This document shows, piece by piece, positions 1-64,000 of a stretch of 64,000 nt of DNA (position 1 is its first letter; the number at the start of each line of letters is the position of its first letter). The notes below the pieces were generated by a model that was not told the DNA's origin, did no database searches, and was given only the letters and a program-made list of their open reading frames with translations. The position numbers and the translations under genes were made by a program. The stretch is taken from positions 2,547,501 through 2,611,500 of the forward strand of contig NC_009937.1 of assembly GCF_000010525.1 (NCBI RefSeq), given 5' to 3'. The stretch comes from Azorhizobium caulinodans ORS 571 (GTDB lineage Bacteria > Pseudomonadota > Alphaproteobacteria > Rhizobiales > Xanthobacteraceae).

Positions 1-250
1 TCAGCTGCACGCAATTGGCGGGGACATAGGCCTGTCCGGGCCATGCGAGCTGGCACCAGCCCGATGCGCAGCCAAGCACTTCCACGGGGGCGCCATTGGT
101 GATCTGGCCGACCGGCGGCGCCTTGGTGTAGGGGCCGCCGCGCACGGTGGCATTGCGCTTGGCAACGGCCGGCTGGGCGAGGTCGGTCGCCATGGCCGGT
201 GCGCCTGCCAGAAGCAGCGCGGCAAGGGCCGCACCCCAGATCGTCTTCAT
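1..250 (-). CDS. Secreted SH3-domain protein, C-terminus cut by window edge
   Basis: The reading frame starts at the ATG at 250 and is still open at base 1, so 83 residues are visible and the C-terminus lies outside the window. Residues 1-21 form a clear Sec signal peptide (lysine near the N-terminus, Ala/Leu-rich core, cleavage after AMA). The mature part begins a bacterial SH3-like fold, with the pattern VRGGPYTKAPPVGQI, then NGAPVEVLGC and a GWCQL segment; two cysteines flank the turn. Such domains usually bind cell-wall or periplasmic ligands. A GGAG Shine-Dalgarno lies 7 nt before the ATG. The exact function is unknown; a periplasmic or envelope role is inferred. Confidence 0.75.
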   Translation of the reverse strand, partial: MKTIWGAALAALLLAGAPAMATDLAQPAVAKRNATVRGGPYTKAPPVGQITNGAPVEVLGCASGWCQLAWPGQAYVPANCVQL

Positions 251-360
251 CCCTCAGCTCCGATGCTTGCCGGCCCCCGCGCGTTTCGGCGCGGAGTCCG
301 CGAAGTTCGGAGCAACTCACGCATGCGAACGCTGCGTGAAGCTTGCGTTGACGCTCGGTC

Positions 361-684
361 TCAGCCCTCGGTGGAGATCTCCTGCGCCGCCTGGGCGAGG
401 AACTCCGCCATGTTGCGGCGGATCTGATGATCGGAGACGTCCACACCCTTGGCGTCGAAATCGCCGCGGAGCTTGCGGAAGACGTCTTCTTCTCCCTGCT
501 CCTCGAGATCGGCGAAGATCACGTCCTTGGCGTAGGCCTCGGCGGCCTCCCCGGAAAGTCCGAGCTTTTCCGCTGCCCACAGGCCGAGCGCCTTGTTCCG
601 GCGCGCAAGGGCCCGGAAACGCAGCTGCTCGTCATGGGCGAAGCGCGCCTCGAAGCCGTCCTCGCGCTTGTCGAAGGTGGTCAT
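361..684 (-). CDS. ATP synthase inhibitor subunit zeta (DUF1476 protein)
   Basis: A 107-residue, highly charged helical protein beginning MTTFDKREDGFEARFAHDEQ. The N-terminal pattern, with conserved FDKRE, F..D.EL.F and a GLWAA segment near residue 33, is that of the DUF1476 family. Its characterised member in Paracoccus denitrificans is the zeta subunit, which blocks the F1-ATPase from running backwards, much as mitochondrial IF1 does. Length matches the family (about 104-107). A second ATG four codons upstream is possible. It is transcribed away from purC, a neighbour commonly seen in related genomes. Cytoplasmic. Confidence 0.88.
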   Translation of the reverse strand: MTTFDKREDGFEARFAHDEQLRFRALARRNKALGLWAAEKLGLSGEAAEAYAKDVIFADLEEQGEEDVFRKLRGDFDAKGVDVSDHQIRRNMAEFLAQAAQEISTEG

Positions 685-969
685 GGCAGCCCTCATATTG
701 ACGTTTTTGTGACGTAACGGGTTCTTCTTCCAGAAGCATCCCGCGGATCGGCACCCTGCATATAGGTGCGGTTCCGCTAGATCAACGGGAGCGTCGCGGG
801 CCTGCGGCCAGCGCGCGAGACCCATGCGTTGTATCGGGACGGCTGATGGGCTAGTGTCGCCCTGGGTGTTCCTGTACTGCAAACCAGTCGCAGTTGCGCC
901 CCGCCGAGGAGCGTCACCCGAACGGAGCCTTGGCACATTATGGACTTCCTCAACCCACGGTACACCCCC
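685..969. other. Divergent intergenic region with an imperfect inverted repeat
   Basis: This gap separates the divergent zeta-subunit gene and purC, so it should hold both promoters. An imperfect 13-bp inverted repeat lies at 743-755 and 765-777 (11 of 13 positions pair, 9-nt loop). No gene is recognised. The frame reading into purC from 940 is open, but the conserved PurC N-terminus begins at 970. Confidence 0.4.
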
Positions 970-1734
970 ATGAGCCGTCGCCGTCGCATTTACGAAGGCA
1001 AGGCCAAGGTCCTTTATGAAGGCCCTGAGCCCGGCACTCTCATCCAGCACTTCAAGGATGATGCCACCGCCTTCAACGCCAAGAAGCATGATGTCATCGA
1101 CGGCAAGGGCGTCCTCAACAACCGCATATCGGAATATATCTTCCAGCGGTTGAATGAGATCGGCGTGCCGACTCACTTCATCCGCCGCCTGAACATGCGC
1201 GAGCAGCTGATCCGCGAAGTGGAAATCATTCCGCTGGAGATCGTCGTGCGCAACGTGGCGGCCGGCTCGCTCTCGACCCGCCTCGGCATCGAGGAGGGCA
1301 CCGCGCTGCCCCGCTCGATCATCGAGTTCTATTACAAGAACGATGCCCTCAACGACCCGATGGTCTCCGAGGAGCACGTGACGGCGTTCGGCTGGGCCAC
1401 CACCCAGGAAATCGACGACATCATCGCGCTGGCGATCCGCGTCAACGACTTCCTCACCGGCCTCTTTCTCGGCGTCGGCATCCGTCTTGTGGATTTCAAG
1501 ATGGAATGCGGCCGCCTGTGGGAAAACGACATGATGCGGATCGTGGTCGCTGACGAGATCAGCCCCGATTCCTGCCGTCTGTGGGACATCAAGTCCAACG
1601 ACAAGCTGGACAAGGACCGCTTCCGTCGCGATCTCGGCGGTCTGGTGGAGGCCTATTCCGAAGTGGCGCGCCGCCTCGGCATCCTCACCGACAACGAGCC
1701 GAATCAGACCAAGGGTCCGGCCCTCGTGAAGTGA
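970..1734 (+). CDS. purC: Phosphoribosylaminoimidazole-succinocarboxamide synthase
   Basis: SAICAR synthetase of de novo purine synthesis: it joins CAIR and aspartate using ATP to give SAICAR. The 254-residue product has the usual family length and begins [18 protein letters not shown], where the YEGKAK nucleotide-binding segment is diagnostic. The VDFKMECGR segment and the [14 protein letters not shown] segment near the C-terminus are also conserved. An upstream in-frame ATG at 940 would add ten residues with no family support, so 970 was chosen. purS, purQ and purL follow on the same strand. Cytoplasmic. Confidence 0.96.
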
Positions 1735-1913
1735 GGCGGCTTGAGCCGCGCTGGAGCAGATGCTAGGGGCGGGGGCCGAGAGGCCCCCGCTTTCCGTTCG
1801 CCGGTGCCTTGTGCACGCGTTTGGACTGCGATCCGACCGCCGTGCCGTTGCGGCGCCTGATGAGACCGTTTCGGGAGCGCGGCCCAAGGCCAGCGCGAGT
1901 GTGAGTGAGCCCC

Positions 1914-2156
1914 ATGAAAGCGCGCGTTATCGTCACGCTGAAGTCCGCCGTCCTCGACCCCCAGGGCAAGGCCATCGAAGGCGCCTTGCGCTCGCTCGGC
2001 GTGTCCGGCGTGCAGAGCGTCCGTCAGGGCAAGGTGTTCGACGTGGAACTGGCGGGCAATGACAAGGCTGCGGCCGAGGGCGCGCTGAAGGATGCGTGCG
2101 AGAAGCTGCTCGCCAATACGGTGATCGAGACCTACAAGGTCGAATTCGCCGAGTGA
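1914..2156 (+). CDS. purS: FGAM synthase subunit PurS
   Basis: The 80-residue small subunit of phosphoribosylformylglycinamidine synthase. It dimerises and bridges the PurQ glutaminase to PurL, helping ammonia pass between them. The sequence MKARVIVTLKSAVLDPQGKA followed by a LGVSGVQSVRQGKVFDVEL segment is typical of PurS. The ATG at 1914 is preferred over the in-frame GTG at 1905 because family members begin MKA/MKV. Its presence fits the short PurL and separate PurQ encoded downstream. Confidence 0.95.
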   Translation: MKARVIVTLKSAVLDPQGKAIEGALRSLGVSGVQSVRQGKVFDVELAGNDKAAAEGALKDACEKLLANTVIETYKVEFAE

Positions 2157-2450
2157 GTGAACATACGCCGCGTCCGAAACCGCAGTGAGGGGCGGATGGT
2201 GAGAGGCATGCGAGCCAGCGGATCGCGCGAACAGAATCGCGCCAAGGTGATCCGCTTTGCATCGCAGGCCTGCGCGAGCGCCATGCAGGGCTGCCCTGCG
2301 GCGCAGAGCCTGCCGCCCGCCCGCCGCCTGTGTCATGGACGCACCGTTTTCCAACTGTTCCATTCCGTTTTCCCGCAAGGCCCGAAGCAGGGTCGGCCCG
2401 TTGCCTCGCAGCGTGTCGCCCCCTGCCGGCGCGAGACCCGCTGAGAGCCC
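2157..2450. other. Gap between purS and purQ with no recognised gene
   Basis: About 294 bases lie between two genes that usually touch or overlap. All forward frames give only arginine- and alanine-rich shadow translations. I see no tRNA, clear terminator or riboswitch. purQ may be reached by read-through or may have its own promoter here. Confidence 0.4.
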
Positions 2451-3149
2451 ATGAAAGCAGCCGTTCTCCTCTTCCCTGGCTCCAATCGTGAAGGCGATGC
2501 GGCGCGCGCCCTTCGCCTCGTGACCGGACAGGAGCCCAAGGTCGTCTGGCACGCGGAGAGCGAGCTGCCGCAGGGCACCGATCTCGTGGTGCTGCCCGGC
2601 GGCTTCTCCTATGGCGATTATCTGCGCTGCGGCGCCATCGCCGCCCGCGCCAACATCATGGACGCGGTGCGCGCCCATGCTGCCCGCGGCGGCCTCGTCA
2701 TCGGCATCTGCAACGGCTTCCAGATCCTCTGCGAGGCCGGCCTGCTGCCGGGCGTGCTGGTGCGCAACGCCAAGCTGCGCTTCGTCTGCCGCGAGGTGTT
2801 CCTGCGCGTCGAGCGGGCCGACACGGCCTTCACGAAGGCCTATCGCAAGGGCGACCTCATCCGCGTGCCGGTGGCGCACGGCGAGGGCAACTACACCGCC
2901 GATCCGGCGACCATCCAGCGCCTGGAAGGCGAAGGCCGGGTGGCCTTCCGCTATGCCCGCGCCGACGGCCAGATCGACGAGACCGATGGCCCGAACGGCG
3001 CCATCAACGGCATCGCCGGCATCTATTCCGAGAAGCTGAACGTGCTCGGCATGATGCCGCATCCCGAGAACTATGTGGACCCCGTGGTGGGGCCGACGGA
3101 CGGGCGCGGCCTGTTCGAAAGCCTTGCCGGCGCGCTCAAGGCGGCCTGA
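2451..3149 (+). CDS. purQ: FGAM synthase glutaminase subunit PurQ
   Basis: A 232-residue class I glutamine amidotransferase that supplies ammonia to PurL for making FGAM. It begins [18 protein letters not shown], typical of PurQ. The nucleophile cysteine lies in [11 protein letters not shown] at about residue 86, with [12 protein letters not shown] upstream. The catalytic His-Glu pair is in MMPHPENY near residue 204. It ends 67 nt before purL. Length and motifs are complete. Confidence 0.96.
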
Positions 3150-3216
3150 CGCGCCTGCGGCGCGCTTCCGCGCCCGGCGCCTTTCCCAAAGACCTGGATT
3201 GATCGGACGGACGAAC

Positions 3217-5424
<2,208 letters not shown>

Positions 5425-5480
5425 AGGTCTGATCTCAGAGGCGGGGCCGCGCGCCCCGCCCGGAAACGAGGAACAACGCC

Positions 5481-5714
5481 ATGGCCATGGACGCCGGTGA
5501 CATCGAGCGCCTCATCAAGGCGGCTTTCCCCGATGCCGAAGTGAGCATCACCGATCTGGCGGGCGACGGCGACCATTATGCCGCGACCGTGGTGTCGGAA
5601 GCCTTCCGCGGCAAGAGCCGGGTGCAGCAGCACCAGATGGTCTATGCCGCCCTCCAGGGCAACATGGGCGGCGTGCTGCACGCGCTGGCGCTGAAGACCT
5701 CCGCGCCCGCCTGA
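5481..5714 (+). CDS. BolA-family protein
   Basis: A 77-residue small BolA/IbaG-type protein beginning MAMDAGDIERLIKAAFPDAE. The DHYAATVVSEAFRGKSRVQQH stretch carries the conserved DG-HY and FxGxxxVxxHQ pattern, including the histidine that helps hold a shared [2Fe-2S] cluster. BolA proteins pair with CGFS monothiol glutaredoxins, and one (grxD) lies 0.9 kb downstream on the same strand. Together they probably act in iron-sulfur cluster handling or iron sensing. It follows purL by 56 nt. Confidence 0.9.
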   Translation: MAMDAGDIERLIKAAFPDAEVSITDLAGDGDHYAATVVSEAFRGKSRVQQHQMVYAALQGNMGGVLHALALKTSAPA

Positions 5715-5816
5715 TCCTACCGATCCGGCCCAAGGCCCCGATCTGCCCCAAGGGAGGTGCTCCCGCCCCGCCTTGGGCTTGGCTATGGTACCGCCCTCTG
5801 GATTCGCGGGGCGGAC

Positions 5817-6503
5817 ATGACGGACAAGATCGCAGCGCGCGAGGGTGAGGCGGCGACGGATCGCCCCGCTTGGCGAGATCCACGCCGCTGGCTGCTGGGC
5901 CTCGCCGTCTGCGTCGGTCTCGTCGCCCTCTCGGAAGCCTTCCTCGACCGGGCGATCAGCACCTTTTCCCACGACCATATCGGCCGGAACGGCGTCTTCT
6001 TCGCCATGCAGTATCCGCCGAACATCCTGTCGCCGCTGGCGGTGATCGGCGCGGTGATCTTGGGGATTTTCTGGCTGTTCGCCGGCCCGCCGCCCCGTTG
6101 GGGGCGGGCGCTGTTCACCGGGTCGGTGGCGCTCATCGTCGCCATCGCGGTGAAGGAGCAGCTCAAGTTCGCGTTCGGGCACACCTGGCCCGAGACCTTC
6201 GTGAACAACAACCCGTCCTGGATCGACAACGGGGTCTACGGCTTCTTCTTCTTCCATGGCGGGGCGGGCTATGCCTCTTTCCCCTCCGGCCATTCAACGG
6301 TGATGGCGTGCGTGGGCAGTGTGCTCGCCTGCGCCTATCCCCGCCTGCGGTGGCTCGCCGTCCTCCTTCAGCTGGTGGTGGTGACGGGGCTGCTGGGCGA
6401 GGATTATCACTTTCTCGGCGACATCATCGCCGGGACGTTTCTCGGCGTGGCAGTTGGAATCGTGGCCTCGGCCATTGGCGGTCTTCTGCCCGCTCCGCGC
6501 TGA
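5817..6503 (+). CDS. PAP2-family membrane phosphatase, altered motif
   Basis: A 228-residue integral membrane protein with about five or six hydrophobic helices. The PAP2 core is visible: a lysine followed by FAFGHTWP (motif 1), SFPSGHS (motif 2), and YHFLGDIIAG (motif 3, His and Asp kept). It probably removes phosphate from lipid or isoprenoid phosphates at the membrane. The canonical motif-1 arginine before proline is replaced by tryptophan, and the Ser-Arg pair of motif 3 is absent, so activity is not assured. The ATG at 5817 was chosen because the 20 codons before it look non-coding. It sits between bolA and grxD. Confidence 0.75.
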   Translation: MTDKIAAREGEAATDRPAWRDPRRWLLGLAVCVGLVALSEAFLDRAISTFSHDHIGRNGVFFAMQYPPNILSPLAVIGAVILGIFWLFAGPPPRWGRALFTGSVALIVAIAVKEQLKFAFGHTWPETFVNNNPSWIDNGVYGFFFFHGGAGYASFPSGHSTVMACVGSVLACAYPRLRWLAVLLQLVVVTGLLGEDYHFLGDIIAGTFLGVAVGIVASAIGGLLPAPR

Positions 6504-6602
6504 GGACGCAGGTTCCCGCCATCTTGCGCTTTGCCCCCTCAGGCCCGATGTTGGGGCATGGGAACCGGCCCGACGCCGGCCAATCATTCCGGACCAAAGA
6601 CC

Positions 6603-6941
6603 ATGAGCATCCGCGATTTCATCGATAACGAGGTCAAGAACAACGACGTGGTCGTGTTCATGAAGGGCACGCCCCAGTTCCCGCAGTGCGGCTTCTCGGG
6701 GCAGGTGGTCCAGATCCTCGATCACCTCGGCGTGAGCTACAAGGGCATCAATGTCCTGTCCTCCGACGAACTGCGTCAGGGCATCAAGGACTATGCCAAC
6801 TGGCCGACGATCCCCCAGATCTATGTGAAGGGCGAGTTCGTGGGCGGCTGCGACATCGTCCGCGAGATGTTCCAGGCGGGCGAACTGGTGCCGTTCTTCG
6901 AGGAGAAGGGCGTCGCCCTCCACGACCGCGCCATCGGCTGA
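6603..6941 (+). CDS. grxD: Monothiol glutaredoxin, Grx4/GrxD family
   Basis: A 112-residue glutaredoxin beginning [20 protein letters not shown]. The active-site motif is CGFS at residues 29-32, within [13 protein letters not shown], followed by the [19 protein letters not shown] glutathione-binding region. CGFS glutaredoxins bind and transfer [2Fe-2S] clusters and form heterodimers with BolA proteins; a BolA gene lies upstream. Start chosen at ATG 6603, as family members begin here. A strong hairpin terminator follows. Confidence 0.95.
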
Positions 6942-6963
6942 GCGCGCGTCTTCGATCTGTTTC

Positions 6964-6994
6964 AAATGCCCGGCTTCGTGCCGGGCATTTTCGT
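6964..6994. terminator. Intrinsic terminator between convergent grxD and relE
   Basis: An 11-bp perfect stem (6964-6974 with 6980-6990) around a TTCGT loop is followed by a T-rich run on the plus strand. The flank is A-rich on the other side, so it may also stop transcription from the minus-strand toxin-antitoxin pair. The 10-bp stem core is identical to the one at 7628-7651. Confidence 0.8.
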
Positions 6995-7004
6995 TTAGGC
7001 CAGA

Positions 7005-7281
7005 TCAGCGGGGCCACTCCTGCCGGCCATGGAGGACGCGCAGGATAACGATGCGCTCTTCGGTCTCCGCATAGACAATGACATAGTTGCCGCAGACCAT
7101 CTCACGGGTTCCTACGACGCGTCCGGAACGATAGAGCTTCGGATGCTCCGGGAGGCGCCCGGTTTTGCCTCTGATTTCGTCGAGAAGCCGCTGTGCTGCG
7201 TCCGGAATTGTCCTCGGCAATGTAGGAAACAATGGAGAGCAGGTCGGCGCGCGCGGCTTCCCGCCATTCAGGGCCGGACAC
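7005..7281 (-). pseudogene. RelE/ParE-type toxin, frameshifted
   Basis: The C-terminal two thirds read as a RelE/ParE toxin (DAAQRLLDEI, GTREMVCGNYVIVY, VLRVLHGRQEWP). The matching N-terminal part, WREAARADLLSIVSYIAEDN, is in a different frame starting at GTG 7281 and overlapping the antitoxin stop, as in normal pairs. Joining them requires dropping one base near 7206-7209, where AATTCC stands in place of the expected AATCC. Total span is 277 bases, one more than a 92-codon gene. Either the toxin is inactivated by a single-base insertion or this is a sequencing error. No other lesion is visible. Confidence 0.75.
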
Positions 7282-7564
7282 GGCGCGCCGCCGTGATTAA
7301 CGATTGGGCCTCGTCCATTACGTCCGCATGGGGGACCGCAGGGCGCTGGTCCGCCAGCGCCTCCTGCACCTTGGCGCGGAACCAGGCGTCATAGGCCTGC
7401 GGATCCGCCGTTAGGCCGGCGGGCAGGCCGCCTTCGCGCACCACGCAGGTCAGCAAGATGCGCACCGCGTCCGAGACCGTCAGCCCGAACTTGGCGAGCG
7501 TCGCGGCGGCATCCTCTTTCAGCGCGTCGTCCACGCGCACATGCAGCATCGAGCTCTGGGCCAT
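7268..7564 (-). CDS. RelB/DinJ-type antitoxin
   Basis: A 98-residue protein beginning MAQSSMLHVRVDDALKEDAA, the ribbon-helix-helix DNA-binding end of RelB/DinJ antitoxins, followed by LAKFGLTVSDAVRILLT. The C-terminal half would wrap the toxin. Such antitoxins repress their own operon and neutralise the RelE mRNA endonuclease. The stop overlaps the start of the downstream toxin frame. With the toxin frameshifted it may now be solitary. The gene itself looks intact. Confidence 0.88.
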   Translation of the reverse strand: MAQSSMLHVRVDDALKEDAAATLAKFGLTVSDAVRILLTCVVREGGLPAGLTADPQAYDAWFRAKVQEALADQRPAVPHADVMDEAQSLITAARRVRP

Positions 7565-7620
7565 CGTCGCCTCCTACGGGACGTAATGTGTATCTCATTT
7601 GAGAGGCAATCAAGTCCGCC

Positions 7621-7651
7621 AAACAAAAATGCCCGGCCAAAGCCGGGCATT
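7621..7651 (-). terminator. Intrinsic terminator of purB
   Basis: A 10-bp perfect stem (7628-7637 with 7642-7651) and CAAA loop, followed on the minus strand by ATTTTTGTTT. It lies 28 bases beyond the purB stop. The stem repeats the one at 6964-6990. Confidence 0.8.
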
Positions 7652-7678
7652 CCCAATTCTCAGATTAAAAGCAGAATC

Positions 7679-8986
7679 TCAGGCGCGGCCGAAGACGCGG
7701 GTGAAGATCTGGTCCACGTTCTTGAAGTGGTAGCCGAGATCGAACTTCTCGTTGATGTCGTCCTCGGAGAGATACTTGCGCACCTCTTCGTCCGCCAAGA
7801 GGAAGGCGCGGAAGTCGCCTTCGCCGCGCCAGACCTTCATGGCGTTGCGCTGCACGAGGCGATAGCTGTCCTCGCGGCTCGCGCCCTTCTGGGTCAGCGC
7901 CAGCAGCACGCGCTGGGAGTGGATGAGGCCACCCAGCTTGTCCATGTTCTTCTGCATGTTGTCGGCATGGACGACGAGCTTGTCCATCACGCCGGCGAGA
8001 CGGGCGAGGGCGAAGTCCAGCGTCACGGTGGCGTCGGGGCCGATCATGCGCTCCACGGAGGAGTGCGAGATGTCGCGCTCGTGCCAAAGCGCCACATTCT
8101 CCAGCGCCGGGGTCACATAGCCGCGCACCATGCGGGCAAGGCCCGTGAGGTTCTCGGTCAGCACCGGATTGCGCTTGTGCGGCATGGCCGAGGAGCCCTT
8201 CTGGGCCTCGGAGAAATACTCTTCCGCTTCCAGCACCTCGGTGCGCTGGAGGTGGCGTACCTCGGTGGCGAGCCGCTCCACGGAGGAGGCGACGACGCCG
8301 AGCACGGCAAAGAACATGGCGTGGCGGTCGCGCGGGATCACCTGCGTGGAGACGGTCTCGACCGTCAGGCCCATCTTCTCCGCCACATGCTGCTCCACGC
8401 GCGGATCGATATGGGCGAAGGTGCCCACCGCGCCCGAGATGGCGCAGGTGGCGATCTCAGCGCGGGCGGCGACGAGGCGGGCGCGGGAGCGCTGGAATTC
8501 GGCGTGCGCAATGGCGAGCTTGACGCCGAAGGTGGTGGGCTCGGCATGGATGCCGTGGGAGCGGCCGACGGTGGGGGTCAGCTTGTGCTCGAAGGCACGG
8601 CGCTCGAGGATCGCCAGCAGATTGTCCACGTCCGCGATCAGGAGATCGGCGGCGCGGGTGAGCTGAACGGCAAGGCACGTGTCCAGCACGTCGGACGAGG
8701 TCATGCCCTGATGGACGAAGCGCGCGTCGGGGCCGACGATCTCGGCCAGATGCGTGAGGAAGGCGATGACGTCGTGCTTCACTTCGCGCTCGATGGCGTC
8801 GATGCGCTCCACGTCGAAGGTGGCGTTGGCGCCCTTCTCCCAGATCACCTTTGCCGCTTCCTTCGGCACAATGCCGAGTTCGGCCATGGCATCGGCGGCA
8901 TGGGCCTCGATCTCGAACCAGATGCGGAATCGGGTTTCGGGGGACCAGATGTCGGCCATCTGGGGCCGGCTGTAGCGGGGGATCAT
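7679..8986 (-). CDS. purB: Adenylosuccinate lyase
   Basis: A 435-residue enzyme of the fumarase/aspartase superfamily that removes fumarate from SAICAR and from adenylosuccinate, two steps of purine synthesis. It begins MIPRYSRPQMADIWSPE, typical of PurB. The catalytic histidine segment TVGRSHGIHAEPTTFG lies near residue 139, and the superfamily signature GSSAMPHKRNP near residues 264-274. Length and N-terminus match the family. It is transcribed alone towards the strong terminator at 7621-7651. Cytoplasmic tetramer. Confidence 0.96.
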   Translation of the reverse strand: MIPRYSRPQMADIWSPETRFRIWFEIEAHAADAMAELGIVPKEAAKVIWEKGANATFDVERIDAIEREVKHDVIAFLTHLAEIVGPDARFVHQGMTSSDVLDTCLAVQLTRAADLLIADVDNLLAILERRAFEHKLTPTVGRSHGIHAEPTTFGVKLAIAHAEFQRSRARLVAARAEIATCAISGAVGTFAHIDPRVEQHVAEKMGLTVETVSTQVIPRDRHAMFFAVLGVVASSVERLATEVRHLQRTEVLEAEEYFSEAQKGSSAMPHKRNPVLTENLTGLARMVRGYVTPALENVALWHERDISHSSVERMIGPDATVTLDFALARLAGVMDKLVVHADNMQKNMDKLGGLIHSQRVLLALTQKGASREDSYRLVQRNAMKVWRGEGDFRAFLLADEEVRKYLSEDDINEKFDLGYHFKNVDQIFTRVFGRA

Positions 8987-9082
8987 CGCGGTGCTCGCAC
9001 GCCTTGTCGTTGAAGCGGGCGCTCTATCAGATCGCGGCGCTGCTGGATAGGCGCGCGCCGGAACGCGAGCGTTGCGCTGAGA

Positions 9083-10060
9083 TCATGAGCCCGTTCGGGC
9101 GTCGTGACGGTGAATGAGGTTCGCCACCGGTTTCATGAAATAGGGCAGGAGATAGATGGGGAACTGCGCCAGCCCCACATAGAGCCAGGTGGTGTCGGGA
9201 ATGGCACCGCCGGCGGCCGCGATGAGCATCATCATGTTCCTGAGGCCAGACGAGAAGCCGATCATCAGGGCCTGATCTGCGGGCGCGAAGAGGCGGAACA
9301 GGAGGCCGCCCGCCGCCAGCGCGCCAAAGGAGACGGTGAAGGCGAGCGCGCTGATGCCGAGGAGCCGTATCGGCTCGGCAATGAACTGCCGGGTGATGCC
9401 GTCCATGAAGGCCACCGCCATCAGCGCCAGCAGGATGACGTTCACGCCGTCCATGGGCGCGCGCCAGCGGGTGAGGCGGGCCGGGCCGATCAGTGTCCGG
9501 AGACCGAAGCCGACCGCTGCGGTGCCCGCGAGCACCAGTGCCAGCCGTACCGTGAGGGTGAGCGGGTCGAGATCGAGGGCGGCCCCGCTCAGGGCATGGA
9601 CGATGGCGGGCGCGCTGAGGGGCGTCACAAGCATGGCCAGCACCATCACAAGCAGCGGCAGCGTTGGGTCGAGGCCGAGCAGGATGGCGAAGGCCGGTCC
9701 CGCCATGATGGGCGGTGCCGAAACCTGGAGCACGATGGCGAGCAGAATGTCCGGATCGGACACCGGCACGCCCAGCGCCAGCACCGTGGCAAGGAGGGCG
9801 GGGGCGAGGCCCATGATCCAGACCACCGCCAGCACCGCCAGGCCGAGGCCGCGCCCGGTACGCAGGCGGGCGAGGTCCGTGCGCATGAACGAGGCCACCA
9901 TCATCACATAGACGAGGGGCGTCAGCAGGGGCTTGGCGAGGCTCGCCAGCGGCGGGATGACAAGCCCGATGACGATGCTCAGCGCCACGGCACGGGTGCC
10001 CTCGCGGCCGAGAGCGGACAGAAGCCGGAGGGGCAGGGCGGAGAGCGGGGAAGGGAGCAT
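9083..10060 (-). CDS. BASS-like (bile acid:sodium symporter fold) membrane protein
   Basis: A 325-residue, very hydrophobic protein with about nine or ten predicted membrane helices. The pattern of two inverted helical repeats, the APPIMAGPAFAILLGL segment and the GFSSGLRNMMMLIA segment near residue 270 resemble the BASS/arsenite-carrier superfamily, in which the second conserved segment helps bind substrate. It probably moves an organic anion, but the substrate cannot be read from sequence. No regulator or enzyme is linked; purB lies downstream on the same strand. Confidence 0.65.
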   Translation of the reverse strand: MLPSPLSALPLRLLSALGREGTRAVALSIVIGLVIPPLASLAKPLLTPLVYVMMVASFMRTDLARLRTGRGLGLAVLAVVWIMGLAPALLATVLALGVPVSDPDILLAIVLQVSAPPIMAGPAFAILLGLDPTLPLLVMVLAMLVTPLSAPAIVHALSGAALDLDPLTLTVRLALVLAGTAAVGFGLRTLIGPARLTRWRAPMDGVNVILLALMAVAFMDGITRQFIAEPIRLLGISALAFTVSFGALAAGGLLFRLFAPADQALMIGFSSGLRNMMMLIAAAGGAIPDTTWLYVGLAQFPIYLLPYFMKPVANLIHRHDARTGS

Positions 10061-10345
10061 GCGACTCGGCGATCGGGTGGCGGACCGATGAGACCCTTCC
10101 CATCGCCCGGCGCTGGGGGCTCGACAACGCCTGCCCGCGCATGGCGGCGGTGACGGCCATGTGCGGGGCGATCATCTGGTCCCGTGACGCTGGCAAGATG
10201 GCGGAAGGGGCGCTAAGAGGCGGGCAGATCGGATTGGATGCGGGTTCTTCGCGCCGTTCAATCCGCCGCGCCTTTAATCGCGGGACCGTCGGCGTTACCT
10301 TCAGAGGGCACGCCATCGATCTCCCGCGTGCGAGTGAGGTCCCCT

Positions 10346-11758
10346 TTGCGTTACGTCTCCACCCGGGGCGAGGCCCCGACGCTGTCTTTTGCCGATGCGC
10401 TCCTCGCCGGTCTGGCCCGCGATGGCGGGCTCTATGTGCCGGAGACCTGGCCGACACTGTCGGCCGCGGAGATCGCGGGACTTGCGGGCAAATCCTATGC
10501 GGACGTGGCGCGTGCGGTGATCACGCCTTTCGTGGGGGACGCGCTGCCGAAGGCCGCCCTCGACACCATGATCAGCGATGCCTACCGCGCCTTCCGCCAT
10601 CCGGCGACGACGCCGGTGGTGCAGCTCGGCCCGAACCGGTTCCTGCTGGAGCTGTTCCATGGTCCGACCCTGGCGTTCAAGGACGTCGCCATGCAGTTGC
10701 TGGCGCGCCTGATGGACCACGTGCTCGCCACCCGCAACGGCCGCGCCACCATCGTCGGCGCCACCTCGGGCGACACGGGCAGTGCCGCCATCGAGGCGTT
10801 CCGGCACACGGATGCGGTGGATGTGTTCATCCTCTATCCGCACAACCGCGTCTCGGAAGTGCAGCGCCGGCAGATGACCACGGTGGGCGGGGCGAATGTC
10901 CACGCCATCGCTGTGGAAGGCACGTTCGACGACTGCCAGGCCCATGTGAAGGCCATGTTCAACCACGCCGCCTTCCGCGACCGGCTGGCCCTGGCGGGCG
11001 TGAACTCCATCAACTGGGCGCGCATCGTCGCCCAGGTGGTCTATTATTTCTATGCCGCCGTGGCGCTCGGCGCGCCGCATCGCGAAGTGTCGTTCGTGGT
11101 GCCCACGGGCAATTTCGGCGACATCTTCGCCGGCTGGGTGGCCAAGCGCATGGGCCTGCCGGTGCGCGATCTGACCATCGCCACCAACGTCAATGACATC
11201 CTGGCCCGCACGCTCGCCACCGGGCGCTATGAGGTGAAGGGCGTGCAGCCCTCCTCCTCGCCCTCCATGGACATTCAGGTCTCGTCGAATTTCGAGCGCC
11301 TGCTGTTCGAGGCGGTGGATCGCGACGCCGGCACCGTGCGCCAGCTTATGGCCTCGCTCGGCCAGTCCGGTGCCTTCACCCTGCCGCACGCGGCGCAGGC
11401 GGCCATCGCCGGCGAATTCTCCGCTGACCGGGCCGACGAGCCGGAGACCGCCGCCACCATCTCCCGCCTCTATCGCGAGAGCGGCTATGTGGCCGATCCC
11501 CATACCGCCGTGGCGCTGGCCGTGGCGGAGAAGGTGGAGCACGCCCGCGCCGTGCCGCAGATCGTGCTCTCCACCGCCCACCCGGCCAAGTTCCCGGATG
11601 CCGTGGAAGCGGCCACGGGCAAGCGGCCGGTGCTGCCGCCTCACATGGCGGACCTGTTCAACCGCAAGGAGCGCCTGAGCGTGCTGCCGAACGATCTCGA
11701 CGCCATCGAGGCCTTCATCTCGGCGCGGGCGCGGATCGTCTCGGGAGCCGCCGCATGA
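10346..11758 (+). CDS. thrC: Threonine synthase
   Basis: A 470-residue PLP enzyme converting O-phospho-L-homoserine to L-threonine. With the TTG at 10346 the product begins (M)RYVSTRGEAPTLSF, as in related proteins, and a GAGG Shine-Dalgarno sits about 7 nt upstream. The frame is open further 5' (GTG 10328) but without family similarity. The PLP lysine is K112 in GPTLAFKDVAMQ, and the phosphate-binding loop GATSGDTGSAA follows. It is translationally coupled to the next gene by an ATGA overlap. Cytoplasmic. Confidence 0.95.
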   Translation: MRYVSTRGEAPTLSFADALLAGLARDGGLYVPETWPTLSAAEIAGLAGKSYADVARAVITPFVGDALPKAALDTMISDAYRAFRHPATTPVVQLGPNRFLLELFHGPTLAFKDVAMQLLARLMDHVLATRNGRATIVGATSGDTGSAAIEAFRHTDAVDVFILYPHNRVSEVQRRQMTTVGGANVHAIAVEGTFDDCQAHVKAMFNHAAFRDRLALAGVNSINWARIVAQVVYYFYAAVALGAPHREVSFVVPTGNFGDIFAGWVAKRMGLPVRDLTIATNVNDILARTLATGRYEVKGVQPSSSPSMDIQVSSNFERLLFEAVDRDAGTVRQLMASLGQSGAFTLPHAAQAAIAGEFSADRADEPETAATISRLYRESGYVADPHTAVALAVAEKVEHARAVPQIVLSTAHPAKFPDAVEAATGKRPVLPPHMADLFNRKERLSVLPNDLDAIEAFISARARIVSGAAA

Positions 11759-13035
11759 GCGCGACAGAGACCGGCGTTAAGACGACGACCCTGCCGAACG
11801 GCATCACGGTCGTCTCAGATGCCATGCCTCACCTCGGCACGGCCTCGCTCGGCATCTGGGTGGGGGCCGGCGCGCGCGACGAGGGCGAGCAGGAACACGG
11901 CATCTCGCACCTTCTGGAACACATGGCCTTCAAGGGCACGCGCCGCCGCTCGGCTCGCCGCATCGCGGAGGAGATCGAGCAGGTGGGCGGCGACATCAAT
12001 GCCGCCACCTCCGTCGAGCAGACGTCCTACAATGTGCGGGTGCTGGGCGAGGACGTGGGCCTCGGCATGGACATCCTGTCGGACATCCTCACCGAGCCCG
12101 CTTTCGCGCCCGAGGAACTGGCGCGCGAGAAGAACGTGATCGTGCAGGAAATCGGCGCGGTCATGGACACGCCGGACGATCTCGTGTTCGACCTGTTCCA
12201 GGAGCGCGCCTTTCCGGGGCAGGCGGTGGGCCGCTCCATCCTCGGCACGCCGGACACGGTGCGCAGCTTCGATCCCGCGGGCCTCGGCGCCTATCTGGGC
12301 CGCACCTATCGCGGGCCGCGCATGGTGGTCTCCGCCGCCGGCGCCGTGAACCACGACCAGCTTGTGGCCGAGGCTGCCGAGCGGCTCGGCACCATCGCCG
12401 GCGAGACCAAGCCTGAGGCTGCGCCCGCGCTTTATGCCGGCGGCAGCATCCTCACCCCGCGCGACCTTGAGCAGGTGCACGTGGTGCTGGGCCTTGAGGG
12501 GCGCTCCTACAAGCATCCGCAGTATCATGCGGCGCAGGTACTCTCGAACATCCTCGGCGGCGGCATGTCCTCGCGCCTGTTTCAGGATGTGCGGGAGGAG
12601 CGGGGCCTCTGCTATTCCATCTATTCCTTCCACTGGTCCTATGCGGACACCGGCATCTTCGCCATCTATGCCGGCACCGATGAAGGCGATGTGGGCGAGC
12701 TGACCAATGTGGTCATCGACCAACTGGAAGCGGCGGGTGAGACCATCACGGAAACGGAGCTCGCCCGCGCCAAGGCGCAGATGAAGGTGGGCCTTCTCGC
12801 CGCGCTGGAAAGTTCAGGCGCCCGCGCCGACCAGCTCGCCCGGCAGTTGCTGGCCTTCAACCGCATCATTCCGGTGGAGGAGATCGTCGCCAAGGTGGAG
12901 GCCGTCACCGTGGACGCGGTGCGGCAGGCCGCGCGCGATCTCGTGGCCGGCGGTCGGCCGACGCTGGCCGCCATCGGTCCGGGCAAGGGGCTCGATCCGG
13001 CAGCGCGCGCGGTGGAGCGCCTGGCCGGCGCCTGA
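11755..13035 (+). CDS. M16-family zinc peptidase (processing-peptidase-like)
   Basis: A 426-residue pitrilysin/M16B peptidase. The inverted zinc motif HLLEH is at residues 52-56 in GISHLLEHMAFKGT, and the third ligand glutamate lies in the REKNVIVQEI region near residue 133. The second half repeats the fold (HVVLGLEGRSY, LGGGMSSRLFQ). Related alphaproteobacterial genes are the bacterial counterparts of mitochondrial processing peptidase. No signal peptide is seen, so it is probably cytoplasmic. The start codon overlaps the thrC stop (ATGA), an arrangement seen in relatives. Confidence 0.92.
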   Translation: MSATETGVKTTTLPNGITVVSDAMPHLGTASLGIWVGAGARDEGEQEHGISHLLEHMAFKGTRRRSARRIAEEIEQVGGDINAATSVEQTSYNVRVLGEDVGLGMDILSDILTEPAFAPEELAREKNVIVQEIGAVMDTPDDLVFDLFQERAFPGQAVGRSILGTPDTVRSFDPAGLGAYLGRTYRGPRMVVSAAGAVNHDQLVAEAAERLGTIAGETKPEAAPALYAGGSILTPRDLEQVHVVLGLEGRSYKHPQYHAAQVLSNILGGGMSSRLFQDVREERGLCYSIYSFHWSYADTGIFAIYAGTDEGDVGELTNVVIDQLEAAGETITETELARAKAQMKVGLLAALESSGARADQLARQLLAFNRIIPVEEIVAKVEAVTVDAVRQAARDLVAGGRPTLAAIGPGKGLDPAARAVERLAGA

Positions 13036-13127
13036 TCGGGTTTCTCCTGATTTGAGGTGCGGCGCAAACAGGTTCTAGAATGAGACTGCCGTGCGCCCCC
13101 GGGAGCACGGCAGGGGTTATTGCCGTC

Positions 13128-13793
13128 ATGTGGCTGTTCAAGTCGGTCTTCGCGTCGGATCAGATCCCCGTCGTTCATGGCGACGGGGTATATCTGCGCG
13201 TGCCGCAGGCCTCCGATTTCGCGGACTGGCGCGATCTGCGCGAAGCGAGCCGCGATTTCCTCACGCCCTGGGAGCCGGTCTGGCCGGCCGATGATCTCAC
13301 CCGCGGCTCCTATCGGCGGCGCATGCGGCGCTATGCCCGCGACATGATGGCGGACGAGGCCTATCCGCTCTTCCTGTTTCGGACCCACGACCATGCCCTG
13401 CTGGGCGGCATGACGCTCTCCAACGTCCGGCGCGGCGTGTGCCAGTCGGCGAGCCTCGGTTACTGGATGGGCGCGGCCTTTGCGGGGCAGGGCTATATGG
13501 GGGCGGGCGTCGCCGCCTTGCTTCCGCTGGCCTATGACGTGTTGCGGCTGCGGCGCATCGAGGCCGCCTGCATGGTCCGCAACACGCCCTCAATCCGGCT
13601 GCTGGAGCGTCTCGGCTTCATGCACGAGGGCTATGCCCGACAGTATCTGTGCATCAACGGCCGCTGGGAGGACCACCTTCTGTTTGCCCGTCTGCGCACC
13701 GACAGGGCGAAGCCGCGCGAGGCCCGGCCGGACGCTGCCACCCAGTGGGGCGTCGTTCCGGGTGGCCGGGCGGAACGGCCCCTCGTGCGCTGA
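13128..13793 (+). CDS. GNAT acetyltransferase, RimJ/RimL type
   Basis: A 221-residue N-acetyltransferase of the RimJ/RimL group, which acetylates protein N-termini (ribosomal proteins in the best-known cases) from acetyl-CoA. The acetyl-CoA-binding region is GYWMGAAFAGQGYMGAGVAA, followed by LRRIEAACMVRNTPSIRLLE and the LGFMHEGYARQYL segment with the conserved glycine and tyrosine. The ATG at 13128 gives the usual N-terminus. It follows the M16 peptidase by 92 nt. The actual substrate is not evident. Confidence 0.85.
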   Translation: MWLFKSVFASDQIPVVHGDGVYLRVPQASDFADWRDLREASRDFLTPWEPVWPADDLTRGSYRRRMRRYARDMMADEAYPLFLFRTHDHALLGGMTLSNVRRGVCQSASLGYWMGAAFAGQGYMGAGVAALLPLAYDVLRLRRIEAACMVRNTPSIRLLERLGFMHEGYARQYLCINGRWEDHLLFARLRTDRAKPREARPDAATQWGVVPGGRAERPLVR

Positions 13794-13826
13794 AGCGGCA
13801 GGCAGGATCGCGCCTGGAGGTGGCCG

Positions 13827-15728
13827 TCAGTTGGCGGTCTTGGCGCCGGTCGGAAGGAGCGGGCTCGGCTTGGAGATCTGCTCGATCACGGACCGCACGG
13901 CAGCGTCGCCGCCACGGCTGCGCACGGCATCCAGCAGCGGCTGCGCCGCGCCCGAGCGGCGGATCAGGCTCTGGGCATCGGGCATGACAAAGGCATTGTC
14001 CCATGTGCCCTGCACGATGAACGGCAGCTCGAACTTCGTGCCCTCGCCGGAGCCGTTCACGAGGCTGGCGTCGCCCTTGAGATCCAGCGTGCGGTCGGCC
14101 ACGGACACGGATCCGGCCAATTGGAGCTGGACCTGACGGCCCGTGATGCGCGCCGTATCGAGCGTCGCCTTGCCGTCCACGATCTGCGCCTTGGCTTCCA
14201 TGGTGGTGAAGCTGGTGCGCCCGCCGCGCACGTCGCCGCCGCCCGAGAGCGGACGCTGTTCCAGATGGCGCAGCGCCTGCGCCACATCGAGCCCGACGAT
14301 GGCGCCGGCGCTTGCCTTCACAGAGACGGCGCCCCCCAGCGACTGGGCGATGGCATAGATGCTGTCTCCCTGTCCGCTGATGCTGGCCTGGATGTCGCCC
14401 TTGCCTTCGAGGCGCCGGATGTCCGCAATGTCCCCCAGCGCCTTCTCGAGGGCGACGCCGTTGCCGTCCATCTCGACCCGGACGGCGGTTCCGTGGGCCG
14501 GTGCCTCCGCCGGGGCGACGCTCAGGGTGGCGCGCAGCAGGCCACCCCAGGCCTGCGCTTCGCCCACGGAGGCCAGAAGTCGGCCGCCGCGCAGCACCAC
14601 GCTGCTCGCGACCCGCTCGAACAGGCTGTCGTCGGCGCGGATGCTGTTGGCGGACAGGCGCAGGTCGAGATCGGCCTTGTGCAGCAGGGACACGTCGAGG
14701 TGGCCGTGGTCCCAGTCACGGCCGCCATTGCCGGTCAGCGACTTGCGCCCGTAGGGCGTGATGTTCATGGCGTCCGCAGCAAACGTGCCTTCCACCGAGG
14801 GGCGACGGCCGTCGAGCTTGAGCGTCAGTCCGCCCTCGCCGCGGTTGCCGTCCATCTCCACATAGGCGGGGGTGAGTGAAATCTCGCGGCCGTGCGCGGA
14901 GAGGCGGGCACCGAAGGAGAAGCGGCCGAACCCACCGCTGGTGGGCGGCGTGGTGCCGACCCAGTTGAGCACGCTGCGCAGATCCGGGCTGTCGAGGGCG
15001 ATGTCCCCCTCGGCCGCCGGATTGGCGCCGGCAGCAGCGACGCCACGGAATTTCAAGGTGGCGCCGTCGGAGAAGAGATCGAGGCGCGTGTCACTGTCCA
15101 TGCCATCGAGGAAGGCGCTCGCATCGGCAACCGTCAGGCGTCCGCTGGTCGTCTTGTCCCGCCATGTGAAGTCGGCGGAGGCACTGAGGCCCTTGCCGCC
15201 TGAGCTATGGTCGAGCCGGGCGCTGATGCCGCTCACCAGTTCCTGCGTGAGGCCGCCGCTGTCGCGCCAGGCAATGGTGCCGTCCTCGATCCGCAGCGAC
15301 GGGGCGGTTGGCGTGCGCACGAAGGGCGCGAGCGACAGATGCGGCACCTCGACGGCACCGGACATGGTGAGGATAGGCCGGCGCAAGGTAACGCTGGAAA
15401 CATCGGCCCGTCCGAGCAGCAAGGGCAGCAGCCGAAGCCGCGCCACCACCTGCTCGCTTTCGAGCGCCGACGTGCCCGGCATGGCCAGCGTTACCCGCTG
15501 GAGCACGATGCGGGGATAAGGCACGAGGGAGAATCGGCTCTCGCCTTCGATGCGCACATCGCGGCCCGAACTGGCGGCGAGCGCTTCCGTCGCGGCGCGA
15601 CGCACTTCGCCCTGCGGCACGAGCGCCGGGGCGATGGCGAGCGCGAGCAGGCACACGCCGACGCCTGCGGCGGCGCTGATGCCGGCCGCGAGCGCAAGAC
15701 GCCGGGCTTTGAGGCCGATCTTCACCAC
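13827..15728 (-). CDS. AsmA-family envelope protein
   Basis: About 633 residues. A single membrane anchor (AAGISAAAGVGVCLLALAIA) follows a short basic N-terminus, then the AsmA pattern of ATEAL..SGRDVRIEG.SRFSLVPYPRI. The C-terminal half carries the repeated beta-strand region with GQGDSIYAIAQSLGG and DVAQALRHLEQRPLSGG, also typical of AsmA. These proteins are anchored in the inner membrane, extend into the periplasm and are linked to lipid transport and outer-membrane assembly. The start is uncertain: adjacent GTG codons at 15728 and 15725 fit best. The frame stays open to 16001, but that part is not AsmA-like. Confidence 0.82.
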   Translation of the reverse strand: MVKIGLKARRLALAAGISAAAGVGVCLLALAIAPALVPQGEVRRAATEALAASSGRDVRIEGESRFSLVPYPRIVLQRVTLAMPGTSALESEQVVARLRLLPLLLGRADVSSVTLRRPILTMSGAVEVPHLSLAPFVRTPTAPSLRIEDGTIAWRDSGGLTQELVSGISARLDHSSGGKGLSASADFTWRDKTTSGRLTVADASAFLDGMDSDTRLDLFSDGATLKFRGVAAAGANPAAEGDIALDSPDLRSVLNWVGTTPPTSGGFGRFSFGARLSAHGREISLTPAYVEMDGNRGEGGLTLKLDGRRPSVEGTFAADAMNITPYGRKSLTGNGGRDWDHGHLDVSLLHKADLDLRLSANSIRADDSLFERVASSVVLRGGRLLASVGEAQAWGGLLRATLSVAPAEAPAHGTAVRVEMDGNGVALEKALGDIADIRRLEGKGDIQASISGQGDSIYAIAQSLGGAVSVKASAGAIVGLDVAQALRHLEQRPLSGGGDVRGGRTSFTTMEAKAQIVDGKATLDTARITGRQVQLQLAGSVSVADRTLDLKGDASLVNGSGEGTKFELPFIVQGTWDNAFVMPDAQSLIRRSGAAQPLLDAVRSRGGDAAVRSVIEQISKPSPLLPTGAKTAN

Positions 15729-16071
15729 GTCCGTTCGAACATTCCAGCTGGAGGCAAGGTCACTCCCGCGCACCCATGGCGTGACGCCATGCGCGTGTCT
15801 ACCCGTTCCGCCCGTGGCGCGACAATCTGCAGGCTCTGTGTCCCTTTCAAGGCTGGGCTCCAGACGGTCCACGGGAAGGGCTGTGACAGGGGCGAGGAAC
15901 GGGGTAGCTTCTGCTGCGCCGCTCTCCGGGCCCGCGGGAACGGGGAGGGGCAGGGCGCGCACAAGGCGGCACCGCTTTGTGCGAAAACCCTGCCAAGGCA
16001 TTGAAAAGAAACAGGTAGCGCCAGGGCGCCTCAGGCGTCCGTCGAATGTCAGAGTGCTAGGAGAGGAAGCG
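15729..16071. other. Divergent promoter region, no gene recognised
   Basis: This 343-base gap separates the divergent asmA-like and acetoacetyl-CoA synthetase genes. Both strands have open frames through much of it, but they give only low-complexity shadow sequence. The AGGAGAGGAAG Shine-Dalgarno of the synthetase is at its right end. No clear operator was found. Confidence 0.4.
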
Positions 16072-18036
<1,965 letters not shown>

Positions 18037-18044
18037 CGTCGAGG

Positions 18045-18076
18045 ACCGGAGCCCGCACCCGCGGGTTCCGGTTTCG
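18045..18076 (+). terminator. Terminator after acetoacetyl-CoA synthetase
   Basis: A 12-bp stem with one G-T pair (18045-18056 with 18061-18072) around a four-base loop, then TTCG. It starts 9 bases after the stop codon. The following T-run is short, so strength is uncertain. Confidence 0.6.
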
Positions 18077-18097
18077 CCGAAACTTCAAAAAGGCAGT

Positions 18098-19816
18098 TTA
18101 AGTGCCTGATTTTGAAGAGCTTGAGGGGCGAGCTGCGCCTTCTGCGGCCGACCGGGAGATGCGGGCGAGCAGGATGACGGGGATGAGCCCCACCAGCACG
18201 ATCACCAGCGCAGCCAGAGCTCCGTCCTCATAGGTGCTGCGGGCGGCTTCCGCATAGATGTGGGTCGCGAGTGTCTCGAAGCCGAGCGGGCGCAGCAGCA
18301 GCGTCGCCGGCAGTTCCTTCATGCCATCCACGAAGACGATGAGCGCGGCGGTGGCGAGCGCGGTGCGCAGCAGCGGCAGGTGCACCTGCCGCACCATGGC
18401 CCCGCGCGTGCAGCCGAGGCTGCGGGCGGCCATGTCGAGATGCGGCGAGAGCTTGGCATAGCCCGCCTCGACGCCGCTTGCCGGAATGGTGAGGAAGCGG
18501 ATGCCGTAGGCGAGGATCAGCGCGCCGCCGGAGCCCGAGATCAGGAGACCGGTGGAGACACCGGCGAGCTGCCGCGCGAAGCCGTCCAGCAGATTGTCGA
18601 AGGCGGCCATGGGCGTGAGCAGGCCGATGGCGAGCACAGTGCCGGGAATGGCATAGCCGAGGCCGGCCAGGCGCACGAACGCCCCGGTGATCCGGCTGCG
18701 GTCCACCCGCTGGGCCACCGCCACCACCAGCCCCAGCGATACCGTCACCAGCATACCGGCTGTGGCGAGCAGGGCGCTGTTGCGCGCCTCCTTCAGGATA
18801 TCGAGCGAAATGCCTGAAAACTCGATGCGTTGCGCCGCTGCAAGGGTCAGGTGGGCGAGGGGCACGGCAAAGCCGAGAAGCACGGGCAGGGCGCAGAACA
18901 GACAGGCCCCCCAGGCCGCAAGGCCGGTGAGCTGGGTCGGCGCCTGCGGCCGGGTGGAGCCTGTCGCCACAAACCGCCGGCTGCGCCGGGCTGCCCGCTC
19001 GCCGAGAATGATGACGAGCACGAGCAGCAGCATGACGAGCGCGATCTGCGCGGCGCCCGGCAGGTTCGAGCGGTTGACCCAGGTGGTGTAGATCGAGACC
19101 GTTAGCGTGCGCATGCCGAGGAATTCGGAGGCGCCGATGTCGCCGAGCGTCTCGAGCAGCGCCAGCGTAACGCCGGCGACGATGGCCGGACGGGCCAGCG
19201 GAATGGCGATGCGCAGGAAGGTGCGCAGGCGCCCGGCGCCGAGCGTGCGGGCGACTTCCAGCGCTGCGGCGGACTGGACGAGGAAGCTCGCCCGCGCCGA
19301 GAGATAGACATAAGGGTAAAGCACGACGCTCAGCACGAAGATGCAGCCTCCGATGGAGCGCAGGTCCGGCAGGCGCAGGCCGCGCGGGCTGGAGATCCCG
19401 AGCAGGAAGCGGAGCGCCGACTGCACCGGCCCCAGCGGATGCAGCACGTCGAGATAGGAATAAGCGACGATATAGCTCGGCACCGCGAGCGGCAGCAGCA
19501 GCGCCCAATCCAACGCCGCGCGCCCCGGAAAGCGGCATGTGGCGACCAGCCACGCGCAGGGCACCGCCATCAGCGTGGTGAGGACACCGACGCCCAGCAG
19601 AAGAAGAAGCGTCTGCTGGAGCGCGACGGGCAGCACATTCTCGATGAGGTGCGGCCAGAGATCGCCCGACCCCTGCGCGGCAATCTCGATGAGCGCGAGG
19701 ACCGGCAGGAGAACGAGAAGTGCCACGGCCGCAGCCGCGAGGACGAAGACGCCCCCGCGGCGGGCCGGCAGTCGCACGCGACGGGTCGCCGGAGGTCGAA
19801 AGGCAAGGTCCGTCAC
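18098..19816 (-). CDS. fbpB: Iron(III) ABC transporter permease, two-domain
   Basis: A 572-residue permease with two fused binding-protein-dependent transport domains, about 12 membrane helices, and an EAA-type loop in each half (ARTLGAGRLRTFLRIAIPLA and AARSLGCTRGAMVRQVHLPL). This layout is that of FbpB/SfuB, the inner-membrane channel for ferric iron uptake. It begins at GTG 19816, 13 nt after the fbpA stop, so the two form an operon. No ATPase (fbpC) gene follows, so the energy subunit must be encoded elsewhere. The gene order and the adjacent bacterioferritin support an iron role. Confidence 0.88.
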   Translation of the reverse strand: MTDLAFRPPATRRVRLPARRGGVFVLAAAAVALLVLLPVLALIEIAAQGSGDLWPHLIENVLPVALQQTLLLLLGVGVLTTLMAVPCAWLVATCRFPGRAALDWALLLPLAVPSYIVAYSYLDVLHPLGPVQSALRFLLGISSPRGLRLPDLRSIGGCIFVLSVVLYPYVYLSARASFLVQSAAALEVARTLGAGRLRTFLRIAIPLARPAIVAGVTLALLETLGDIGASEFLGMRTLTVSIYTTWVNRSNLPGAAQIALVMLLLVLVIILGERAARRSRRFVATGSTRPQAPTQLTGLAAWGACLFCALPVLLGFAVPLAHLTLAAAQRIEFSGISLDILKEARNSALLATAGMLVTVSLGLVVAVAQRVDRSRITGAFVRLAGLGYAIPGTVLAIGLLTPMAAFDNLLDGFARQLAGVSTGLLISGSGGALILAYGIRFLTIPASGVEAGYAKLSPHLDMAARSLGCTRGAMVRQVHLPLLRTALATAALIVFVDGMKELPATLLLRPLGFETLATHIYAEAARSTYEDGALAALVIVLVGLIPVILLARISRSAAEGAARPSSSSKSGT

Positions 19817-19829
19817 GTCGAGGGCCGGA

Positions 19830-20858
19830 TCAGTTGTCGAAGCCGACCTTGTCCATCAGCTCGCTGGCCTTCTTGCGGGCCTTGGCCACTTCGACCAGCG
19901 AGACGGAATCGATCTTCAGCGGGCCCAGGGCGGCGATGATGGGGTCGATCTCGGCACCCGCGAGCACCGGATATTCCATGTTCTGCTTGGCATAGACCGC
20001 CTGCATCTGCGGCGAAACGGCAAACTCCAGCAGCTTTACGGCATTGGCCTTGTTCGGCGCGTTCTTGGCCACCGCGGCGCCGGAGACATTCACATGGGTG
20101 CCGCCATTCTCGAAGGTGGGTAGAACTACGTCGATGGCCTCGCCCCACTTCTTCTGGTCCGGGCCGCCGGCGCCGGAGCGCATCAGGCCGACATAATAGG
20201 AATTGCCGACCGCGATGTCACAGATCCCGCCCATGATGTCGCGGGCGCCCTCGCGGTCACCGCCGGTGGCCTTGCGGGCGAGGTTGGCCTTGAGGCCGCG
20301 CAGCCAGGCTTCGGTCTTCGCCTCGCCGTAGTGGACGATATAGGCGGCTGTCAGCCCGATATTGTAGGGATGCTGGCCCGAACGGATGCAGATCTTGCCC
20401 TTCCACTTCGGGTCGGAGAGATCCTCATAGTGGAAGCTGGTGAGCTTGGGCATGTCCTTGGCGGCATAGATCAGGCGCGCGCGCATGGAGAGGGCGAACC
20501 AGTTGCCCTGCGGATCGCGCAGATTGGCCGGAATGGCGTCCGAGAGCACCTTGCTTTCCACCGGCTGGATGACGCCGGCGTCCACCACGTCGAGCAGGTT
20601 GCCCACGTCCACGGTCATCAGCAGGTCGGCCGGGGAGGCGGCACCTTCCGCCTTCACGCGCTCGGCAAGCCCGTCCTTCACGAAGACGCTGTTGACGGTG
20701 ATTCCGGTGGCCTTTGTAAAGGCCTCGAACAGCGGGGCGGCGAGGGCAGGTTCGCGGGTCGTATAGACGTTCACCACCTGCTGCGCGGATGCAGTGCCCA
20801 CCAGCATCGCCGTGCCGCAAGCCGCCAGAAACAGACGCCGTCCAATGGAACGGAGCAT
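19830..20858 (-). CDS. fbpA: Iron(III) ABC transporter substrate-binding protein
   Basis: A 342-residue periplasmic binding protein of the ferric-ion group. Residues 1-25 are a signal peptide ending in ASA. The mature start VVNVYTTREPALAAPLFEAF is typical of FbpA/FutA. The paired tyrosines in IAVGNSYYVGLMRSG match the iron-binding Tyr-Tyr of the family. It captures Fe3+ in the periplasm and passes it to the FbpB permease encoded 13 nt downstream. An Irr-like inverted repeat lies about 112 bases upstream, suggesting iron-dependent control. Confidence 0.9.
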   Translation of the reverse strand: MLRSIGRRLFLAACGTAMLVGTASAQQVVNVYTTREPALAAPLFEAFTKATGITVNSVFVKDGLAERVKAEGAASPADLLMTVDVGNLLDVVDAGVIQPVESKVLSDAIPANLRDPQGNWFALSMRARLIYAAKDMPKLTSFHYEDLSDPKWKGKICIRSGQHPYNIGLTAAYIVHYGEAKTEAWLRGLKANLARKATGGDREGARDIMGGICDIAVGNSYYVGLMRSGAGGPDQKKWGEAIDVVLPTFENGGTHVNVSGAAVAKNAPNKANAVKLLEFAVSPQMQAVYAKQNMEYPVLAGAEIDPIIAALGPLKIDSVSLVEVAKARKKASELMDKVGFDN

Positions 20859-20969
20859 CGTGAAGCCTCCCTTATTTTACCCAGGCCGGCTCGCATGAAG
20901 AGCCGATGGTTCTGGCCGTAGCGGGAGGGCTACGTGGCGTCAATCAAACAAGGGGCGAGGATAATATAT

Positions 20970-20984
20970 TGGAAAATCTCTAAG
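20970..20984. promoter_or_regulatory. Irr/ICE-like box upstream of fbpA
   Basis: TTGGAAAATCTCTAA has the form TTGGA-N5-TCTAA, one mismatch from the inverted repeat TTAGA-N5-TCTAA. It lies 112 bases before the fbpA start. The same motif occurs before bfr and bfd. Assignment to Irr is inferred from resemblance to rhizobial iron-control elements. Confidence 0.5.
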
Positions 20985-21031
20985 AAGAGACCGCTCCCTC
21001 GCGGCACGGCGGGCTGCTTTTGCCTGCCTGG

Positions 21032-21063
21032 CGCAAAAAGAAACCCCGCTGGAGCGGGGTTTC
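21032..21063 (-). terminator. Intrinsic terminator of bfr
   Basis: A GC-rich perfect stem (21040-21050 with 21053-21063), followed on the minus strand by TTTCTTTTT. It lies about 30 bases after the bfr stop and separates bfr from the fbpA promoter region. Confidence 0.85.
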
Positions 21064-21093
21064 GGATGGTACAGCTGCCCTCGGGGCTTGGGC

Positions 21094-21573
21094 TCAGTCG
21101 TCGAGATCGCCGATGTGGTGCTGCGCGTAGAGCTGCAGGCCGAGCTTGGCGACGAGATCGAGCTGGGTCTCGAGGAAGTCGATGTGGCCTTCCTCATCCG
21201 CCATCAGCTCCTCGAAGAGGTCGCGGGTGGGGAAGTCCTTGACCGAAGCGCAATAAGCGGCGGCTTCCTGATAGAGCGCGCGGGCTTCGGTCTCGGCGGC
21301 GAGGTCAGCCTCGAGGATTTCCTTCACGTCCTGGCCGATGCGCAGCGGATCGAGGACCTGCATGTTCGGGAAGCCGTCCAGGAAGAGGATGCGGTCCACG
21401 AACTTGTCCGCATGCACCATCTCCTCGATGGATTCGGCACGCCACTTCTTCGCCAGCGCCTTGTAGCCCCAGTTGTCCAGCATGCGGTAGTGCAGCCAGT
21501 ACTGGTTGATGGCCGTCAGCTCCGAACGCAGGCCCCGGTTCAGATACTCGATGACCTTCTGGTCGCCTTTCAT
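21094..21573 (-). CDS. bfr: Bacterioferritin
   Basis: A 159-residue haem-containing ferritin that oxidises Fe2+ and stores it as a mineral core in a 24-subunit shell. All ferroxidase ligands are present: E18, E51, H54, E94, E127 and H130. M52 is the expected haem ligand. Length is standard. The gene for its reductase partner Bfd lies upstream on the same strand, 120 bases away, and the fbpAB iron importer lies downstream. An Irr-like repeat sits at 21622-21636, about 50 bases before the start, consistent with control by iron. Cytoplasmic. Confidence 0.96.
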
Positions 21574-21621
21574 GTGGCTCTCCTTGGCGGCTCAAGCCGC
21601 TCTGAACATATGGAAAAGTAA

Positions 21622-21636
21622 TTAGACCAATTCCAA
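21622..21636. promoter_or_regulatory. Irr/ICE-like box upstream of bfr
   Basis: TTAGACCAATTCCAA reads TTGGA-N5-TCTAA on the minus strand, one mismatch from a perfect inverted repeat. It lies about 50 bases before bfr. In rhizobia, Irr represses bacterioferritin under iron limitation through such elements; application here is inference. Confidence 0.55.
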
Positions 21637-21664
21637 ACTGCGTTCAACCAATCAGCGGATGGAA

Positions 21665-21690
21665 ATCCCGCGCGGCTCGCGCGGCGGGAT
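21665..21690 (-). terminator. Probable terminator of bfd
   Basis: A seven-base stem (21665-21671 with 21684-21690) encloses a GC-rich inner stem. On the minus strand it is followed by TTTCC. It starts 4 bases after the bfd stop. The T-run is short. Confidence 0.55.
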
Positions 21691-21693
21691 CCC

Positions 21694-21933
21694 TCACTCG
21701 GCGGCGAGCATCCGGGTGGAAAGGTTGGCGGCAGGGCAGGTGGCGGGACATTCGGCACAGGCGCTGGCCTGCACCTGATCGAGAATGGCGCGGATCGTGC
21801 GTGCGCAGCGGCCGCACTGGGGCGAGCAGCCGAGGCATCGATAGACCTGTCCAGGCGTCGTCACTCCGGCCGTGGACGCGAGTGCGTCCCGAACCTGGCT
21901 GTCGGAGAAGACGTTGCACGAACACACAATCAT
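21694..21933 (-). CDS. bfd: Bacterioferritin-associated ferredoxin, extra cysteines
   Basis: A 79-residue [2Fe-2S] protein that reduces the iron core of bacterioferritin so iron can be released. It begins MIVCSCNVFSDSQVRDAL. Cluster ligands are C4 and C6 (CxC) and C40 and C43 (CxxC, in CSPQCGRC); C33 and C36 are also present. Unusually, the C-terminus carries a second cysteine group, C59, C62 and C66 (CAECPATC), beyond the usual end of the fold. It lies upstream of bfr on the same strand, with a perfect Irr-like repeat before its start. Confidence 0.9.
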   Translation of the reverse strand: MIVCSCNVFSDSQVRDALASTAGVTTPGQVYRCLGCSPQCGRCARTIRAILDQVQASACAECPATCPAANLSTRMLAAE

Positions 21934-21955
21934 GACACGCCTGTTGTTTCTTAGA

Positions 21956-21970
21956 TTAGATCGTTTCTAA
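21956..21970. promoter_or_regulatory. Irr/ICE-like box upstream of bfd
   Basis: TTAGATCGTTTCTAA is a perfect TTAGA-N5-TCTAA inverted repeat located 22 bases before the bfd start. On the minus strand it extends to TTTAGAA at one side. It is the best of three related sites in this iron block. Confidence 0.65.
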
Positions 21971-22207
21971 AGAGCTGATCTACTTCCCATTCTTGTCAGA
22001 CATCCTCGGCTGACGTCAATGCGCGGAGGCCATCCTGAAGGTCGCAGGGACCTGTTTTTGGCGTCAACTGGCTCTCTTTTTATCTGTTCTATTTTCAGAA
22101 GACATTTGAGGTGCCGCAACTTGGGCCGACAAGCCATTGAAGGCGCGCGCCAAAATGCACCCGGCCCCGGAAAGGGCCTCGGCACGCGCTCGCAGGGATG
22201 TCAGGGC

Positions 22208-24643
22208 TCAGGCGCGGGGAAGCGAGACCTGGACGAGCAGGCCGGTATCGAGCCCGCGAGTCAGCGCAAGGTCGCCGCCTATGGCGCGCGCCAGGGCCCC
22301 GAGCCGGGCCAGCCGGAAGGGTCGGCCGGCGCGGCTGAAGCGGGTGGAGACGGTCGCCGCGCGTGTCGGATCGAGAGCGATGGCGATCTCTTCCTCGCTC
22401 AATGCCGCGCCTCCGTCGCGCACCTGAAGCAGCGCATTGGGAGCCGCATCGTCTGCGGTGAGGGTCACGATGACCTGCCCGCCATGGGGAGTGGCTTCCA
22501 TGGCTTCCGTCAGGAGCTCGCGGGCGAGCCGGGCGAAGCCCTCCGGATTGGCGCGGGCCGTCACGTCCTCCGACAATGCCGTGCGCAGCAGCACGCCCCG
22601 CCGGCGGGCGGCGTCCGAGAGATGCGCCAGCGCGTCCGTCACCAGCGGCGAGAGCGAAACGGGCGTGACCGGCTCCGGCGGCAGCGCCAGGGCGCCGAGG
22701 TCGTCCAGCGTGTCCACCAGCGCCTGCCCCGCAGCCGCGGCGGTCTCCGCCTGCTGCTGATAACGCCGGCTGCCGACGGGCCCGTAGAGATTGCTGCGCA
22801 CGCTGTCCACGAAGCCAAGCAGCACGGTGAGCGGATCGCGCAGATCGTGGGAGACCCGGCGCACGATGGCATCGACGCGCCGCGGGTCATCCGGCACGCC
22901 TGCGGGTGGAAGGGGCGCGAGCGGTTGAGGCTGTGGCTGGGCCGGAACGGGAACGGCGCTTGGCGCCTCCACCACGGCCTCGGTGCGGGTCTGGAGCACG
23001 AGGCAGAAGCGCGCCGCCGGATCGCCCGTGGTCACCAGCATCGCTTCGGCCTGCTCCTCCGTGCCGAGCCGATGGCGCAGCGTGAGCGGCGCACTCTGCG
23101 CACCCTTGCCGGCGGCCGCGGCATCAAGCATGGCCACGGCCTGCACATGGCATCCGGGCGCCAGAAGGATGGTGAAGGGCTCGCCCTCCAGATCATCGGC
23201 GGTAAAGCCGCAGGCGTCCGCTGCCGCCGTATTGGCCATTTCCACCGTTCCGTCGCGGTCGAGCAGCAGGACGGGATAGGGAATGAAATCGAGCGCCTGC
23301 CGACGGGCGGCCGACCGCTCGACGCGCATCTGTACGCCGCTGGCGGGGCCTCTGGGACTTTCGGGCGATGCCGCCGCGGCCGCCGGTGCCCCCTCGATCG
23401 GACGGATGACGTGGACGAGCGCCGGCCGCCCGCTCCAGGGCGAGGCGACGAGGCGCACCTCGACCGGCAGGCGGTCGCCATGCAGGGTTTCGAGATCGAG
23501 GCCGCCATGGCGGGAATCGCGCACGAGCCGGGGCGACAGGCCGCCGGTCGCGACAAATTCGGCCGTGTCGCGTACGCCCAGCCAGCCGAGCAGTGTCTTG
23601 TTGGTGCGCACGGTCTTGCCGCCCTGCTGCACCACGATGCCGATGGGCAGGCGGTCGAGCAGATGATCCTCGCCTTCGGCCTGTGCCCCGGAGGCAGTGC
23701 CTGCGTCCGGCTCGCGCAGCGGCTCGGTCTCGTCGAGCTCCGGCCGCGCCTCGGTGGCCGCTTTCGGCCATTCCTCGATGGCCTCGCTCAAGGTGCGGGC
23801 GATCTCATGGAAGGCGGAACGCTCGCGCGGCGTGAGGCTGCCGCCGTGCAGCGGCACCACGTTGAAATGCTGGGCTTCAGCATCCGAGCCGGCGGGCGCC
23901 TCGTCCTGCGGCTCTGCCCCCCAGAGGAGGCCGAAGCCACGCGTGCCCCGGCGCTGACGCGCCTGATCGAACAGCGGCACGCCGCCGAACTCGATGCGCC
24001 GCGCAGGATGCCCGCCGGTGCGGAGCGTCAGGCCGAAGAAGCTGCCCCCGGTGCGCAATGCCGCACGCATCGGGCCGGCATCGGCGATGAGACCCACATC
24101 CTCCAGTTCCTGGAAGTCCCGGCCGACCCAGTCGCCCTCGGTGCCGCCCAATGCTTCGGGCAGTTCAGGGGAGATCCGCATCAGCCGGCCGGCGGCGTCC
24201 ATCTGCCAGGAGAAGCGCAGGCACCGGCCATCGGCGTCGCGGCCATATTGCGGGATGACGGCTGGCAGCCCGCTGCGGGGCGGCAGGGCGCGGGTGGCCC
24301 GTCCGCCCTCGGCCAGCGCCAGCGGGTCGGCGAACAGCACCACATGGCCGGCAGGGGAATGGATGCCGATGCAGGCGAAGGGCAGGGGCGTCTGGGTGCC
24401 GGGCAGGCGAACGCGCTCAAGCCGCGGGGCGCGGCGCAGCGACATTGCGACGCGCTTGGCAACGATCTTGACGCTGAGAGGCGCTTCCGCACCCGTCTCC
24501 ACGCCGAAGGCGGCACAGGCGGGCGTCGCGGCCACCACGCGCAGGTCCGGCAGCAGCACCACGAAGGACGGAAGGTCCTCCCGGGTCAGCGGCGCAAAGA
24601 GCGCTTCCTGGTGGGGCGGCATGCGTTGCGTCTGCTCGCTCAT
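22208..24643 (-). CDS. PAS-containing histidine-kinase-like protein with degenerate ATPase domain
   Basis: An 811-residue soluble protein with no membrane segment. PAS-like regions occupy roughly residues 20-130 and 315-560 (for example LLLDRDGTVEMANTAAADAC). A HisKA domain follows, with phospho-acceptor H598 in RRVSHDLRDPLTVLLG. The C-terminal HATPase region is worn: the N-box reads LLTEAMEATPHGGQV where LLNNA is usual, the D of DxG is kept in VRDGGAALS, and no GxGxG nucleotide-lid motif is visible. It may be a pseudokinase or a phosphatase or scaffold. No response regulator is adjacent; phasin genes lie divergently upstream. Confidence 0.72.
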   Translation of the reverse strand: MSEQTQRMPPHQEALFAPLTREDLPSFVVLLPDLRVVAATPACAAFGVETGAEAPLSVKIVAKRVAMSLRRAPRLERVRLPGTQTPLPFACIGIHSPAGHVVLFADPLALAEGGRATRALPPRSGLPAVIPQYGRDADGRCLRFSWQMDAAGRLMRISPELPEALGGTEGDWVGRDFQELEDVGLIADAGPMRAALRTGGSFFGLTLRTGGHPARRIEFGGVPLFDQARQRRGTRGFGLLWGAEPQDEAPAGSDAEAQHFNVVPLHGGSLTPRERSAFHEIARTLSEAIEEWPKAATEARPELDETEPLREPDAGTASGAQAEGEDHLLDRLPIGIVVQQGGKTVRTNKTLLGWLGVRDTAEFVATGGLSPRLVRDSRHGGLDLETLHGDRLPVEVRLVASPWSGRPALVHVIRPIEGAPAAAAASPESPRGPASGVQMRVERSAARRQALDFIPYPVLLLDRDGTVEMANTAAADACGFTADDLEGEPFTILLAPGCHVQAVAMLDAAAAGKGAQSAPLTLRHRLGTEEQAEAMLVTTGDPAARFCLVLQTRTEAVVEAPSAVPVPAQPQPQPLAPLPPAGVPDDPRRVDAIVRRVSHDLRDPLTVLLGFVDSVRSNLYGPVGSRRYQQQAETAAAAGQALVDTLDDLGALALPPEPVTPVSLSPLVTDALAHLSDAARRRGVLLRTALSEDVTARANPEGFARLARELLTEAMEATPHGGQVIVTLTADDAAPNALLQVRDGGAALSEEEIAIALDPTRAATVSTRFSRAGRPFRLARLGALARAIGGDLALTRGLDTGLLVQVSLPRA

Positions 24644-24771
24644 GGCCTCGCTGGCGGTTTCAGGGGGCGAAGTCCGAATGATTCCCTGCTAGCGCGCGTG
24701 GATCGCCCGAGACTTGCCGGCGAAAGATTAACATGACGCCAATCGGCGCGGTGTCGTCGAAATGTTTCAAC

Positions 24772-24780
24772 TTGCAGTGC
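24772..24780. promoter_or_regulatory. Shared TTGCAGTGC motif before first phasin
   Basis: TTGCAGTGC lies 67 bases before the phasin start. The identical 9-mer precedes the second phasin. PHB regulators of the PhaR group bind TGC/GCA-rich sites, so this is a plausible operator; that link is inferred. Confidence 0.4.
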
Positions 24781-24847
24781 ATAGGGATTAACTGCCTAAA
24801 ATCAGCCGGGGTGCATTTTCTGCCCTCCCTGCCCGAGGAGTAACCAC

Positions 24848-25411
24848 ATGACGCCGAAATTCGGTCCCGATCTGGAGTTGCCCACGGAGTTGAAGGCCAT
24901 CGCTGAAAAGAACGTGGCCCAGGCGCGTCAGGCGTTCGATACGCTGTTCGATGCCGCCCGCACGGCCGTGGGCGAGTCCGAGGGGCGCCTTGAGGAGGTC
25001 CGCTCGAACATGAAGGGGCTGCGCCAGAAGACCCTCGGCCTCGTCGAGACCAATATCAATGCCGGCTTCGATTTCCTGAACAAGCTCGTGCAGGCCAAGA
25101 GCCCGCAGGAGGTTCTGGCGCTGCAGAGCGAATTCCTGACCCGTCAGATGCAGGCGCTGTCCGAGCAGGCCGCTTCCCTCGGCAGCGATGCCCGCTCGCT
25201 GGGCGAGAGCACGGTGCGCAGCCTCGACGAGCATGCCAAGGCGCTCGCGGAGCGGGTGAAGGCGCTGGGCACGCTCGCGACCCAGCACGCCCAGTCGGCG
25301 GCGGCCGATGTGCAGGCGGCCGGCAAGGCGGCGCAGTCCGACGTGCAGGCTACGGCCGAACATGCGGCGGAGAACATCCAGCAGCCCTACAATCCGAACC
25401 AGACCTACTGA
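24848..25411 (+). CDS. Phasin family protein 1
   Basis: A 187-residue helical protein of the phasin family, which coats polyhydroxybutyrate granules and controls their size and number. The core is FDTLFDAARTAVGESEGRLE, then TNINAGFDFLNKLVQAKSPQ and EFLTRQMQALSEQA, the pattern of alphaproteobacterial phasins. The C-terminal third is an alanine- and glutamine-rich amphipathic extension ending in NPNQTY, absent from the second copy. It is paired with a shorter phasin 200 bases downstream and shares an upstream motif with it. Confidence 0.9.
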   Translation: MTPKFGPDLELPTELKAIAEKNVAQARQAFDTLFDAARTAVGESEGRLEEVRSNMKGLRQKTLGLVETNINAGFDFLNKLVQAKSPQEVLALQSEFLTRQMQALSEQAASLGSDARSLGESTVRSLDEHAKALAERVKALGTLATQHAQSAAADVQAAGKAAQSDVQATAEHAAENIQQPYNPNQTY

Positions 25412-25482
25412 GAGCGCGCACCGCTCGCGGGTCTCGGCGCGCCGCGCGATTGTGCGGCGCAAAAATTTCTTTGCACTTTTAG

Positions 25483-25491
25483 TTGCAGTGC
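25483..25491. promoter_or_regulatory. Shared TTGCAGTGC motif before second phasin
   Basis: Same 9-mer as at 24772-24780, here preceded 12 bases earlier by a second TTGCA (25471-25475). It lies 122 bases before the phasin start. A PhaR-type operator is possible but unproven. Confidence 0.4.
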
Positions 25492-25613
25492 GTTACATTC
25501 CGCCCAAGTCTAGCGGTGTGGAGCCGCTGTGCGTTGCACCATGTCCTGCGGTTCAGGCCGTGTGACACGGAGCTGCGTAGCCATAATCGACTTTTTAGCG
25601 CTCCGAGGAAACC

Positions 25614-26060
25614 ATGACCGACGCCTTCAAAGCCTTTCAGGATCAGTTCACTTCTGCCTTCAAGCCGATGGACGTGCCGGCCGCGTTCCGCGACTTCGCG
25701 GAGAAGGGCGTGCAGAGCTATCGCGAGGGCTTCGAGAAGCTGAAGGCTTCCGCCGAACAGACGTCCGATCTGCTCGAAGGAACCTATTCCACGGCCACCA
25801 AGGGTGTCGCGGAATACAACCTGAAGTCGCTGGAAATCCTGCGCACGAACATCAATTCGGCTTTCGACTTCTGCGCCTCCGTGCTGGCGGCGAAGAATGC
25901 CGCCGAGGCCGTCGAGCTGTCGTCCTCGCACCTGCGCACCCAGTTCGAGACCCTGTCGGAGCAGGCCAAGGAACTCGCCGCTCTGGCGCAGAAGGTGGCC
26001 GCCGAGAGCTCCGAGCCGATCAAGGCCGGCGTCGAGAAGACCCTGCGTACCGGCGCCTGA
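25614..26060 (+). CDS. Phasin family protein 2
   Basis: A 148-residue phasin beginning MTDAFKAFQDQFTSAFKPMD. The conserved phasin core is clear: YREGFEKLKASAEQTSDLLE, then LEILRTNINSAFDFCASVLA and SSHLRTQFETLSEQAKELAA. It resembles phasin 1 in the middle region but lacks its long C-terminal extension. It is expected on the surface of PHB granules. A strong terminator follows 26 bases after the stop. Confidence 0.9.
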   Translation: MTDAFKAFQDQFTSAFKPMDVPAAFRDFAEKGVQSYREGFEKLKASAEQTSDLLEGTYSTATKGVAEYNLKSLEILRTNINSAFDFCASVLAAKNAAEAVELSSSHLRTQFETLSEQAKELAALAQKVAAESSEPIKAGVEKTLRTGA

Positions 26061-26086
26061 TCGCCGTACGTCGAGACTGCCATTCG

Positions 26087-26112
26087 AGAGCGCCCTTCGG
26101 GGCGCTCTTTTC
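26087..26112 (+). terminator. Intrinsic terminator after second phasin
   Basis: A nine-base perfect stem (26087-26095 with 26100-26108) with a stable TTCG tetraloop, followed by TTTTCGTTT. Confidence 0.88.
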
Positions 26113-26228
26113 GTTTGCAAGGACGGGCATGGCTTGCCAAGAGCCCGCGTCCGCGCCAGATGCTACGGCAAGGCCGCGCCGCGCGCGGCGTGATCGCCCG
26201 GTCCGAGCGGGCGTGCCAGCGAGTGCCC

Positions 26229-27251
26229 ATGCGTGCCATCGAAACCTATTCGCCGCTTCTGATCATCGGTCCCTCCTGGGTCGGTGACATGGTGATGGCG
26301 GCGAGCCTCGTCGCGAGCCTCAGGGCGCAGGAGCCGGGCCGGCCCATCGATGTCATGGCCCCGCCGGCGGCGCTGCCCATCGCCCGGCTCATTCCTGGCG
26401 TGCGGCGGACCATCCCGCTGGGGCTCGGCCATGGGCAGTTCGGCCTCATGGCCCGCTGGCGGGCGGGGCGGGCGCTCCGCAGCGAAGGGTACGGCAAGGC
26501 GATCATCCTGCCGCGGGCCTTCAAGGCCGCGATCCCGCCCTTCGCTGCTGGCATTCCCGTGCGCATCGGCTATGCGGCCGAGGGGCGCAGCATCCTGCTC
26601 ACGGACGCGCGTTCGGATTCCCAGCGCAAGACGGCGCGGACCATTGACCGTTTCGTGGCCCTCGGCTCGCCGGAAGGGGCGGCCCCCGCGTCCGAGCGGC
26701 CCGTCCTGGTGCTACCCGAGGAGGAGCGGCGCGCGGTCGCGGAGAAGTTCCCGCTGGCCGGCGAGGGGCCCGTGATGGCGCTCTGCCCCGGCGCGGAATA
26801 CGGGCCCGCCAAGCGCTGGCCCACCGCAAAGTTCGCGACCCTCGCCGCGCAGGCCCATGCCGCCGGCTACCAGTTGCGGGTGCTGGGCGGCCCCAAGGAT
26901 GCGCCGCTGGCGCAGGAGATCGTCGCAAAGGCCGGCGTGCCGGTGGAGGATCTGACGGGGCGCACCTCGCTCATCGAGGCAGCCGGCATTCTGGCGGCCG
27001 CCGACGTTGTAGTCTCCAACGATTCCGGGCTCATGCACGTGGCCGGCGCGCTCGATCGGCCGCTCGTGGTGCTCTACGGATCGTCTTCCGAGAAGATGAC
27101 GCCGCCCACAGGCCCCCGCTCGACCGTCGTGTCTCACGACCTGCCCTGCCGTCCCTGCTTCAAGCGGGAATGCCCGCTCGGGACGCTCGCCTGTTTCGAG
27201 GCCATCAGCCCGCAGGAAGTGCTGGCCGCCGCCATGGCGGTGCAGGGATGA
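26229..27251 (+). CDS. waaF: LPS heptosyltransferase II (GT9)
   Basis: A 340-residue glycosyltransferase family 9 enzyme that adds the second heptose to the LPS inner core. It begins MRAIETYSPLLIIGPSWVGD, and GPSWVGDMVMA is the typical WaaF start. The donor-binding half has CPGAEYGPAKRWP near residue 182 and VSNDSGLMHVAGALDRPLVV near residue 263; the latter is the GT9 signature. The FKRECPLG segment near the end is also conserved. It is first in a four-gene heptose operon with waaC, hldD and hldE. Acts at the inner face of the inner membrane. Confidence 0.92.
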   Translation: MRAIETYSPLLIIGPSWVGDMVMAASLVASLRAQEPGRPIDVMAPPAALPIARLIPGVRRTIPLGLGHGQFGLMARWRAGRALRSEGYGKAIILPRAFKAAIPPFAAGIPVRIGYAAEGRSILLTDARSDSQRKTARTIDRFVALGSPEGAAPASERPVLVLPEEERRAVAEKFPLAGEGPVMALCPGAEYGPAKRWPTAKFATLAAQAHAAGYQLRVLGGPKDAPLAQEIVAKAGVPVEDLTGRTSLIEAAGILAAADVVVSNDSGLMHVAGALDRPLVVLYGSSSEKMTPPTGPRSTVVSHDLPCRPCFKRECPLGTLACFEAISPQEVLAAAMAVQG

Positions 27252-27264
27252 GCGTCCGGCTGCC

Positions 27265-28302
27265 ATGAAGGTTCTGGTCATCAAGCTCTCCTCGCTGGGC
27301 GATGTGGTGCACACCTTCCCGGCGGTCACGGACGCGGCTCGCCGCCTGCCCGGGCTCGTGCTGGACTGGGCGGTGGAAGACGCCTTCGTGCCGCTGGTGA
27401 AGCTGCACCCTGCCGTGCGCCGGGCCATTCCCGTGCCGCTGCGGCGCCTCAAGAAGAAGCCGCTCGCCGCCTTCCGGAGCGGCGAGGCGCAGGCGGTGGG
27501 CGCGGCGCTGAAAGCCGAGCGCTATGACGTGGTCATCGATGCGCAGGGCCTCATGAAGAGCGCCGCCGTCGGCCTCTTCACCCACGGCCGGCGCCATGGC
27601 TTCGATCGCGCCACCGCGCGCGAAGGGCTCGCCAGCCTCACCTATGCCAAGGGCCATCATCTGCCGGAGCGCGAGCATATGGCTCTGCGCATCCGCAAGC
27701 TGTTCGCTGGCGCGCTCGGCTACAGCCTCGATGGGCTGGAGGCGGACGCGGGGCTAGTCACGGCGCCGCCGCCCGCCGGGCCGCCCTATTGGGTGTTCCT
27801 GCATGGCACGACCTGGGGCACCAAGACCTGGACCGTGAGACACTGGCGGGAACTTGCCGCCCGTGCGGCCCGGGCCGGACGTGAGGTGAAGATCTTCGCC
27901 CACGGCGCGCAGGAGGAAGAGCGGGCCTCTGCCATCGCTGCCGAGCTGCCGAATGTGGAGCGGATGCCGCCCCTCGGCCTCGACGCGGTGGCACCCGTGC
28001 TGGCCGGTGCGGAGGCGGTGGTGACGGTGGATACGGGCCTTGGGCATCTGGCTGCGGCGCTGGGCGTGCCCACCGTCGGCCTTTATGGGCCGACCAATCC
28101 GCGCCTTACCGGCCTTTATGGTCCGAAAGTGCTGGAGCTGCGCTCCCTGCGCGACTGCGCCCCGTGCGAGAAGCAGACCTGCCGCATTGCGCCCGACCGC
28201 GCCGAGGGACCGCCCTGCCTTGCGGACTTCACCGGCCGCGACATCTGGCGGGCCATCAGCCTGCTGCGGCTCGGCCATGCCGACGCCATGGACAAGATGT
28301 GA
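27265..28302 (+). CDS. waaC: LPS heptosyltransferase I (GT9)
   Basis: A 345-residue GT9 enzyme that transfers the first heptose from ADP-heptose onto Kdo of the LPS core. It begins MKVLVIKLSSLGDVVHTFPA, the diagnostic WaaC start. Further motifs are VIDAQGLMKSA near residue 90, LHGTTWGTKTW near residue 180, and VDTGLGHLAAALGVPTVGLY near residue 255. It starts 13 nt after waaF, and hldD follows 45 nt later. Confidence 0.93.
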   Translation: MKVLVIKLSSLGDVVHTFPAVTDAARRLPGLVLDWAVEDAFVPLVKLHPAVRRAIPVPLRRLKKKPLAAFRSGEAQAVGAALKAERYDVVIDAQGLMKSAAVGLFTHGRRHGFDRATAREGLASLTYAKGHHLPEREHMALRIRKLFAGALGYSLDGLEADAGLVTAPPPAGPPYWVFLHGTTWGTKTWTVRHWRELAARAARAGREVKIFAHGAQEEERASAIAAELPNVERMPPLGLDAVAPVLAGAEAVVTVDTGLGHLAAALGVPTVGLYGPTNPRLTGLYGPKVLELRSLRDCAPCEKQTCRIAPDRAEGPPCLADFTGRDIWRAISLLRLGHADAMDKM

Positions 28303-28347
28303 GGGCGGAGGGATAAGAGGCGCGTTTCAAACGAGGCCGAGTTCCCG

Positions 28348-29358
28348 ATGTCCCATTCTGCCGCCGGTGCCCGCGATACCATTCTCGTGACCGGAGGTGC
28401 CGGCTTCATCGGCTCCAACATGGCCCGCGCTTTCGCCGAAGATGGCCGCCGCGTGGTGGTCGCCGACTGGCTGGAGGATGGCCCGAAGTGGCGGAACATC
28501 GCCGACATCGCCCTCGATGACGTGATCCGCCCCGAGGCCATCACGTCGTTCGTGGAGCGCGAGTCGGGCCGGCTCGCCGGCATCATCCACATGGGCGCCA
28601 TCTCGGCCACCACGGAGCGGGACGGGGACAAGATCGTCGCCCGCAACATCCGCCCAACGCTCGATCTGTGGGACCAATGCGCCCGCAAGGGCCTGCCCTT
28701 CATCTATGCCTCCTCCGGCGCCACCTATGGCGACGGCACGCGCGGCTTTGCCGATGACGAAAGCCCGGCGGCGCTTGGGCAGCTGGCGCCGCTCAATGCC
28801 TATGGCTGGTCGAAGCTGATGGCGGACCGGCGCTTCATCGCCGATGTGCGCGCCGGCCGGCCCCGCCCGCCGCAATGGGCGGGCCTGCGCTTCTTCAACG
28901 TCTATGGGCCCGGCGAGGCGCACAAGGGCGACATGCGCTCGGTCATTCACAAGATCTACCCCACCGCCGCCAAGGGCGAGGCGGTGACCCTCTTCAAGTC
29001 GCATCATCCGGGCTACACGGACGGTGGTCAGTTGCGCGACTTCATCTATGTGAAGGATTGCGTGAGTGTCGCCCTCTGGCTCATTGAAAATCCGCACGTT
29101 TCCGGAATTTTCAACGTGGGCACGGGGGCCGCGCGCTCGTTCGCGGATCTCGCCCGCGCGGTGTTCTCCGCCGCTGGCCAGCCCGAGCGCATCACCTATA
29201 TCGACATGCCGGAGGCGCTCCAGGGTGCCTACCAGTATTTCACGCAGGCGGATGTCTCGAAGCTCCGGGCAGCCGGCTACGCCAAGCCCTTCACCAGCCT
29301 TGAGGATGGCGTCGCCGATTATGTGACGCGCCATCTGCGTGGCGCCAACGCGGCCTGA
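28348..29358 (+). CDS. hldD: ADP-L-glycero-D-manno-heptose 6-epimerase
   Basis: A 336-residue extended SDR epimerase that converts ADP-D,D-heptose to ADP-L,D-heptose, the donor used by WaaC and WaaF. The NAD(P)-binding GGAGFIGSN motif is near residue 14, and the catalytic YxxxK is in NAYGWSKLM. The FNVYGPGEAHKGDMRSVIHK and QLRDFIYVKDC segments are specific to HldD. It lies between waaC and hldE in one operon, so substrate formation and use are encoded together. Confidence 0.94.
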   Translation: MSHSAAGARDTILVTGGAGFIGSNMARAFAEDGRRVVVADWLEDGPKWRNIADIALDDVIRPEAITSFVERESGRLAGIIHMGAISATTERDGDKIVARNIRPTLDLWDQCARKGLPFIYASSGATYGDGTRGFADDESPAALGQLAPLNAYGWSKLMADRRFIADVRAGRPRPPQWAGLRFFNVYGPGEAHKGDMRSVIHKIYPTAAKGEAVTLFKSHHPGYTDGGQLRDFIYVKDCVSVALWLIENPHVSGIFNVGTGAARSFADLARAVFSAAGQPERITYIDMPEALQGAYQYFTQADVSKLRAAGYAKPFTSLEDGVADYVTRHLRGANAA

Positions 29359-29370
29359 GCGGGGAAGAAA

Positions 29371-30810
29371 ATGCTCGCCGAAACCCAGCTCGCGCCCATC
29401 GCCGTCATCGGCGACGTGATGGTGGACCGCTACATCACCGGCTCCGTCTCGCGCATCTCTCCGGAAGCGCCGGTGCCGGTGCTCGTCCATGGCGCCGAAC
29501 GCATCGTGCCCGGTGGCGCGGCCAACGTCGCCGCCAATGCCGCCGCCCTCGGGGCGCCTGTGCTCCTCGTGGGTCTTGTCGGAGAGGACGAGGCGGCGAG
29601 CCAATTGGCCGATGCGCTCGCCACCTATCCGGGCATCAGCCTCGCGCACATGGTGGTGGACGCCAAGCGGCCCACCATCACCAAGACGCGGGTGATGAGC
29701 GGGCGCCAGCAGATCGTGCGCATCGACGCGGAGGTGACGCGGGCCTGCGACGCTGCCGAGGAGGCGGCGCTGATTGGCGCGGCGGAAGCGGCCATCGCCA
29801 AGGCGGGTGTCGTGGTGCTCTCCGATTATGCCAAGGGCGTGCTGAGCGATGCGGTGATCGCCGCCGCCATGGCTGCGGCCAAGGCGCGCAATGTGCCGGT
29901 GATCGTCGATCCCAAGCGCCGCACCTTCGAGGCCTATCGCGGCGCCACTCTTGTGACGCCCAATCGCCGGGAACTGGCCGAGGCCACCGGCCTGCCGGAC
30001 GAGACGGATGCGGACGCCGCCCGCGCGGCGGAGGCGGCCGGTCGCCAGTTCGGCGGCGATGTACTGGTGACGCGGGCCGAGAAGGGCATGACGCTCTGGC
30101 GGCAGGATGGGCGCGTGCTCCATGTGCCGGCCGAGGCGCGCGAGGTGTTCGACGTCTCGGGCGCGGGCGATACGGCATTGGCCGCTCTCGCCGTTTCGCT
30201 CGCCGGCGGGCAGAGCCTGGAGGCGAGCGTCGGCATCGCCAATGCGGCCGCCGCGCTGGCCGTCGCGAAGCTCGGAACCGCCGTCGTGACGCGCGCGGAA
30301 CTCAGGGCCGCGCTGGAGCGCACGGCGGCGCAGATCGCACCGCCCGGTGCGCTCGTCTCCCGCGAGGATGCCTGCGCGGTGGTCGCCGCCTGGAAGGCGC
30401 AGGGGCTGCGGGTGGTCTTCACCAACGGCTGCTTCGATCTCGTCCACCCCGGCCATGTGAGCCTGCTGGAACAGTCGGCCGCGCAGGGGGACCGTCTGGT
30501 GGTGGCGCTGAACACGGATGCCTCCGTCCGCCGCCTCAAGGGGCCGAGCCGCCCGCTTCAGGACGAGCAGGCGCGGGCGCGGGTGATGGGCGCCATGCGC
30601 TGCGTCGATCTCGTCGTGCTGTTCGACGAGGAAACGCCGCTCGAAACCATCAAGGCGCTGCTGCCGGACGTGCTGGTGAAGGGCGCCGATTACGCCCCGC
30701 ACGAGGTGGTTGGGGCCGACGTGGTGACGGCAAACGGCGGCGAACTGGTGCTTGTGGATCTGGTGGCCGGCAAGTCCACCTCCAGCCTCGTTGCCAAGGC
30801 GCGGACCTGA
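29371..30810 (+). CDS. hldE: Bifunctional heptose 7-phosphate kinase / heptose 1-phosphate adenylyltransferase
   Basis: A 479-residue fusion. Residues 1-320 form a PfkB-type kinase that phosphorylates D-heptose 7-phosphate (PGGAANVAANAA early; anion-hole DVSGAGDTALAALA near residue 260). Residues 340-479 form a nucleotidyltransferase with the FTNGCFDLVHPGHVSLLEQ motif near residue 348, which makes ADP-D,D-heptose. The isomerase GmhA and phosphatase GmhB that complete the route are not in the window. It is last in the operon, followed by a strong hairpin. Confidence 0.95.
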   Translation: MLAETQLAPIAVIGDVMVDRYITGSVSRISPEAPVPVLVHGAERIVPGGAANVAANAAALGAPVLLVGLVGEDEAASQLADALATYPGISLAHMVVDAKRPTITKTRVMSGRQQIVRIDAEVTRACDAAEEAALIGAAEAAIAKAGVVVLSDYAKGVLSDAVIAAAMAAAKARNVPVIVDPKRRTFEAYRGATLVTPNRRELAEATGLPDETDADAARAAEAAGRQFGGDVLVTRAEKGMTLWRQDGRVLHVPAEAREVFDVSGAGDTALAALAVSLAGGQSLEASVGIANAAAALAVAKLGTAVVTRAELRAALERTAAQIAPPGALVSREDACAVVAAWKAQGLRVVFTNGCFDLVHPGHVSLLEQSAAQGDRLVVALNTDASVRRLKGPSRPLQDEQARARVMGAMRCVDLVVLFDEETPLETIKALLPDVLVKGADYAPHEVVGADVVTANGGELVLVDLVAGKSTSSLVAKART

Positions 30811-30844
30811 AAAATCCGCCTCAATTTATTGATCTGAAAAGAGA

Positions 30845-30876
30845 ACGCCCCGAACCATCCGGCTCGGGGCGTCTTC
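30845..30876. terminator. Terminator between convergent hldE and argE
   Basis: A nine-base perfect stem (30845-30853 with 30864-30872) with a ten-base loop, in the gap between two converging genes, probably serving both directions. T-runs are short. Confidence 0.65.
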
Positions 30877-30900
30877 ATGTGATGCGTCAGAGCAAGAGGC

Positions 30901-32061
30901 TCAGGCGGCGCAATAAGCGATCACGCGGCGGATGAAGGCCTCGCAGGCATCGAGCTGGTTCTTCTCGAGATATTCATCCGGCTGGTGCGCCTGGACGATG
31001 GAGCCGGGGCCGCACACCACGGTCGGGATGCCGGCCATTTCCACGAACAGGCCAGCTTCCGTGCCGTAGGCGACCTTGGCGTGATCGTTGCGGCCGGCGA
31101 AGTGCTTCGCCAGCACGGCCACGGGCGCGTCCGGCGAGGTGGAGAGGCCCGGAAATGCGCTCTTCAGCTTGAACTCGATGCCGGTGTGGGGCGCCTTGGC
31201 CTTCATCCCCGGCTCCAGCGTGTCCGTGGCATAAGCGATGATTTCGCCGGTCAGCGCCTCCACGTCGTCCTCGGGCAGGGCCCGGACTTCCCAGTCGATC
31301 GTCGCCAGTTCCGGCACGATGTTGAGGGCGGTGCCGCCATGGAAGGTGCCCACGTGGGCGGTGCTGTGGGGGATGTCGTAGAGGTCGTCCCGCCGGCCTT
31401 CCGCCGCCAGACGATCGCTGAGATCGGCCACCTTGGCCACCAGGCGGCCGCCCGCCTCCACGGCATTCACCAGTTCCGGCGCGCGGGAGGAATGGCCGCC
31501 GGCGCCGGTGATGACCGTGGCGTAGCTCTTCTTGCCCTTGTGCCCGACCACCACCTGCATGCTGGTGGGCTCGCCGACGATGCAGGCCTCCGGCTTGTAG
31601 CCGTTGGCCACCATGTGCTCGATCAGCGGGCGCACGCCGACGCAGCCCACTTCCTCGTCATAGGAGATGGCGAAGTGGATCGGCTTCTTGAGCGGCTGGG
31701 CCTTCATCTCCGCCACCATGCCGAGGCAGACGGCGAGGAAGCCCTTCATGTCGCAGGTGCCGCGCCCATAGAGCTTGCCGTCGCGCTCGGTGACGGTGAA
31801 GGGATCCGACGTCCATTCCTGCCCGTCCACCGGCACGGTGTCGGTGTGGCCGGACAGGACAATGCCGGGCACGTCGCGCGGGCCGAGTGTGGTGATGAGG
31901 CTCGCCTTCTTTTCTTCCGTGTTCTCCACGCGCTCGAAGAAGATGCCTTCGGCGGTCAGGAACTCTTCCACCGCCTCGATCAGCGGCAGGTTGGAATTGC
32001 GGCTCGTCGTATCGAACGAAATCAGGCGCGCCAGCCAGTCGAGGGTCTGGGGATTGGGCAT
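30901..32061 (-). CDS. argE: Acetylornithine deacetylase
   Basis: A 386-residue M20 metallopeptidase-family enzyme that removes acetate from N-acetylornithine in arginine synthesis. Dinuclear zinc motifs are visible: SGHTDTVPVDGQEW (His and Asp), GRGTCDMKGF (bridging Asp), and SYDEEVGCVG (Glu pair). The C-terminal ligand is in PGSIVQAHQPDEYL. It begins MPNPQTLDWLARLISFDTTS, typical of rhizobial ArgE, and the frame further upstream has no family similarity. Divergent from the cobalamin genes. Confidence 0.93.
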   Translation of the reverse strand: MPNPQTLDWLARLISFDTTSRNSNLPLIEAVEEFLTAEGIFFERVENTEEKKASLITTLGPRDVPGIVLSGHTDTVPVDGQEWTSDPFTVTERDGKLYGRGTCDMKGFLAVCLGMVAEMKAQPLKKPIHFAISYDEEVGCVGVRPLIEHMVANGYKPEACIVGEPTSMQVVVGHKGKKSYATVITGAGGHSSRAPELVNAVEAGGRLVAKVADLSDRLAAEGRRDDLYDIPHSTAHVGTFHGGTALNIVPELATIDWEVRALPEDDVEALTGEIIAYATDTLEPGMKAKAPHTGIEFKLKSAFPGLSTSPDAPVAVLAKHFAGRNDHAKVAYGTEAGLFVEMAGIPTVVCGPGSIVQAHQPDEYLEKNQLDACEAFIRRVIAYCAA

Positions 32062-32082
32062 CGCGCGGAAACTCCGGGAAGG

Positions 32083-32257
32083 TTCTCTAAAGGGAAGGTT
32101 CTCGTGGGCGACGGATGCGACTCCAGCGCAACTCTGCCGCATTGCACACATATACCCCCTTTCGGAGCGGCGCAGCCCATTTGTCCGGGGCGATGCGGTG
32201 GATTGCGGGCGCGGAGCGCCTGCCATGTCGGGAGACGGTTGTCCGCCTCTCGGCGGT
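32083..32257 (+). promoter_or_regulatory. Possible degenerate cobalamin riboswitch before cobU
   Basis: Pieces resembling the AdoCbl riboswitch occur in the expected order in the cobU leader: AAAGGGAA near 32090, CCAGCGCAACTCTG near 32123, and a B12-box-like GTCGGGAGACGG near 32227. The spacing is loose, and the pairing GCCACTGG element is not obvious. Location before a cobalamin gene fits. This is weak. Confidence 0.28.
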
Positions 32258-32296
32258 GCCATAAGAGCAGATCGCGCGCCGGCGCGGGGGAGAGGC

Positions 32297-32809
32297 ATGG
32301 CGAGGATCACCCTGGTTCTGGGAGGCGCCCGTTCGGGCAAAAGCCGCCATGCCGAGGGGCTGGTGGAGGCGCTCCCCGCCCCATGGGCCTATATGGCCAC
32401 CGCCCAGGCCTTCGATGCCGAGATGGAGGCGCGCATCGCGCTTCATCGCGACCGCCGGGGCGCGGGCTGGCAGACCTTCGACACGCCGCTCGAGCTGGCC
32501 GAGGCCCTTGACGGCCTGCCCCCAAAGATGCCCGCCCTCGTGGACTGCCTCACCCTCTGGCTCACCAACCATATGCTGGCCGAGCACGATGTGGAGGCGG
32601 AAGCCGCGCGGCTCGTCGCCGCCGTGGCCCGGCGCCCGGCGCCTGTGGTGCTCGTGGCCAATGAGGTGGGGCTCGGCATCGTTCCCGACAATGCGCTGGC
32701 ACGACGGTTCCGCGATGCCGCCGGCCGTCTCAATCAGCAGTTGGCAGACAAGGCCGACCGGGTGGTGTTCCTGGTCGCCGGGCTGCCCATGACGGTGAAA
32801 GACCAATGA
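32297..32809 (+). CDS. cobU: Adenosylcobinamide kinase / adenosylcobinamide-phosphate guanylyltransferase
   Basis: A 170-residue bifunctional enzyme (CobU/CobP) that phosphorylates adenosylcobinamide and adds GMP, preparing the lower-ligand attachment step of B12 synthesis. The P-loop GGARSGKSRHAE is at residues 9-20. The conserved VDCLTLWLTNHML and VANEVGLGIVPDN segments are present. A GGGGGAGAGG Shine-Dalgarno precedes ATG 32297. Its stop overlaps the cobO start (ATGA), so the two are translationally coupled. Confidence 0.94.
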   Translation: MARITLVLGGARSGKSRHAEGLVEALPAPWAYMATAQAFDAEMEARIALHRDRRGAGWQTFDTPLELAEALDGLPPKMPALVDCLTLWLTNHMLAEHDVEAEAARLVAAVARRPAPVVLVANEVGLGIVPDNALARRFRDAAGRLNQQLADKADRVVFLVAGLPMTVKDQ

Positions 32810-33426
32810 TCAACGAACCCATCGATCCGCGCGATGCCGAGCGGCACCGGGCCAAGATGGCCAAGCGCAAGGCCGTGCAGGATGCCGAGGTGGCGTCCAA
32901 GAATATCGAGAAGGGCCTGCTGATCGTCCACAGCGGCCCCGGCAAGGGCAAGAGCACGGCCGCCTTCGGCCTTGCCCTGCGCATGCTGGGCTATGGGCGA
33001 ACGGTTGGCATCGTGCAGTTCATCAAGGGGGCCTGGCACACGGGCGAGAAGGATGCCTTCGCGGCCTTCGGCAATCGCGTGAAGTGGCACACCATGGGCG
33101 AGGGTTTCACCTGGGAGACGCAGGATCTCGCCCGTGACAAGGCGGCCGCGGAACGCGCCTTCGACAAGGCCCGTGAGCTGATGGACGACCCGGCCGTTTC
33201 GCTGGTCATCCTCGACGAGCTGAACATCGCCTTGCGCTACGAATATCTCGACCTCAATGACGTGATTGACGTGCTGACCTCTCGCCGGCCGGACCTGCAC
33301 GTGGTCATCACCGGCCGCAACGCGAAGCCGGCGCTGATCGAGGCGGCCGATCTCGTCACCGAGATGCAGTTGGTGAAGCACCATTTCGCGGCCGGCGTGA
33401 AGGCGCAGGTCGGCATCGAGTTCTGA
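32806..33426 (+). CDS. cobO: Cob(I)yrinic acid a,c-diamide adenosyltransferase
   Basis: A 206-residue CobA/CobO-type enzyme that attaches the adenosyl group from ATP to the cobalt of corrinoids. The P-loop variant [17 protein letters not shown] begins near residue 43. The [12 protein letters not shown] and [16 protein letters not shown] segments are standard for the family. It is coupled to cobU and is followed by cobQ 26 nt later. Cytoplasmic. Confidence 0.94.
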
Positions 33427-33452
33427 GCGCGTCGACAGGAGCGGGGAGGGCC

Positions 33453-34910
33453 ATGGCGCGCGCGCTGATGTTTCAGGGCACCGGCTCGGACGTGGGCAAG
33501 TCCCTGCTGGTCGCCGGCCTCGCCCGCGCCTTCGCTGACCGGGGCCTGAAGGTCCGCCCCTTCAAGCCGCAGAACATGTCCAACAATGCCGCCGTCACGG
33601 CCGACGGCGGCGAGATTGGGCGGGCGCAGGCGCTTCAGGCCCGAGCTGCCCGCGTGCCTCTCTCCGTGCACATGAACCCCGTGCTGCTGAAGCCGCAGAG
33701 CGAGGTTGGTGCGCAGGTGGTGGTGCAGGGCAGGGTGGTCGGCAGCGCCAAGGCGGCCGCCTATCAGCAGATGAAGGCAGGCCTCCTGCCCTCGGTTCTG
33801 GAGAGTTTTCGCCGGCTAAAGACCGAGGCCGACCTTGTGCTGGTGGAAGGTGCCGGCTCCGCCTCCGAGGTCAATCTCAGGGCCAATGACATCGCCAACA
33901 TGGGCTTTGCCCGTGCGGCGGACGTACCTGTGGTACTGATCGGAGACATCGACCGAGGCGGCGTGATCGCGAGCCTCGTGGGCACGAAGACGGTGCTCGA
34001 TCCGGCGGATGCGGCGATGATCCAGGGCTTCATCGTCAACCGTTTCAGGGGCGATCCCGCCCTGTTCGGGAGCGGCATGGACCTCATCGCCGGGCACACG
34101 GGCTGGGCCGCTCTCGGCCTCGTGCCCTTTTACACGGGCGCCGCCCGCCTGCCCGCCGAGGACGCGCTGGGCGTCGCCGGCCCGCAGGCGCCGAAGCCCG
34201 GCGCGAAAGTGCGGATCGCGGTGCCGATCCTGCCCCATGTGGCGAATTTCGACGATCTCGATCCGCTGGACGCCGAGCCGGGTCTCGAGGTGCGGCGCAT
34301 CCGTCCATCCGACGTCCTGCCGACGGATACGGATCTCGTGCTCCTCATCGGCTCCAAGGCCACCATCGCGGATCTCGCGGCCCTACGGGCCGGCGGCCTG
34401 CATCATGACATCCAGGCCTTTGCACGTCGCGGCGGGCGGGTGCTGGGCCTGTGCGGCGGCTATCAGATGATGGGCGAGCATCTGTCCGATCCGGATGGCG
34501 TGGAAGGCCCGCCCGGCTCGACGGAAGGCCTCGGGCTGCTGAAGGTGGGTACGGTGATGACCGGCGAGAAACGGCTGGTCGCCGTCACCGGTACCTCGCG
34601 GCTCGGTGCGCCTTTCTCCGGCTATGAAATGCACATCGGCGCAACGGAAGGCGCCGACACCGCCCGCCCCTTCGCCGAGCTCGACGGCGCGGGCGCGGAA
34701 GGCGCCGTCTCGGCCGATGGCCGCATCATGGGCACCTATGTGCACGGCCTGTTCGGGGATGACCGCCAGCGCGCGGCCCTCATGGGGCTGCTGGGCGCAG
34801 GGCCGGCTCAGGTGGCCTATGAGGCAGGCGTCGAAGAGGCGCTGGACGGTCTTGCCGCTCACCTCTCGGCGCATCTCGACCTCGACCGCCTCCTCAGCCT
34901 CGCGCGATGA
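33453..34910 (+). CDS. cobQ: Cobyric acid synthase
   Basis: A 485-residue glutamine-dependent amidase that amidates four side chains of adenosyl-cobyrinic acid diamide. The N-terminal P-loop domain starts [40 protein letters not shown] is diagnostic. The C-terminal class I amidotransferase domain has its nucleophile cysteine in [12 protein letters not shown] near residue 333 and the catalytic histidine in [11 protein letters not shown]. It overlaps the converging cobD gene by 17 bases. Confidence 0.95.
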
Positions 34911-35868
34911 CGAGGCCCGCGAGCGCGATCAGCGTGACGAACACCACCAGCAGCGCGTCCGCCGCCACATAGAGGCGCAGGGCCGCGCGGATGTCGCGGG
35001 CGTCGATGTCCCGGCGGCCGTTGCCCATGTAGGCCGCCTGCGCCGGCACGCCGCCATAGGAACGCGGGCCGGCGATGGAGATGCCCAGAGCTCCCGCCAT
35101 GGCCGCCTCCGGCCAACCGGCATTGGGCGAGCGGTGATGGGGAGCGTCGCGCAGCATGGCGCGCCAGGCCTCTTTGGGCGAACAGCCCGGCAGCAGTCCG
35201 GCCGCGAGCACGATGAGCAGGCCGGAGAGACGCGAGGCGGGCAGGTTCACGAGATCATCCAGCCGCGCCGCCGCCCAGCCGAAATCCTCATAGCGAGGAT
35301 TGCGGTGGCCGATCATGCTGTCCGCCGTATTCAGCGCCTTGTAGCCGGCCCCGCCCGCGAGGCCGCCCACCAGCATCCAGAATGTGGGCGCGACGATGCC
35401 GTCCGAGAAATTCTCGGCCAGGCTCTCGATGGCCCCGCGCGTCACGCCGGCGACATCCAGTTGCTCGGGATCGCGTCCGACGATGTGCGAGACGGCGCGG
35501 CGCCCGGCGGCAAGGCCGCCTTTCTCCAGCGCCGTCGCCACGGCCGCAACGTACGTATAAAGCGAGTGCTGGGCGATGAGCACGCTGCCGAGGATGCCCG
35601 CCAGCACCACGCCGAGCGCGAACTGGCGCAGGAACGCCTCTAGCATCAGCGCCGGCAGCATGGCGCAGGCGAGCAGGACGATGACGGTCAGGACGCCGTT
35701 CCGCTTGCGGGCAGGGCCGGGGAGGGTGGTGCGGTTGAGACGCGACTCGAGTGCGCTGATGAGCGTTCCGGCCCAGACCACGGGGTGGCGAATGGCGCGG
35801 AACAGCGGCTGCGGATAGCCGGTCAGGCCTTCCACAAGCAAAGCGACGCAGGTCAGATCAAAAGCCAT
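34894..35868 (-). CDS. cobD: Adenosylcobinamide-phosphate synthase, membrane protein
   Basis: A 324-residue CbiB/CobD-type membrane enzyme that joins aminopropanol (or its phosphate) to adenosylcobyric acid. The signature segments [20 protein letters not shown] and [20 protein letters not shown] are present, with about four or five membrane helices. The start at 35868 ([20 protein letters not shown]) fits the family; an upstream in-frame ATG at 35919 gives a non-conserved tail. Its 3' end overlaps that of cobQ by 17 bases, convergently. Confidence 0.93.
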
Positions 35869-36027
35869 GGCATGTCTTCGGGCATCAAGGGCGTGGGGAC
35901 GCTGCGGTACGTCCGGCACGCAATCTCGGGAACGGGACGTCCTGTAATGTCTGTCACGGGAAGTGTCTTCATTTTCTCATGCCGAAGTGCGAGAAGCGCG
36001 CTCGGTTGAATGCAGCAAGGAACCGTC

Positions 36028-37374
36028 ATGCGCGTCGCGATGATTGGCACGGGGTACGTGGGTCTGGTGTCCGGCGCCTGTTTTGCGGACTTCGGGCATC
36101 ACGTCACCTGCGTGGACAAGGACGCGCAGAAGATCGAGCGTTTGGAGCGGGGCGAAATCCCCATCTTCGAGCCCGGCCTTGATGCCCTGGTGGCGCGCAA
36201 CCGCGCCGCGGGACGGCTCGATTTCGCGGTGGACCTGACGCAGGCTGTGCGCGAGGCGGACGCGGTGTTCATCGCGGTGGGGACGCCCTCCCGGCGCGGC
36301 GACGGCCATGCCGACCTCTCCTATGTCTATGCGGCCGCGCGCGAGATCGCCCAGGCGGCGGAGGGCTATACGGTCGTGGTCACCAAGTCGACTGTGCCCG
36401 TGGGCACCGGCGACGAGGTGGAGCGGGTGATCCGCGAGACCCGTCCCGATGCGGACATCTCCGTGGTGTCTAACCCCGAATTCCTGCGCGAAGGCGCGGC
36501 CATCGAGGATTTCAAGCGGCCGGACCGCATCGTCGTCGGCACGGACGAGCCGCGCGCCCGCGAGGTGATGGCGCAGCTCTATCGCCCGCTGGCGCTGAAC
36601 AGCCTGCCGCTGGTCTATACGAGCCGCCGCACCTCCGAACTCATCAAATATGCCGGCAACGCCTTCCTCGCAGTGAAGATCACCTTCATCAACGAGATCG
36701 CCGACCTGTGCGAGCAGGTCGGCGCGAACGTCCAGGACGTGGCACGCGGCATCGGCCTCGACAACCGCATCGGCTCGAAATTCCTGCATGCCGGCCCCGG
36801 CTATGGTGGCTCCTGCTTCCCGAAGGACACGCTCGCCCTCACCCGCACGGCGCAGGAAGCCGGAACGCCCTTGCGCATCGTCGAGACGGTGGTCGGCGTG
36901 AATGACGTGCGCAAGCTTGCCATGGCCAAGAAGGTGGTGAACGTCCTTGGCGGCGATGTGCGCGGCAAGACCGCGGCGGTTCTGGGCCTCACCTTCAAGC
37001 CGAATACCGACGACATGCGCGAGAGCCCGGCCATTTCCATCATCCATGCGCTTCTGGACCGTGGAATGAAGATCCGCGCTTTCGATCCCGAAGGCATGGA
37101 GGAAGCCAAGAAGGTGCTGCCCGCCGACGTTGCCTATGCGAGCGGCCCCTATGAGGCCGCAGACGGCGCCGACTGCCTCGTCATCGTCACCGAATGGGAC
37201 GCCTTCCGGGCGCTCGATTTCGAGCGCATGCGCAAGCTGCTGAAGCAGCCGGTTCTCGTGGACCTGCGCAACATCTACCGGCCCGATGAGATGGCGGCGC
37301 TCGGCTTCACCTATGAGAGCGTCGGCCGCGGCACGCCCGGCGCGCCGGATACGCTGACGCTCGCGGCGCAGTGA
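36028..37374 (+). CDS. UDP-glucose 6-dehydrogenase
   Basis: A 448-residue enzyme that oxidises UDP-glucose twice to UDP-glucuronate with NAD+. The N-terminal [20 protein letters not shown] holds the GxGYVG nucleotide motif. The catalytic cysteine is near residue 262 in [12 protein letters not shown], with the conserved lysine two positions on. The C-terminal half has [18 protein letters not shown] 36028 fits better than an ATG at 36010. The next gene encodes an epimerase likely to use its product for surface polysaccharide. Confidence 0.95.
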
Positions 37375-37519
37375 CGGCTACCATTTTGCCGTCACACTCC
37401 TGTGGTCCGACGCGCTTGAGCGAGAGCTTGGCCTTGATGCTGCGGATCCATCAGGGCGGGGCAGGGCGCTTCGGCCTCGTGCGCGCACCGGCCGGACGGC
37501 CGGCGGCAGTAGGTGGAAT

Positions 37520-38527
37520 ATGCGTTTTCTGGTGACGGGCACGGCCGGCTTCATCGGCTTTCACCTGGCAAAGCGACTTCTGGCGGGCGGGCATGTGGTG
37601 GTCGGCGTGGACGGCCTCACGCCCTATTATGATGTGCGCCTGAAGCACTCACGCCATGCGGAACTGGAGCGTCACAACGGTTTCTCCGCCGTCATCGGGA
37701 TGATCGAGACGCCCGACGTGCTCGCGCAGGCGGCGGATTTGGCGCAGCCGGATGTCATCATCCACCTCGCCGCACAGGCCGGAGTGCGTTACAGCCTCGA
37801 AAATCCGAAAGCGTATGTGGACGCCAATCTCAACGGCTCCTGGAACGTGCTGGAACTCGCCCGGCACCTGAAGCCGCGCCATCTGCTCCTCGCATCCACC
37901 AGTTCCGTCTACGGCGCCAACGCCAAGGTGCCGTTCTGCGAGACCGACCGGGCCGACGAGCCCATGACGCTCTATGCGGCCACGAAGAAGTCCATGGAGG
38001 CGATGGCGCATTCCTATGCCCATCTCTATGGCGTGCCGACCACTGCCTTCCGCTTCTTCACGGTCTATGGCCCATGGGGCCGGCCGGACATGGCCCTGTT
38101 CAAGTTCGTCTCCGCCATCCTGAAAGGCGAGCCCATCGACATCTATGGCGAGGGCCGGATGTCCCGGGATTTCACCTTCATCGATGATCTGGTGGAGGCA
38201 GTCCTGCGCCTCGTGGAGCGTGCGCCCCAAACGGGCGCGCCGGTCGGCCGCGCGGGCGTCGATTCCCTTTCGCCGGTGGCGCCGTTCCGCGTGGTGAACA
38301 TCGCCGGCGGCCAGCCCGTGGGGCTTCTCGATTTCGTCGAGACGGTAGAGCAGGCGGTCGGGCGCCCAGCCATCCGCAATTTGCTGCCGATGCAGGCCGG
38401 CGACGTGCCCCGCACCTATGCCTCGGCCGCGCTCCTTGAGGCCCTGACCGGCTATCGTCCGGACACGCCGCTGGGCGTCGGCGTCCCGGCCTTTGTAGAA
38501 TGGTACCGGAGTTATTACGGCATCTGA
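37520..38527 (+). CDS. UDP-glucuronate 4-epimerase-type NAD-dependent epimerase
   Basis: A 335-residue extended SDR epimerase. [12 protein letters not shown] carries the NAD motif at residues 7-13, and catalytic YAATK is near residue 152. The long insert and the [38 protein letters not shown] and [11 protein letters not shown] segments match UDP-glucuronate 4-epimerases (LpsL/Cap1J group), which make UDP-galacturonate. The UDP-glucuronate supplier lies 145 bases upstream on the same strand. A perfect CCGGCC-GGAC-GGCCGG hairpin at 37488-37503 sits just before the ribosome-binding site. Galacturonate synthesis for LPS or capsule is inferred. Confidence 0.87.
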
Positions 38528-39028
38528 CGCCGCAGTCACAGGACCGGCGGCCATGCGGTTGGGGGGTGCCTCTGCCAACCTTAGCTAAGTCGCGAGCGTG
38601 CCGTCGGCCCCAGGCACATTAATCGCGGCATCCGTCAGAACTGGAAGCGTGCTCGACGGAACAATCGGCCACTTTGGCGTGCGGGCGCGAAATTTGCGGT
38701 TTTCAGGGCCTTGGCCATGCCAATACGCGAACGCACCCCGCCGTTTGCACGTGAGACCCAATTTCAAGGGGCAGGGCATCAGTGTGCGATACGGCCTGTT
38801 CATCACCGGCGGAGCAATGGGTGCATCCACCAGCCATGGATGGCAGAGCGGGAGCCATAATGATCCACGATGCGTAGAAGATATATTATGGAACCTAATT
38901 TGAACATCCGTTGAAGGGCATTTCAGCCTTGGCGCCGACAGGCACCGTTTCGGCGTCCATGCTGGGCGGATTGGTGCTAAGGCGGTATGTGCCGGCTGCG
39001 TCCGCGTCCCCCGTAAGGAGTTCCTGAC
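38528..39028. other. 501-base gap with lower-GC segment, no gene recognised
   Basis: The largest gap in the window. The stretch 38870-38905 is AT-rich (AGATATATTATGGAACCTAA) and stands out from its surroundings. A plus-strand frame of 101 codons (38598-38903) and an overlapping minus-strand frame ending at 38585 are open, but neither resembles a known family or has a clear ribosome-binding site. It may hold remnants of a lost gene plus the promoter of the VOC gene, whose AAGGAG lies just before 39029. Confidence 0.4.
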
Positions 39029-39877
39029 ATGTCCGAGACTGCCGTGCCGCCGCCGATGCTCGACCATGTGGTGGTGAATGTCAGAGGCGCGCTGGATGAG
39101 GCCTTCGCCGCTTATCAGCGGCTCGGCTTCCAACTGACCGTGCGCGGACATCACACGCTTGGCTCTGCCAACCATCTGGCCATCTTCGACACGGCCTATC
39201 TGGAGTTGCTCGGCTATGAGCCGGGTAAAGGCGGCGGTCGCGCCGATCTCTGGGAGCACCCCGCGGGCCTTACCGGCCTGGCCTTCAAGGATGACGATGG
39301 GCGTTATGCTGATCTCGTCGCGCGCGGCGTGCCCGTTACGCCGCCGGCTGAATTTTCGCGACCTGTGCTGCTCGCCGACGGACCGCACGACGCCCGTTTC
39401 CGCGTGGTTCGCCTGTCACCCGGCGAGGTCCAGAACGGGCGCACCTTCTTCTGCCATCACTATACGCCCGATCTTGTCTGGCGGCCGGAATGGCAGCGTC
39501 ATCCCAATACCGCGGTATCGGTGCGGGACTTCGTCATTGCCACACGCGATCCCGCCCGTACCGCCTCTCTCTACGAGCGCATGTTCGGCCCGGGTGCGCT
39601 TCGATCCACCGGCGGAAATCTCTCCTTCGCCGCAGGTGCGACGACGATCCATATCCTCACGCCGGACGCAGCCGAGGCGCGCCTCGGGATGCCCGTGGAA
39701 CTGGGGCCGGACGGTACGGACCGCATGGTCGCGCTGGTCCTTCGCGTGAGCGACATAGCGGCGACCGGGCGCGTCCTGACCGGCAATGGCGTGACTGTAG
39801 AGGCTCTGCCGGGCAGCGGCCTCGTGGTGCCCGCATCCGAGGCGGCCGGGGCCGTGCTCGGCTTTGTGCCCCTCTGA
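39029..39877 (+). CDS. VOC / glyoxalase-like superfamily protein
   Basis: A 282-residue protein with two vicinal-oxygen-chelate-like modules. The first starts MLDHVVVNVRGALDEAFAAY and contains GHHTLGSANHLAIF and YLELLGYEPG; the second begins near residue 165 (VSVRDFVIATRDPARTASLY). This layout matches the Glyoxalase-like group, whose reactions are mostly unassigned. Likely metal-site histidines are in DHV and NHLAIF. A good AAGGAG Shine-Dalgarno precedes the start. No neighbour points to a substrate. Confidence 0.75.
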   Translation: MSETAVPPPMLDHVVVNVRGALDEAFAAYQRLGFQLTVRGHHTLGSANHLAIFDTAYLELLGYEPGKGGGRADLWEHPAGLTGLAFKDDDGRYADLVARGVPVTPPAEFSRPVLLADGPHDARFRVVRLSPGEVQNGRTFFCHHYTPDLVWRPEWQRHPNTAVSVRDFVIATRDPARTASLYERMFGPGALRSTGGNLSFAAGATTIHILTPDAAEARLGMPVELGPDGTDRMVALVLRVSDIAATGRVLTGNGVTVEALPGSGLVVPASEAAGAVLGFVPL

Positions 39878-39990
39878 GTGGGGTAGGGCTCCTTGGCCGT
39901 CGCCCTGCCCTGCCCTTCACGCGGCCGCCAAGCCGCCATCCCGCGGCTCGAAGACCTCGGAGCGCAGCCTTCGCAACTGCCGGCGCGCTT

Positions 39991-40431
39991 ATGACCGGGC
40001 TCGCGATCTATGGCGGGCTGTTTGTCACCGCCTTCATCGCCGCGACCATCCTGCCGCTGCAATCGGAGGCGGCGCTCGTGGCCCTGCTTCTGACCGGCGA
40101 TCGGCCTTGGTGGGCACTGGTGGCCGCGGCGAGCGCCGGCAATGTGCTGGGGTCGCTCACCAATTGGATGCTCGGGCGCGGGATCGAGCGCTATCGCGAT
40201 CGCAAATGGTTTCCCGCCGATGGCAAGGCGCTTGATCGCGCCCAGCGCTGGTATCGCCGCTATGGAAAGTGGTCGCTGCTGCTGAGCTGGGCTCCGGTGG
40301 TGGGCGATCCGCTGACCGTGATTGCGGGCGTGCTCCGGGAGCCGCTTGGCAGCTTCCTGCTTCTGGTCGGCATCGCCAAGGTCGCGCGCTACCTGATCCT
40401 GACGGCACTCACGCTCAATCTCTTCACGTGA
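39991..40431 (+). CDS. Small VTT/DedA-like membrane protein (YqaA type)
   Basis: A 146-residue membrane protein with about four helices. The segments TILPLQSEAALVALLLTG, GNVLGSLTNWMLGRG and LLLSWAPVVGDPLTVIAGVL match the short YqaA branch of the DedA/VTT superfamily; the conserved glycine-aspartate near PVVGDP is kept. DedA proteins are tied to lipid-carrier recycling and membrane energetics, but this branch is uncharacterised. Start at ATG 39991, because the frame further upstream runs through the preceding gene. Confidence 0.78.
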   Translation: MTGLAIYGGLFVTAFIAATILPLQSEAALVALLLTGDRPWWALVAAASAGNVLGSLTNWMLGRGIERYRDRKWFPADGKALDRAQRWYRRYGKWSLLLSWAPVVGDPLTVIAGVLREPLGSFLLLVGIAKVARYLILTALTLNLFT

Positions 40432-40511
40432 TGTGGAGCATGAGGATAAGCCGAAAATCGGCTCTGCCAGCAGATGGTTGGTTCCATCTTCTCATGTGGA
40501 GAAGCGGTGGA

Positions 40512-41306
40512 TCAGGCCTCGAAAATCATTCCGTCGAACGCGGGAATGATGCGTTCGGGCAGGCGTGCCTTCAGCTTCCCATAGTCTAGATCGGTATGGA
40601 GGTTCGTGAGGATGGTGCGGGCAGGGCGCATGCGCTCCTCATGCTCCAGCGCCTCCGAAAGGCTGAAATGGCTTGGGTGGGGCGTTTCACGCAGTGCATC
40701 AAGAATCCAGACGTCAAGATTCTCCAAGGCTTTCAGACTGTTCTGCGGAAAAGCGCTGACGTCGCTTGAATAGGCGACGCCACCAAATCTGAAGCCGAAC
40801 GAATCGATGTCGCCATGGTGCTGGCGGAACGGCAAGGCGGTTATGGGACCGCCCTGCCCCGGCACGGTGATCTCGCGGCCCTCATGAAAGCGGTGCTCGG
40901 TGAGGATGGGCGGATAGTTGCTGCCCGGCGGCGTCACGAAGCAGTAGCCGAAGCGCGCGTGCATGGCGCGGGCGGTCTCCTCGTCCATATACACGTCCAT
41001 GCGGCGGCGGTTGTGGATGACCAGCGGGCGCACGTCGTCGATGCCGTGGGTGTGGTCGGCATGCTCATGGGTGATGAGAAGGGCATCCACATGGGTGACG
41101 CCCACGTCCAGCAACTGTTCGCGCAGGTCTGGAGAGGCGTCGACGAGCACGGTGGTCACGCCGTCGGGGCCGGTGCGCTGGACAAGCAGGGAGCAGCGGC
41201 GGCGGCGGTTGCGCGGTTCGTTCGGATCGCAGGCGCCCCAGCCCTGCCCCACGCGGGGAACGCCGCCGGAAGAGCCACAGCCCAGAATGGTGAATTTGAG
41301 CGTCAT
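40512..41306 (-). CDS. MBL-fold metal-dependent hydrolase, PhnP-like
   Basis: A 264-residue metallo-beta-lactamase-fold hydrolase. The metal motif THEHADHTHGIDD places H80, H82, D84 and H85; a further ligand is in PFRQHHGDIDS, and the product end has TNLHTDLDYGKL. It begins MTLKFTILGCGSSGGVPRVG, as do PhnP-type phosphodiesterases and a conserved alphaproteobacterial group usually found beside metG and tatD. Those genes are not here. A phosphodiester substrate is inferred from the fold. Cytoplasmic. Confidence 0.85.
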   Translation of the reverse strand: MTLKFTILGCGSSGGVPRVGQGWGACDPNEPRNRRRRCSLLVQRTGPDGVTTVLVDASPDLREQLLDVGVTHVDALLITHEHADHTHGIDDVRPLVIHNRRRMDVYMDEETARAMHARFGYCFVTPPGSNYPPILTEHRFHEGREITVPGQGGPITALPFRQHHGDIDSFGFRFGGVAYSSDVSAFPQNSLKALENLDVWILDALRETPHPSHFSLSEALEHEERMRPARTILTNLHTDLDYGKLKARLPERIIPAFDGMIFEA

Positions 41307-41500
41307 GGGAAGCCCGCCTGCACCGCCTTCGCGCGGCCTTTCGACCCTTAGGCCGTGTCAGGGGATTCTCCAAGCCTCCCCCTCCCTCCGCCGAAAGCTG
41401 CGGCGGGGCGGCAGGCGCCCGCAACATTTTGCTTAACGCAGCGTTGAGCACGCGAAACGGGCGTCCCGTTCGCGCGGTGCCCTGGCGGGGGTGAAAGAGA

Positions 41501-43357
41501 ATGTTCAACGATCCGGGCCTCGCCCGTGTCACGAGGCCGGTTCACCGGGAAAGCCGCACGCTGGTTTTTCTCGGCGCGCTCGCGCTCATCGCGGTGGTCT
41601 ATATCGGGCGCGAGGTGTTCGTGCCCGTCGCCCTGGCCGTGCTGCTCAGCTTCGTTCTTTCTCCCGTTCTGCTGGTGCTGCGGCGGCTCCGCATCCCGCG
41701 CACGTTGGGGGTGGCCGGCGTCGTCATGCTCACTTTCATCGGACTCCTCGCCCTCGGCGCGGTCGTCGCCACGCAGGTCGGACAGTTGGCCAGTGATCTG
41801 CCGCACTATCAGGCGAACGTACGCGACAAGATCCGGGATCTGAAAAGCACGGCCTCGGGTTCGGCCACCATGGAGCGCGTGGCGGGCATGCTCCAGGACC
41901 TCTCGAGCGAGCTCGACCGGCCCGACCCGCAGCCGAAGTTCCAGCTCGATGCCGCCGCTGCGGCCCAGCGCCCCATCCCGGTGGAAATACGGGCGCCGGA
42001 ACTCGGCACGCTGGCCATGCTGCGCTCGCTGGGCGAGCCGCTGCTGCATCCGCTGGCAACCACCGGCATCATCTTCATCTTCCTCATCTTCATCCTTCTC
42101 CAGCGGGAGGACCTGAGGAACCGCTTCATCCGTCTGGCCGGGGCGCACGACATCCAGCGCACGACGGCGGCGCTGGATGATGCGGGAGCCCGTCTCTCTC
42201 GTTTCCTGCTGACGCAGGTGGTGCTCAATGCGGGGTTCGGCTGTGTCATTGGCCTCGGGCTCGGCCTCATCGGCGTGCCGAGTGCCATGCTGTGGGGGCT
42301 GCTCGCCGCTGTCCTGCGCTTCGTGCCTTACATCGGTGCGATCATCGCGGCGCTGTTGCCCTCCGCGCTCGCACTGGCGGTGGATCCCGGCTGGTCCATG
42401 GTTGTGTGGTGCATTGTCCTGTTCGCGGTGGTGGAGCCCGTGGTGGGGCACATCATCGAGCCGCTCCTCTACGGACGCAGCACCGGGCTCTCGCCCGTCG
42501 CCGTCATCGCCTCCGCCACCTTCTGGACCTGGCTCTGGGGGCCCATCGGCCTTGTGCTCGCGACACCGCTGACGTTGTGCCTGGTGGTGCTGGGCCGGCA
42601 TGTGGACCAGCTCGAATTTCTCGACGTGATGCTGGGTGACAGTCCCCCCCTGAGCGCACCGGAACTGTTCTACCAGCGCATGCTGGCCGGCGACCCGGTC
42701 GAGGCGTCAGGCACGGCGGAGGATTTCCTGAAAGACCACGCTTTGTGCGCCTATGTGGACGAGGTCGCCCTGCCCGCGCTGCGTCTCGCGCAGGCCGACT
42801 TCGAGCGCGGGGCCCTCGATCTGGAGCGTGTCGAGCGGATCCGGCTCAGCGTGCAGGAACTCGTCTATACGCTCGGCCCCGGCGAGGACGAGGCTGTCGC
42901 CGCGACCGAGAGTGCACCGACGGCCGATCGGCCCATCCTGTGCATCGGCGCGCGCACCGGCCTTGATGAAGCGGCGGCGATGCTCGCCGCCATGGTGCTG
43001 GGCGCCAACGGCCTGACCGCTCAGGTGGAGGGGCCGAGCCGGCTCCAGCGGGCGAGCCTCATCAGCCTTGATGCCACGCAGGCGGCGATGATCCTGGTCT
43101 CTGCCATGGACAGCAACAGCACCGCGCTGCTCCGCTACGCCGTGCGGCGCCTGCGCCGCCGCCTGCCGCATGCGGTGATCCTGCTGGGCGCGTGGGGACT
43201 TTCGGACGACCGCAGCCTGCGCAACAGCCTGGAGGAGCATGGCGATCCGGTTTCGGCGCGCATGTGCGACGCGCTGTCCGCGGCACGCCGGCTGCTGCCG
43301 CCGCCTCCGCCGGACAAGACCCTGCCCCGCCTTGAACGGAGCGCGGCAGCGAGCTGA
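41501..43357 (+). CDS. AI-2E family transporter with long cytoplasmic C-terminal tail
   Basis: A 618-residue membrane protein. Residues 25-360 form the AI-2E/PerM domain: paired N-terminal helices (LVFLGALALIAVVYIG, VALAVLLSFVLSPVL) and a conserved GVPSAMLWGLLAAVLRFVPY and EPLLYGRSTGLSPVAVI region. After the last helix, about 245 residues continue as a mostly soluble domain with alternating alpha/beta character (ILCIGARTGLDEAAAMLAAM), which is longer than usual for the family. Relatives export small molecules or act as ion antiporters; the substrate here is unknown. Confidence 0.82.
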   Translation: MFNDPGLARVTRPVHRESRTLVFLGALALIAVVYIGREVFVPVALAVLLSFVLSPVLLVLRRLRIPRTLGVAGVVMLTFIGLLALGAVVATQVGQLASDLPHYQANVRDKIRDLKSTASGSATMERVAGMLQDLSSELDRPDPQPKFQLDAAAAAQRPIPVEIRAPELGTLAMLRSLGEPLLHPLATTGIIFIFLIFILLQREDLRNRFIRLAGAHDIQRTTAALDDAGARLSRFLLTQVVLNAGFGCVIGLGLGLIGVPSAMLWGLLAAVLRFVPYIGAIIAALLPSALALAVDPGWSMVVWCIVLFAVVEPVVGHIIEPLLYGRSTGLSPVAVIASATFWTWLWGPIGLVLATPLTLCLVVLGRHVDQLEFLDVMLGDSPPLSAPELFYQRMLAGDPVEASGTAEDFLKDHALCAYVDEVALPALRLAQADFERGALDLERVERIRLSVQELVYTLGPGEDEAVAATESAPTADRPILCIGARTGLDEAAAMLAAMVLGANGLTAQVEGPSRLQRASLISLDATQAAMILVSAMDSNSTALLRYAVRRLRRRLPHAVILLGAWGLSDDRSLRNSLEEHGDPVSARMCDALSAARRLLPPPPPDKTLPRLERSAAAS

Positions 43358-43423
43358 CGCGACCGGCAGGGCTTGCGGCGTACGCCGCCCTGTGGATGGC
43401 TAGGCCTCCAACGGGAGGCAACA

Positions 43424-44050
43424 ATGACACTTGAGACATGGGCCGCGTTCGCACTGGCATCGGCCATTCTTCTCGCCATTCCCGGCCCGACGATCCTGCT
43501 CGTCATCTCCTATGCGCTCGGTCATGGCCGCCGTCCGGCGGCTGCCATCGTCGCCGGCGTCGCGCTCGGCGACCTGACGGCCATGACCGCGTCGATGCTG
43601 GGTCTCGGGGCGGTACTGGCCGCCTCCGCGGCGCTTTTCACGGGGCTCCGCTGGATCGGCGGCGCCTATCTCGTCTATCTCGGCATCAAGCTCTGGCGTG
43701 CACCGGTGCAGCCGCTTGAGGCCGCGCCCGTGCAGAACGATCGGCTGGCGCGCATCGGCTTCCACGCCTTCGCGGTGACGGCGCTGAACCCGAAGAGCAT
43801 CGTCTTCTTCGTCGCCTTCGTGCCGCAGTTTATCGAGGCATCAGCGCCGCTGCTGCCGCAGGTGGCGGTGATGGAGCTGACCTTCGTCACGCTCGCTGCC
43901 CTCAATGCCGCGCTCTATGGCTGGCTCGCGGCGTCGGCCCGCGCGCGGTTCGCCAGCGTTACCGCCCGGCGCGCCGTCAATCGCGCCGGGGGCGGGTTGT
44001 TGATGGGGGCCGGCCTGCTCGCCGCCGGTTGGCGCAAGGCCGCGGCCTAA
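43424..44050 (+). CDS. LysE/RhtB-family exporter
   Basis: A 208-residue inner-membrane protein with about six helices. The N-terminal segment AIPGPTILLVISYALGHGRR and the following GVALGDLTAMTASMLGLGA match the LysE/RhtB family, which exports amino acids and related compounds. ALNPKSIVFFVAFVPQF is the second conserved block. ATG 43424 has a GGGAGG Shine-Dalgarno; the in-frame ATG 17 codons upstream has none. It converges on lldD with only 7 bases between them. Confidence 0.88.
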   Translation: MTLETWAAFALASAILLAIPGPTILLVISYALGHGRRPAAAIVAGVALGDLTAMTASMLGLGAVLAASAALFTGLRWIGGAYLVYLGIKLWRAPVQPLEAAPVQNDRLARIGFHAFAVTALNPKSIVFFVAFVPQFIEASAPLLPQVAVMELTFVTLAALNAALYGWLAASARARFASVTARRAVNRAGGGLLMGAGLLAAGWRKAAA

Positions 44051-44057
44051 AGGCGGC

Positions 44058-45206
44058 TCAGACCCGGCGCGGCGTGTGGAGCGCGGCGGGAGTGACGCTG
44101 CGCACGTCCGTGAGGCCGGCGAGGGCCATGCTGGTGTCGAGTTCCTTGCGCAGGATTTCAAGCACCTGCGTCACGCCCCCCTGCCCTCCTGCCGCGAGGC
44201 CATAAAGCCAGGAGCGGCCGATCAGGCAGCCCCGCGCGCCGAGCGCCAGCGCCTTCAGCACGTCCTGCCCGGTGCGGATACCGCCATCGAGCAGGATTTC
44301 CGTGCGCGAGCCCACCGCCGAGGCGATCTCCGGCAGCACGCTGATGCTGGCGGGAGCGCTGTCAAGCTGGCGTCCGCCATGGTTCGACACGACGATGGCA
44401 TCCGCGCCATGGTCGGCGGCGATGCGGGCGTCCTCGGGATCAAGGATGCCCTTCAGGACCAGCTTGCCGGGCCACAGGCTCCGGATCCATGCGACATCCT
44501 TCCAGCTCAGAGAGGGGTCGAACTGCTGCGCCACCCACTGGGCCATGGCGTTGAGATTCTTGCCCGCCGGCATCCAGCCCTGAAGATTGCCGAAGCTGCG
44601 GCGCTGGCCGCGCAACACGTTCAGCGCCCAGCCGGGCTTGGTGGCGATGTCGAGCGCATTGGCGAGGGTGAGGCGCGGCGGCACGCTGAGGCCGTTCTTG
44701 ATGTCGCGATGGCGCTGGCCGTGGGCGGCGAGATCCAGCGTCAGCACCAGCACCGGGCAGCCGGCGGCGCGCGCCCGCTCCACCAGCGACTGGGTGAAGG
44801 CCCGGTCCCGCATCACATAGAGCTGGAACCAGAAAGGCTTGTCCACCGCCCCCGCCACATCCTCGATGGAGCAGATGGACATGGTGCTGAGCGTGAAGGG
44901 CACGCCGAAGGCCTGCGCGGCCCGCGCGCCGAGGATCTCGCCATCGGCATGAAACAGCCCGGTGAGGCCAGTGGGCGCGATGCCCACCGGGATGGTGACG
45001 TCCTGTCCCAGGAAGGTGGTCGCAACATTGCGCTTCGAGACGTCCACCATCACACGCTGGCGCAGGCGGAGCGCATCGAGTTCGGCATAATTGGCGGCGA
45101 GCGTGCGCTCGTCATAGGAGCCGCGCTGGGCATATTCGAACATGGCACGCGGAATGCGGCGGCGCGCGATGTCGCGCAGATCGGCAATATTGGTGACGGG
45201 CGCCAC
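44058..45206 (-). CDS. lldD: FMN-dependent alpha-hydroxy-acid (L-lactate) dehydrogenase
   Basis: A 382-residue enzyme of the LldD/glycolate-oxidase family, which oxidises L-2-hydroxyacids with FMN and passes electrons to quinone or oxygen. Family marks are IPRAMFEYAQRGSYDE, PVGIAPTGLTGLFHADGE, FWFQLYVMRDR and the active-site SNHGGRQLD (histidine near 275), with DGGIRTGQDVLKALALGA binding FMN phosphate. It starts at GTG 45206. It is last in line behind the L-rhamnonate genes, whose final hydrolase should release L-lactate plus pyruvate, so L-lactate is its likely substrate. Confidence 0.9.
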   Translation of the reverse strand: MAPVTNIADLRDIARRRIPRAMFEYAQRGSYDERTLAANYAELDALRLRQRVMVDVSKRNVATTFLGQDVTIPVGIAPTGLTGLFHADGEILGARAAQAFGVPFTLSTMSICSIEDVAGAVDKPFWFQLYVMRDRAFTQSLVERARAAGCPVLVLTLDLAAHGQRHRDIKNGLSVPPRLTLANALDIATKPGWALNVLRGQRRSFGNLQGWMPAGKNLNAMAQWVAQQFDPSLSWKDVAWIRSLWPGKLVLKGILDPEDARIAADHGADAIVVSNHGGRQLDSAPASISVLPEIASAVGSRTEILLDGGIRTGQDVLKALALGARGCLIGRSWLYGLAAGGQGGVTQVLEILRKELDTSMALAGLTDVRSVTPAALHTPRRV

Positions 45207-45226
45207 GGCAAAGCCTCATCGGAACG

Positions 45227-45256
45227 CAAAACGCGCGCACCGGATGGCGCGCGCGT
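45227..45256 (-). terminator. Hairpin with T-run just before lldD (possible attenuator)
   Basis: An eight-base stem (45231-45238 with 45249-45256) and ten-base loop, followed on the minus strand by TTTTGCG. It ends about 20 bases before the lldD start, leaving no room for a separate promoter, so partial termination or attenuation is more likely than a full stop. Confidence 0.45.
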
Positions 45257-45325
45257 CGAAGCTCTTAGACCCGGCGAGCCGGCAACGGAAGCGCCGGCGC
45301 TGCCGCATGCGCTTCCTCCTTTGGC

Positions 45326-46648
45326 CTACCGGCGCCCGCCCGCCGGGGCCTTCACCTTAATGGCGAGGCAGAGGATGGCGGCGATCACCGGGCCGGCGGC
45401 CAGCGTCAGCAGGGCCGGCGTGAAGCTCTGGGTGGTGTCCTTGATCCAGCCCACGAGATAGGGACCGGCGAAGCCGCCGATCTGGGCAAAGCCGTTGATG
45501 GCGGCCAGCCCCGCCGCAGCGGCAGCGCCGGTGAGGAACTGCGTCGGCAGCGACCAGAATACGCCCAGCACCGCCCACACACCGAAGGCAGCCGCGCTGA
45601 TCAGCATCAGCCCGACCAGCGGCGTCGGCGCTACGGCACTCGCCGCGAGGAACAGGCCGCCGAAGAGCGCCGCGAGAGCCGTGTGCCACTTGCGCTCGCC
45701 GGTGCGGTCGGAACTGCGGGCCACGAGCACGAGGCCGATCGCGGCGAAGACGAAGGGCACGGCGGTGACAAAGCCGGTCTGAATGTCGGAGAGGCCGCCG
45801 ATGGAGCGTACGATCTGCGGCAGCCAGAGCACTACCCCGTACACCGCCATGGCGTTGAACATGTAGATGAGGGTGAGCAACCACACACGCGGATCGCGGA
45901 AGATCGCGCCATATTCGTGCGCGCCGGTGTTGGCGACCTCCCGGTTCTCGCGCTCCAGTTCGGCGATGAGCCACTCGCGCTCCGCTTCGTCCAGCCAGCG
46001 GCCATCCTGCGGACGGTCCACGAGATAGAAGAAGGTGAAGACACCGAGGATCACCGCCGGCAGGCCCTCGAGGATGAAGAGCCACTGCCAGTTGGCGAGC
46101 CCGTGCCAGTTGGGCACGGTGGCGAGGATCCAGCCGGAGATGGGGGCGCCGATCACGGTGGACAGGACGGTGGCCGTCATGAAGCCGGCGGTCGCCTTGG
46201 CGCGGTCGCGGGCCGGGAACCAGTAGGTCAGATAGAGCAGGATGCCGGGCACGAAGCCGGCTTCGGCCGCGCCCAGCAGGAAGCGCAGGATATAAAAGCT
46301 GGTCTCGCCCTGGATGAAAGCCATGGCACAGGAGATGAGGCCCCACGTCACCATGATGCGGGCGATCCAGATGCGGGCGCCCACCTTGTGCATCATCATG
46401 TTGCTGGGGATCTCGAAGGCGATGTAGCCGAGGAAGAAGACGCCGGCGCCGAACCCGTAGGCGGTCGCCGAAAGCCCGAGATCCTTGTTCATGTGCGTGG
46501 CGGCAAAGCCCACGTTCACACGGTCGAGGTAATTCACGATGAACAGGACGAAGCAGTAAAAGACGATCCGCCAGCGCAGCTTGGAAGCGATGCGCTTGCG
46601 CATGGCTTCGCCGTCGGCAGCAGATGCATCCATGGCGATGGATGACAT
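45326..46648 (-). CDS. MFS transporter, anion:cation symporter group (copy 1)
   Basis: A 440-residue, 12-helix major facilitator of the ACS group, which imports sugar acids and similar anions with protons. Marks are NYLDRVNVGFAATHMNKDLG, AFEIPSNMMMHKVGARIWIA and GAAEAGFVPGILLYLTYWFP. The ATG at 46648 has a GGGAG Shine-Dalgarno eight bases upstream; an in-frame ATG at 46666 lacks one. It lies between the SDR and lldD genes of the L-rhamnonate operon and resembles the second carrier at the operon head. Uptake of L-rhamnonate or a related aldonate is inferred. Confidence 0.87.
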   Translation of the reverse strand: MSSIAMDASAADGEAMRKRIASKLRWRIVFYCFVLFIVNYLDRVNVGFAATHMNKDLGLSATAYGFGAGVFFLGYIAFEIPSNMMMHKVGARIWIARIMVTWGLISCAMAFIQGETSFYILRFLLGAAEAGFVPGILLYLTYWFPARDRAKATAGFMTATVLSTVIGAPISGWILATVPNWHGLANWQWLFILEGLPAVILGVFTFFYLVDRPQDGRWLDEAEREWLIAELERENREVANTGAHEYGAIFRDPRVWLLTLIYMFNAMAVYGVVLWLPQIVRSIGGLSDIQTGFVTAVPFVFAAIGLVLVARSSDRTGERKWHTALAALFGGLFLAASAVAPTPLVGLMLISAAAFGVWAVLGVFWSLPTQFLTGAAAAAGLAAINGFAQIGGFAGPYLVGWIKDTTQSFTPALLTLAAGPVIAAILCLAIKVKAPAGGRR

Positions 46649-46689
46649 GGCCGTTTCTCCCAGCATGAATATTGGCGTTTTTTATTGGA

Positions 46690-46716
46690 CGCCGGCGGAA
46701 ACGTTGTCCGCCGGCG
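46690..46716. other. Perfect 10-bp hairpin between SDR and MFS genes
   Basis: CGCCGGCGGA at 46690-46699 pairs with 46707-46716 around a seven-base loop. There is no T-run on the minus strand, so it looks like an mRNA stability or processing element rather than a terminator. Confidence 0.45.
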
Positions 46717-46742
46717 ACAGAGGGCACCCGAATGGTCGGTGC

Positions 46743-47492
46743 TCAGTAGGTGGCGCGGCCGCCCGAGACGTCGAACACGCCGCCGGTGGAGAAGGAGCAT
46801 TCTTCCGAGGCGAGCCAGCACACCAGTGCCGCCACTTCCTCGATCTGACCGAAGCGGCCCATGGGGATCTTGGACAGCATGAAGTCGATGTGCGCCTGGG
46901 TCATCTGGTCGAAGATGGCGGTGCGCACCGCTGCGGGGGTAACGCAGTTCACGGTGATCTTGTTCTTCGCCAGTTCCTTGCCCAGCGACTTGGTGAGGCC
47001 GATCACGCCCGCCTTGGAGGCGCTGTAGGCCGGGGCGTTCGGATTGCCTTCCTTGCCGGCGATGGAGGCGATGTTGACGATGCGCCCGTAGTCCTTCTCC
47101 AGCATGTAAGGCACCACGGCCTTGTCGCAGTAGAAGACGCCGTTGAGGTTGATGTCGATCACCTTGCGCCAGTCCTCGACCGGATAGGTCCAGGTGGTGG
47201 TGTTGGGGCCGGTTATGCCGGCGCTCGCGACCAGGATGTCGATCTGCCCGAAGGTGTCGGCCACCGTCTTGGCGGCGGCTTCCACCGCCGGCCAGTCGGA
47301 CACGTCGAGGGCGACGCCGATGGCGTTGGCGCCGAGCCCGGCCTTGGCCGTCTCGATGGCGGCGGGATCGCGATCCCAGATCGCCACCTTGCCGCCCTCG
47401 GCGATGATGCGCTGGGCGATGGCGAGGCCGATGCCGGCCGCACCGCCGGTGACGACCGCGACGCGGCCCGAAAAGCGAGTGCTATCAACCAT
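46743..47492 (-). CDS. SDR dehydrogenase, probably 2-keto-3-deoxy-L-rhamnonate 4-dehydrogenase
   Basis: A 249-residue classical short-chain dehydrogenase. The cofactor motif TGGAAGIG is at residues 15-22, with D40 after the second strand favouring NAD+. The catalytic residues are S143, Y156 and K160 (PAYSASK). In the diketo-hydrolase L-rhamnose route, an SDR (LRA5) oxidises 2-keto-3-deoxy-L-rhamnonate to the 2,4-diketo acid. The gene starts within the stop of the FAH hydrolase (TAATG) and lies one gene from the dehydratase, supporting this role. Activity on the L-fuconate analogue is an alternative. Confidence 0.84.
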   Translation of the reverse strand: MVDSTRFSGRVAVVTGGAAGIGLAIAQRIIAEGGKVAIWDRDPAAIETAKAGLGANAIGVALDVSDWPAVEAAAKTVADTFGQIDILVASAGITGPNTTTWTYPVEDWRKVIDINLNGVFYCDKAVVPYMLEKDYGRIVNIASIAGKEGNPNAPAYSASKAGVIGLTKSLGKELAKNKITVNCVTPAAVRTAIFDQMTQAHIDFMLSKIPMGRFGQIEEVAALVCWLASEECSFSTGGVFDVSGGRATY

Positions 47493-48346
47493 TACTTCTT
47501 CTCCCAGGCGACGCAGGTCTGCTTCTGACGGCCGAGCTTGTCGATACCCAGCTCAATGACGTCGCCGGCCTTGAGATAGACCGCCTCGGGCTTGATGCCC
47601 ATGCCGACGCCCGGAGGGGTGCCGGTGGTGATGATGTCACCCGGCAGCAGGGTCATGAATTCCGACAGGTAGCTCACGATGGTCTTCACATCGAAGATCA
47701 TGGTGGACGTGTTGCCGGTCTGGCGGCGCTGGCCGTTCACGTCCAGCCACATGCCGAGCTGCTGCACGTCGCCCACCTCGTCGGAGGTGACGAGCCACGG
47801 GCCGATGGGGCCGAAGGTGTCGCAGCCCTTGCCCTTGTCCCAGGTGCCGCCACGCTCGATCTGGTACTCGCGCTCCGACACGTCATTGATGAGGACGTAG
47901 CCGGCCACGTGATCGAGCGCCTCGTCCTTCGTGACGTAGGAGGCGCGCTTGCCGATGACGATGCCCAGTTCCACTTCCCAGTCGGTCTTCTTCGAGCCGC
48001 GCGGGATCACCACGGCGTCGTTCGGACCCTGGATGCAGGAGGTGGCCTTCATGAAGACCACCGGCTCGGACGGGATCGGCAGGTTCGATTCCGCCGCATG
48101 GTCGGTGAAGTTCAGGCCGATGGCGATGAACTTGGCCACGTTGGCAACCGGCGCGCCATAACGCGGCGTGCCCTCCACCACCGGCAAAGACGACACGTCC
48201 AGCGTCTTCAGCTTGGCCAGCCCCTCGGGCGTGATGGCCTCACCGGTGAGGTCGGAGATGACGCCCGACAGATCGCGGATCTTGCCGGCCTCATCGAGGA
48301 GGCCGGGCTTTTCCTGGCCCGCGGGGCCGTAACGCAGAAGCTTCAT
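47492..48346 (-). CDS. FAH-family hydrolase, probably 2,4-diketo-3-deoxy-L-rhamnonate hydrolase
   Basis: A 284-residue fumarylacetoacetate-hydrolase-fold enzyme. The metal site is E124 and E126 in DWEVELGIVIG and D155 in LINDVSERE. Further conserved segments are AIGLNFTDHAAESN, KATSCIQGPND and TTGTPPGVGMG. In the L-rhamnose diketo-hydrolase pathway this family (LRA6) cleaves the 2,4-diketo acid into pyruvate and L-lactate. It follows rhmD by 15 bases and overlaps the SDR start by one base, so the three are one unit. Confidence 0.86.
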   Translation of the reverse strand: MKLLRYGPAGQEKPGLLDEAGKIRDLSGVISDLTGEAITPEGLAKLKTLDVSSLPVVEGTPRYGAPVANVAKFIAIGLNFTDHAAESNLPIPSEPVVFMKATSCIQGPNDAVVIPRGSKKTDWEVELGIVIGKRASYVTKDEALDHVAGYVLINDVSEREYQIERGGTWDKGKGCDTFGPIGPWLVTSDEVGDVQQLGMWLDVNGQRRQTGNTSTMIFDVKTIVSYLSEFMTLLPGDIITTGTPPGVGMGIKPEAVYLKAGDVIELGIDKLGRQKQTCVAWEKK

Positions 48347-48361
48347 GGAATTTCGTTCGCC

Positions 48362-49543
48362 TCAGTGGGTGTAGGGGCGCGAGAGCTTGCACTCGGGGTT
48401 CAGGCGCACGCCGAAGCCGGGGGTGTCGTCGAGCTTCAGGCGGCCGTTCACCGGCACAGGCTCGTCGAGCAGGAGCGGCGTGAACATGGGCACCACCTGA
48501 TCTGGCACCGGGTGCATCATCAGAAACTCGGCAAACGGGCTGTTATGCCGGGTGATCACGAAGTGATAGCTGTAGACGGACGAGCCGTGCGGCACCACGA
48601 GCACGCCGGCCGCATCCGCGAGCGCCGTGATCTTGATGAGCTCGGTGATGCCACCGCACCAGCCCACGTCCGGCTGGATGATGTCGCAGCACTCCATGTC
48701 CAGCAGCATCTTGAAGCCCCAGCGGGTGGCCTCGTGCTCGCCGGTGGTGATAAGGTGGCCCTTCGGCGCGTTCTTCTTGAGCGCCGCATAGCCCCAGTAG
48801 TCATCCGGCGGCAGGGCTTCCTCGGTCCACTTCAGGCCCATCTCGTTCCAGGCGATGGTGGAGAAGCGCGTGGCATATTCCACGTCCAGCGCCATCCAGC
48901 AGTCCTGCATGAGCCAGAAGTCCTTGCCGACCTTGTTCCGCATGTCGTTGAGGATGTCGAGGTTCTTGCGAAGCCCCTCCTCGCCCTCTGCCGGACCATG
49001 GTGCAGCGCCATCTTGCCGCCGATGAAGCCCATCTCCTTGGCAAGATCGGGCCGGGCGCCGGTGGCATAGAACTGGAGCTCGTCGCGCACCGCGCCGCCG
49101 AGCAGGTGATAGACCGGCTCCTTGCGCCACTTGGCGAGCAGGTCCCAGAGTGCCAGGTCCACGCCCGAGATGGTGTTCACCACCAGACCCTTGCGCCCGT
49201 AATAGAGCGTCGAGCGGTACATCTGGTCCCACATCAGCTCGATGTCGGTGATCTTGGCGCCTTCGATGAAGCGGGCGAGGTGCTTCTCGACGATCCAGGC
49301 GGCGGGCTCGCCGCCAGTGGTCACCGCAAAGCCCACCGTGCCGTCGGAGGCCTCCACCTCGACCACCAGCGTGCCGAGCACGTTGATGCCGAAGGTGCGC
49401 CGGCTCTGGCGATAGGCCGGATACTTGGACATGGGGGTCGCGATGTGGTCGTCGATCCAGTGGGTGCCCTGCTGGTCGTGATAATCGCCGCCCCCGCCGC
49501 GCACCACATAGGCGCGCACTTCACGAATGGTAGGCACGGACAT
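48362..49543 (-). CDS. rhmD: L-rhamnonate dehydratase
   Basis: A 393-residue enolase-superfamily enzyme that dehydrates L-rhamnonate to 2-keto-3-deoxy-L-rhamnonate. Agreement with E. coli RhmD, recalled from memory, is very close: [20 protein letters not shown], the [20 protein letters not shown] segment, PDVGWCGG and [11 protein letters not shown]. Likely Mg2+ ligands are D214, E241 and E269, with H319 as catalytic base. The conserved N-terminal [14 protein letters not shown] motif is specific for this activity in the superfamily. Its start overlaps the upstream MFS gene stop by one base. Confidence 0.94.
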
Positions 49544-50856
49544 CAACGGTCTCCTCGAGCAGTCACAGGGGTGGCGCCGGCCACGGGCTGGCGGGCTGCG
49601 CCCAGCGCCAGGATGGCGAGGACGCCGATGAAGGTGGTGGCGGCGAGCACATAGAGGCCGGCCGGGGCACCGAAGGTCGCATCGGCCCAGTTCTTCACAT
49701 TGGGGGCGAAGAAGCCGCCGAGGGCGCCCATGGCGTTCACGAGGGCGATGCCGGCGGCCGCCGCCACGCCGCCAAGATAGCGGGTGGGGAAGGTCCAGAA
49801 CATCGGTTGCACGGCGATGAAGCCGGCGGCAGCGAAGCACAGGGCGACCAGCGCGACGGCGGGCGGTGTGCCGGCGGAAACCGCGATGCCGGCACCCGAG
49901 ACGGCGAGGGTCAGGGCCGCGAGGCTGCGGTGTTTGCCGGTCTGGTCCGCGAGGCGCGGAATGAAATAGGTCGCGGCCATGGCGCAGATCCACGGGATCG
50001 CAGCGACGAGACCCACTTCAAGGCCCACCTTCTTGCCGAGCAGCGCGGCCACCTGCGTCGGCAGGTAGAAGACGACGCCATACACGCTCATCTGGATCAG
50101 GAAGTAGATCACCACGAAGTGGAGAATGCGCGGATTGGCGAACGCCGCCTTGAGGCCGGCATGGCCGTGGCTTTCCTTGGCCTTCTCCTCCGTGGCGATG
50201 GCCGCCACCAGCGCCTTGCGCTCGTCGGCGGGCAGCCATTTGGCATCGGCGGGCTTGTCGTCGAGATACCAGAAGGCCCAGATGCCGACGATGCTGGCCA
50301 GCAGGCCCTCGATGAGGAACATCCACTGCCACCCTTCGAGGCCCCACGCGCCGTGGAACTCCAGCAGCAGGCCGCTGAGCGGGCTGCCCAGGATGAAGGA
50401 GATGGGCGCGCCGAAATAGAATAGGCCGAGGATCTGGCCGCGCTTTTCCTGCGGGAACCAGTAGGTGACGTAGAGGATCACGCCCGGAAAGAAGCCGGCC
50501 TCCGCCGCGCCGAGCAGCAGGCGCAGGGCATAGAAGGACATCTCGCCTTGGGTGAACATCATGGCGGCCGAGACGAGGCCCCAGGTGACCATGATGCGGC
50601 ACATCCAGATCTTGGCACCGACCCGGTGCATGATCAGGTTGCTGGGCACTTCAAAGGCCGCATAGGTCAGGAAGAAGAGGCCGGCGCCGAGCGCATAGGC
50701 GGCAGCCGAAATGCCGGCGGACGCCTGGAAGGCATCCTTGGCAAAGCCGATGTTCGCGCGGTCAAGAAACGCCAGCACGTACATGAGCAACAGAAAGGGC
50801 ACGAGGCGAAGGCGCGCGCGCGCGACCGCCCGTTCGAGCGTCGGGTTGGACACCAT
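49543..50856 (-). CDS. MFS transporter, anion:cation symporter group (copy 2)
   Basis: A 437-residue, 12-helix ACS-group carrier, first gene of the L-rhamnonate operon. Marks include [36 protein letters not shown] and [20 protein letters not shown]. It is related to, but clearly different from, the second carrier downstream. Its stop overlaps the rhmD start (TGATG), which ties it to L-rhamnonate uptake, as for RhmT in E. coli. A GAGGAAA Shine-Dalgarno precedes ATG 50856. The promoter lies in the palindrome-rich gap before the divergent IclR gene. Confidence 0.88.
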
Positions 50857-50897
50857 GATGGCGTTTCCTCAGGGACTGAAGTTGGGGGAGTGGTGCA

Positions 50898-50912
50898 TCC
50901 CATATTGTGGGA
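50898..50912. promoter_or_regulatory. Palindromic operator candidate 1 (IclR-type)
   Basis: TCCCATATTGTGGGA is a perfect TCCCA-N5-TGGGA inverted repeat. TTGTGG inside it could be the -35 of the IclR gene, with TAGGAT (50928-50933) as -10 at 17-base spacing, so a bound regulator would cover the promoter. Confidence 0.6.
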
Positions 50913-50914
50913 CG

Positions 50915-50935
50915 TCATCTTATTATGTAGGATGA
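50915..50935. promoter_or_regulatory. Palindromic operator candidate 2 (IclR-type)
   Basis: A near-perfect inverted repeat (TCATC-T-TA to TA-G-GATGA) whose centre is 20 bases from that of site 1. The two sites agree at about 13 of 19 aligned positions, suggesting two binding sites for one protein on the same DNA face. Confidence 0.55.
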
Positions 50936-50963
50936 TGATTAGGAGAGGTTTCGGAGGGTGTCA

Positions 50964-51785
50964 ATGTCCGTTGCTAGCGTTGGAAACGGTCCGGACGAGA
51001 GCGGCCCCGAAAGCAAGGCGGCGGGTCCCGCCGGCAGCCAGGCCGTGATGCGCGCGCTTGACGTGCTTGAGGCCGCCGCGTCCGACCCCATCGATCTCGG
51101 CACCCTCGCCTCAAGCCTCGGTCTCACCCGCAGCACGGCGCACCGCCTTGCCAGCGGTCTGGCTGCGCGCGGCTATCTGCGGCTTGCGCCCGGCGAGGGC
51201 TATTCGCTCGGCCCGAAGGTCATGGAACTCGGGGCACGGGCGCGGGCCCAGCGCCCCCTCGCCCGCATCGCCCGTCCGCATCTGGAAGCGCTGGCGTCCG
51301 AGACCGAGGACACGGTTCATCTCGGCGTGCTGGAAGGGGACTGGGCGCTCTATCTCGACAAGCTGCCTGGACGTCGGCGTTTCGAGATTTCCTCCCGCGT
51401 GGGTGAGCGCCACCCGGTCTGGTCCACGGGCCTTGGCAAGGCGCTGATTCTCGACGGGGATGCGGCGACCTGGGAGCGCTTCTTCGAGATCGGCTCCGCA
51501 CGCGGCCCGAACCGCGAGCAGGCGCGCACCGCCTGGCTCGGGCGCATGAGCAATTATGCCGACTGGGGCTACGCCTTCGACCTGGAGGAAAACGAGCCGC
51601 GCGTGCGCTGCGTGGCGGCGCCGATCCGCGATGCCTCGGGCCTCACGGTCGGCGCCATCAGCGTCTCCAGCGCCTCCCATTACATGGACGATGCCCGGAT
51701 GAAGGCGCTGTCGCAGATGGTGACCGGAACGGCGGACCGGATCAGCGGCGAGCTTGGCTGGCGGCGCAGGCCGTCGGGCCAATAG
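50964..51785 (+). CDS. IclR-family regulator of the L-rhamnonate operon
   Basis: A 273-residue regulator. A winged helix-turn-helix (AVMRALDVLEAAASDPIDLG, SLGLTRSTAHRLASGLAARG) is followed by the IclR effector domain (VHLGVLEGDWALYLDKLPG, GKALILDGD, AAPIRDASGLTVGAISVS). It is divergent from the L-rhamnonate operon, with two palindromes in the shared gap, so it most likely represses or activates that operon in response to a pathway acid. ATG 50964 has a GGAGG Shine-Dalgarno 6 nt upstream; GTG 50958 would overlap it. Confidence 0.88.
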   Translation: MSVASVGNGPDESGPESKAAGPAGSQAVMRALDVLEAAASDPIDLGTLASSLGLTRSTAHRLASGLAARGYLRLAPGEGYSLGPKVMELGARARAQRPLARIARPHLEALASETEDTVHLGVLEGDWALYLDKLPGRRRFEISSRVGERHPVWSTGLGKALILDGDAATWERFFEIGSARGPNREQARTAWLGRMSNYADWGYAFDLEENEPRVRCVAAPIRDASGLTVGAISVSSASHYMDDARMKALSQMVTGTADRISGELGWRRRPSGQ

Positions 51786-51907
51786 GAAAGCATCGCTGAG
51801 CGGGGCTGCGGCATAAGGACCGGCGTCGCGCCGCTCACCTCGCCGCGAGCGGGCTTGATCCGCCCATAATTTAATCTATCTGTGCAGTGGAAATGAGGAG
51901 ACAGACC

Positions 51908-52480
51908 ATGTCCCGACTGCCCCTGCGCACCATTGCCGATGCCCCCGAAGCCGCCCGCCCCTTCCTCGAGACGGCCGAGAAGAACAACGGCTATCTGCCC
52001 AACCTGCTGCGCGTGCTCGCCAACGCGCCGGTGGCGCTTGAAACCTATCTGACGGTCTCCGGCATCAACGCACGCGCCTCGCTGAACCTCTCCGAGCGCG
52101 AGGCGGTCCAGATCACCGCCGCCGCCACCCACGGCTGCGGCTTCTGCGTCGCGGGCCACACCGCCATCGCCGAGAAGAAGGCGCACCTGCCGGCGGAAAC
52201 CATCACCGCCCTGCGCGGCAAGGCGGAAGTGCCGGATGCCAAGCTCGATGCCGTGGCCCGCTTCACCGAATCCGTGATCGCCCATCGTGGCGCGGTGCCG
52301 GAAGCCGACCTTGCGACGTTCAAGGCGGCCGGCTTCAGCGACCAGCAGGCGCTGGAAGTGGTGCTCGGCGTCAGCCTCGCGACGCTCTGCAACTTTGCCA
52401 ACAACCTCGGCCAGCCGCCGCTGAACGAACAGCTCGCCGCCTATCGCTGGGAGCCTGCCAAGCCGGTGGCCGCCGAATGA
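51908..52480 (+). CDS. Carboxymuconolactone decarboxylase / AhpD-like protein
   Basis: A 190-residue helical protein of the AhpD-like superfamily. The redox CxxC and histidine lie in HGCGFCVAGH at residues 76-84 (C77, C80, H84), preceded by an acidic residue in LSEREAVQI. Such proteins can act as peroxidases through the cysteine pair. It is the first gene of a five-gene unit and its stop overlaps the next start (ATGA). A weak promoter-like pair, TTGATC (51855-51860) and TATCTG (51877-51882), lies upstream. The role in the operon is unknown, perhaps detoxifying peroxide from the flavoprotein encoded next. Confidence 0.82.
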   Translation: MSRLPLRTIADAPEAARPFLETAEKNNGYLPNLLRVLANAPVALETYLTVSGINARASLNLSEREAVQITAAATHGCGFCVAGHTAIAEKKAHLPAETITALRGKAEVPDAKLDAVARFTESVIAHRGAVPEADLATFKAAGFSDQQALEVVLGVSLATLCNFANNLGQPPLNEQLAAYRWEPAKPVAAE

Positions 52481-53565
52481 GCGCCCTGCCCGCGCGCCCA
52501 TTGGCCGATCCGCGCTGCGACGGCTGGCTCACCGAGGCGGCCGACGCGCTCGATACCGGCGCCACGCTCTGCGAGGATCTGCTCCCGCGTCTCGCGGCGG
52601 CGGGGCTTCCGGCCGTCGGCGTGCCGCAGGCCCGAGGCGGCGCGGGCGGCACGGTGATCGACGCGCTCGAGGCGCTTTCGGAGGTGGCGAGCCATTCGCT
52701 CGCAGCCGCCTTCGTTCTGTGGGGCCACCGGACCTACATCGAATATCTGCTGCAAAGCCCCAACCTCGCGCTGGCTGACGCGTTGCTACCGGACCTCCTG
52801 ACCGGCACGCAGGCGGGTGCAACGGGCCTGTCCAACGCCATGAAGCATCTTGCCGGCATGGAGCCGCTGCAGGTGACCGCGGTGACGGACGGAACGGCCC
52901 TGAAGGTGAACGGCGCCCTGCCCTGGGTGACAAACTTGCGGCCGCAGGGGTTCCACGTGGCGGCGGCGGTGGACGGGCCGGACGGCGTGCCTTTCGTTGC
53001 CAGCTTCGCCGGGACGGACGGCGGTGTCTCCCGCTCGGACGATCTCGAACTCATCGGCCTGCGCGGTACCAACACCGCAGCGATCACGCTCGCCGACGTG
53101 CGCCTCCCGGCCGGCCGCATCATTGCGGTGAATGCGCGCGAATGGCTGCCGCGCGTCCGGCCGGCTTTTGCCGGTCTGCAATGCGGCATGTCCATCGGGC
53201 TCGCGCGCCGGGCCCTTGCGGAAGCGCGGGATGCCGGCGGCGCGGGCCGCGGCATCCTCGCCCAGCCGCTCTCTGAGACCACGCAGCGGCTGGAAGCGGC
53301 GCAGTCGGCCCTTTTTGCGGGGCTGCGCAGCCGCGCCTTCGAGGCGGACGTGGCACCGCTGTTCGAGATCCGCATCGCGCTCGCCGAAGTGGTGGCCGAG
53401 GCGGTGGCGCTGGAGCTTCAGGCGCTGGGCGGCAAGGCCTATCTCGCCGGACCGGGGCGGGGCTTTGCCCGCCGCAGCCGCGAGGCCGCCTTTATCCCGG
53501 TCATCACGCCCAGTCTCGTGCAGCTCAAGACGGCTCTGGCCAAGCGCCGCGAGCAGGCGGCATGA
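52477..53565 (+). CDS. Acyl-CoA-dehydrogenase-fold flavoprotein
   Basis: A 362-residue protein of the acyl-CoA dehydrogenase fold: an N-terminal helical part (LPRLAAAGLPAVGVPQARGG), a beta domain (GLRGTNTAAITLADVRLPAG) and a C-terminal helical part. The usual catalytic glutamate (YEGT-type motif) is not visible. The C-terminal segment ends IPVITPSLVQLK, which recalls flavin monooxygenase relatives such as DszC/SfnB more than true dehydrogenases. With a linked NitT/TauT-type importer, oxidation of an imported organosulfur or similar compound is possible, but this is inference. Confidence 0.72.
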   Translation: MSALPARPLADPRCDGWLTEAADALDTGATLCEDLLPRLAAAGLPAVGVPQARGGAGGTVIDALEALSEVASHSLAAAFVLWGHRTYIEYLLQSPNLALADALLPDLLTGTQAGATGLSNAMKHLAGMEPLQVTAVTDGTALKVNGALPWVTNLRPQGFHVAAAVDGPDGVPFVASFAGTDGGVSRSDDLELIGLRGTNTAAITLADVRLPAGRIIAVNAREWLPRVRPAFAGLQCGMSIGLARRALAEARDAGGAGRGILAQPLSETTQRLEAAQSALFAGLRSRAFEADVAPLFEIRIALAEVVAEAVALELQALGGKAYLAGPGRGFARRSREAAFIPVITPSLVQLKTALAKRREQAA

Positions 53566-54329
53566 CATCGCCCGCGCTCGTGGCAGACGGCATCAGCCTG
53601 CGCTATCCCGGCGCCGAGCGCCGGGTTCTGGCCGATTTTTCGCTCAGCCTCGACGCGGGTGAGGTGGTGGCTCTGCTCGGCCCCTCCGGCGTCGGCAAGT
53701 CGAGCTTACTGCGGGTGCTGGCGGGTCTTCAGCCGCCTGATGGCGGGCGCATCGTCATGGATGGCGCGCCGGTGACGACCGTCCATCCCCGCCTTGCCCT
53801 CGCCTTCCAGAGCCCCGGCCTGCTGCCCTGGCTCGATCTGGAGCACAACGTCGCCTTCGGCCTCGACTTCAAGCGCCAGCCTAAACTCTCCCGCGCCGAG
53901 CGGCGGGAGCGGGTGGAGCACGCCATTGCCGAGGTGGGCTTGAGCCACGCCCGCCGCCTCAAGCCGGCGGCGCTCTCCGGCGGCATGGCCCAGCGGGCGG
54001 CGCTCGCCCGTTGCCTCGCCCGCAAGCCGCAGGTGCTGCTGCTGGACGAGCCTTTTGGTGCGCTGGACGAGGTAACGCGGGCCGAGATGCAGGACCTGCT
54101 GCTGAAGGTCGTGCGCGATTACGGCACGGCCGCGGTACTCGTGACCCACGACATCGACGAGGCGCTGCTGGTGGCCGACCGCGTGGTGCTGCTCGGCGGC
54201 GCGCCCGGCCGGGAGATCGGCCAGTGGTCCATCGACCTGCCGAAGCCGCGCGGCGCCTTCATTTCCGAACTCGGGGCCGTGCGGGTGGAGATTTTGACCA
54301 CCCTGCGCAACGCCATCCGCGAACAGTGA
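53562..54329 (+). CDS. ABC transporter ATP-binding protein, NitT/TauT type
   Basis: A 255-residue ATPase. The Walker A GPSGVGKSS is at residues 40-48, the Q-loop in AFQSPGLLPWLDLEHNV, signature LSGGMAQRAALARCLA at 138-153, Walker B LLLDEPFGALDE at 159-170, and the switch histidine in VLVTHDIDEA. The LPWLDL and FGALDE patterns are those of nitrate/sulfonate/taurine-type importers (NrtC/D, SsuB, TauB). It overlaps the flavoprotein stop (ATGA) and is followed by its binding protein. Confidence 0.9.
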   Translation: MTSPALVADGISLRYPGAERRVLADFSLSLDAGEVVALLGPSGVGKSSLLRVLAGLQPPDGGRIVMDGAPVTTVHPRLALAFQSPGLLPWLDLEHNVAFGLDFKRQPKLSRAERRERVEHAIAEVGLSHARRLKPAALSGGMAQRAALARCLARKPQVLLLDEPFGALDEVTRAEMQDLLLKVVRDYGTAAVLVTHDIDEALLVADRVVLLGGAPGREIGQWSIDLPKPRGAFISELGAVRVEILTTLRNAIREQ

Positions 54330-54340
54330 ACGGGGGACAC

Positions 54341-55531
54341 ATGCTCACCGACGATTTCTTCTCGCGCCGCGATGTCATGCGGCTCTCCGCGCTGCTCACC
54401 GCCGCCGGCGCCGCGCCCTTCCTGCAGGCGGGCTCGGCCCGTGCGCAGGAGAAGGACGCGCCGGTTCGCGTTGGCTATCTGCCGATCACCGACGCCACCC
54501 CGCTCCTCGTCGCCCACGGCAAGGGCTTCTACGAGGCTGAGGGCCTGAAGGCGGAAAAGCCGGTGCTGTTCCGCAGTTGGTCGCAGATCGTGGAGGCCTT
54601 CCTCTCGGGACAGGTGAACGTGGTGCACCTGCTCTCGCCCATCACGGTGTGGGCGCGCTATGGCAGCAAGGCCCCGGCCAAGGTGGTGGCGTGGAATCAC
54701 ACCTCCGGCTCGGGCCTCTCCGTTGGCCCGGACATTCAGTCGGTGAAGGATCTCGGCGGCAAGACCGTCGCCATTCCCTTCTGGTACTCGATCCACAATG
54801 TGGTGCTTCAGGCGCTTCTGAAGGAGAACGGTCTCACCCCCGTCTCCAAGAAGACCGGCACGCCGGCTGCCAATGAGGTGAACCTCCTCATCATGGCGCC
54901 GTCGGACATGGTGCCCGCGCTCGCCGCCAACCAGATCGCCGGCTACATCGTTGCCGAGCCGTTCAATGCCGCCGCCGAGGTGCTGAAGGTGGGCCGCGTG
55001 CTGCGCTTCACCGGCGATGTCTGGAAGGATCACGCCTGCTGCGTGGTCTTCATGCAGGAAAAGGATCTGGCCGAGCGGCCGGAATGGTCGCAGAAGGTGG
55101 TGAACGCCATCGTCAAGGCGCAGGCCTGGACCCGCGCCAACCGGGGCGAGACGGCGGAGCTGCTCTCCAAGGACAATCCGAACAAATACACGCCCCACAG
55201 TCTCGAAGTGCTGAAGCGCGTGCTCGATCCCGCGGCCGCCGACGAGAGCGCCTATGTGGCCTCCGGCGCCATCCGTCATCCGGACTGGCGCGAGAAGCGT
55301 ATCGACTTCCAGCCCTATCCCTTCCCGAGCTACACCGAGGAACTGGTAACGCGCCTCAAGGGCACGCTGGTGGAAGGCGATCGCGGCTTTCTCGATGCGC
55401 TCGATCCCGCCTTCGCGGCCAAGGATCTGGTGGACGACCGCTTCGTGAAGGCGGCGCTCGCAAGCTCCGGAGGCCTTGCCGCCTTCGGCCTGCCGGAGAG
55501 CTTCACACGCACCGAGGTCGTCTCGGCGTGA
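54341..55531 (+). CDS. ABC transporter substrate-binding protein, Tat-exported, NrtA/SsuA-like
   Basis: A 396-residue periplasmic binding protein. The N-terminus MLTDDFFSRRDVMRLSALLT contains a twin-arginine pattern (SRRDVM) and a signal ending in ARA, so Tat export is likely. The mature start VRVGYLPITDATPLLVAHGK and the FLSGQVNVVHLLSPITVW segment match the NMT1/NrtA/SsuA group. Ligand class (nitrate, sulfonate, pyrimidine precursor or other) cannot be fixed from sequence. It starts 11 nt after the ATPase gene and overlaps the permease start. Confidence 0.86.
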   Translation: MLTDDFFSRRDVMRLSALLTAAGAAPFLQAGSARAQEKDAPVRVGYLPITDATPLLVAHGKGFYEAEGLKAEKPVLFRSWSQIVEAFLSGQVNVVHLLSPITVWARYGSKAPAKVVAWNHTSGSGLSVGPDIQSVKDLGGKTVAIPFWYSIHNVVLQALLKENGLTPVSKKTGTPAANEVNLLIMAPSDMVPALAANQIAGYIVAEPFNAAAEVLKVGRVLRFTGDVWKDHACCVVFMQEKDLAERPEWSQKVVNAIVKAQAWTRANRGETAELLSKDNPNKYTPHSLEVLKRVLDPAAADESAYVASGAIRHPDWREKRIDFQPYPFPSYTEELVTRLKGTLVEGDRGFLDALDPAFAAKDLVDDRFVKAALASSGGLAAFGLPESFTRTEVVSA

Positions 55532-56349
55532 ACCCGCGTCCGGAGATCGTCCAACCGTCCGCGCCGGTGGCGAAAGCCGCCGCAGCCAAACGTGGGCGGG
55601 TCGGGCGGGCGCTGCTTGGTCTGGCGGGGCTCGCCCTGTTGCTGGTGCTGTGGTGGCTGGCCTCGGACGTGCTCGCGCGTCCGGGCAGCTTCGCGCAGAA
55701 GTTCTCACCCACCACCGCTCTGCCCGCGCTCTGGCGGCTGCTGCTGCAGTCGGACCTGCCGCTGAACATCCTCGTCAGCCTCAAGCGGGTGCTGGTGGGC
55801 CTTGGCATTGCGCTGGCCGTCGGCGTGCCCGTCGGGCTCTTGGTTGGCAGTTCGCGGCAGGCGGAGGCGGCGACAACGCCGGCCTTCCAGTTCCTGCGGA
55901 TGATCTCACCCCTGTCCTGGATGCCCATCGCCGTGATGGTGTTCGGGGTGGGTGACGCGCCCATCTATTTCCTGCTCGCCTTCGCCACCGTCTGGCCCAT
56001 CCTGCTGGCCACGGCGGCGGGCGTGCGGCAGATCGATCCGCAATGGCTGCTGGTGTCCCGCAGCCTTGCGGCCACGGGTTGGGAGACGCTGTCACGCGTC
56101 ATCCTGCCGGCCATACTCGGCCATGTGCTCACCGGCGTGCGGCTGGCCATCGGCATCGCCTGGATCGTGCTCGTTCCCTGCGAAATGCTCGGCGTTTCGG
56201 CCGGGCTCGGCTACTTCATCCTCGATACGCGGGATCGCCTCGCCTATCCCGAGCTGATGGCCACCATCCTCGTCATCGGCATCATCGGCTTCGCCCTTGA
56301 TGCCTGCGCGCGTGCCCTCGTGGAGCGTCTGGCCCCCGGACGGGGCTGA
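55528..56349 (+). CDS. ABC transporter permease, NitT/TauT type
   Basis: A 273-residue inner-membrane permease starting at GTG 55528, whose GTGA overlaps the previous stop. About six helices; the cytoplasmic EAA loop is SRSLAATGWETLSRVILPAI, and the end has CEMLGVSAGLGYFILDTRDR followed by a final helix, as in NrtB/SsuC permeases. It completes a one-ATPase, one-permease, one-binding-protein importer coupled to the flavoprotein and AhpD-like genes. A convergent AraC gene follows. Confidence 0.89.
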   Translation: MNPRPEIVQPSAPVAKAAAAKRGRVGRALLGLAGLALLLVLWWLASDVLARPGSFAQKFSPTTALPALWRLLLQSDLPLNILVSLKRVLVGLGIALAVGVPVGLLVGSSRQAEAATTPAFQFLRMISPLSWMPIAVMVFGVGDAPIYFLLAFATVWPILLATAAGVRQIDPQWLLVSRSLAATGWETLSRVILPAILGHVLTGVRLAIGIAWIVLVPCEMLGVSAGLGYFILDTRDRLAYPELMATILVIGIIGFALDACARALVERLAPGRG

Positions 56350-56408
56350 GCGGGAGGGGACGGCCGAATGCCGTCCGTCCCTCTCCGCCGGGCCGGACCA
56401 TCCACGCC

Positions 56409-57173
56409 TCATCCCTGCATGCTGCGCCAGCGGTGCGGGGTGGTGCCGGCGAAGCGCCGGAAGACGGTGGTGAAATGCGCCTGCGTCTGGAAACCCACCG
56501 ACAGCGCGATCTGGACCAGCGGCTCGGTGCTCTCGCGCATGAGCTGCTGCGCCCGCTCGACGCGGCACTTCAGCAGATACTCGTGCGGGCGAAGCCCCGT
56601 CGCGATGCGGAACTGGGCGGCAAAATGCATGCGGCTGAGGCCCGCCGCCGCGGCCATGTCGGCGAGGGTCACCGTCTCGCAGAGACGCTCCTGCACATGC
56701 GCCATGACACGCTTCAGGCGCCACTTCGGCAGGCCGGGCCGAACCCGCGCGGGAGCCGGTGCCGGCAAAGCCTCGTCCACCTGCGGCGCATGGGACTGTC
56801 CGTCGAGAGTGAGGATGCGGGCGACGATGGCGAGGCGCAGCGCATCCGCATGGAGGCCGCCGGCCGAATCCACCTCCGCGCTCTGGAGCGCCTGGGAGAG
56901 TTGCGCAACCACACGGTCGTCCACGAGGGTGCGGCGGTGGTCGGCGGGACGCGCCAGCAGGCTGTCCAGACCGACGAGGGTCTGGCCCGCCGCCCGCGCC
57001 TGGGAAATGGCCAGCACGAGACCCATGTGGGGCAGGTGCACCGACAGGACATCGCCGCTTTCCTCGCCCGCCGGACGCGGCAGGGCATCGGCGCCGGACT
57101 GGTCACCGGCGAGTAGTGCGATGACCCCACCCGCGCGGAGGTCCGGGAGATACGGTGCGACATGGAAAGACAT
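56409..57173 (-). CDS. AraC-family transcriptional regulator
   Basis: A 254-residue regulator with a variable N-terminal sensing part and a C-terminal AraC domain with two helix-turn-helix units (TLADMAAAAGLSRMHFAAQF and PLVQIALSVGFQTQAHFTTV), ending in the standard GTTPHRWR. It converges on the ABC/flavoprotein operon and is divergent from the histidine kinase, so it could serve either. The ligand is not evident. Confidence 0.88.
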   Translation of the reverse strand: MSFHVAPYLPDLRAGGVIALLAGDQSGADALPRPAGEESGDVLSVHLPHMGLVLAISQARAAGQTLVGLDSLLARPADHRRTLVDDRVVAQLSQALQSAEVDSAGGLHADALRLAIVARILTLDGQSHAPQVDEALPAPAPARVRPGLPKWRLKRVMAHVQERLCETVTLADMAAAAGLSRMHFAAQFRIATGLRPHEYLLKCRVERAQQLMRESTEPLVQIALSVGFQTQAHFTTVFRRFAGTTPHRWRSMQG

Positions 57174-57463
57174 GCGAATACCCCACGTGCTTGAAGGTGG
57201 ATCACGTTCGGGCCGGATCAGCGGCTCGGTGACATCAGCATGGGGAAACGGCGCTCACCCCTCCATCCTACGTCATGGTCGGGGACACAGCAGATGGGCG
57301 GTTGAGACCATACCTTCGTATATTCCGGATCGTCGCCCCGGACGGTAGCGTGGCCTCGCACGGCTACCAGAACGTGAAAGACGGGACAGGTATTGGACAA
57401 GACGGCGCCTCGCGCGCTGCTAGTTTTGATGTCTGATGCGTCACGCGGGGGCGGGAGAGGATA
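57174..57463. other. Divergent gap between AraC and histidine kinase genes
   Basis: About 290 bases with no gene recognised. A small perfect repeat ATAC-CTTC-GTAT (near 57310) lies in an AT-richer patch and may mark a promoter. GGGAGAGG before the kinase start is at the right end. Confidence 0.35.
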
Positions 57464-58930
57464 TTGTCGAGGTCATCGGCCGAGCGGCCGTCCCAGTGCT
57501 GGATGCGCCTGCTCATGATAGGCGGCCTGTGCACCGTCATCTTTCTCATCGACACCCTGTCGCCGATGGATATGGCCATTGCCGTGCTTTACGGCGCCGT
57601 GGTCCTTTTCGCCTCTGCCGAACTCGACCGCCGCGGGCTCCTTCTGGTCAGCGGAGGGTGCGTCCTCCTCACGGTCCTGAGCTTCATCATCACCCACGGC
57701 GAGGCCTATACGCTCGCGGCGACCATGCGCGCCGTGGTGGCCATTGCCGCCATCGCCATCACCACGCTCCTCGCGCGGCGAAACCAGGATGCCACCGCCT
57801 CCCTGCGGGATCAGGCGGCCCTGCTCGACCTGTCGCACGATGCCATCTTCGTGCGCGACCTCGGCGGGGTCATCACCTACTGGAGCCGGGGGGCGCATCA
57901 TCTCTACGGCTGGAGCGCCTCCGAGGCGGTGGGCCTGCAAACCGAGGCGCTGCTGCGGACGCGCTTTCCCTGCCCGCTCGACCACATCATGGCGGAGCTT
58001 GAAAGCACGGGGCAGTGGGACGGGGAACTCGTCCACACCACCCGCGATGGCCGCAAGGTGGTGTGCCTCAGTCGCTGGTCGCTCCAGCGGGAGGCGCAAG
58101 GCCGGCCCGCGCGCATCATGGAGACGAATCACGACATCACGGCCCGCAAGCAGGCCGAGGACGATCTCCATCAGGCGCGCAGCGACATCGCTTATGTGAC
58201 GCGCCTGAGTACGCTGGGCGAGCTCGCCACCTCCATTGCCCACGAGGTCAACCAGCCGCTCGCCGCCATCGTGACCAATGGCGAGGCGGGCCTGCGCTGG
58301 CTGCAGCGGGACGTGCCGGATCTCGGCGAGGTCCAGCTGAGCATGAGCCGCATGATCTCGAACGCCCAGCGCGCGAGCAACGTCGTGGGACGCCTGCGCG
58401 CGCTGGTGCGCAGGGACGCGCCCGACCATCTGCCGCTCGATGGCGGTGAACTGGTCGAGGACTGCCTGCTGCTGCTGGAGCGCGAGCTGGCGAACAACCG
58501 GGTGAAGGTCTGCCCCTCCTTCCCGCCCGACCTGCCCCGGGTGCGCGGCGACCGGGTGCAGCTTCAGCAGGTGGTGATCAACCTCGTCCTCAATGCCGCT
58601 CAGGCCATGCAGGCGGTGCCCGAGGAGGAGCGCGTGCTGCGCATCAGCGTCCACTGCGACGGGGCGACGCCGGCCCCCTGCCTGCTCATCGAGGTGGAGG
58701 ACAGCGGACCGGGCGCGCCGCCGCAGGTGCTGAACGCGCTCTTCACCCCTTTCTTCACCACCAAGAAGGACGGCATCGGGATCGGCCTCTCCATCTCGCG
58801 CTCCATCGTGGAGGCCCATGAGGGACGCATCCTCGCAACCCCGGCCGAGCCGCGGGGGCTGCGCATGACCGTTCAACTCCCGATCACCGGCGACATGGCA
58901 GCGCCCGGTCTGCAGGAGAAGGCCTCGTGA
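57464..58930 (+). CDS. Membrane-bound PAS sensor histidine kinase
   Basis: A 488-residue kinase. The N-terminal 100 residues hold about four short membrane helices; a PAS domain follows (LLDLSHDAIFVRDLGGVITY, then VGLQTEALL) and then the HisKA H-box ELATSIAHEVNQPLAAIVTN of the FixL/DctB type. The ATPase domain is intact: N-box INLVLNAAQAM, EVEDSGPGAP, and GIGIGLSISRSIVEAHEG. Start uncertain: TTG 57464 has GGGAGAGG upstream, while ATG 57503 has none. Its stop overlaps the downstream FixJ-type regulator (TGATG), so the two form a two-component pair. The signal is unknown. Confidence 0.9.
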   Translation: MSRSSAERPSQCWMRLLMIGGLCTVIFLIDTLSPMDMAIAVLYGAVVLFASAELDRRGLLLVSGGCVLLTVLSFIITHGEAYTLAATMRAVVAIAAIAITTLLARRNQDATASLRDQAALLDLSHDAIFVRDLGGVITYWSRGAHHLYGWSASEAVGLQTEALLRTRFPCPLDHIMAELESTGQWDGELVHTTRDGRKVVCLSRWSLQREAQGRPARIMETNHDITARKQAEDDLHQARSDIAYVTRLSTLGELATSIAHEVNQPLAAIVTNGEAGLRWLQRDVPDLGEVQLSMSRMISNAQRASNVVGRLRALVRRDAPDHLPLDGGELVEDCLLLLERELANNRVKVCPSFPPDLPRVRGDRVQLQQVVINLVLNAAQAMQAVPEEERVLRISVHCDGATPAPCLLIEVEDSGPGAPPQVLNALFTPFFTTKKDGIGIGLSISRSIVEAHEGRILATPAEPRGLRMTVQLPITGDMAAPGLQEKAS

Positions 58931-59583
58931 TGAAGGTCCAGAAATCCCGCAAGGAAACGGCGCCCGCGACACCCGTGGTGATCGTGGTGGACGACGACGC
59001 AGGTCTGCGGGAGGCCCTGTCCAGCCTGTTCCGTTCGGTTGGCCTTGAAGTGGCGCTCTTCGCCTCGGCGCTGGAGATGCTCGCCGCCCCCCTGCCCGAC
59101 GCGCCACGCTGCCTCGTGCTCGACATCCGCCTGCCCGGCGTCAGCGGGCTCGACTTCCAGCAGCAGTTGACGCGGCAGGACGTGGACATGCCCATCATCT
59201 TCATGACCGGACACGGGGATATTCCCATGTCGGTGCGGGCCATGAAGGCGGGCGCCCTCGATTTCCTGACCAAGCCGTTCCGCGATCAGGACATGCTCGA
59301 CGCGGTGCTGGCAGCCATCGCCATGGATCGCACGCGCCGCGACGAACGGGCCGCGTCCGACCACGTCCGCACGCTCTATGAGAGCCTGACCGAACGGGAG
59401 AAGCAGATCATGGGACTGGTCACCTCCGGCCTCATGAACAAGCAGGTGGCCGCGGAGGTGGGGCTCAGCGAGATCACGGTGAAGATCTATCGGGGCAACG
59501 TCATGCGGAAGATGGCCGCACGTTCCTTCGCCGACCTCGTGCGCATGGCGGAGGCGGTGGGCCTCAGCAAGCCGAAGGCCTGA
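58930..59583 (+). CDS. FixJ/NarL-type response regulator
   Basis: A 217-residue regulator. The receiver has the acidic pair in VVDDDAGLREAL, the phospho-acceptor aspartate in LVLDIRLPGVSG, the threonine in FMTGHGDIPMSV and the lysine in DFLTKPFRD. A LuxR-type helix-turn-helix ends the protein (LTEREKQIMGLVTSGLMNKQ, VGLSEITVKIYRGNVMRKM). It is the likely partner of the upstream kinase by one-base overlap. GTG 58927 is an alternative start. Confidence 0.92.
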   Translation: MKVQKSRKETAPATPVVIVVDDDAGLREALSSLFRSVGLEVALFASALEMLAAPLPDAPRCLVLDIRLPGVSGLDFQQQLTRQDVDMPIIFMTGHGDIPMSVRAMKAGALDFLTKPFRDQDMLDAVLAAIAMDRTRRDERAASDHVRTLYESLTEREKQIMGLVTSGLMNKQVAAEVGLSEITVKIYRGNVMRKMAARSFADLVRMAEAVGLSKPKA

Positions 59584-59687
59584 GCCGCCAAACGTGTGTA
59601 TGATACTCCTGAGGCCCTTCGAGGGCCTATGGTGAGCCTCGATGCGGTGCGCATGCCGAACGGCAGCGCGCCCCAAGAGGTGCTGAC

Positions 59688-60071
59688 GTGTCTGTTTCTC
59701 CGATGATCACGATCATCGACGACGACGAGTTCGTCCGTCTCGCGACCGAGAGTTTCATGCGGTCGCTGGGTTTCGAGACCCGGACCTTTGCCTGCGCAGA
59801 GGACTTCTTCTCGTCGCCGCTCCGACATGCCACGGACTGCATCATCACCGATGTGCAGATGCCGGGCATGAGCGGCGTGGAGCTTCTCGCCCGTCTGCGC
59901 GCTGAAGGAAGCGCCGTGCCGGTGATCGTCGTGACGGCCTTTCCCAGCGACCGCATCCGCTCCCGCGCCACGGAACTCGGGGCGCTGGGTTTCTTTCCGA
60001 AGCCCTTCAGCGGCGCCGACATTGTGGCCTGCATCGAGAAGGCCGTCGGGCCCGGACCGGCCGGCCCCTGA
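59688..60071 (+). CDS. Single-domain response regulator
   Basis: A 127-residue stand-alone receiver: acidic pair in ITIIDDDEFVRL, phospho-acceptor in CIITDVQMPGMSG, threonine in VIVVTAFPSD and lysine in GFFPKPFSG. There is no output domain. The GTG at 59688 has AAGAGG seven bases upstream. It may be a phosphate sink or a competitor in the kinase/FixJ pair just upstream. A hairpin (AGGCCCT-TCG-AGGGCCT, 59612-59628) separates it from that pair. Confidence 0.88.
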   Translation: MSVSPMITIIDDDEFVRLATESFMRSLGFETRTFACAEDFFSSPLRHATDCIITDVQMPGMSGVELLARLRAEGSAVPVIVVTAFPSDRIRSRATELGALGFFPKPFSGADIVACIEKAVGPGPAGP

Positions 60072-60081
60072 GCGTCTCGTT

Positions 60082-60399
60082 TCAGCTCGACAGGACGGTT
60101 GCGCCGGCGGCCAGCACGATCAATCCAAGGACGATGAAGCCCCAGGTTCGCCAACTCGGTGGTGCGCTGGCGGGCGCGCGGTTGTCTTCCTCACTCCGGG
60201 CCCTATAGAGCTCCCCGACGGCAGGGTCTCCATCGGCAATCCGGTCCCCGCGCTGGGGCGGCTCCCAAGCGCTTTGCGGCCGGTTTCCGCTGGCCTCGTC
60301 GTCAGTCCCGAGGGGAGCTGCGGCGAGATCGGCATAGCGGATCTTGTCCCGGGTCTGCCCCGCATCCGTGGCATGGCGCACCTTCTGGGCATCGGTCAT
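60082..60399 (-). CDS. Small C-terminally anchored membrane protein, unknown
   Basis: I do not recognise this family. The 105-residue product starts MTDAQKVRHATDAGQTRDKI, is hydrophilic for about 80 residues, and ends in one membrane helix (WGFIVLGLIVLAAGATVL) with only two residues after it, so it would be tail-anchored with its bulk in the cytoplasm. A GAGG precedes the ATG. It is divergent from the DUF4142 stress gene, and a one-mismatch EcfG-type promoter lies upstream, so a stress role is plausible. Confidence 0.62.
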   Translation of the reverse strand: MTDAQKVRHATDAGQTRDKIRYADLAAAPLGTDDEASGNRPQSAWEPPQRGDRIADGDPAVGELYRARSEEDNRAPASAPPSWRTWGFIVLGLIVLAAGATVLSS

Positions 60400-60444
60400 G
60401 GAATGGTCCTCGCCTTGCGGCCGAAACGGCCGGCTCCCCCGGTG

Positions 60445-60469
60445 AATGCCTGCGGGGCGTCGGCGTTCC
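60445..60469 (-). promoter_or_regulatory. EcfG-like promoter, one mismatch, for the small membrane protein
   Basis: On the minus strand GGAAC (60469-60465) is followed after 16 bases by CATT (60448-60445), against the consensus CGTT. It lies about 46 bases before the start at 60399. Confidence 0.4.
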
Positions 60470-60495
60470 CCTCTCCCGATTAACGGCCGCCGCCC

Positions 60496-60520
60496 GGAAC
60501 AGCGCAGGCGAGCGGGCGTT
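60496..60520 (+). promoter_or_regulatory. EcfG-type general-stress promoter before DUF4142
   Basis: GGAAC (60496-60500), 16 bases, then CGTT (60517-60520): an exact match to the alphaproteobacterial EcfG consensus. It is 27 bases before the DUF4142 start. Confidence 0.75.
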
Positions 60521-60547
60521 GCCTCCAGGACACCCAAGGAGGCATCC

Positions 60548-61087
60548 ATGAAAAAATACCTGACCGCTGCCGTGGCAGCGGGCGCGATCCTGTGCGCCGC
60601 TCCCGTGATGGCCCAGTCGCTCGGGGAGAAGACCGGCGTCAACGCCGCGCTCGGTGTCACGCCCTCCACGCAGGACTTCGTAACGCAGGCCGCCGTCAGC
60701 GACATGTTCGAGATCGAGAGCGCAAAGCTCGCGGTGGAACGTACGTCCGATGCTCCCACCAAGGCGTTCGCCCAGCAGATGATCACCGATCACACCAAGA
60801 CATCGCAGGAACTGAAGGGGCTGGTCTCCTCGGCAAACCTTCAGGTCAACCTGCCGACCAGCCTCGACAAGAGCCATCAGGACAAGCTCGACCGGCTGCG
60901 CAGCCTGAATGGCGCGGAATTTACTGACGCCTATCACAAGATGCAGGAAGACGCGCACAAGGACGCCGTATCGCTGTTCAAGCGCTACGCCTCCGGTGGG
61001 GAGTCGGCGCCCCTGAAGGACTGGGCGGGCAAGACCCTGCCCGCGCTGGAGCACCACCTGAAGGTCGCGGACGACCTCAACAAGTGA
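60548..61087 (+). CDS. DUF4142 periplasmic ferritin-like protein
   Basis: A 179-residue secreted protein. Residues 1-22 form a signal peptide ending in VMA. The mature part is a helical DUF4142 domain: DFVTQAAVSDMFEIESAKLA, then AFAQQMITDHTKTSQELK and DAYHKMQEDAHKDAVSLFKR, with regularly placed His, Asp and Glu residues that recall ferritin-like four-helix bundles. The biochemical role is not established. AAGGAGG precedes the start, an exact EcfG promoter is upstream, and the stop overlaps the topoisomerase start (GTGA). Confidence 0.85.
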   Translation: MKKYLTAAVAAGAILCAAPVMAQSLGEKTGVNAALGVTPSTQDFVTQAAVSDMFEIESAKLAVERTSDAPTKAFAQQMITDHTKTSQELKGLVSSANLQVNLPTSLDKSHQDKLDRLRSLNGAEFTDAYHKMQEDAHKDAVSLFKRYASGGESAPLKDWAGKTLPALEHHLKVADDLNK

Positions 61088-62229
61088 AACCGCTCGACTA
61101 TAGCGGCCCCGTCGCCCCGTCCCGCCGCGCCCGATCGGGCGGAACGAAGCGGCCGCGCCCGGCCATCGTGAAGGAGATGGCGCGGGCGGCGGGTCTCGTA
61201 CTGGTGGACCAGTCAGCCCTGCGGCTCACCCGGCGCAAGGCGGGGCGCGGCTACTGCTATTTCGATGCGTCCGGCACGCTCATCACCGACGAGCCGACGC
61301 GCGCCCGCCTCGCGTCGCTCGCCGTTCCTCCGGCGCATAAGCAGGTGCGTTACGCGGAAAATCCCCGGGCTCATCTTCAGGCGGTCGGCTATGACGCAGC
61401 CGGCCGCCTCCAGTATCGCTACCATCCGCGCTGGGAACTGGTGCGCGAGCGGTGCAAGGCGGAGCGCCTCGCACGCTTCGCCGAAGCCCTGTCCACCATC
61501 CGGCGGGCGGTGGCGCGGGATCTCGGCTCACCCCCCGGTTCGCGGACCTTCGCGCTCTCGGCCGTGGTGGAACTCGTGACCCTCACCGCCATCCGCGCCG
61601 GGGAGGAAGGCTATGCCCGAGCCCGCGGCACCCGCGGGGCGGCGACCCTGCTGAAGTCCAATCTCCGCAGCGAGGAGGGGCAGCTCATCCTGAGTTTCCG
61701 AGCGAAGGGGGGCCGGCGAACCGTCTGCCAGATCACCGATCCCCGTTTCATCGTGATCGTCTCGTCTCTCTCCGCCCTGCCCGGTCGGCGGCTGTTCCAG
61801 TACCGAGACGACGCCGGAGCCGTTCGGACCGTGCGGGCGGGCGATGTGAACGCTTATCTCAAGGAGGTCGCGGGCGTTCCGGTCTCGCTCAAGGATTTCC
61901 GAACGCTGGTGGCTTCAGCGAGCGTCCTCGACATCCTCGCCCGTGCGGAGCCCGCGTCCAGCGCCCGCGCGCGCAATGCGCAGGTGGTCGCGGCCATCCG
62001 AGCGGCCGCGGAGACGCTGAACAACACGCCCGCCATATGCCGCAAGAGCTATGTGATGCCGGCCGTGGTCGCCGCCTTCGAGGACGGCACCCTGTCCCGC
62101 TTCGCCGCAACCCTGAAGCGCTGCCGCTCGCCCATCCGCCGGGCCGGCATCCTGGCCGAACTGATCCGCGAGAGCTGCGGTGCCGGGGCGAACGTGACGC
62201 TCAAGGACGCGCCTCGAGCCTCGCCATAA
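61084..62229 (+). CDS. DNA topoisomerase IB
   Basis: A 381-residue poxvirus-like type IB topoisomerase that relaxes supercoils by nicking one strand through a 3'-phosphotyrosine. The hallmark HLQAVGYDAAGRLQYRYHPR segment is at about residues 97-116. Catalytic residues by alignment are R171 (AIRAGEE), K208 (FRAKGG), R273 (KDFRTL) and the nucleophile Y323 (CRKSYVMP). The GTG at 61084 overlaps the DUF4142 stop, so it should be co-expressed with that stress protein from the EcfG promoter. Such enzymes are common but sporadic in soil alphaproteobacteria. Confidence 0.9.
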   Translation: MKPLDYSGPVAPSRRARSGGTKRPRPAIVKEMARAAGLVLVDQSALRLTRRKAGRGYCYFDASGTLITDEPTRARLASLAVPPAHKQVRYAENPRAHLQAVGYDAAGRLQYRYHPRWELVRERCKAERLARFAEALSTIRRAVARDLGSPPGSRTFALSAVVELVTLTAIRAGEEGYARARGTRGAATLLKSNLRSEEGQLILSFRAKGGRRTVCQITDPRFIVIVSSLSALPGRRLFQYRDDAGAVRTVRAGDVNAYLKEVAGVPVSLKDFRTLVASASVLDILARAEPASSARARNAQVVAAIRAAAETLNNTPAICRKSYVMPAVVAAFEDGTLSRFAATLKRCRSPIRRAGILAELIRESCGAGANVTLKDAPRASP

Positions 62230-62276
62230 AGGTCCGACCGAGAAAATCACAAGTCCAGCCAATGTAACGGATGACC

Positions 62277-62301
62277 GGAACCTGATCCACCACGGACCGT
62301 T
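62277..62301 (+). promoter_or_regulatory. EcfG-type general-stress promoter before yciF-like gene
   Basis: GGAAC (62277-62281), 16 bases, then CGTT (62298-62301): a second exact match to the EcfG consensus, 40 bases before the start of the ferritin-like gene. Confidence 0.75.
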
Positions 62302-62341
62302 TGCCCCATAGCCGTTCGGCTCATAAGAGAGGACCCAAGTC

Positions 62342-62833
62342 ATGGCACAGGCCAAGTCTCTGAATGATCTTTTTCTCGAAACGCTGAAGGACATCTATTA
62401 CGCCGAAAAGCAGATCCTGCGTGCCCTGCCCAAGATGGCCAAGACGGCCCAGTCGGACGAACTGCGCTCGGCTTTCATGAAGCATCAGGAGCAGACGGAA
62501 GGCCAGATCGAGCGTCTGGAGCAGGTGTTCGAAATGCTCGGGAAGAGCGCCCGCGGCAAGCACTGCCCGGCGATCGTCGGCATTGTCGACGAGGGCAAGG
62601 AGATCATGGAGGACTTCGCCGGCACTGATGCGCTGGACGCCGGCCTCCTCTCGGCGGCCCAGGCCGTGGAGCACTATGAGATCTCGCGCTACGGCACGCT
62701 GAAGACCTGGGCCGGCCAGCTCGGACTGAAGGATGCGGTACCCCTTCTGGAGGCGACCCTTCAGGAAGAGAAGGAGACCGATGCGCTCCTCACCCGCCTC
62801 GCCGGCGCCACGGTGAACAAGAAGGCCGCCTGA
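62342..62833 (+). CDS. YciF/DUF892 ferritin-like stress protein
   Basis: A 163-residue four-helix ferritin-like protein of the YciF family. It begins MAQAKSLNDLFLETLKDIYY and has AEKQILRALPKMAKTAQSDE, HQEQTEGQIERLEQVF and QAVEHYEISRYGTLKTWA, giving the Glu and His residues of a likely di-metal site. YciF-type proteins are induced by stress in enterobacteria, though their reaction is unclear. An exact EcfG promoter sits upstream, followed by GAGAGGAC before the start. Two further genes follow on the same strand. Confidence 0.9.
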   Translation: MAQAKSLNDLFLETLKDIYYAEKQILRALPKMAKTAQSDELRSAFMKHQEQTEGQIERLEQVFEMLGKSARGKHCPAIVGIVDEGKEIMEDFAGTDALDAGLLSAAQAVEHYEISRYGTLKTWAGQLGLKDAVPLLEATLQEEKETDALLTRLAGATVNKKAA

Positions 62834-62857
62834 ACCACCGGTTCGACACGGCTCATG

Positions 62858-62883
62858 CCGGGCAGGCGTCGCAGCCTGCCCGG
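62858..62883. terminator. Strong hairpin after yciF-like gene
   Basis: CCGGGCAGG (62858-62866) pairs perfectly with 62875-62883 around an eight-base loop. No T-run follows, so read-through into the next two genes is possible. Confidence 0.45.
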
Positions 62884-62906
62884 ATCTGTTGCAGGGAGAC
62901 GCGCGC

Positions 62907-63113
62907 ATGTGGCTCAAACCCAAGCTTGTTGGAGACACTGAAGGCACGAGGCTCGGTGTAATGCCGGGCTGGTGGGCGGTGGCGGAAGACGGAACGCCCG
63001 TCTCCGGGCCTTATCCCTCCGAGGAAGCGGCCATCGTCAGCATCGGCAAGCGGGGAGCCGACCAGCCCGCCGGCACACCCGACGAATCGGGCCCGCCGCC
63101 CAGAGGCACCTGA
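62907..63113 (+). CDS. Small conserved-looking protein, unknown
   Basis: I do not recognise a named family. The 68-residue product begins MWLKPKLVGDTEGTRLGVMP, then GWWAVAEDGTPVSGPYPSEE and AAIVSIGKRG, a compact soluble layout with a proline-rich tail. A GCAGGGAG Shine-Dalgarno precedes ATG 62907; a TTG at 62889 would extend it by six residues. It ends 3 bases before the cysteine hydrolase, so they are probably co-translated, and both may be read from the EcfG promoter upstream of yciF. Confidence 0.6.
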   Translation: MWLKPKLVGDTEGTRLGVMPGWWAVAEDGTPVSGPYPSEEAAIVSIGKRGADQPAGTPDESGPPPRGT

Positions 63114-63116
63114 GGC

Positions 63117-63734
63117 ATGGGAGAAGGCCTGCGGCGCGATCCCATCGGGCCGAACGCCGTGCATGTCTGCCTCGACATGCAGCGCCTGTTGGCTCCCGGC
63201 GGGCCGTGGCCCACGCCATGGGCGCTGGACGTCATTCCCGCCATTACGGAACTTGCCGCCCGTGCACCGGCGCGCACCGTGTTTACGCGCTTCCTTCCGC
63301 CCGAGGCGCCGGACGGACTTACAGGCACGTGGCAGCGCTTCTACCGCAAGTGGCACGATCTCACCCGGAGCGAGCTCGACCCCGGCCTGCTTGATCTCGT
63401 GCCGGAGCTCGCACGCTTTGTCCCTCCCGCGCATGTGGTGGACAAATCCCGCTATTCCGCCTTTTCCGGAGCGGACCTTCTGCCCCTTCTCACGCACCTG
63501 CGCGCTGACACACTGATCCTTTCCGGCGCGGAGACGGATGTATGCGTGCTCGCCACCCTGTTTGATGCCGTGGATTTCGGGTTCCGCGTCATCCTTGCGG
63601 GGGATGCGGTCTGCTCCTCCTCCGACACAGGCCACGACGCCATCATGGCCATGCTCCAGACCCGCCTTTCCATTCAGGTCGAGGTCGCGCGGACGGAAGA
63701 CATTCTCAACCGGTGGGAGCGGCCGGCGCTCTGA
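63117..63734 (+). CDS. Isochorismatase-family cysteine hydrolase
   Basis: A 205-residue hydrolase of the isochorismatase/nicotinamidase fold. The catalytic triad is visible: D20 in VCLDMQRL, K110 in VVDKSRYSAFSG and C143 in GAETDVCVLAT, with the usual cis-peptide region before the cysteine. The substrate cannot be fixed; amides such as nicotinamide or ureido compounds are usual. It follows the 68-residue gene by 3 bases and is the last gene of the putative stress unit. Confidence 0.88.
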   Translation: MGEGLRRDPIGPNAVHVCLDMQRLLAPGGPWPTPWALDVIPAITELAARAPARTVFTRFLPPEAPDGLTGTWQRFYRKWHDLTRSELDPGLLDLVPELARFVPPAHVVDKSRYSAFSGADLLPLLTHLRADTLILSGAETDVCVLATLFDAVDFGFRVILAGDAVCSSSDTGHDAIMAMLQTRLSIQVEVARTEDILNRWERPAL

Positions 63735-64000
63735 TCGGCCGCTCCCCTGGCTTCATCGTACGGGCGACGTCTCGGGGCTGGCCGGAGCGGTCGGGCGCTG
63801 ATGAAAGAACATGAAGCGGCTCCGCTCTGGCTCGGACGCTGCCCCTTGCAGCGTCATGAAGCCAACAGGAGACGGCTCAACCTGTTCCGGTGATCGTAAT
63901 ATAAAGGCAAAAGCGCCAGCTTTACGTTTCGTATTATTGTGCCGTTCGTGGCCTTGGCCATTCGAGCTGCACTATTCACTCCGGCGACAATTATCCCTCC
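63735..64000. other. Window end, no gene recognised
   Basis: 266 bases without a supported gene. The last 120 bases are AT-richer than the rest. A frame from ATG 63856 runs off the window end, but its composition and lack of a ribosome-binding site give no support. Confidence 0.4.

Follow-up and report, generated by a model that had tools for sequence, protein, structure and literature searches.

The gene cluster and its promoter-like sites

The analysed DNA is a 64-kb stretch of the Azorhizobium caulinodans ORS 571 genome, referred to below as the window. The part of it considered here carries six genes and three promoter-like sites, listed by position in the window:

60082-60399, minus strand: small protein, 105 aa, with one hydrophobic stretch near the C-terminus (by eye)
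60445-60469, minus strand: variant of an EcfG-type promoter with one mismatch, GGAAC-N16-CATT, 45 nt 5′ of the divergent small gene
60496-60520, plus strand: EcfG-type promoter, exact GGAAC-N16-CGTT, 27 nt 5′ of the DUF4142 ATG
60548-61087, plus strand: DUF4142 protein, 179 aa (PF13628, E 4.8e-46)
61084-62229, plus strand: bacterial DNA topoisomerase IB, 381 aa, GTG start (PF01028, 1.2e-18; PF21338, 2.9e-17)
62277-62301, plus strand: EcfG-type promoter, exact GGAAC-N16-CGTT, 40 nt 5′ of the DUF892/YciF ATG
62342-62833, plus strand: DUF892/YciF stress protein, 163 aa (PF05974, 9e-62)
62907-63113, plus strand: small ORF, 68 aa, possibly on the YciF transcript, judging from spacing
63117-63734, plus strand: isochorismatase-fold hydrolase (PF00857, 1.3e-33), possibly on the YciF transcript, again judging from spacing

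An earlier note on this DNA had reported exact copies of GGAAC-N16-CGTT at 60496-60520 and 62277-62301, as well as a copy with one mismatch in front of the divergent small gene. Both exact copies are present on the plus strand, and the third site indeed reads GGAAC-N16-CATT on the minus strand (60445-60469). The exact copies are the sole matches to GGAAC-N15-18-CGTT in the window, and the third site is one of 16 with at most one mismatch, against 10.3 expected. All three lie less than 100 nt from a start codon (27, 40 and 45 nt), the distance used to recognize EcfG promoters, and the corresponding boxes (-35 GGAAC and -10 CGTT, 16-17 nt apart) are exact in two of them and altered by one change in the third. 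The motif GGAAC-N16-CGTT is the same as that given for the EcfG regulons of Rhizobium etli (PMC3892343) and Sphingopyxis granuli (PMC7083833). According to the latter, the -35 box of Sphingopyxis EcfG promoters is nearly fixed and the -10 box is flexible (PMC7083833).

The DUF4142 stop codon and the topoisomerase IB start codon overlap by 4 nt (GTGA, 61084-61087), an arrangement that fits translational coupling of the two genes, and by eye no clear Shine-Dalgarno sequence precedes the topoisomerase IB GTG. Between the DUF4142 start and position 61140 (60548-61140) no further EcfG-like site was found on the plus strand at one mismatch or fewer and spacers of 15-18, so that stress control of topoisomerase IB would depend on the promoter 5′ of DUF4142. 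The DUF892 protein matches solved YciF structures (4eru YciF, 2.7e-40). At E 0.01 neither Pfam nor NCBIfam gave a match for the 105-aa protein, nor was a family found for the 68-aa ORF at this threshold. Genes for a PAS sensor kinase, a FixJ-type regulator and a stand-alone receiver directly precede the cluster (57464-60071 of the window).

Both the N-terminal and the catalytic domain of topoisomerase IB are present, with PF21338 and PF01028 above cut-off. The catalytic set of this enzyme family is Arg-Lys-Arg-Asn/His-Tyr. Residues R171, K208, R273, N314 and Y323 are invariant across 23 sequences and align with R137, K174, R239, N280 and Y289 of 2f4q, presumably the topoisomerase IB of Deinococcus radiodurans, in which we take these five to be the catalytic residues. 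By this alignment the catalytic residues appear intact, the likeness to the D. radiodurans enzyme being one of sequence family and of five aligned catalytic positions. To our knowledge, few roles have been established for bacterial topoisomerase IB. The Pseudomonas aeruginosa enzyme needs Mg but no ATP to relax supercoils of either sign (PMC2666729). A difference lies in regulation: the non-alphaproteobacterial topoisomerase IB genes lack a motif with a 16-17 spacer upstream at 45 of 45 loci.

The predicted model of the DUF4142 protein (pLDDT 89.7) is a bundle of four long helices with additional shorter ones. Its best Foldseek matches are the four-helix proteins of the CopM/DUF305 type (5ffc_A, E 6.9e-4, TM 0.66/0.79; 2qf9_B, E 9.3e-4), and YciF and Dps appear among lower-ranked matches at E >0.05. 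By sequence the DUF305 match is sub-threshold and the identity to CopM/DUF305 is 15%; the closest solved fold is copper-bound, and the likeness is to the fold of a predicted model. The description of this protein as ferritin-like in the earlier note thus holds as regards the predicted four-helix bundle, but CopM/DUF305 is closer to the model than classical ferritin is. The protein is probably secreted, since its N-terminus resembles a signal peptide by eye, and this is also the basis for the periplasmic location given in the earlier note.

General stress regulators and motif placement in the genome

In alphaproteobacteria under stress, NepR is captured by phosphorylated PhyR, and EcfG is thereby freed. 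PhyR (C1:411976-412134, E 7.9e-21), an EcfG-like sigma factor and a NepR-like protein were all found in the genome, the last at E 2.1e-4 and 24.1 bits in the genome search, below the family cut-off of 25.7. The ECF sigma gene encodes an EcfG-like (PhyR_sigma2-type) region 2 and lies approximately 250 nt from the NepR-like gene (L001 532-1689); on the basis of this region and this neighbour its product is taken as EcfG. The two genes are convergent, unlike the overlapping nepR2-ecfG1 operon described for Sphingopyxis (PMC7083833). The N16 motif stands directly 5′ of the PhyR gene. Stress-type genes behind other N16 sites include those for trehalose-phosphatase, KGG repeats, PRC-barrel, Transgly_assoc and an ECF sigma factor, and further genes in this position encode DUF1236, DUF2934 and glucose-6-phosphate dehydrogenase. 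The underlying Pfam scan covers 10 of 15 listed genes, these 15 having been picked from 29, and two of the 10 matched no family.

The idea that the presence of PhyR separates loci that have the motif from those that lack it was considered and rejected: PF22029 matches 47 of 49 genomes, including five of seven non-alphaproteobacteria, as well as all nine of a class-wide draw, and it also matches the ECF sigma factor of A. caulinodans itself. One study describes EcfG as confined to alphaproteobacteria (PMC3892343). A 169-aa frame with a PhyR_sigma2 match (E 1.4e-22), which may be a sigma factor, occurs in the betaproteobacterium Noviherbaspirillum humi (G081, the genome of L056).

By count, the sites of the window are unremarkable. 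The expected number of exact N15-18 matches in the window is 1.33, and at least two were reached by 36 of 100 shuffles; two sites in 64 kb are therefore within chance, and the case rests on position, on the regulators of the host and on conservation. Whole-genome counts were made on the single contig of 5,369,772 bases, with the reversed pattern as the control. With spacers N15-18 pooled, 129 matches were found vs 185 for the reversed pattern. Neither the site count in the window nor the pooled spacers in the genome show an excess, and both were dropped as proof. N16 alone is enriched genome-wide (53 vs 30 for the reversed pattern), the other three spacers (N15, N17 and N18) together accounting for 76 matches by subtraction. 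It is likely that about half of the 53 N16 sites are background, which is why placement matters.

Placement was assessed by the occurrence of a start codon supported by a Shine-Dalgarno sequence downstream of the site, using as the control the 38 N15/N18 sites among the first 100 genome places listed for N15-18. Such a start lies 8-110 nt downstream of 29 of the 53 N16 sites vs eight of the 38 control sites (Fisher p 0.002). A supported ATG within 70 nt follows 23 of the 53, both exact sites of the window among them, vs three of the 38 (Fisher p 0.0002). In the 8-70 nt windows 5′ of the three starts of the cluster, about 0.0004 background sites would be expected, although these windows were set after the sites had been seen.

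The motif in front of orthologous genes

The earlier note had suggested looking for the same promoter before orthologues. Topoisomerase IB loci were collected from 61 genomes, the studied one included (25 with a match), and from a named collection, of which the best 80 of a list of limited length were used. The search for the motif covered 350 nt, counted upstream from the position aligned with residue 30 of topoisomerase IB. The strict form was GGAAC-N16/17-C[AG]TT, and the relaxed form allowed NGTT or CATT as the -10 box; the relaxed -10 box was chosen after near matches had been seen, as was the admission of CATT to the strict form. L026, a fragment, and L046, without upstream DNA, were left out. 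The strict motif was found at 38 of 58 alphaproteobacterial loci vs none of 45 others (CGTT only, 18/58 vs 0/45; CATT only, 20/58 vs 0/45), and the relaxed one at 45 of 58 vs none of 45. The locus of A. caulinodans is itself scored as a miss, because DUF4142 sits between the promoter and topoisomerase IB. Without this locus and one duplicate (L040, on the same contig as L012), the strict motif precedes 37 of the 56 nearer topoisomerase IB genes, so that the suggested check came out in favour of the promoter; the relaxed motif precedes 44 of the 56 and is absent from 12.

This signal is specific to the spacer. Among the 58 loci, C[AG]TT was found 17 times at spacer 16 and 21 times at spacer 17, while none of the other spacers between 8 and 29 gave more than 1. 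In 200 dinucleotide shuffles of the upstream DNA the mean was 0.25 and the maximum three of 58, and the opposite strand carried the motif at four of 58. Per 350 nt, the strict motif was counted 0.649 times upstream and 0.0195 times elsewhere in these alphaproteobacterial loci. The background rate in the non-alphaproteobacterial loci is 0.0041 per 350 nt vs this 0.0195, and hence the absence of the motif from all 45 of them is partly a matter of composition. The loci are also not independent, given that 12 of the 34 named alphaproteobacterial ones are Bradyrhizobium, Tardiphaga, Rhodopseudomonas or Bradyrhizobiaceae by title; with one relative per genus and the studied genome excluded, the strict motif was found in 14 of 23 and the relaxed one in 19 of 23. 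All nine Bradyrhizobium-titled loci have GGAAC-N17-CATT, the form also seen before the topoisomerase IB gene of Sphingomonas melonis Fr1.

In a class-wide draw of 142 genomes, 13 had a topoisomerase IB match, and nine full-length loci remained after our own and three partial matches had been left out. Three of the nine carry the strict motif and five the relaxed one at spacers 16-17, with 0 or 1 at every other spacer from 8 to 29. PhyR-type domains were found in all nine genomes and the relaxed motif is absent at four of the nine loci, indicating that the link is not universal. Thus, the link between the promoter and topoisomerase IB is strong among nearer relatives, and further out it occurs at some loci only.

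The motif was also sought before the other genes of the cluster. Upstream of DUF892 it was found at 12 of 29 loci in the strict and 23 of 29 in the relaxed form (opposite strand, five and seven), the set comprising 29 of 30 loci after omission of L193 at a contig end. For DUF4142 the figures are seven and 14 of 26 (opposite strand, one and one), two genes of the studied genome being included; the 26 come from 30 loci, from which L172, at a contig end, and the weak L176, L177 and L178 were omitted. For the small gene, four of 13 loci were used, with one strict and two relaxed matches (opposite strand, two and three).

As for gene order, a single one of 103 loci, that of A. caulinodans, has DUF4142 upstream of topoisomerase IB in the same orientation; the neighbour search used phmmer at E 1e-3 on stretches that reach 1,283 nt or more upstream, so that a very divergent DUF4142 could be missed. 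The pair was accordingly rejected as a conserved operon. L059 has a distant DUF4142 relative about 0.7 kb upstream of topoisomerase IB on the other strand. The two families are also paired in L016 (G023), in reverse order, where a DUF4142 gene (2857-3411) follows topoisomerase IB by about 270 nt on the same strand. A relative of the small gene adjoins topoisomerase IB in G019 and G046. The order in G046 is small gene (minus strand), promoter, topoisomerase IB and DUF892, with no DUF4142 between, and a stretch of 6.6 kb in G019 contains the small gene together with topoisomerase IB and DUF892. G002, of the same genus, has the small gene and DUF892 together and topoisomerase IB on another contig, and G001 gave no topoisomerase IB match. 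The intergenic DNA of A. caulinodans and two relatives was too diverged for useful alignment. The simplest reading of these orders is that DUF4142 was inserted between an older promoter and topoisomerase IB.

Some further arrangements were observed. In Ancylobacter aquaticus (L042), DUF892 and an isochorismatase-like gene lie 2.6-3.9 kb after the topoisomerase IB anchor on the other strand. G046 has a nearly palindromic site (L004 1352-1378) in which an EcfG-type promoter can be read on both strands, and both genes, the small one to one side and topoisomerase IB to the other, may be transcribed from these 27 nt. Overlapping pairs on opposite strands also occur in the A. caulinodans genome at C1:2510253-2510280 and C1:3349193-3349221, as well as in L265 and L270.

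A probable general stress cluster with topoisomerase IB as a target

The name 'Predicted outer membrane protein', borne by S. melonis gene #1281, is presumably the COG name for DUF4142. In S. melonis Fr1 this gene was down by log2 7.3 in an ecfG mutant and has GGAAC-N17-CGTT 27 nt upstream, and the topoisomerase IB gene #1831, which is preceded by GGAAC-N17-CATT at 24 nt, was among the top EcfG-regulated genes (log2 -3.5 in that mutant; PMC6599016). The link between topoisomerase IB and EcfG is thus already known from that strain. The transcript numbers #1831 and #1281 are far apart there, each with a motif, whereas in A. caulinodans the two genes overlap behind one site. Apart from this study, the literature search, in the passages it covered, found no topoisomerase IB in a general stress or EcfG regulon; the word 'topoisomerase' does not occur in the main texts of PMC3892343 and PMC7083833. 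No paper linking DUF4142 to EcfG was found in the same search. The present analysis adds the controlled evidence that the motif is conserved across relatives, as well as the arrangement with DUF4142; the literature search found neither in print.

Taken together, regulators, position and conservation lend good support to the proposal of the earlier note that the YciF gene and the DUF4142-topoisomerase IB pair are under EcfG-type control. It could be argued that the sites are chance matches in a G+C-rich genome and that the genes are read by the housekeeping sigma factor. The shuffles, 36 of 100 of which yield at least two N15-18 matches, and the pooled genome count, which falls below that of the reversed control, speak for this view, but it accounts neither for the placement before starts nor for the spacer-specific conservation before orthologues, nor for the EcfG dependence of the S. 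melonis topoisomerase IB gene (PMC6599016), and we regard it as very unlikely. A somewhat better case, although still an improbable one, can be made for a promoter that serves DUF4142 alone, topoisomerase IB being transcribed mainly from a non-EcfG promoter inside DUF4142 and its link to stress being incidental. DUF4142 genes elsewhere do have their own EcfG-type motif (the seven strict and 14 relaxed of 26 given above, two of the studied genome included), and by eye the topoisomerase IB GTG has no clear Shine-Dalgarno sequence; against this, relatives without DUF4142 have the motif directly 5′ of topoisomerase IB, and the GTGA overlap favours a single message. Least probable of all, by a small step below chance matching, is that the sites are read not by EcfG but by a different ECF sigma factor whose -35 box is similar. 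The gene starting at C1:1344015, with sigma region 2 and 4 domains, itself stands behind an N16 site and would be a candidate, yet the PhyR gene bears the same motif, and GGAAC-N16-CGTT is the published EcfG motif of R. etli (PMC3892343) and Sphingopyxis (PMC7083833).

We thus believe that this is very probably a general stress cluster with three sites, in which a DUF4142-topoisomerase IB message would be read by EcfG and the enzyme would have a role in DNA torsion. Under stress, phosphorylated PhyR would take up NepR and release EcfG, whose RNA polymerase would then start leftward at the divergent site, giving the message of the small protein, rightward at 60496, giving the DUF4142-topoisomerase IB message, and at 62277, giving the YciF message. 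Topoisomerase IB would be translated from the DUF4142 message, probably aided by the overlapping stop and start codons, and might hold DNA torsion in bounds while the ATP-dependent gyrase slackens. The pairing of the promoter with topoisomerase IB would be the older state, with DUF4142 now between them in the lineage of A. caulinodans. The analysis shows the sites, the gene order, the conservation, the regulators recognized by family match and the intact catalytic residues placed by alignment; the transcription starts, the EcfG dependence in this strain, the coupling and the physiological role we infer. The set of general stress promoters appears to be real and most likely works as first proposed, the topoisomerase link being conserved rather than peculiar to this locus.

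A broader proposal is that the general stress response of alphaproteobacteria has topoisomerase IB as a standing effector, which has stayed under EcfG control despite gene moves and provides an ATP-independent reset of torsion, here on one message with a secreted CopM-like protein; this we offer tentatively, our doubts slightly outweighing our confidence. That the locus belongs to an ordinary general stress regulon with topoisomerase IB as a conserved target is well supported, and for A. caulinodans ORS 571 the gain is mainly a sound regulon annotation. More widely, the presence of a stress promoter 5′ of topoisomerase IB in many nearby alphaproteobacterial genera, and at none of the 45 loci elsewhere, offers a direct handle on the role of this enzyme.
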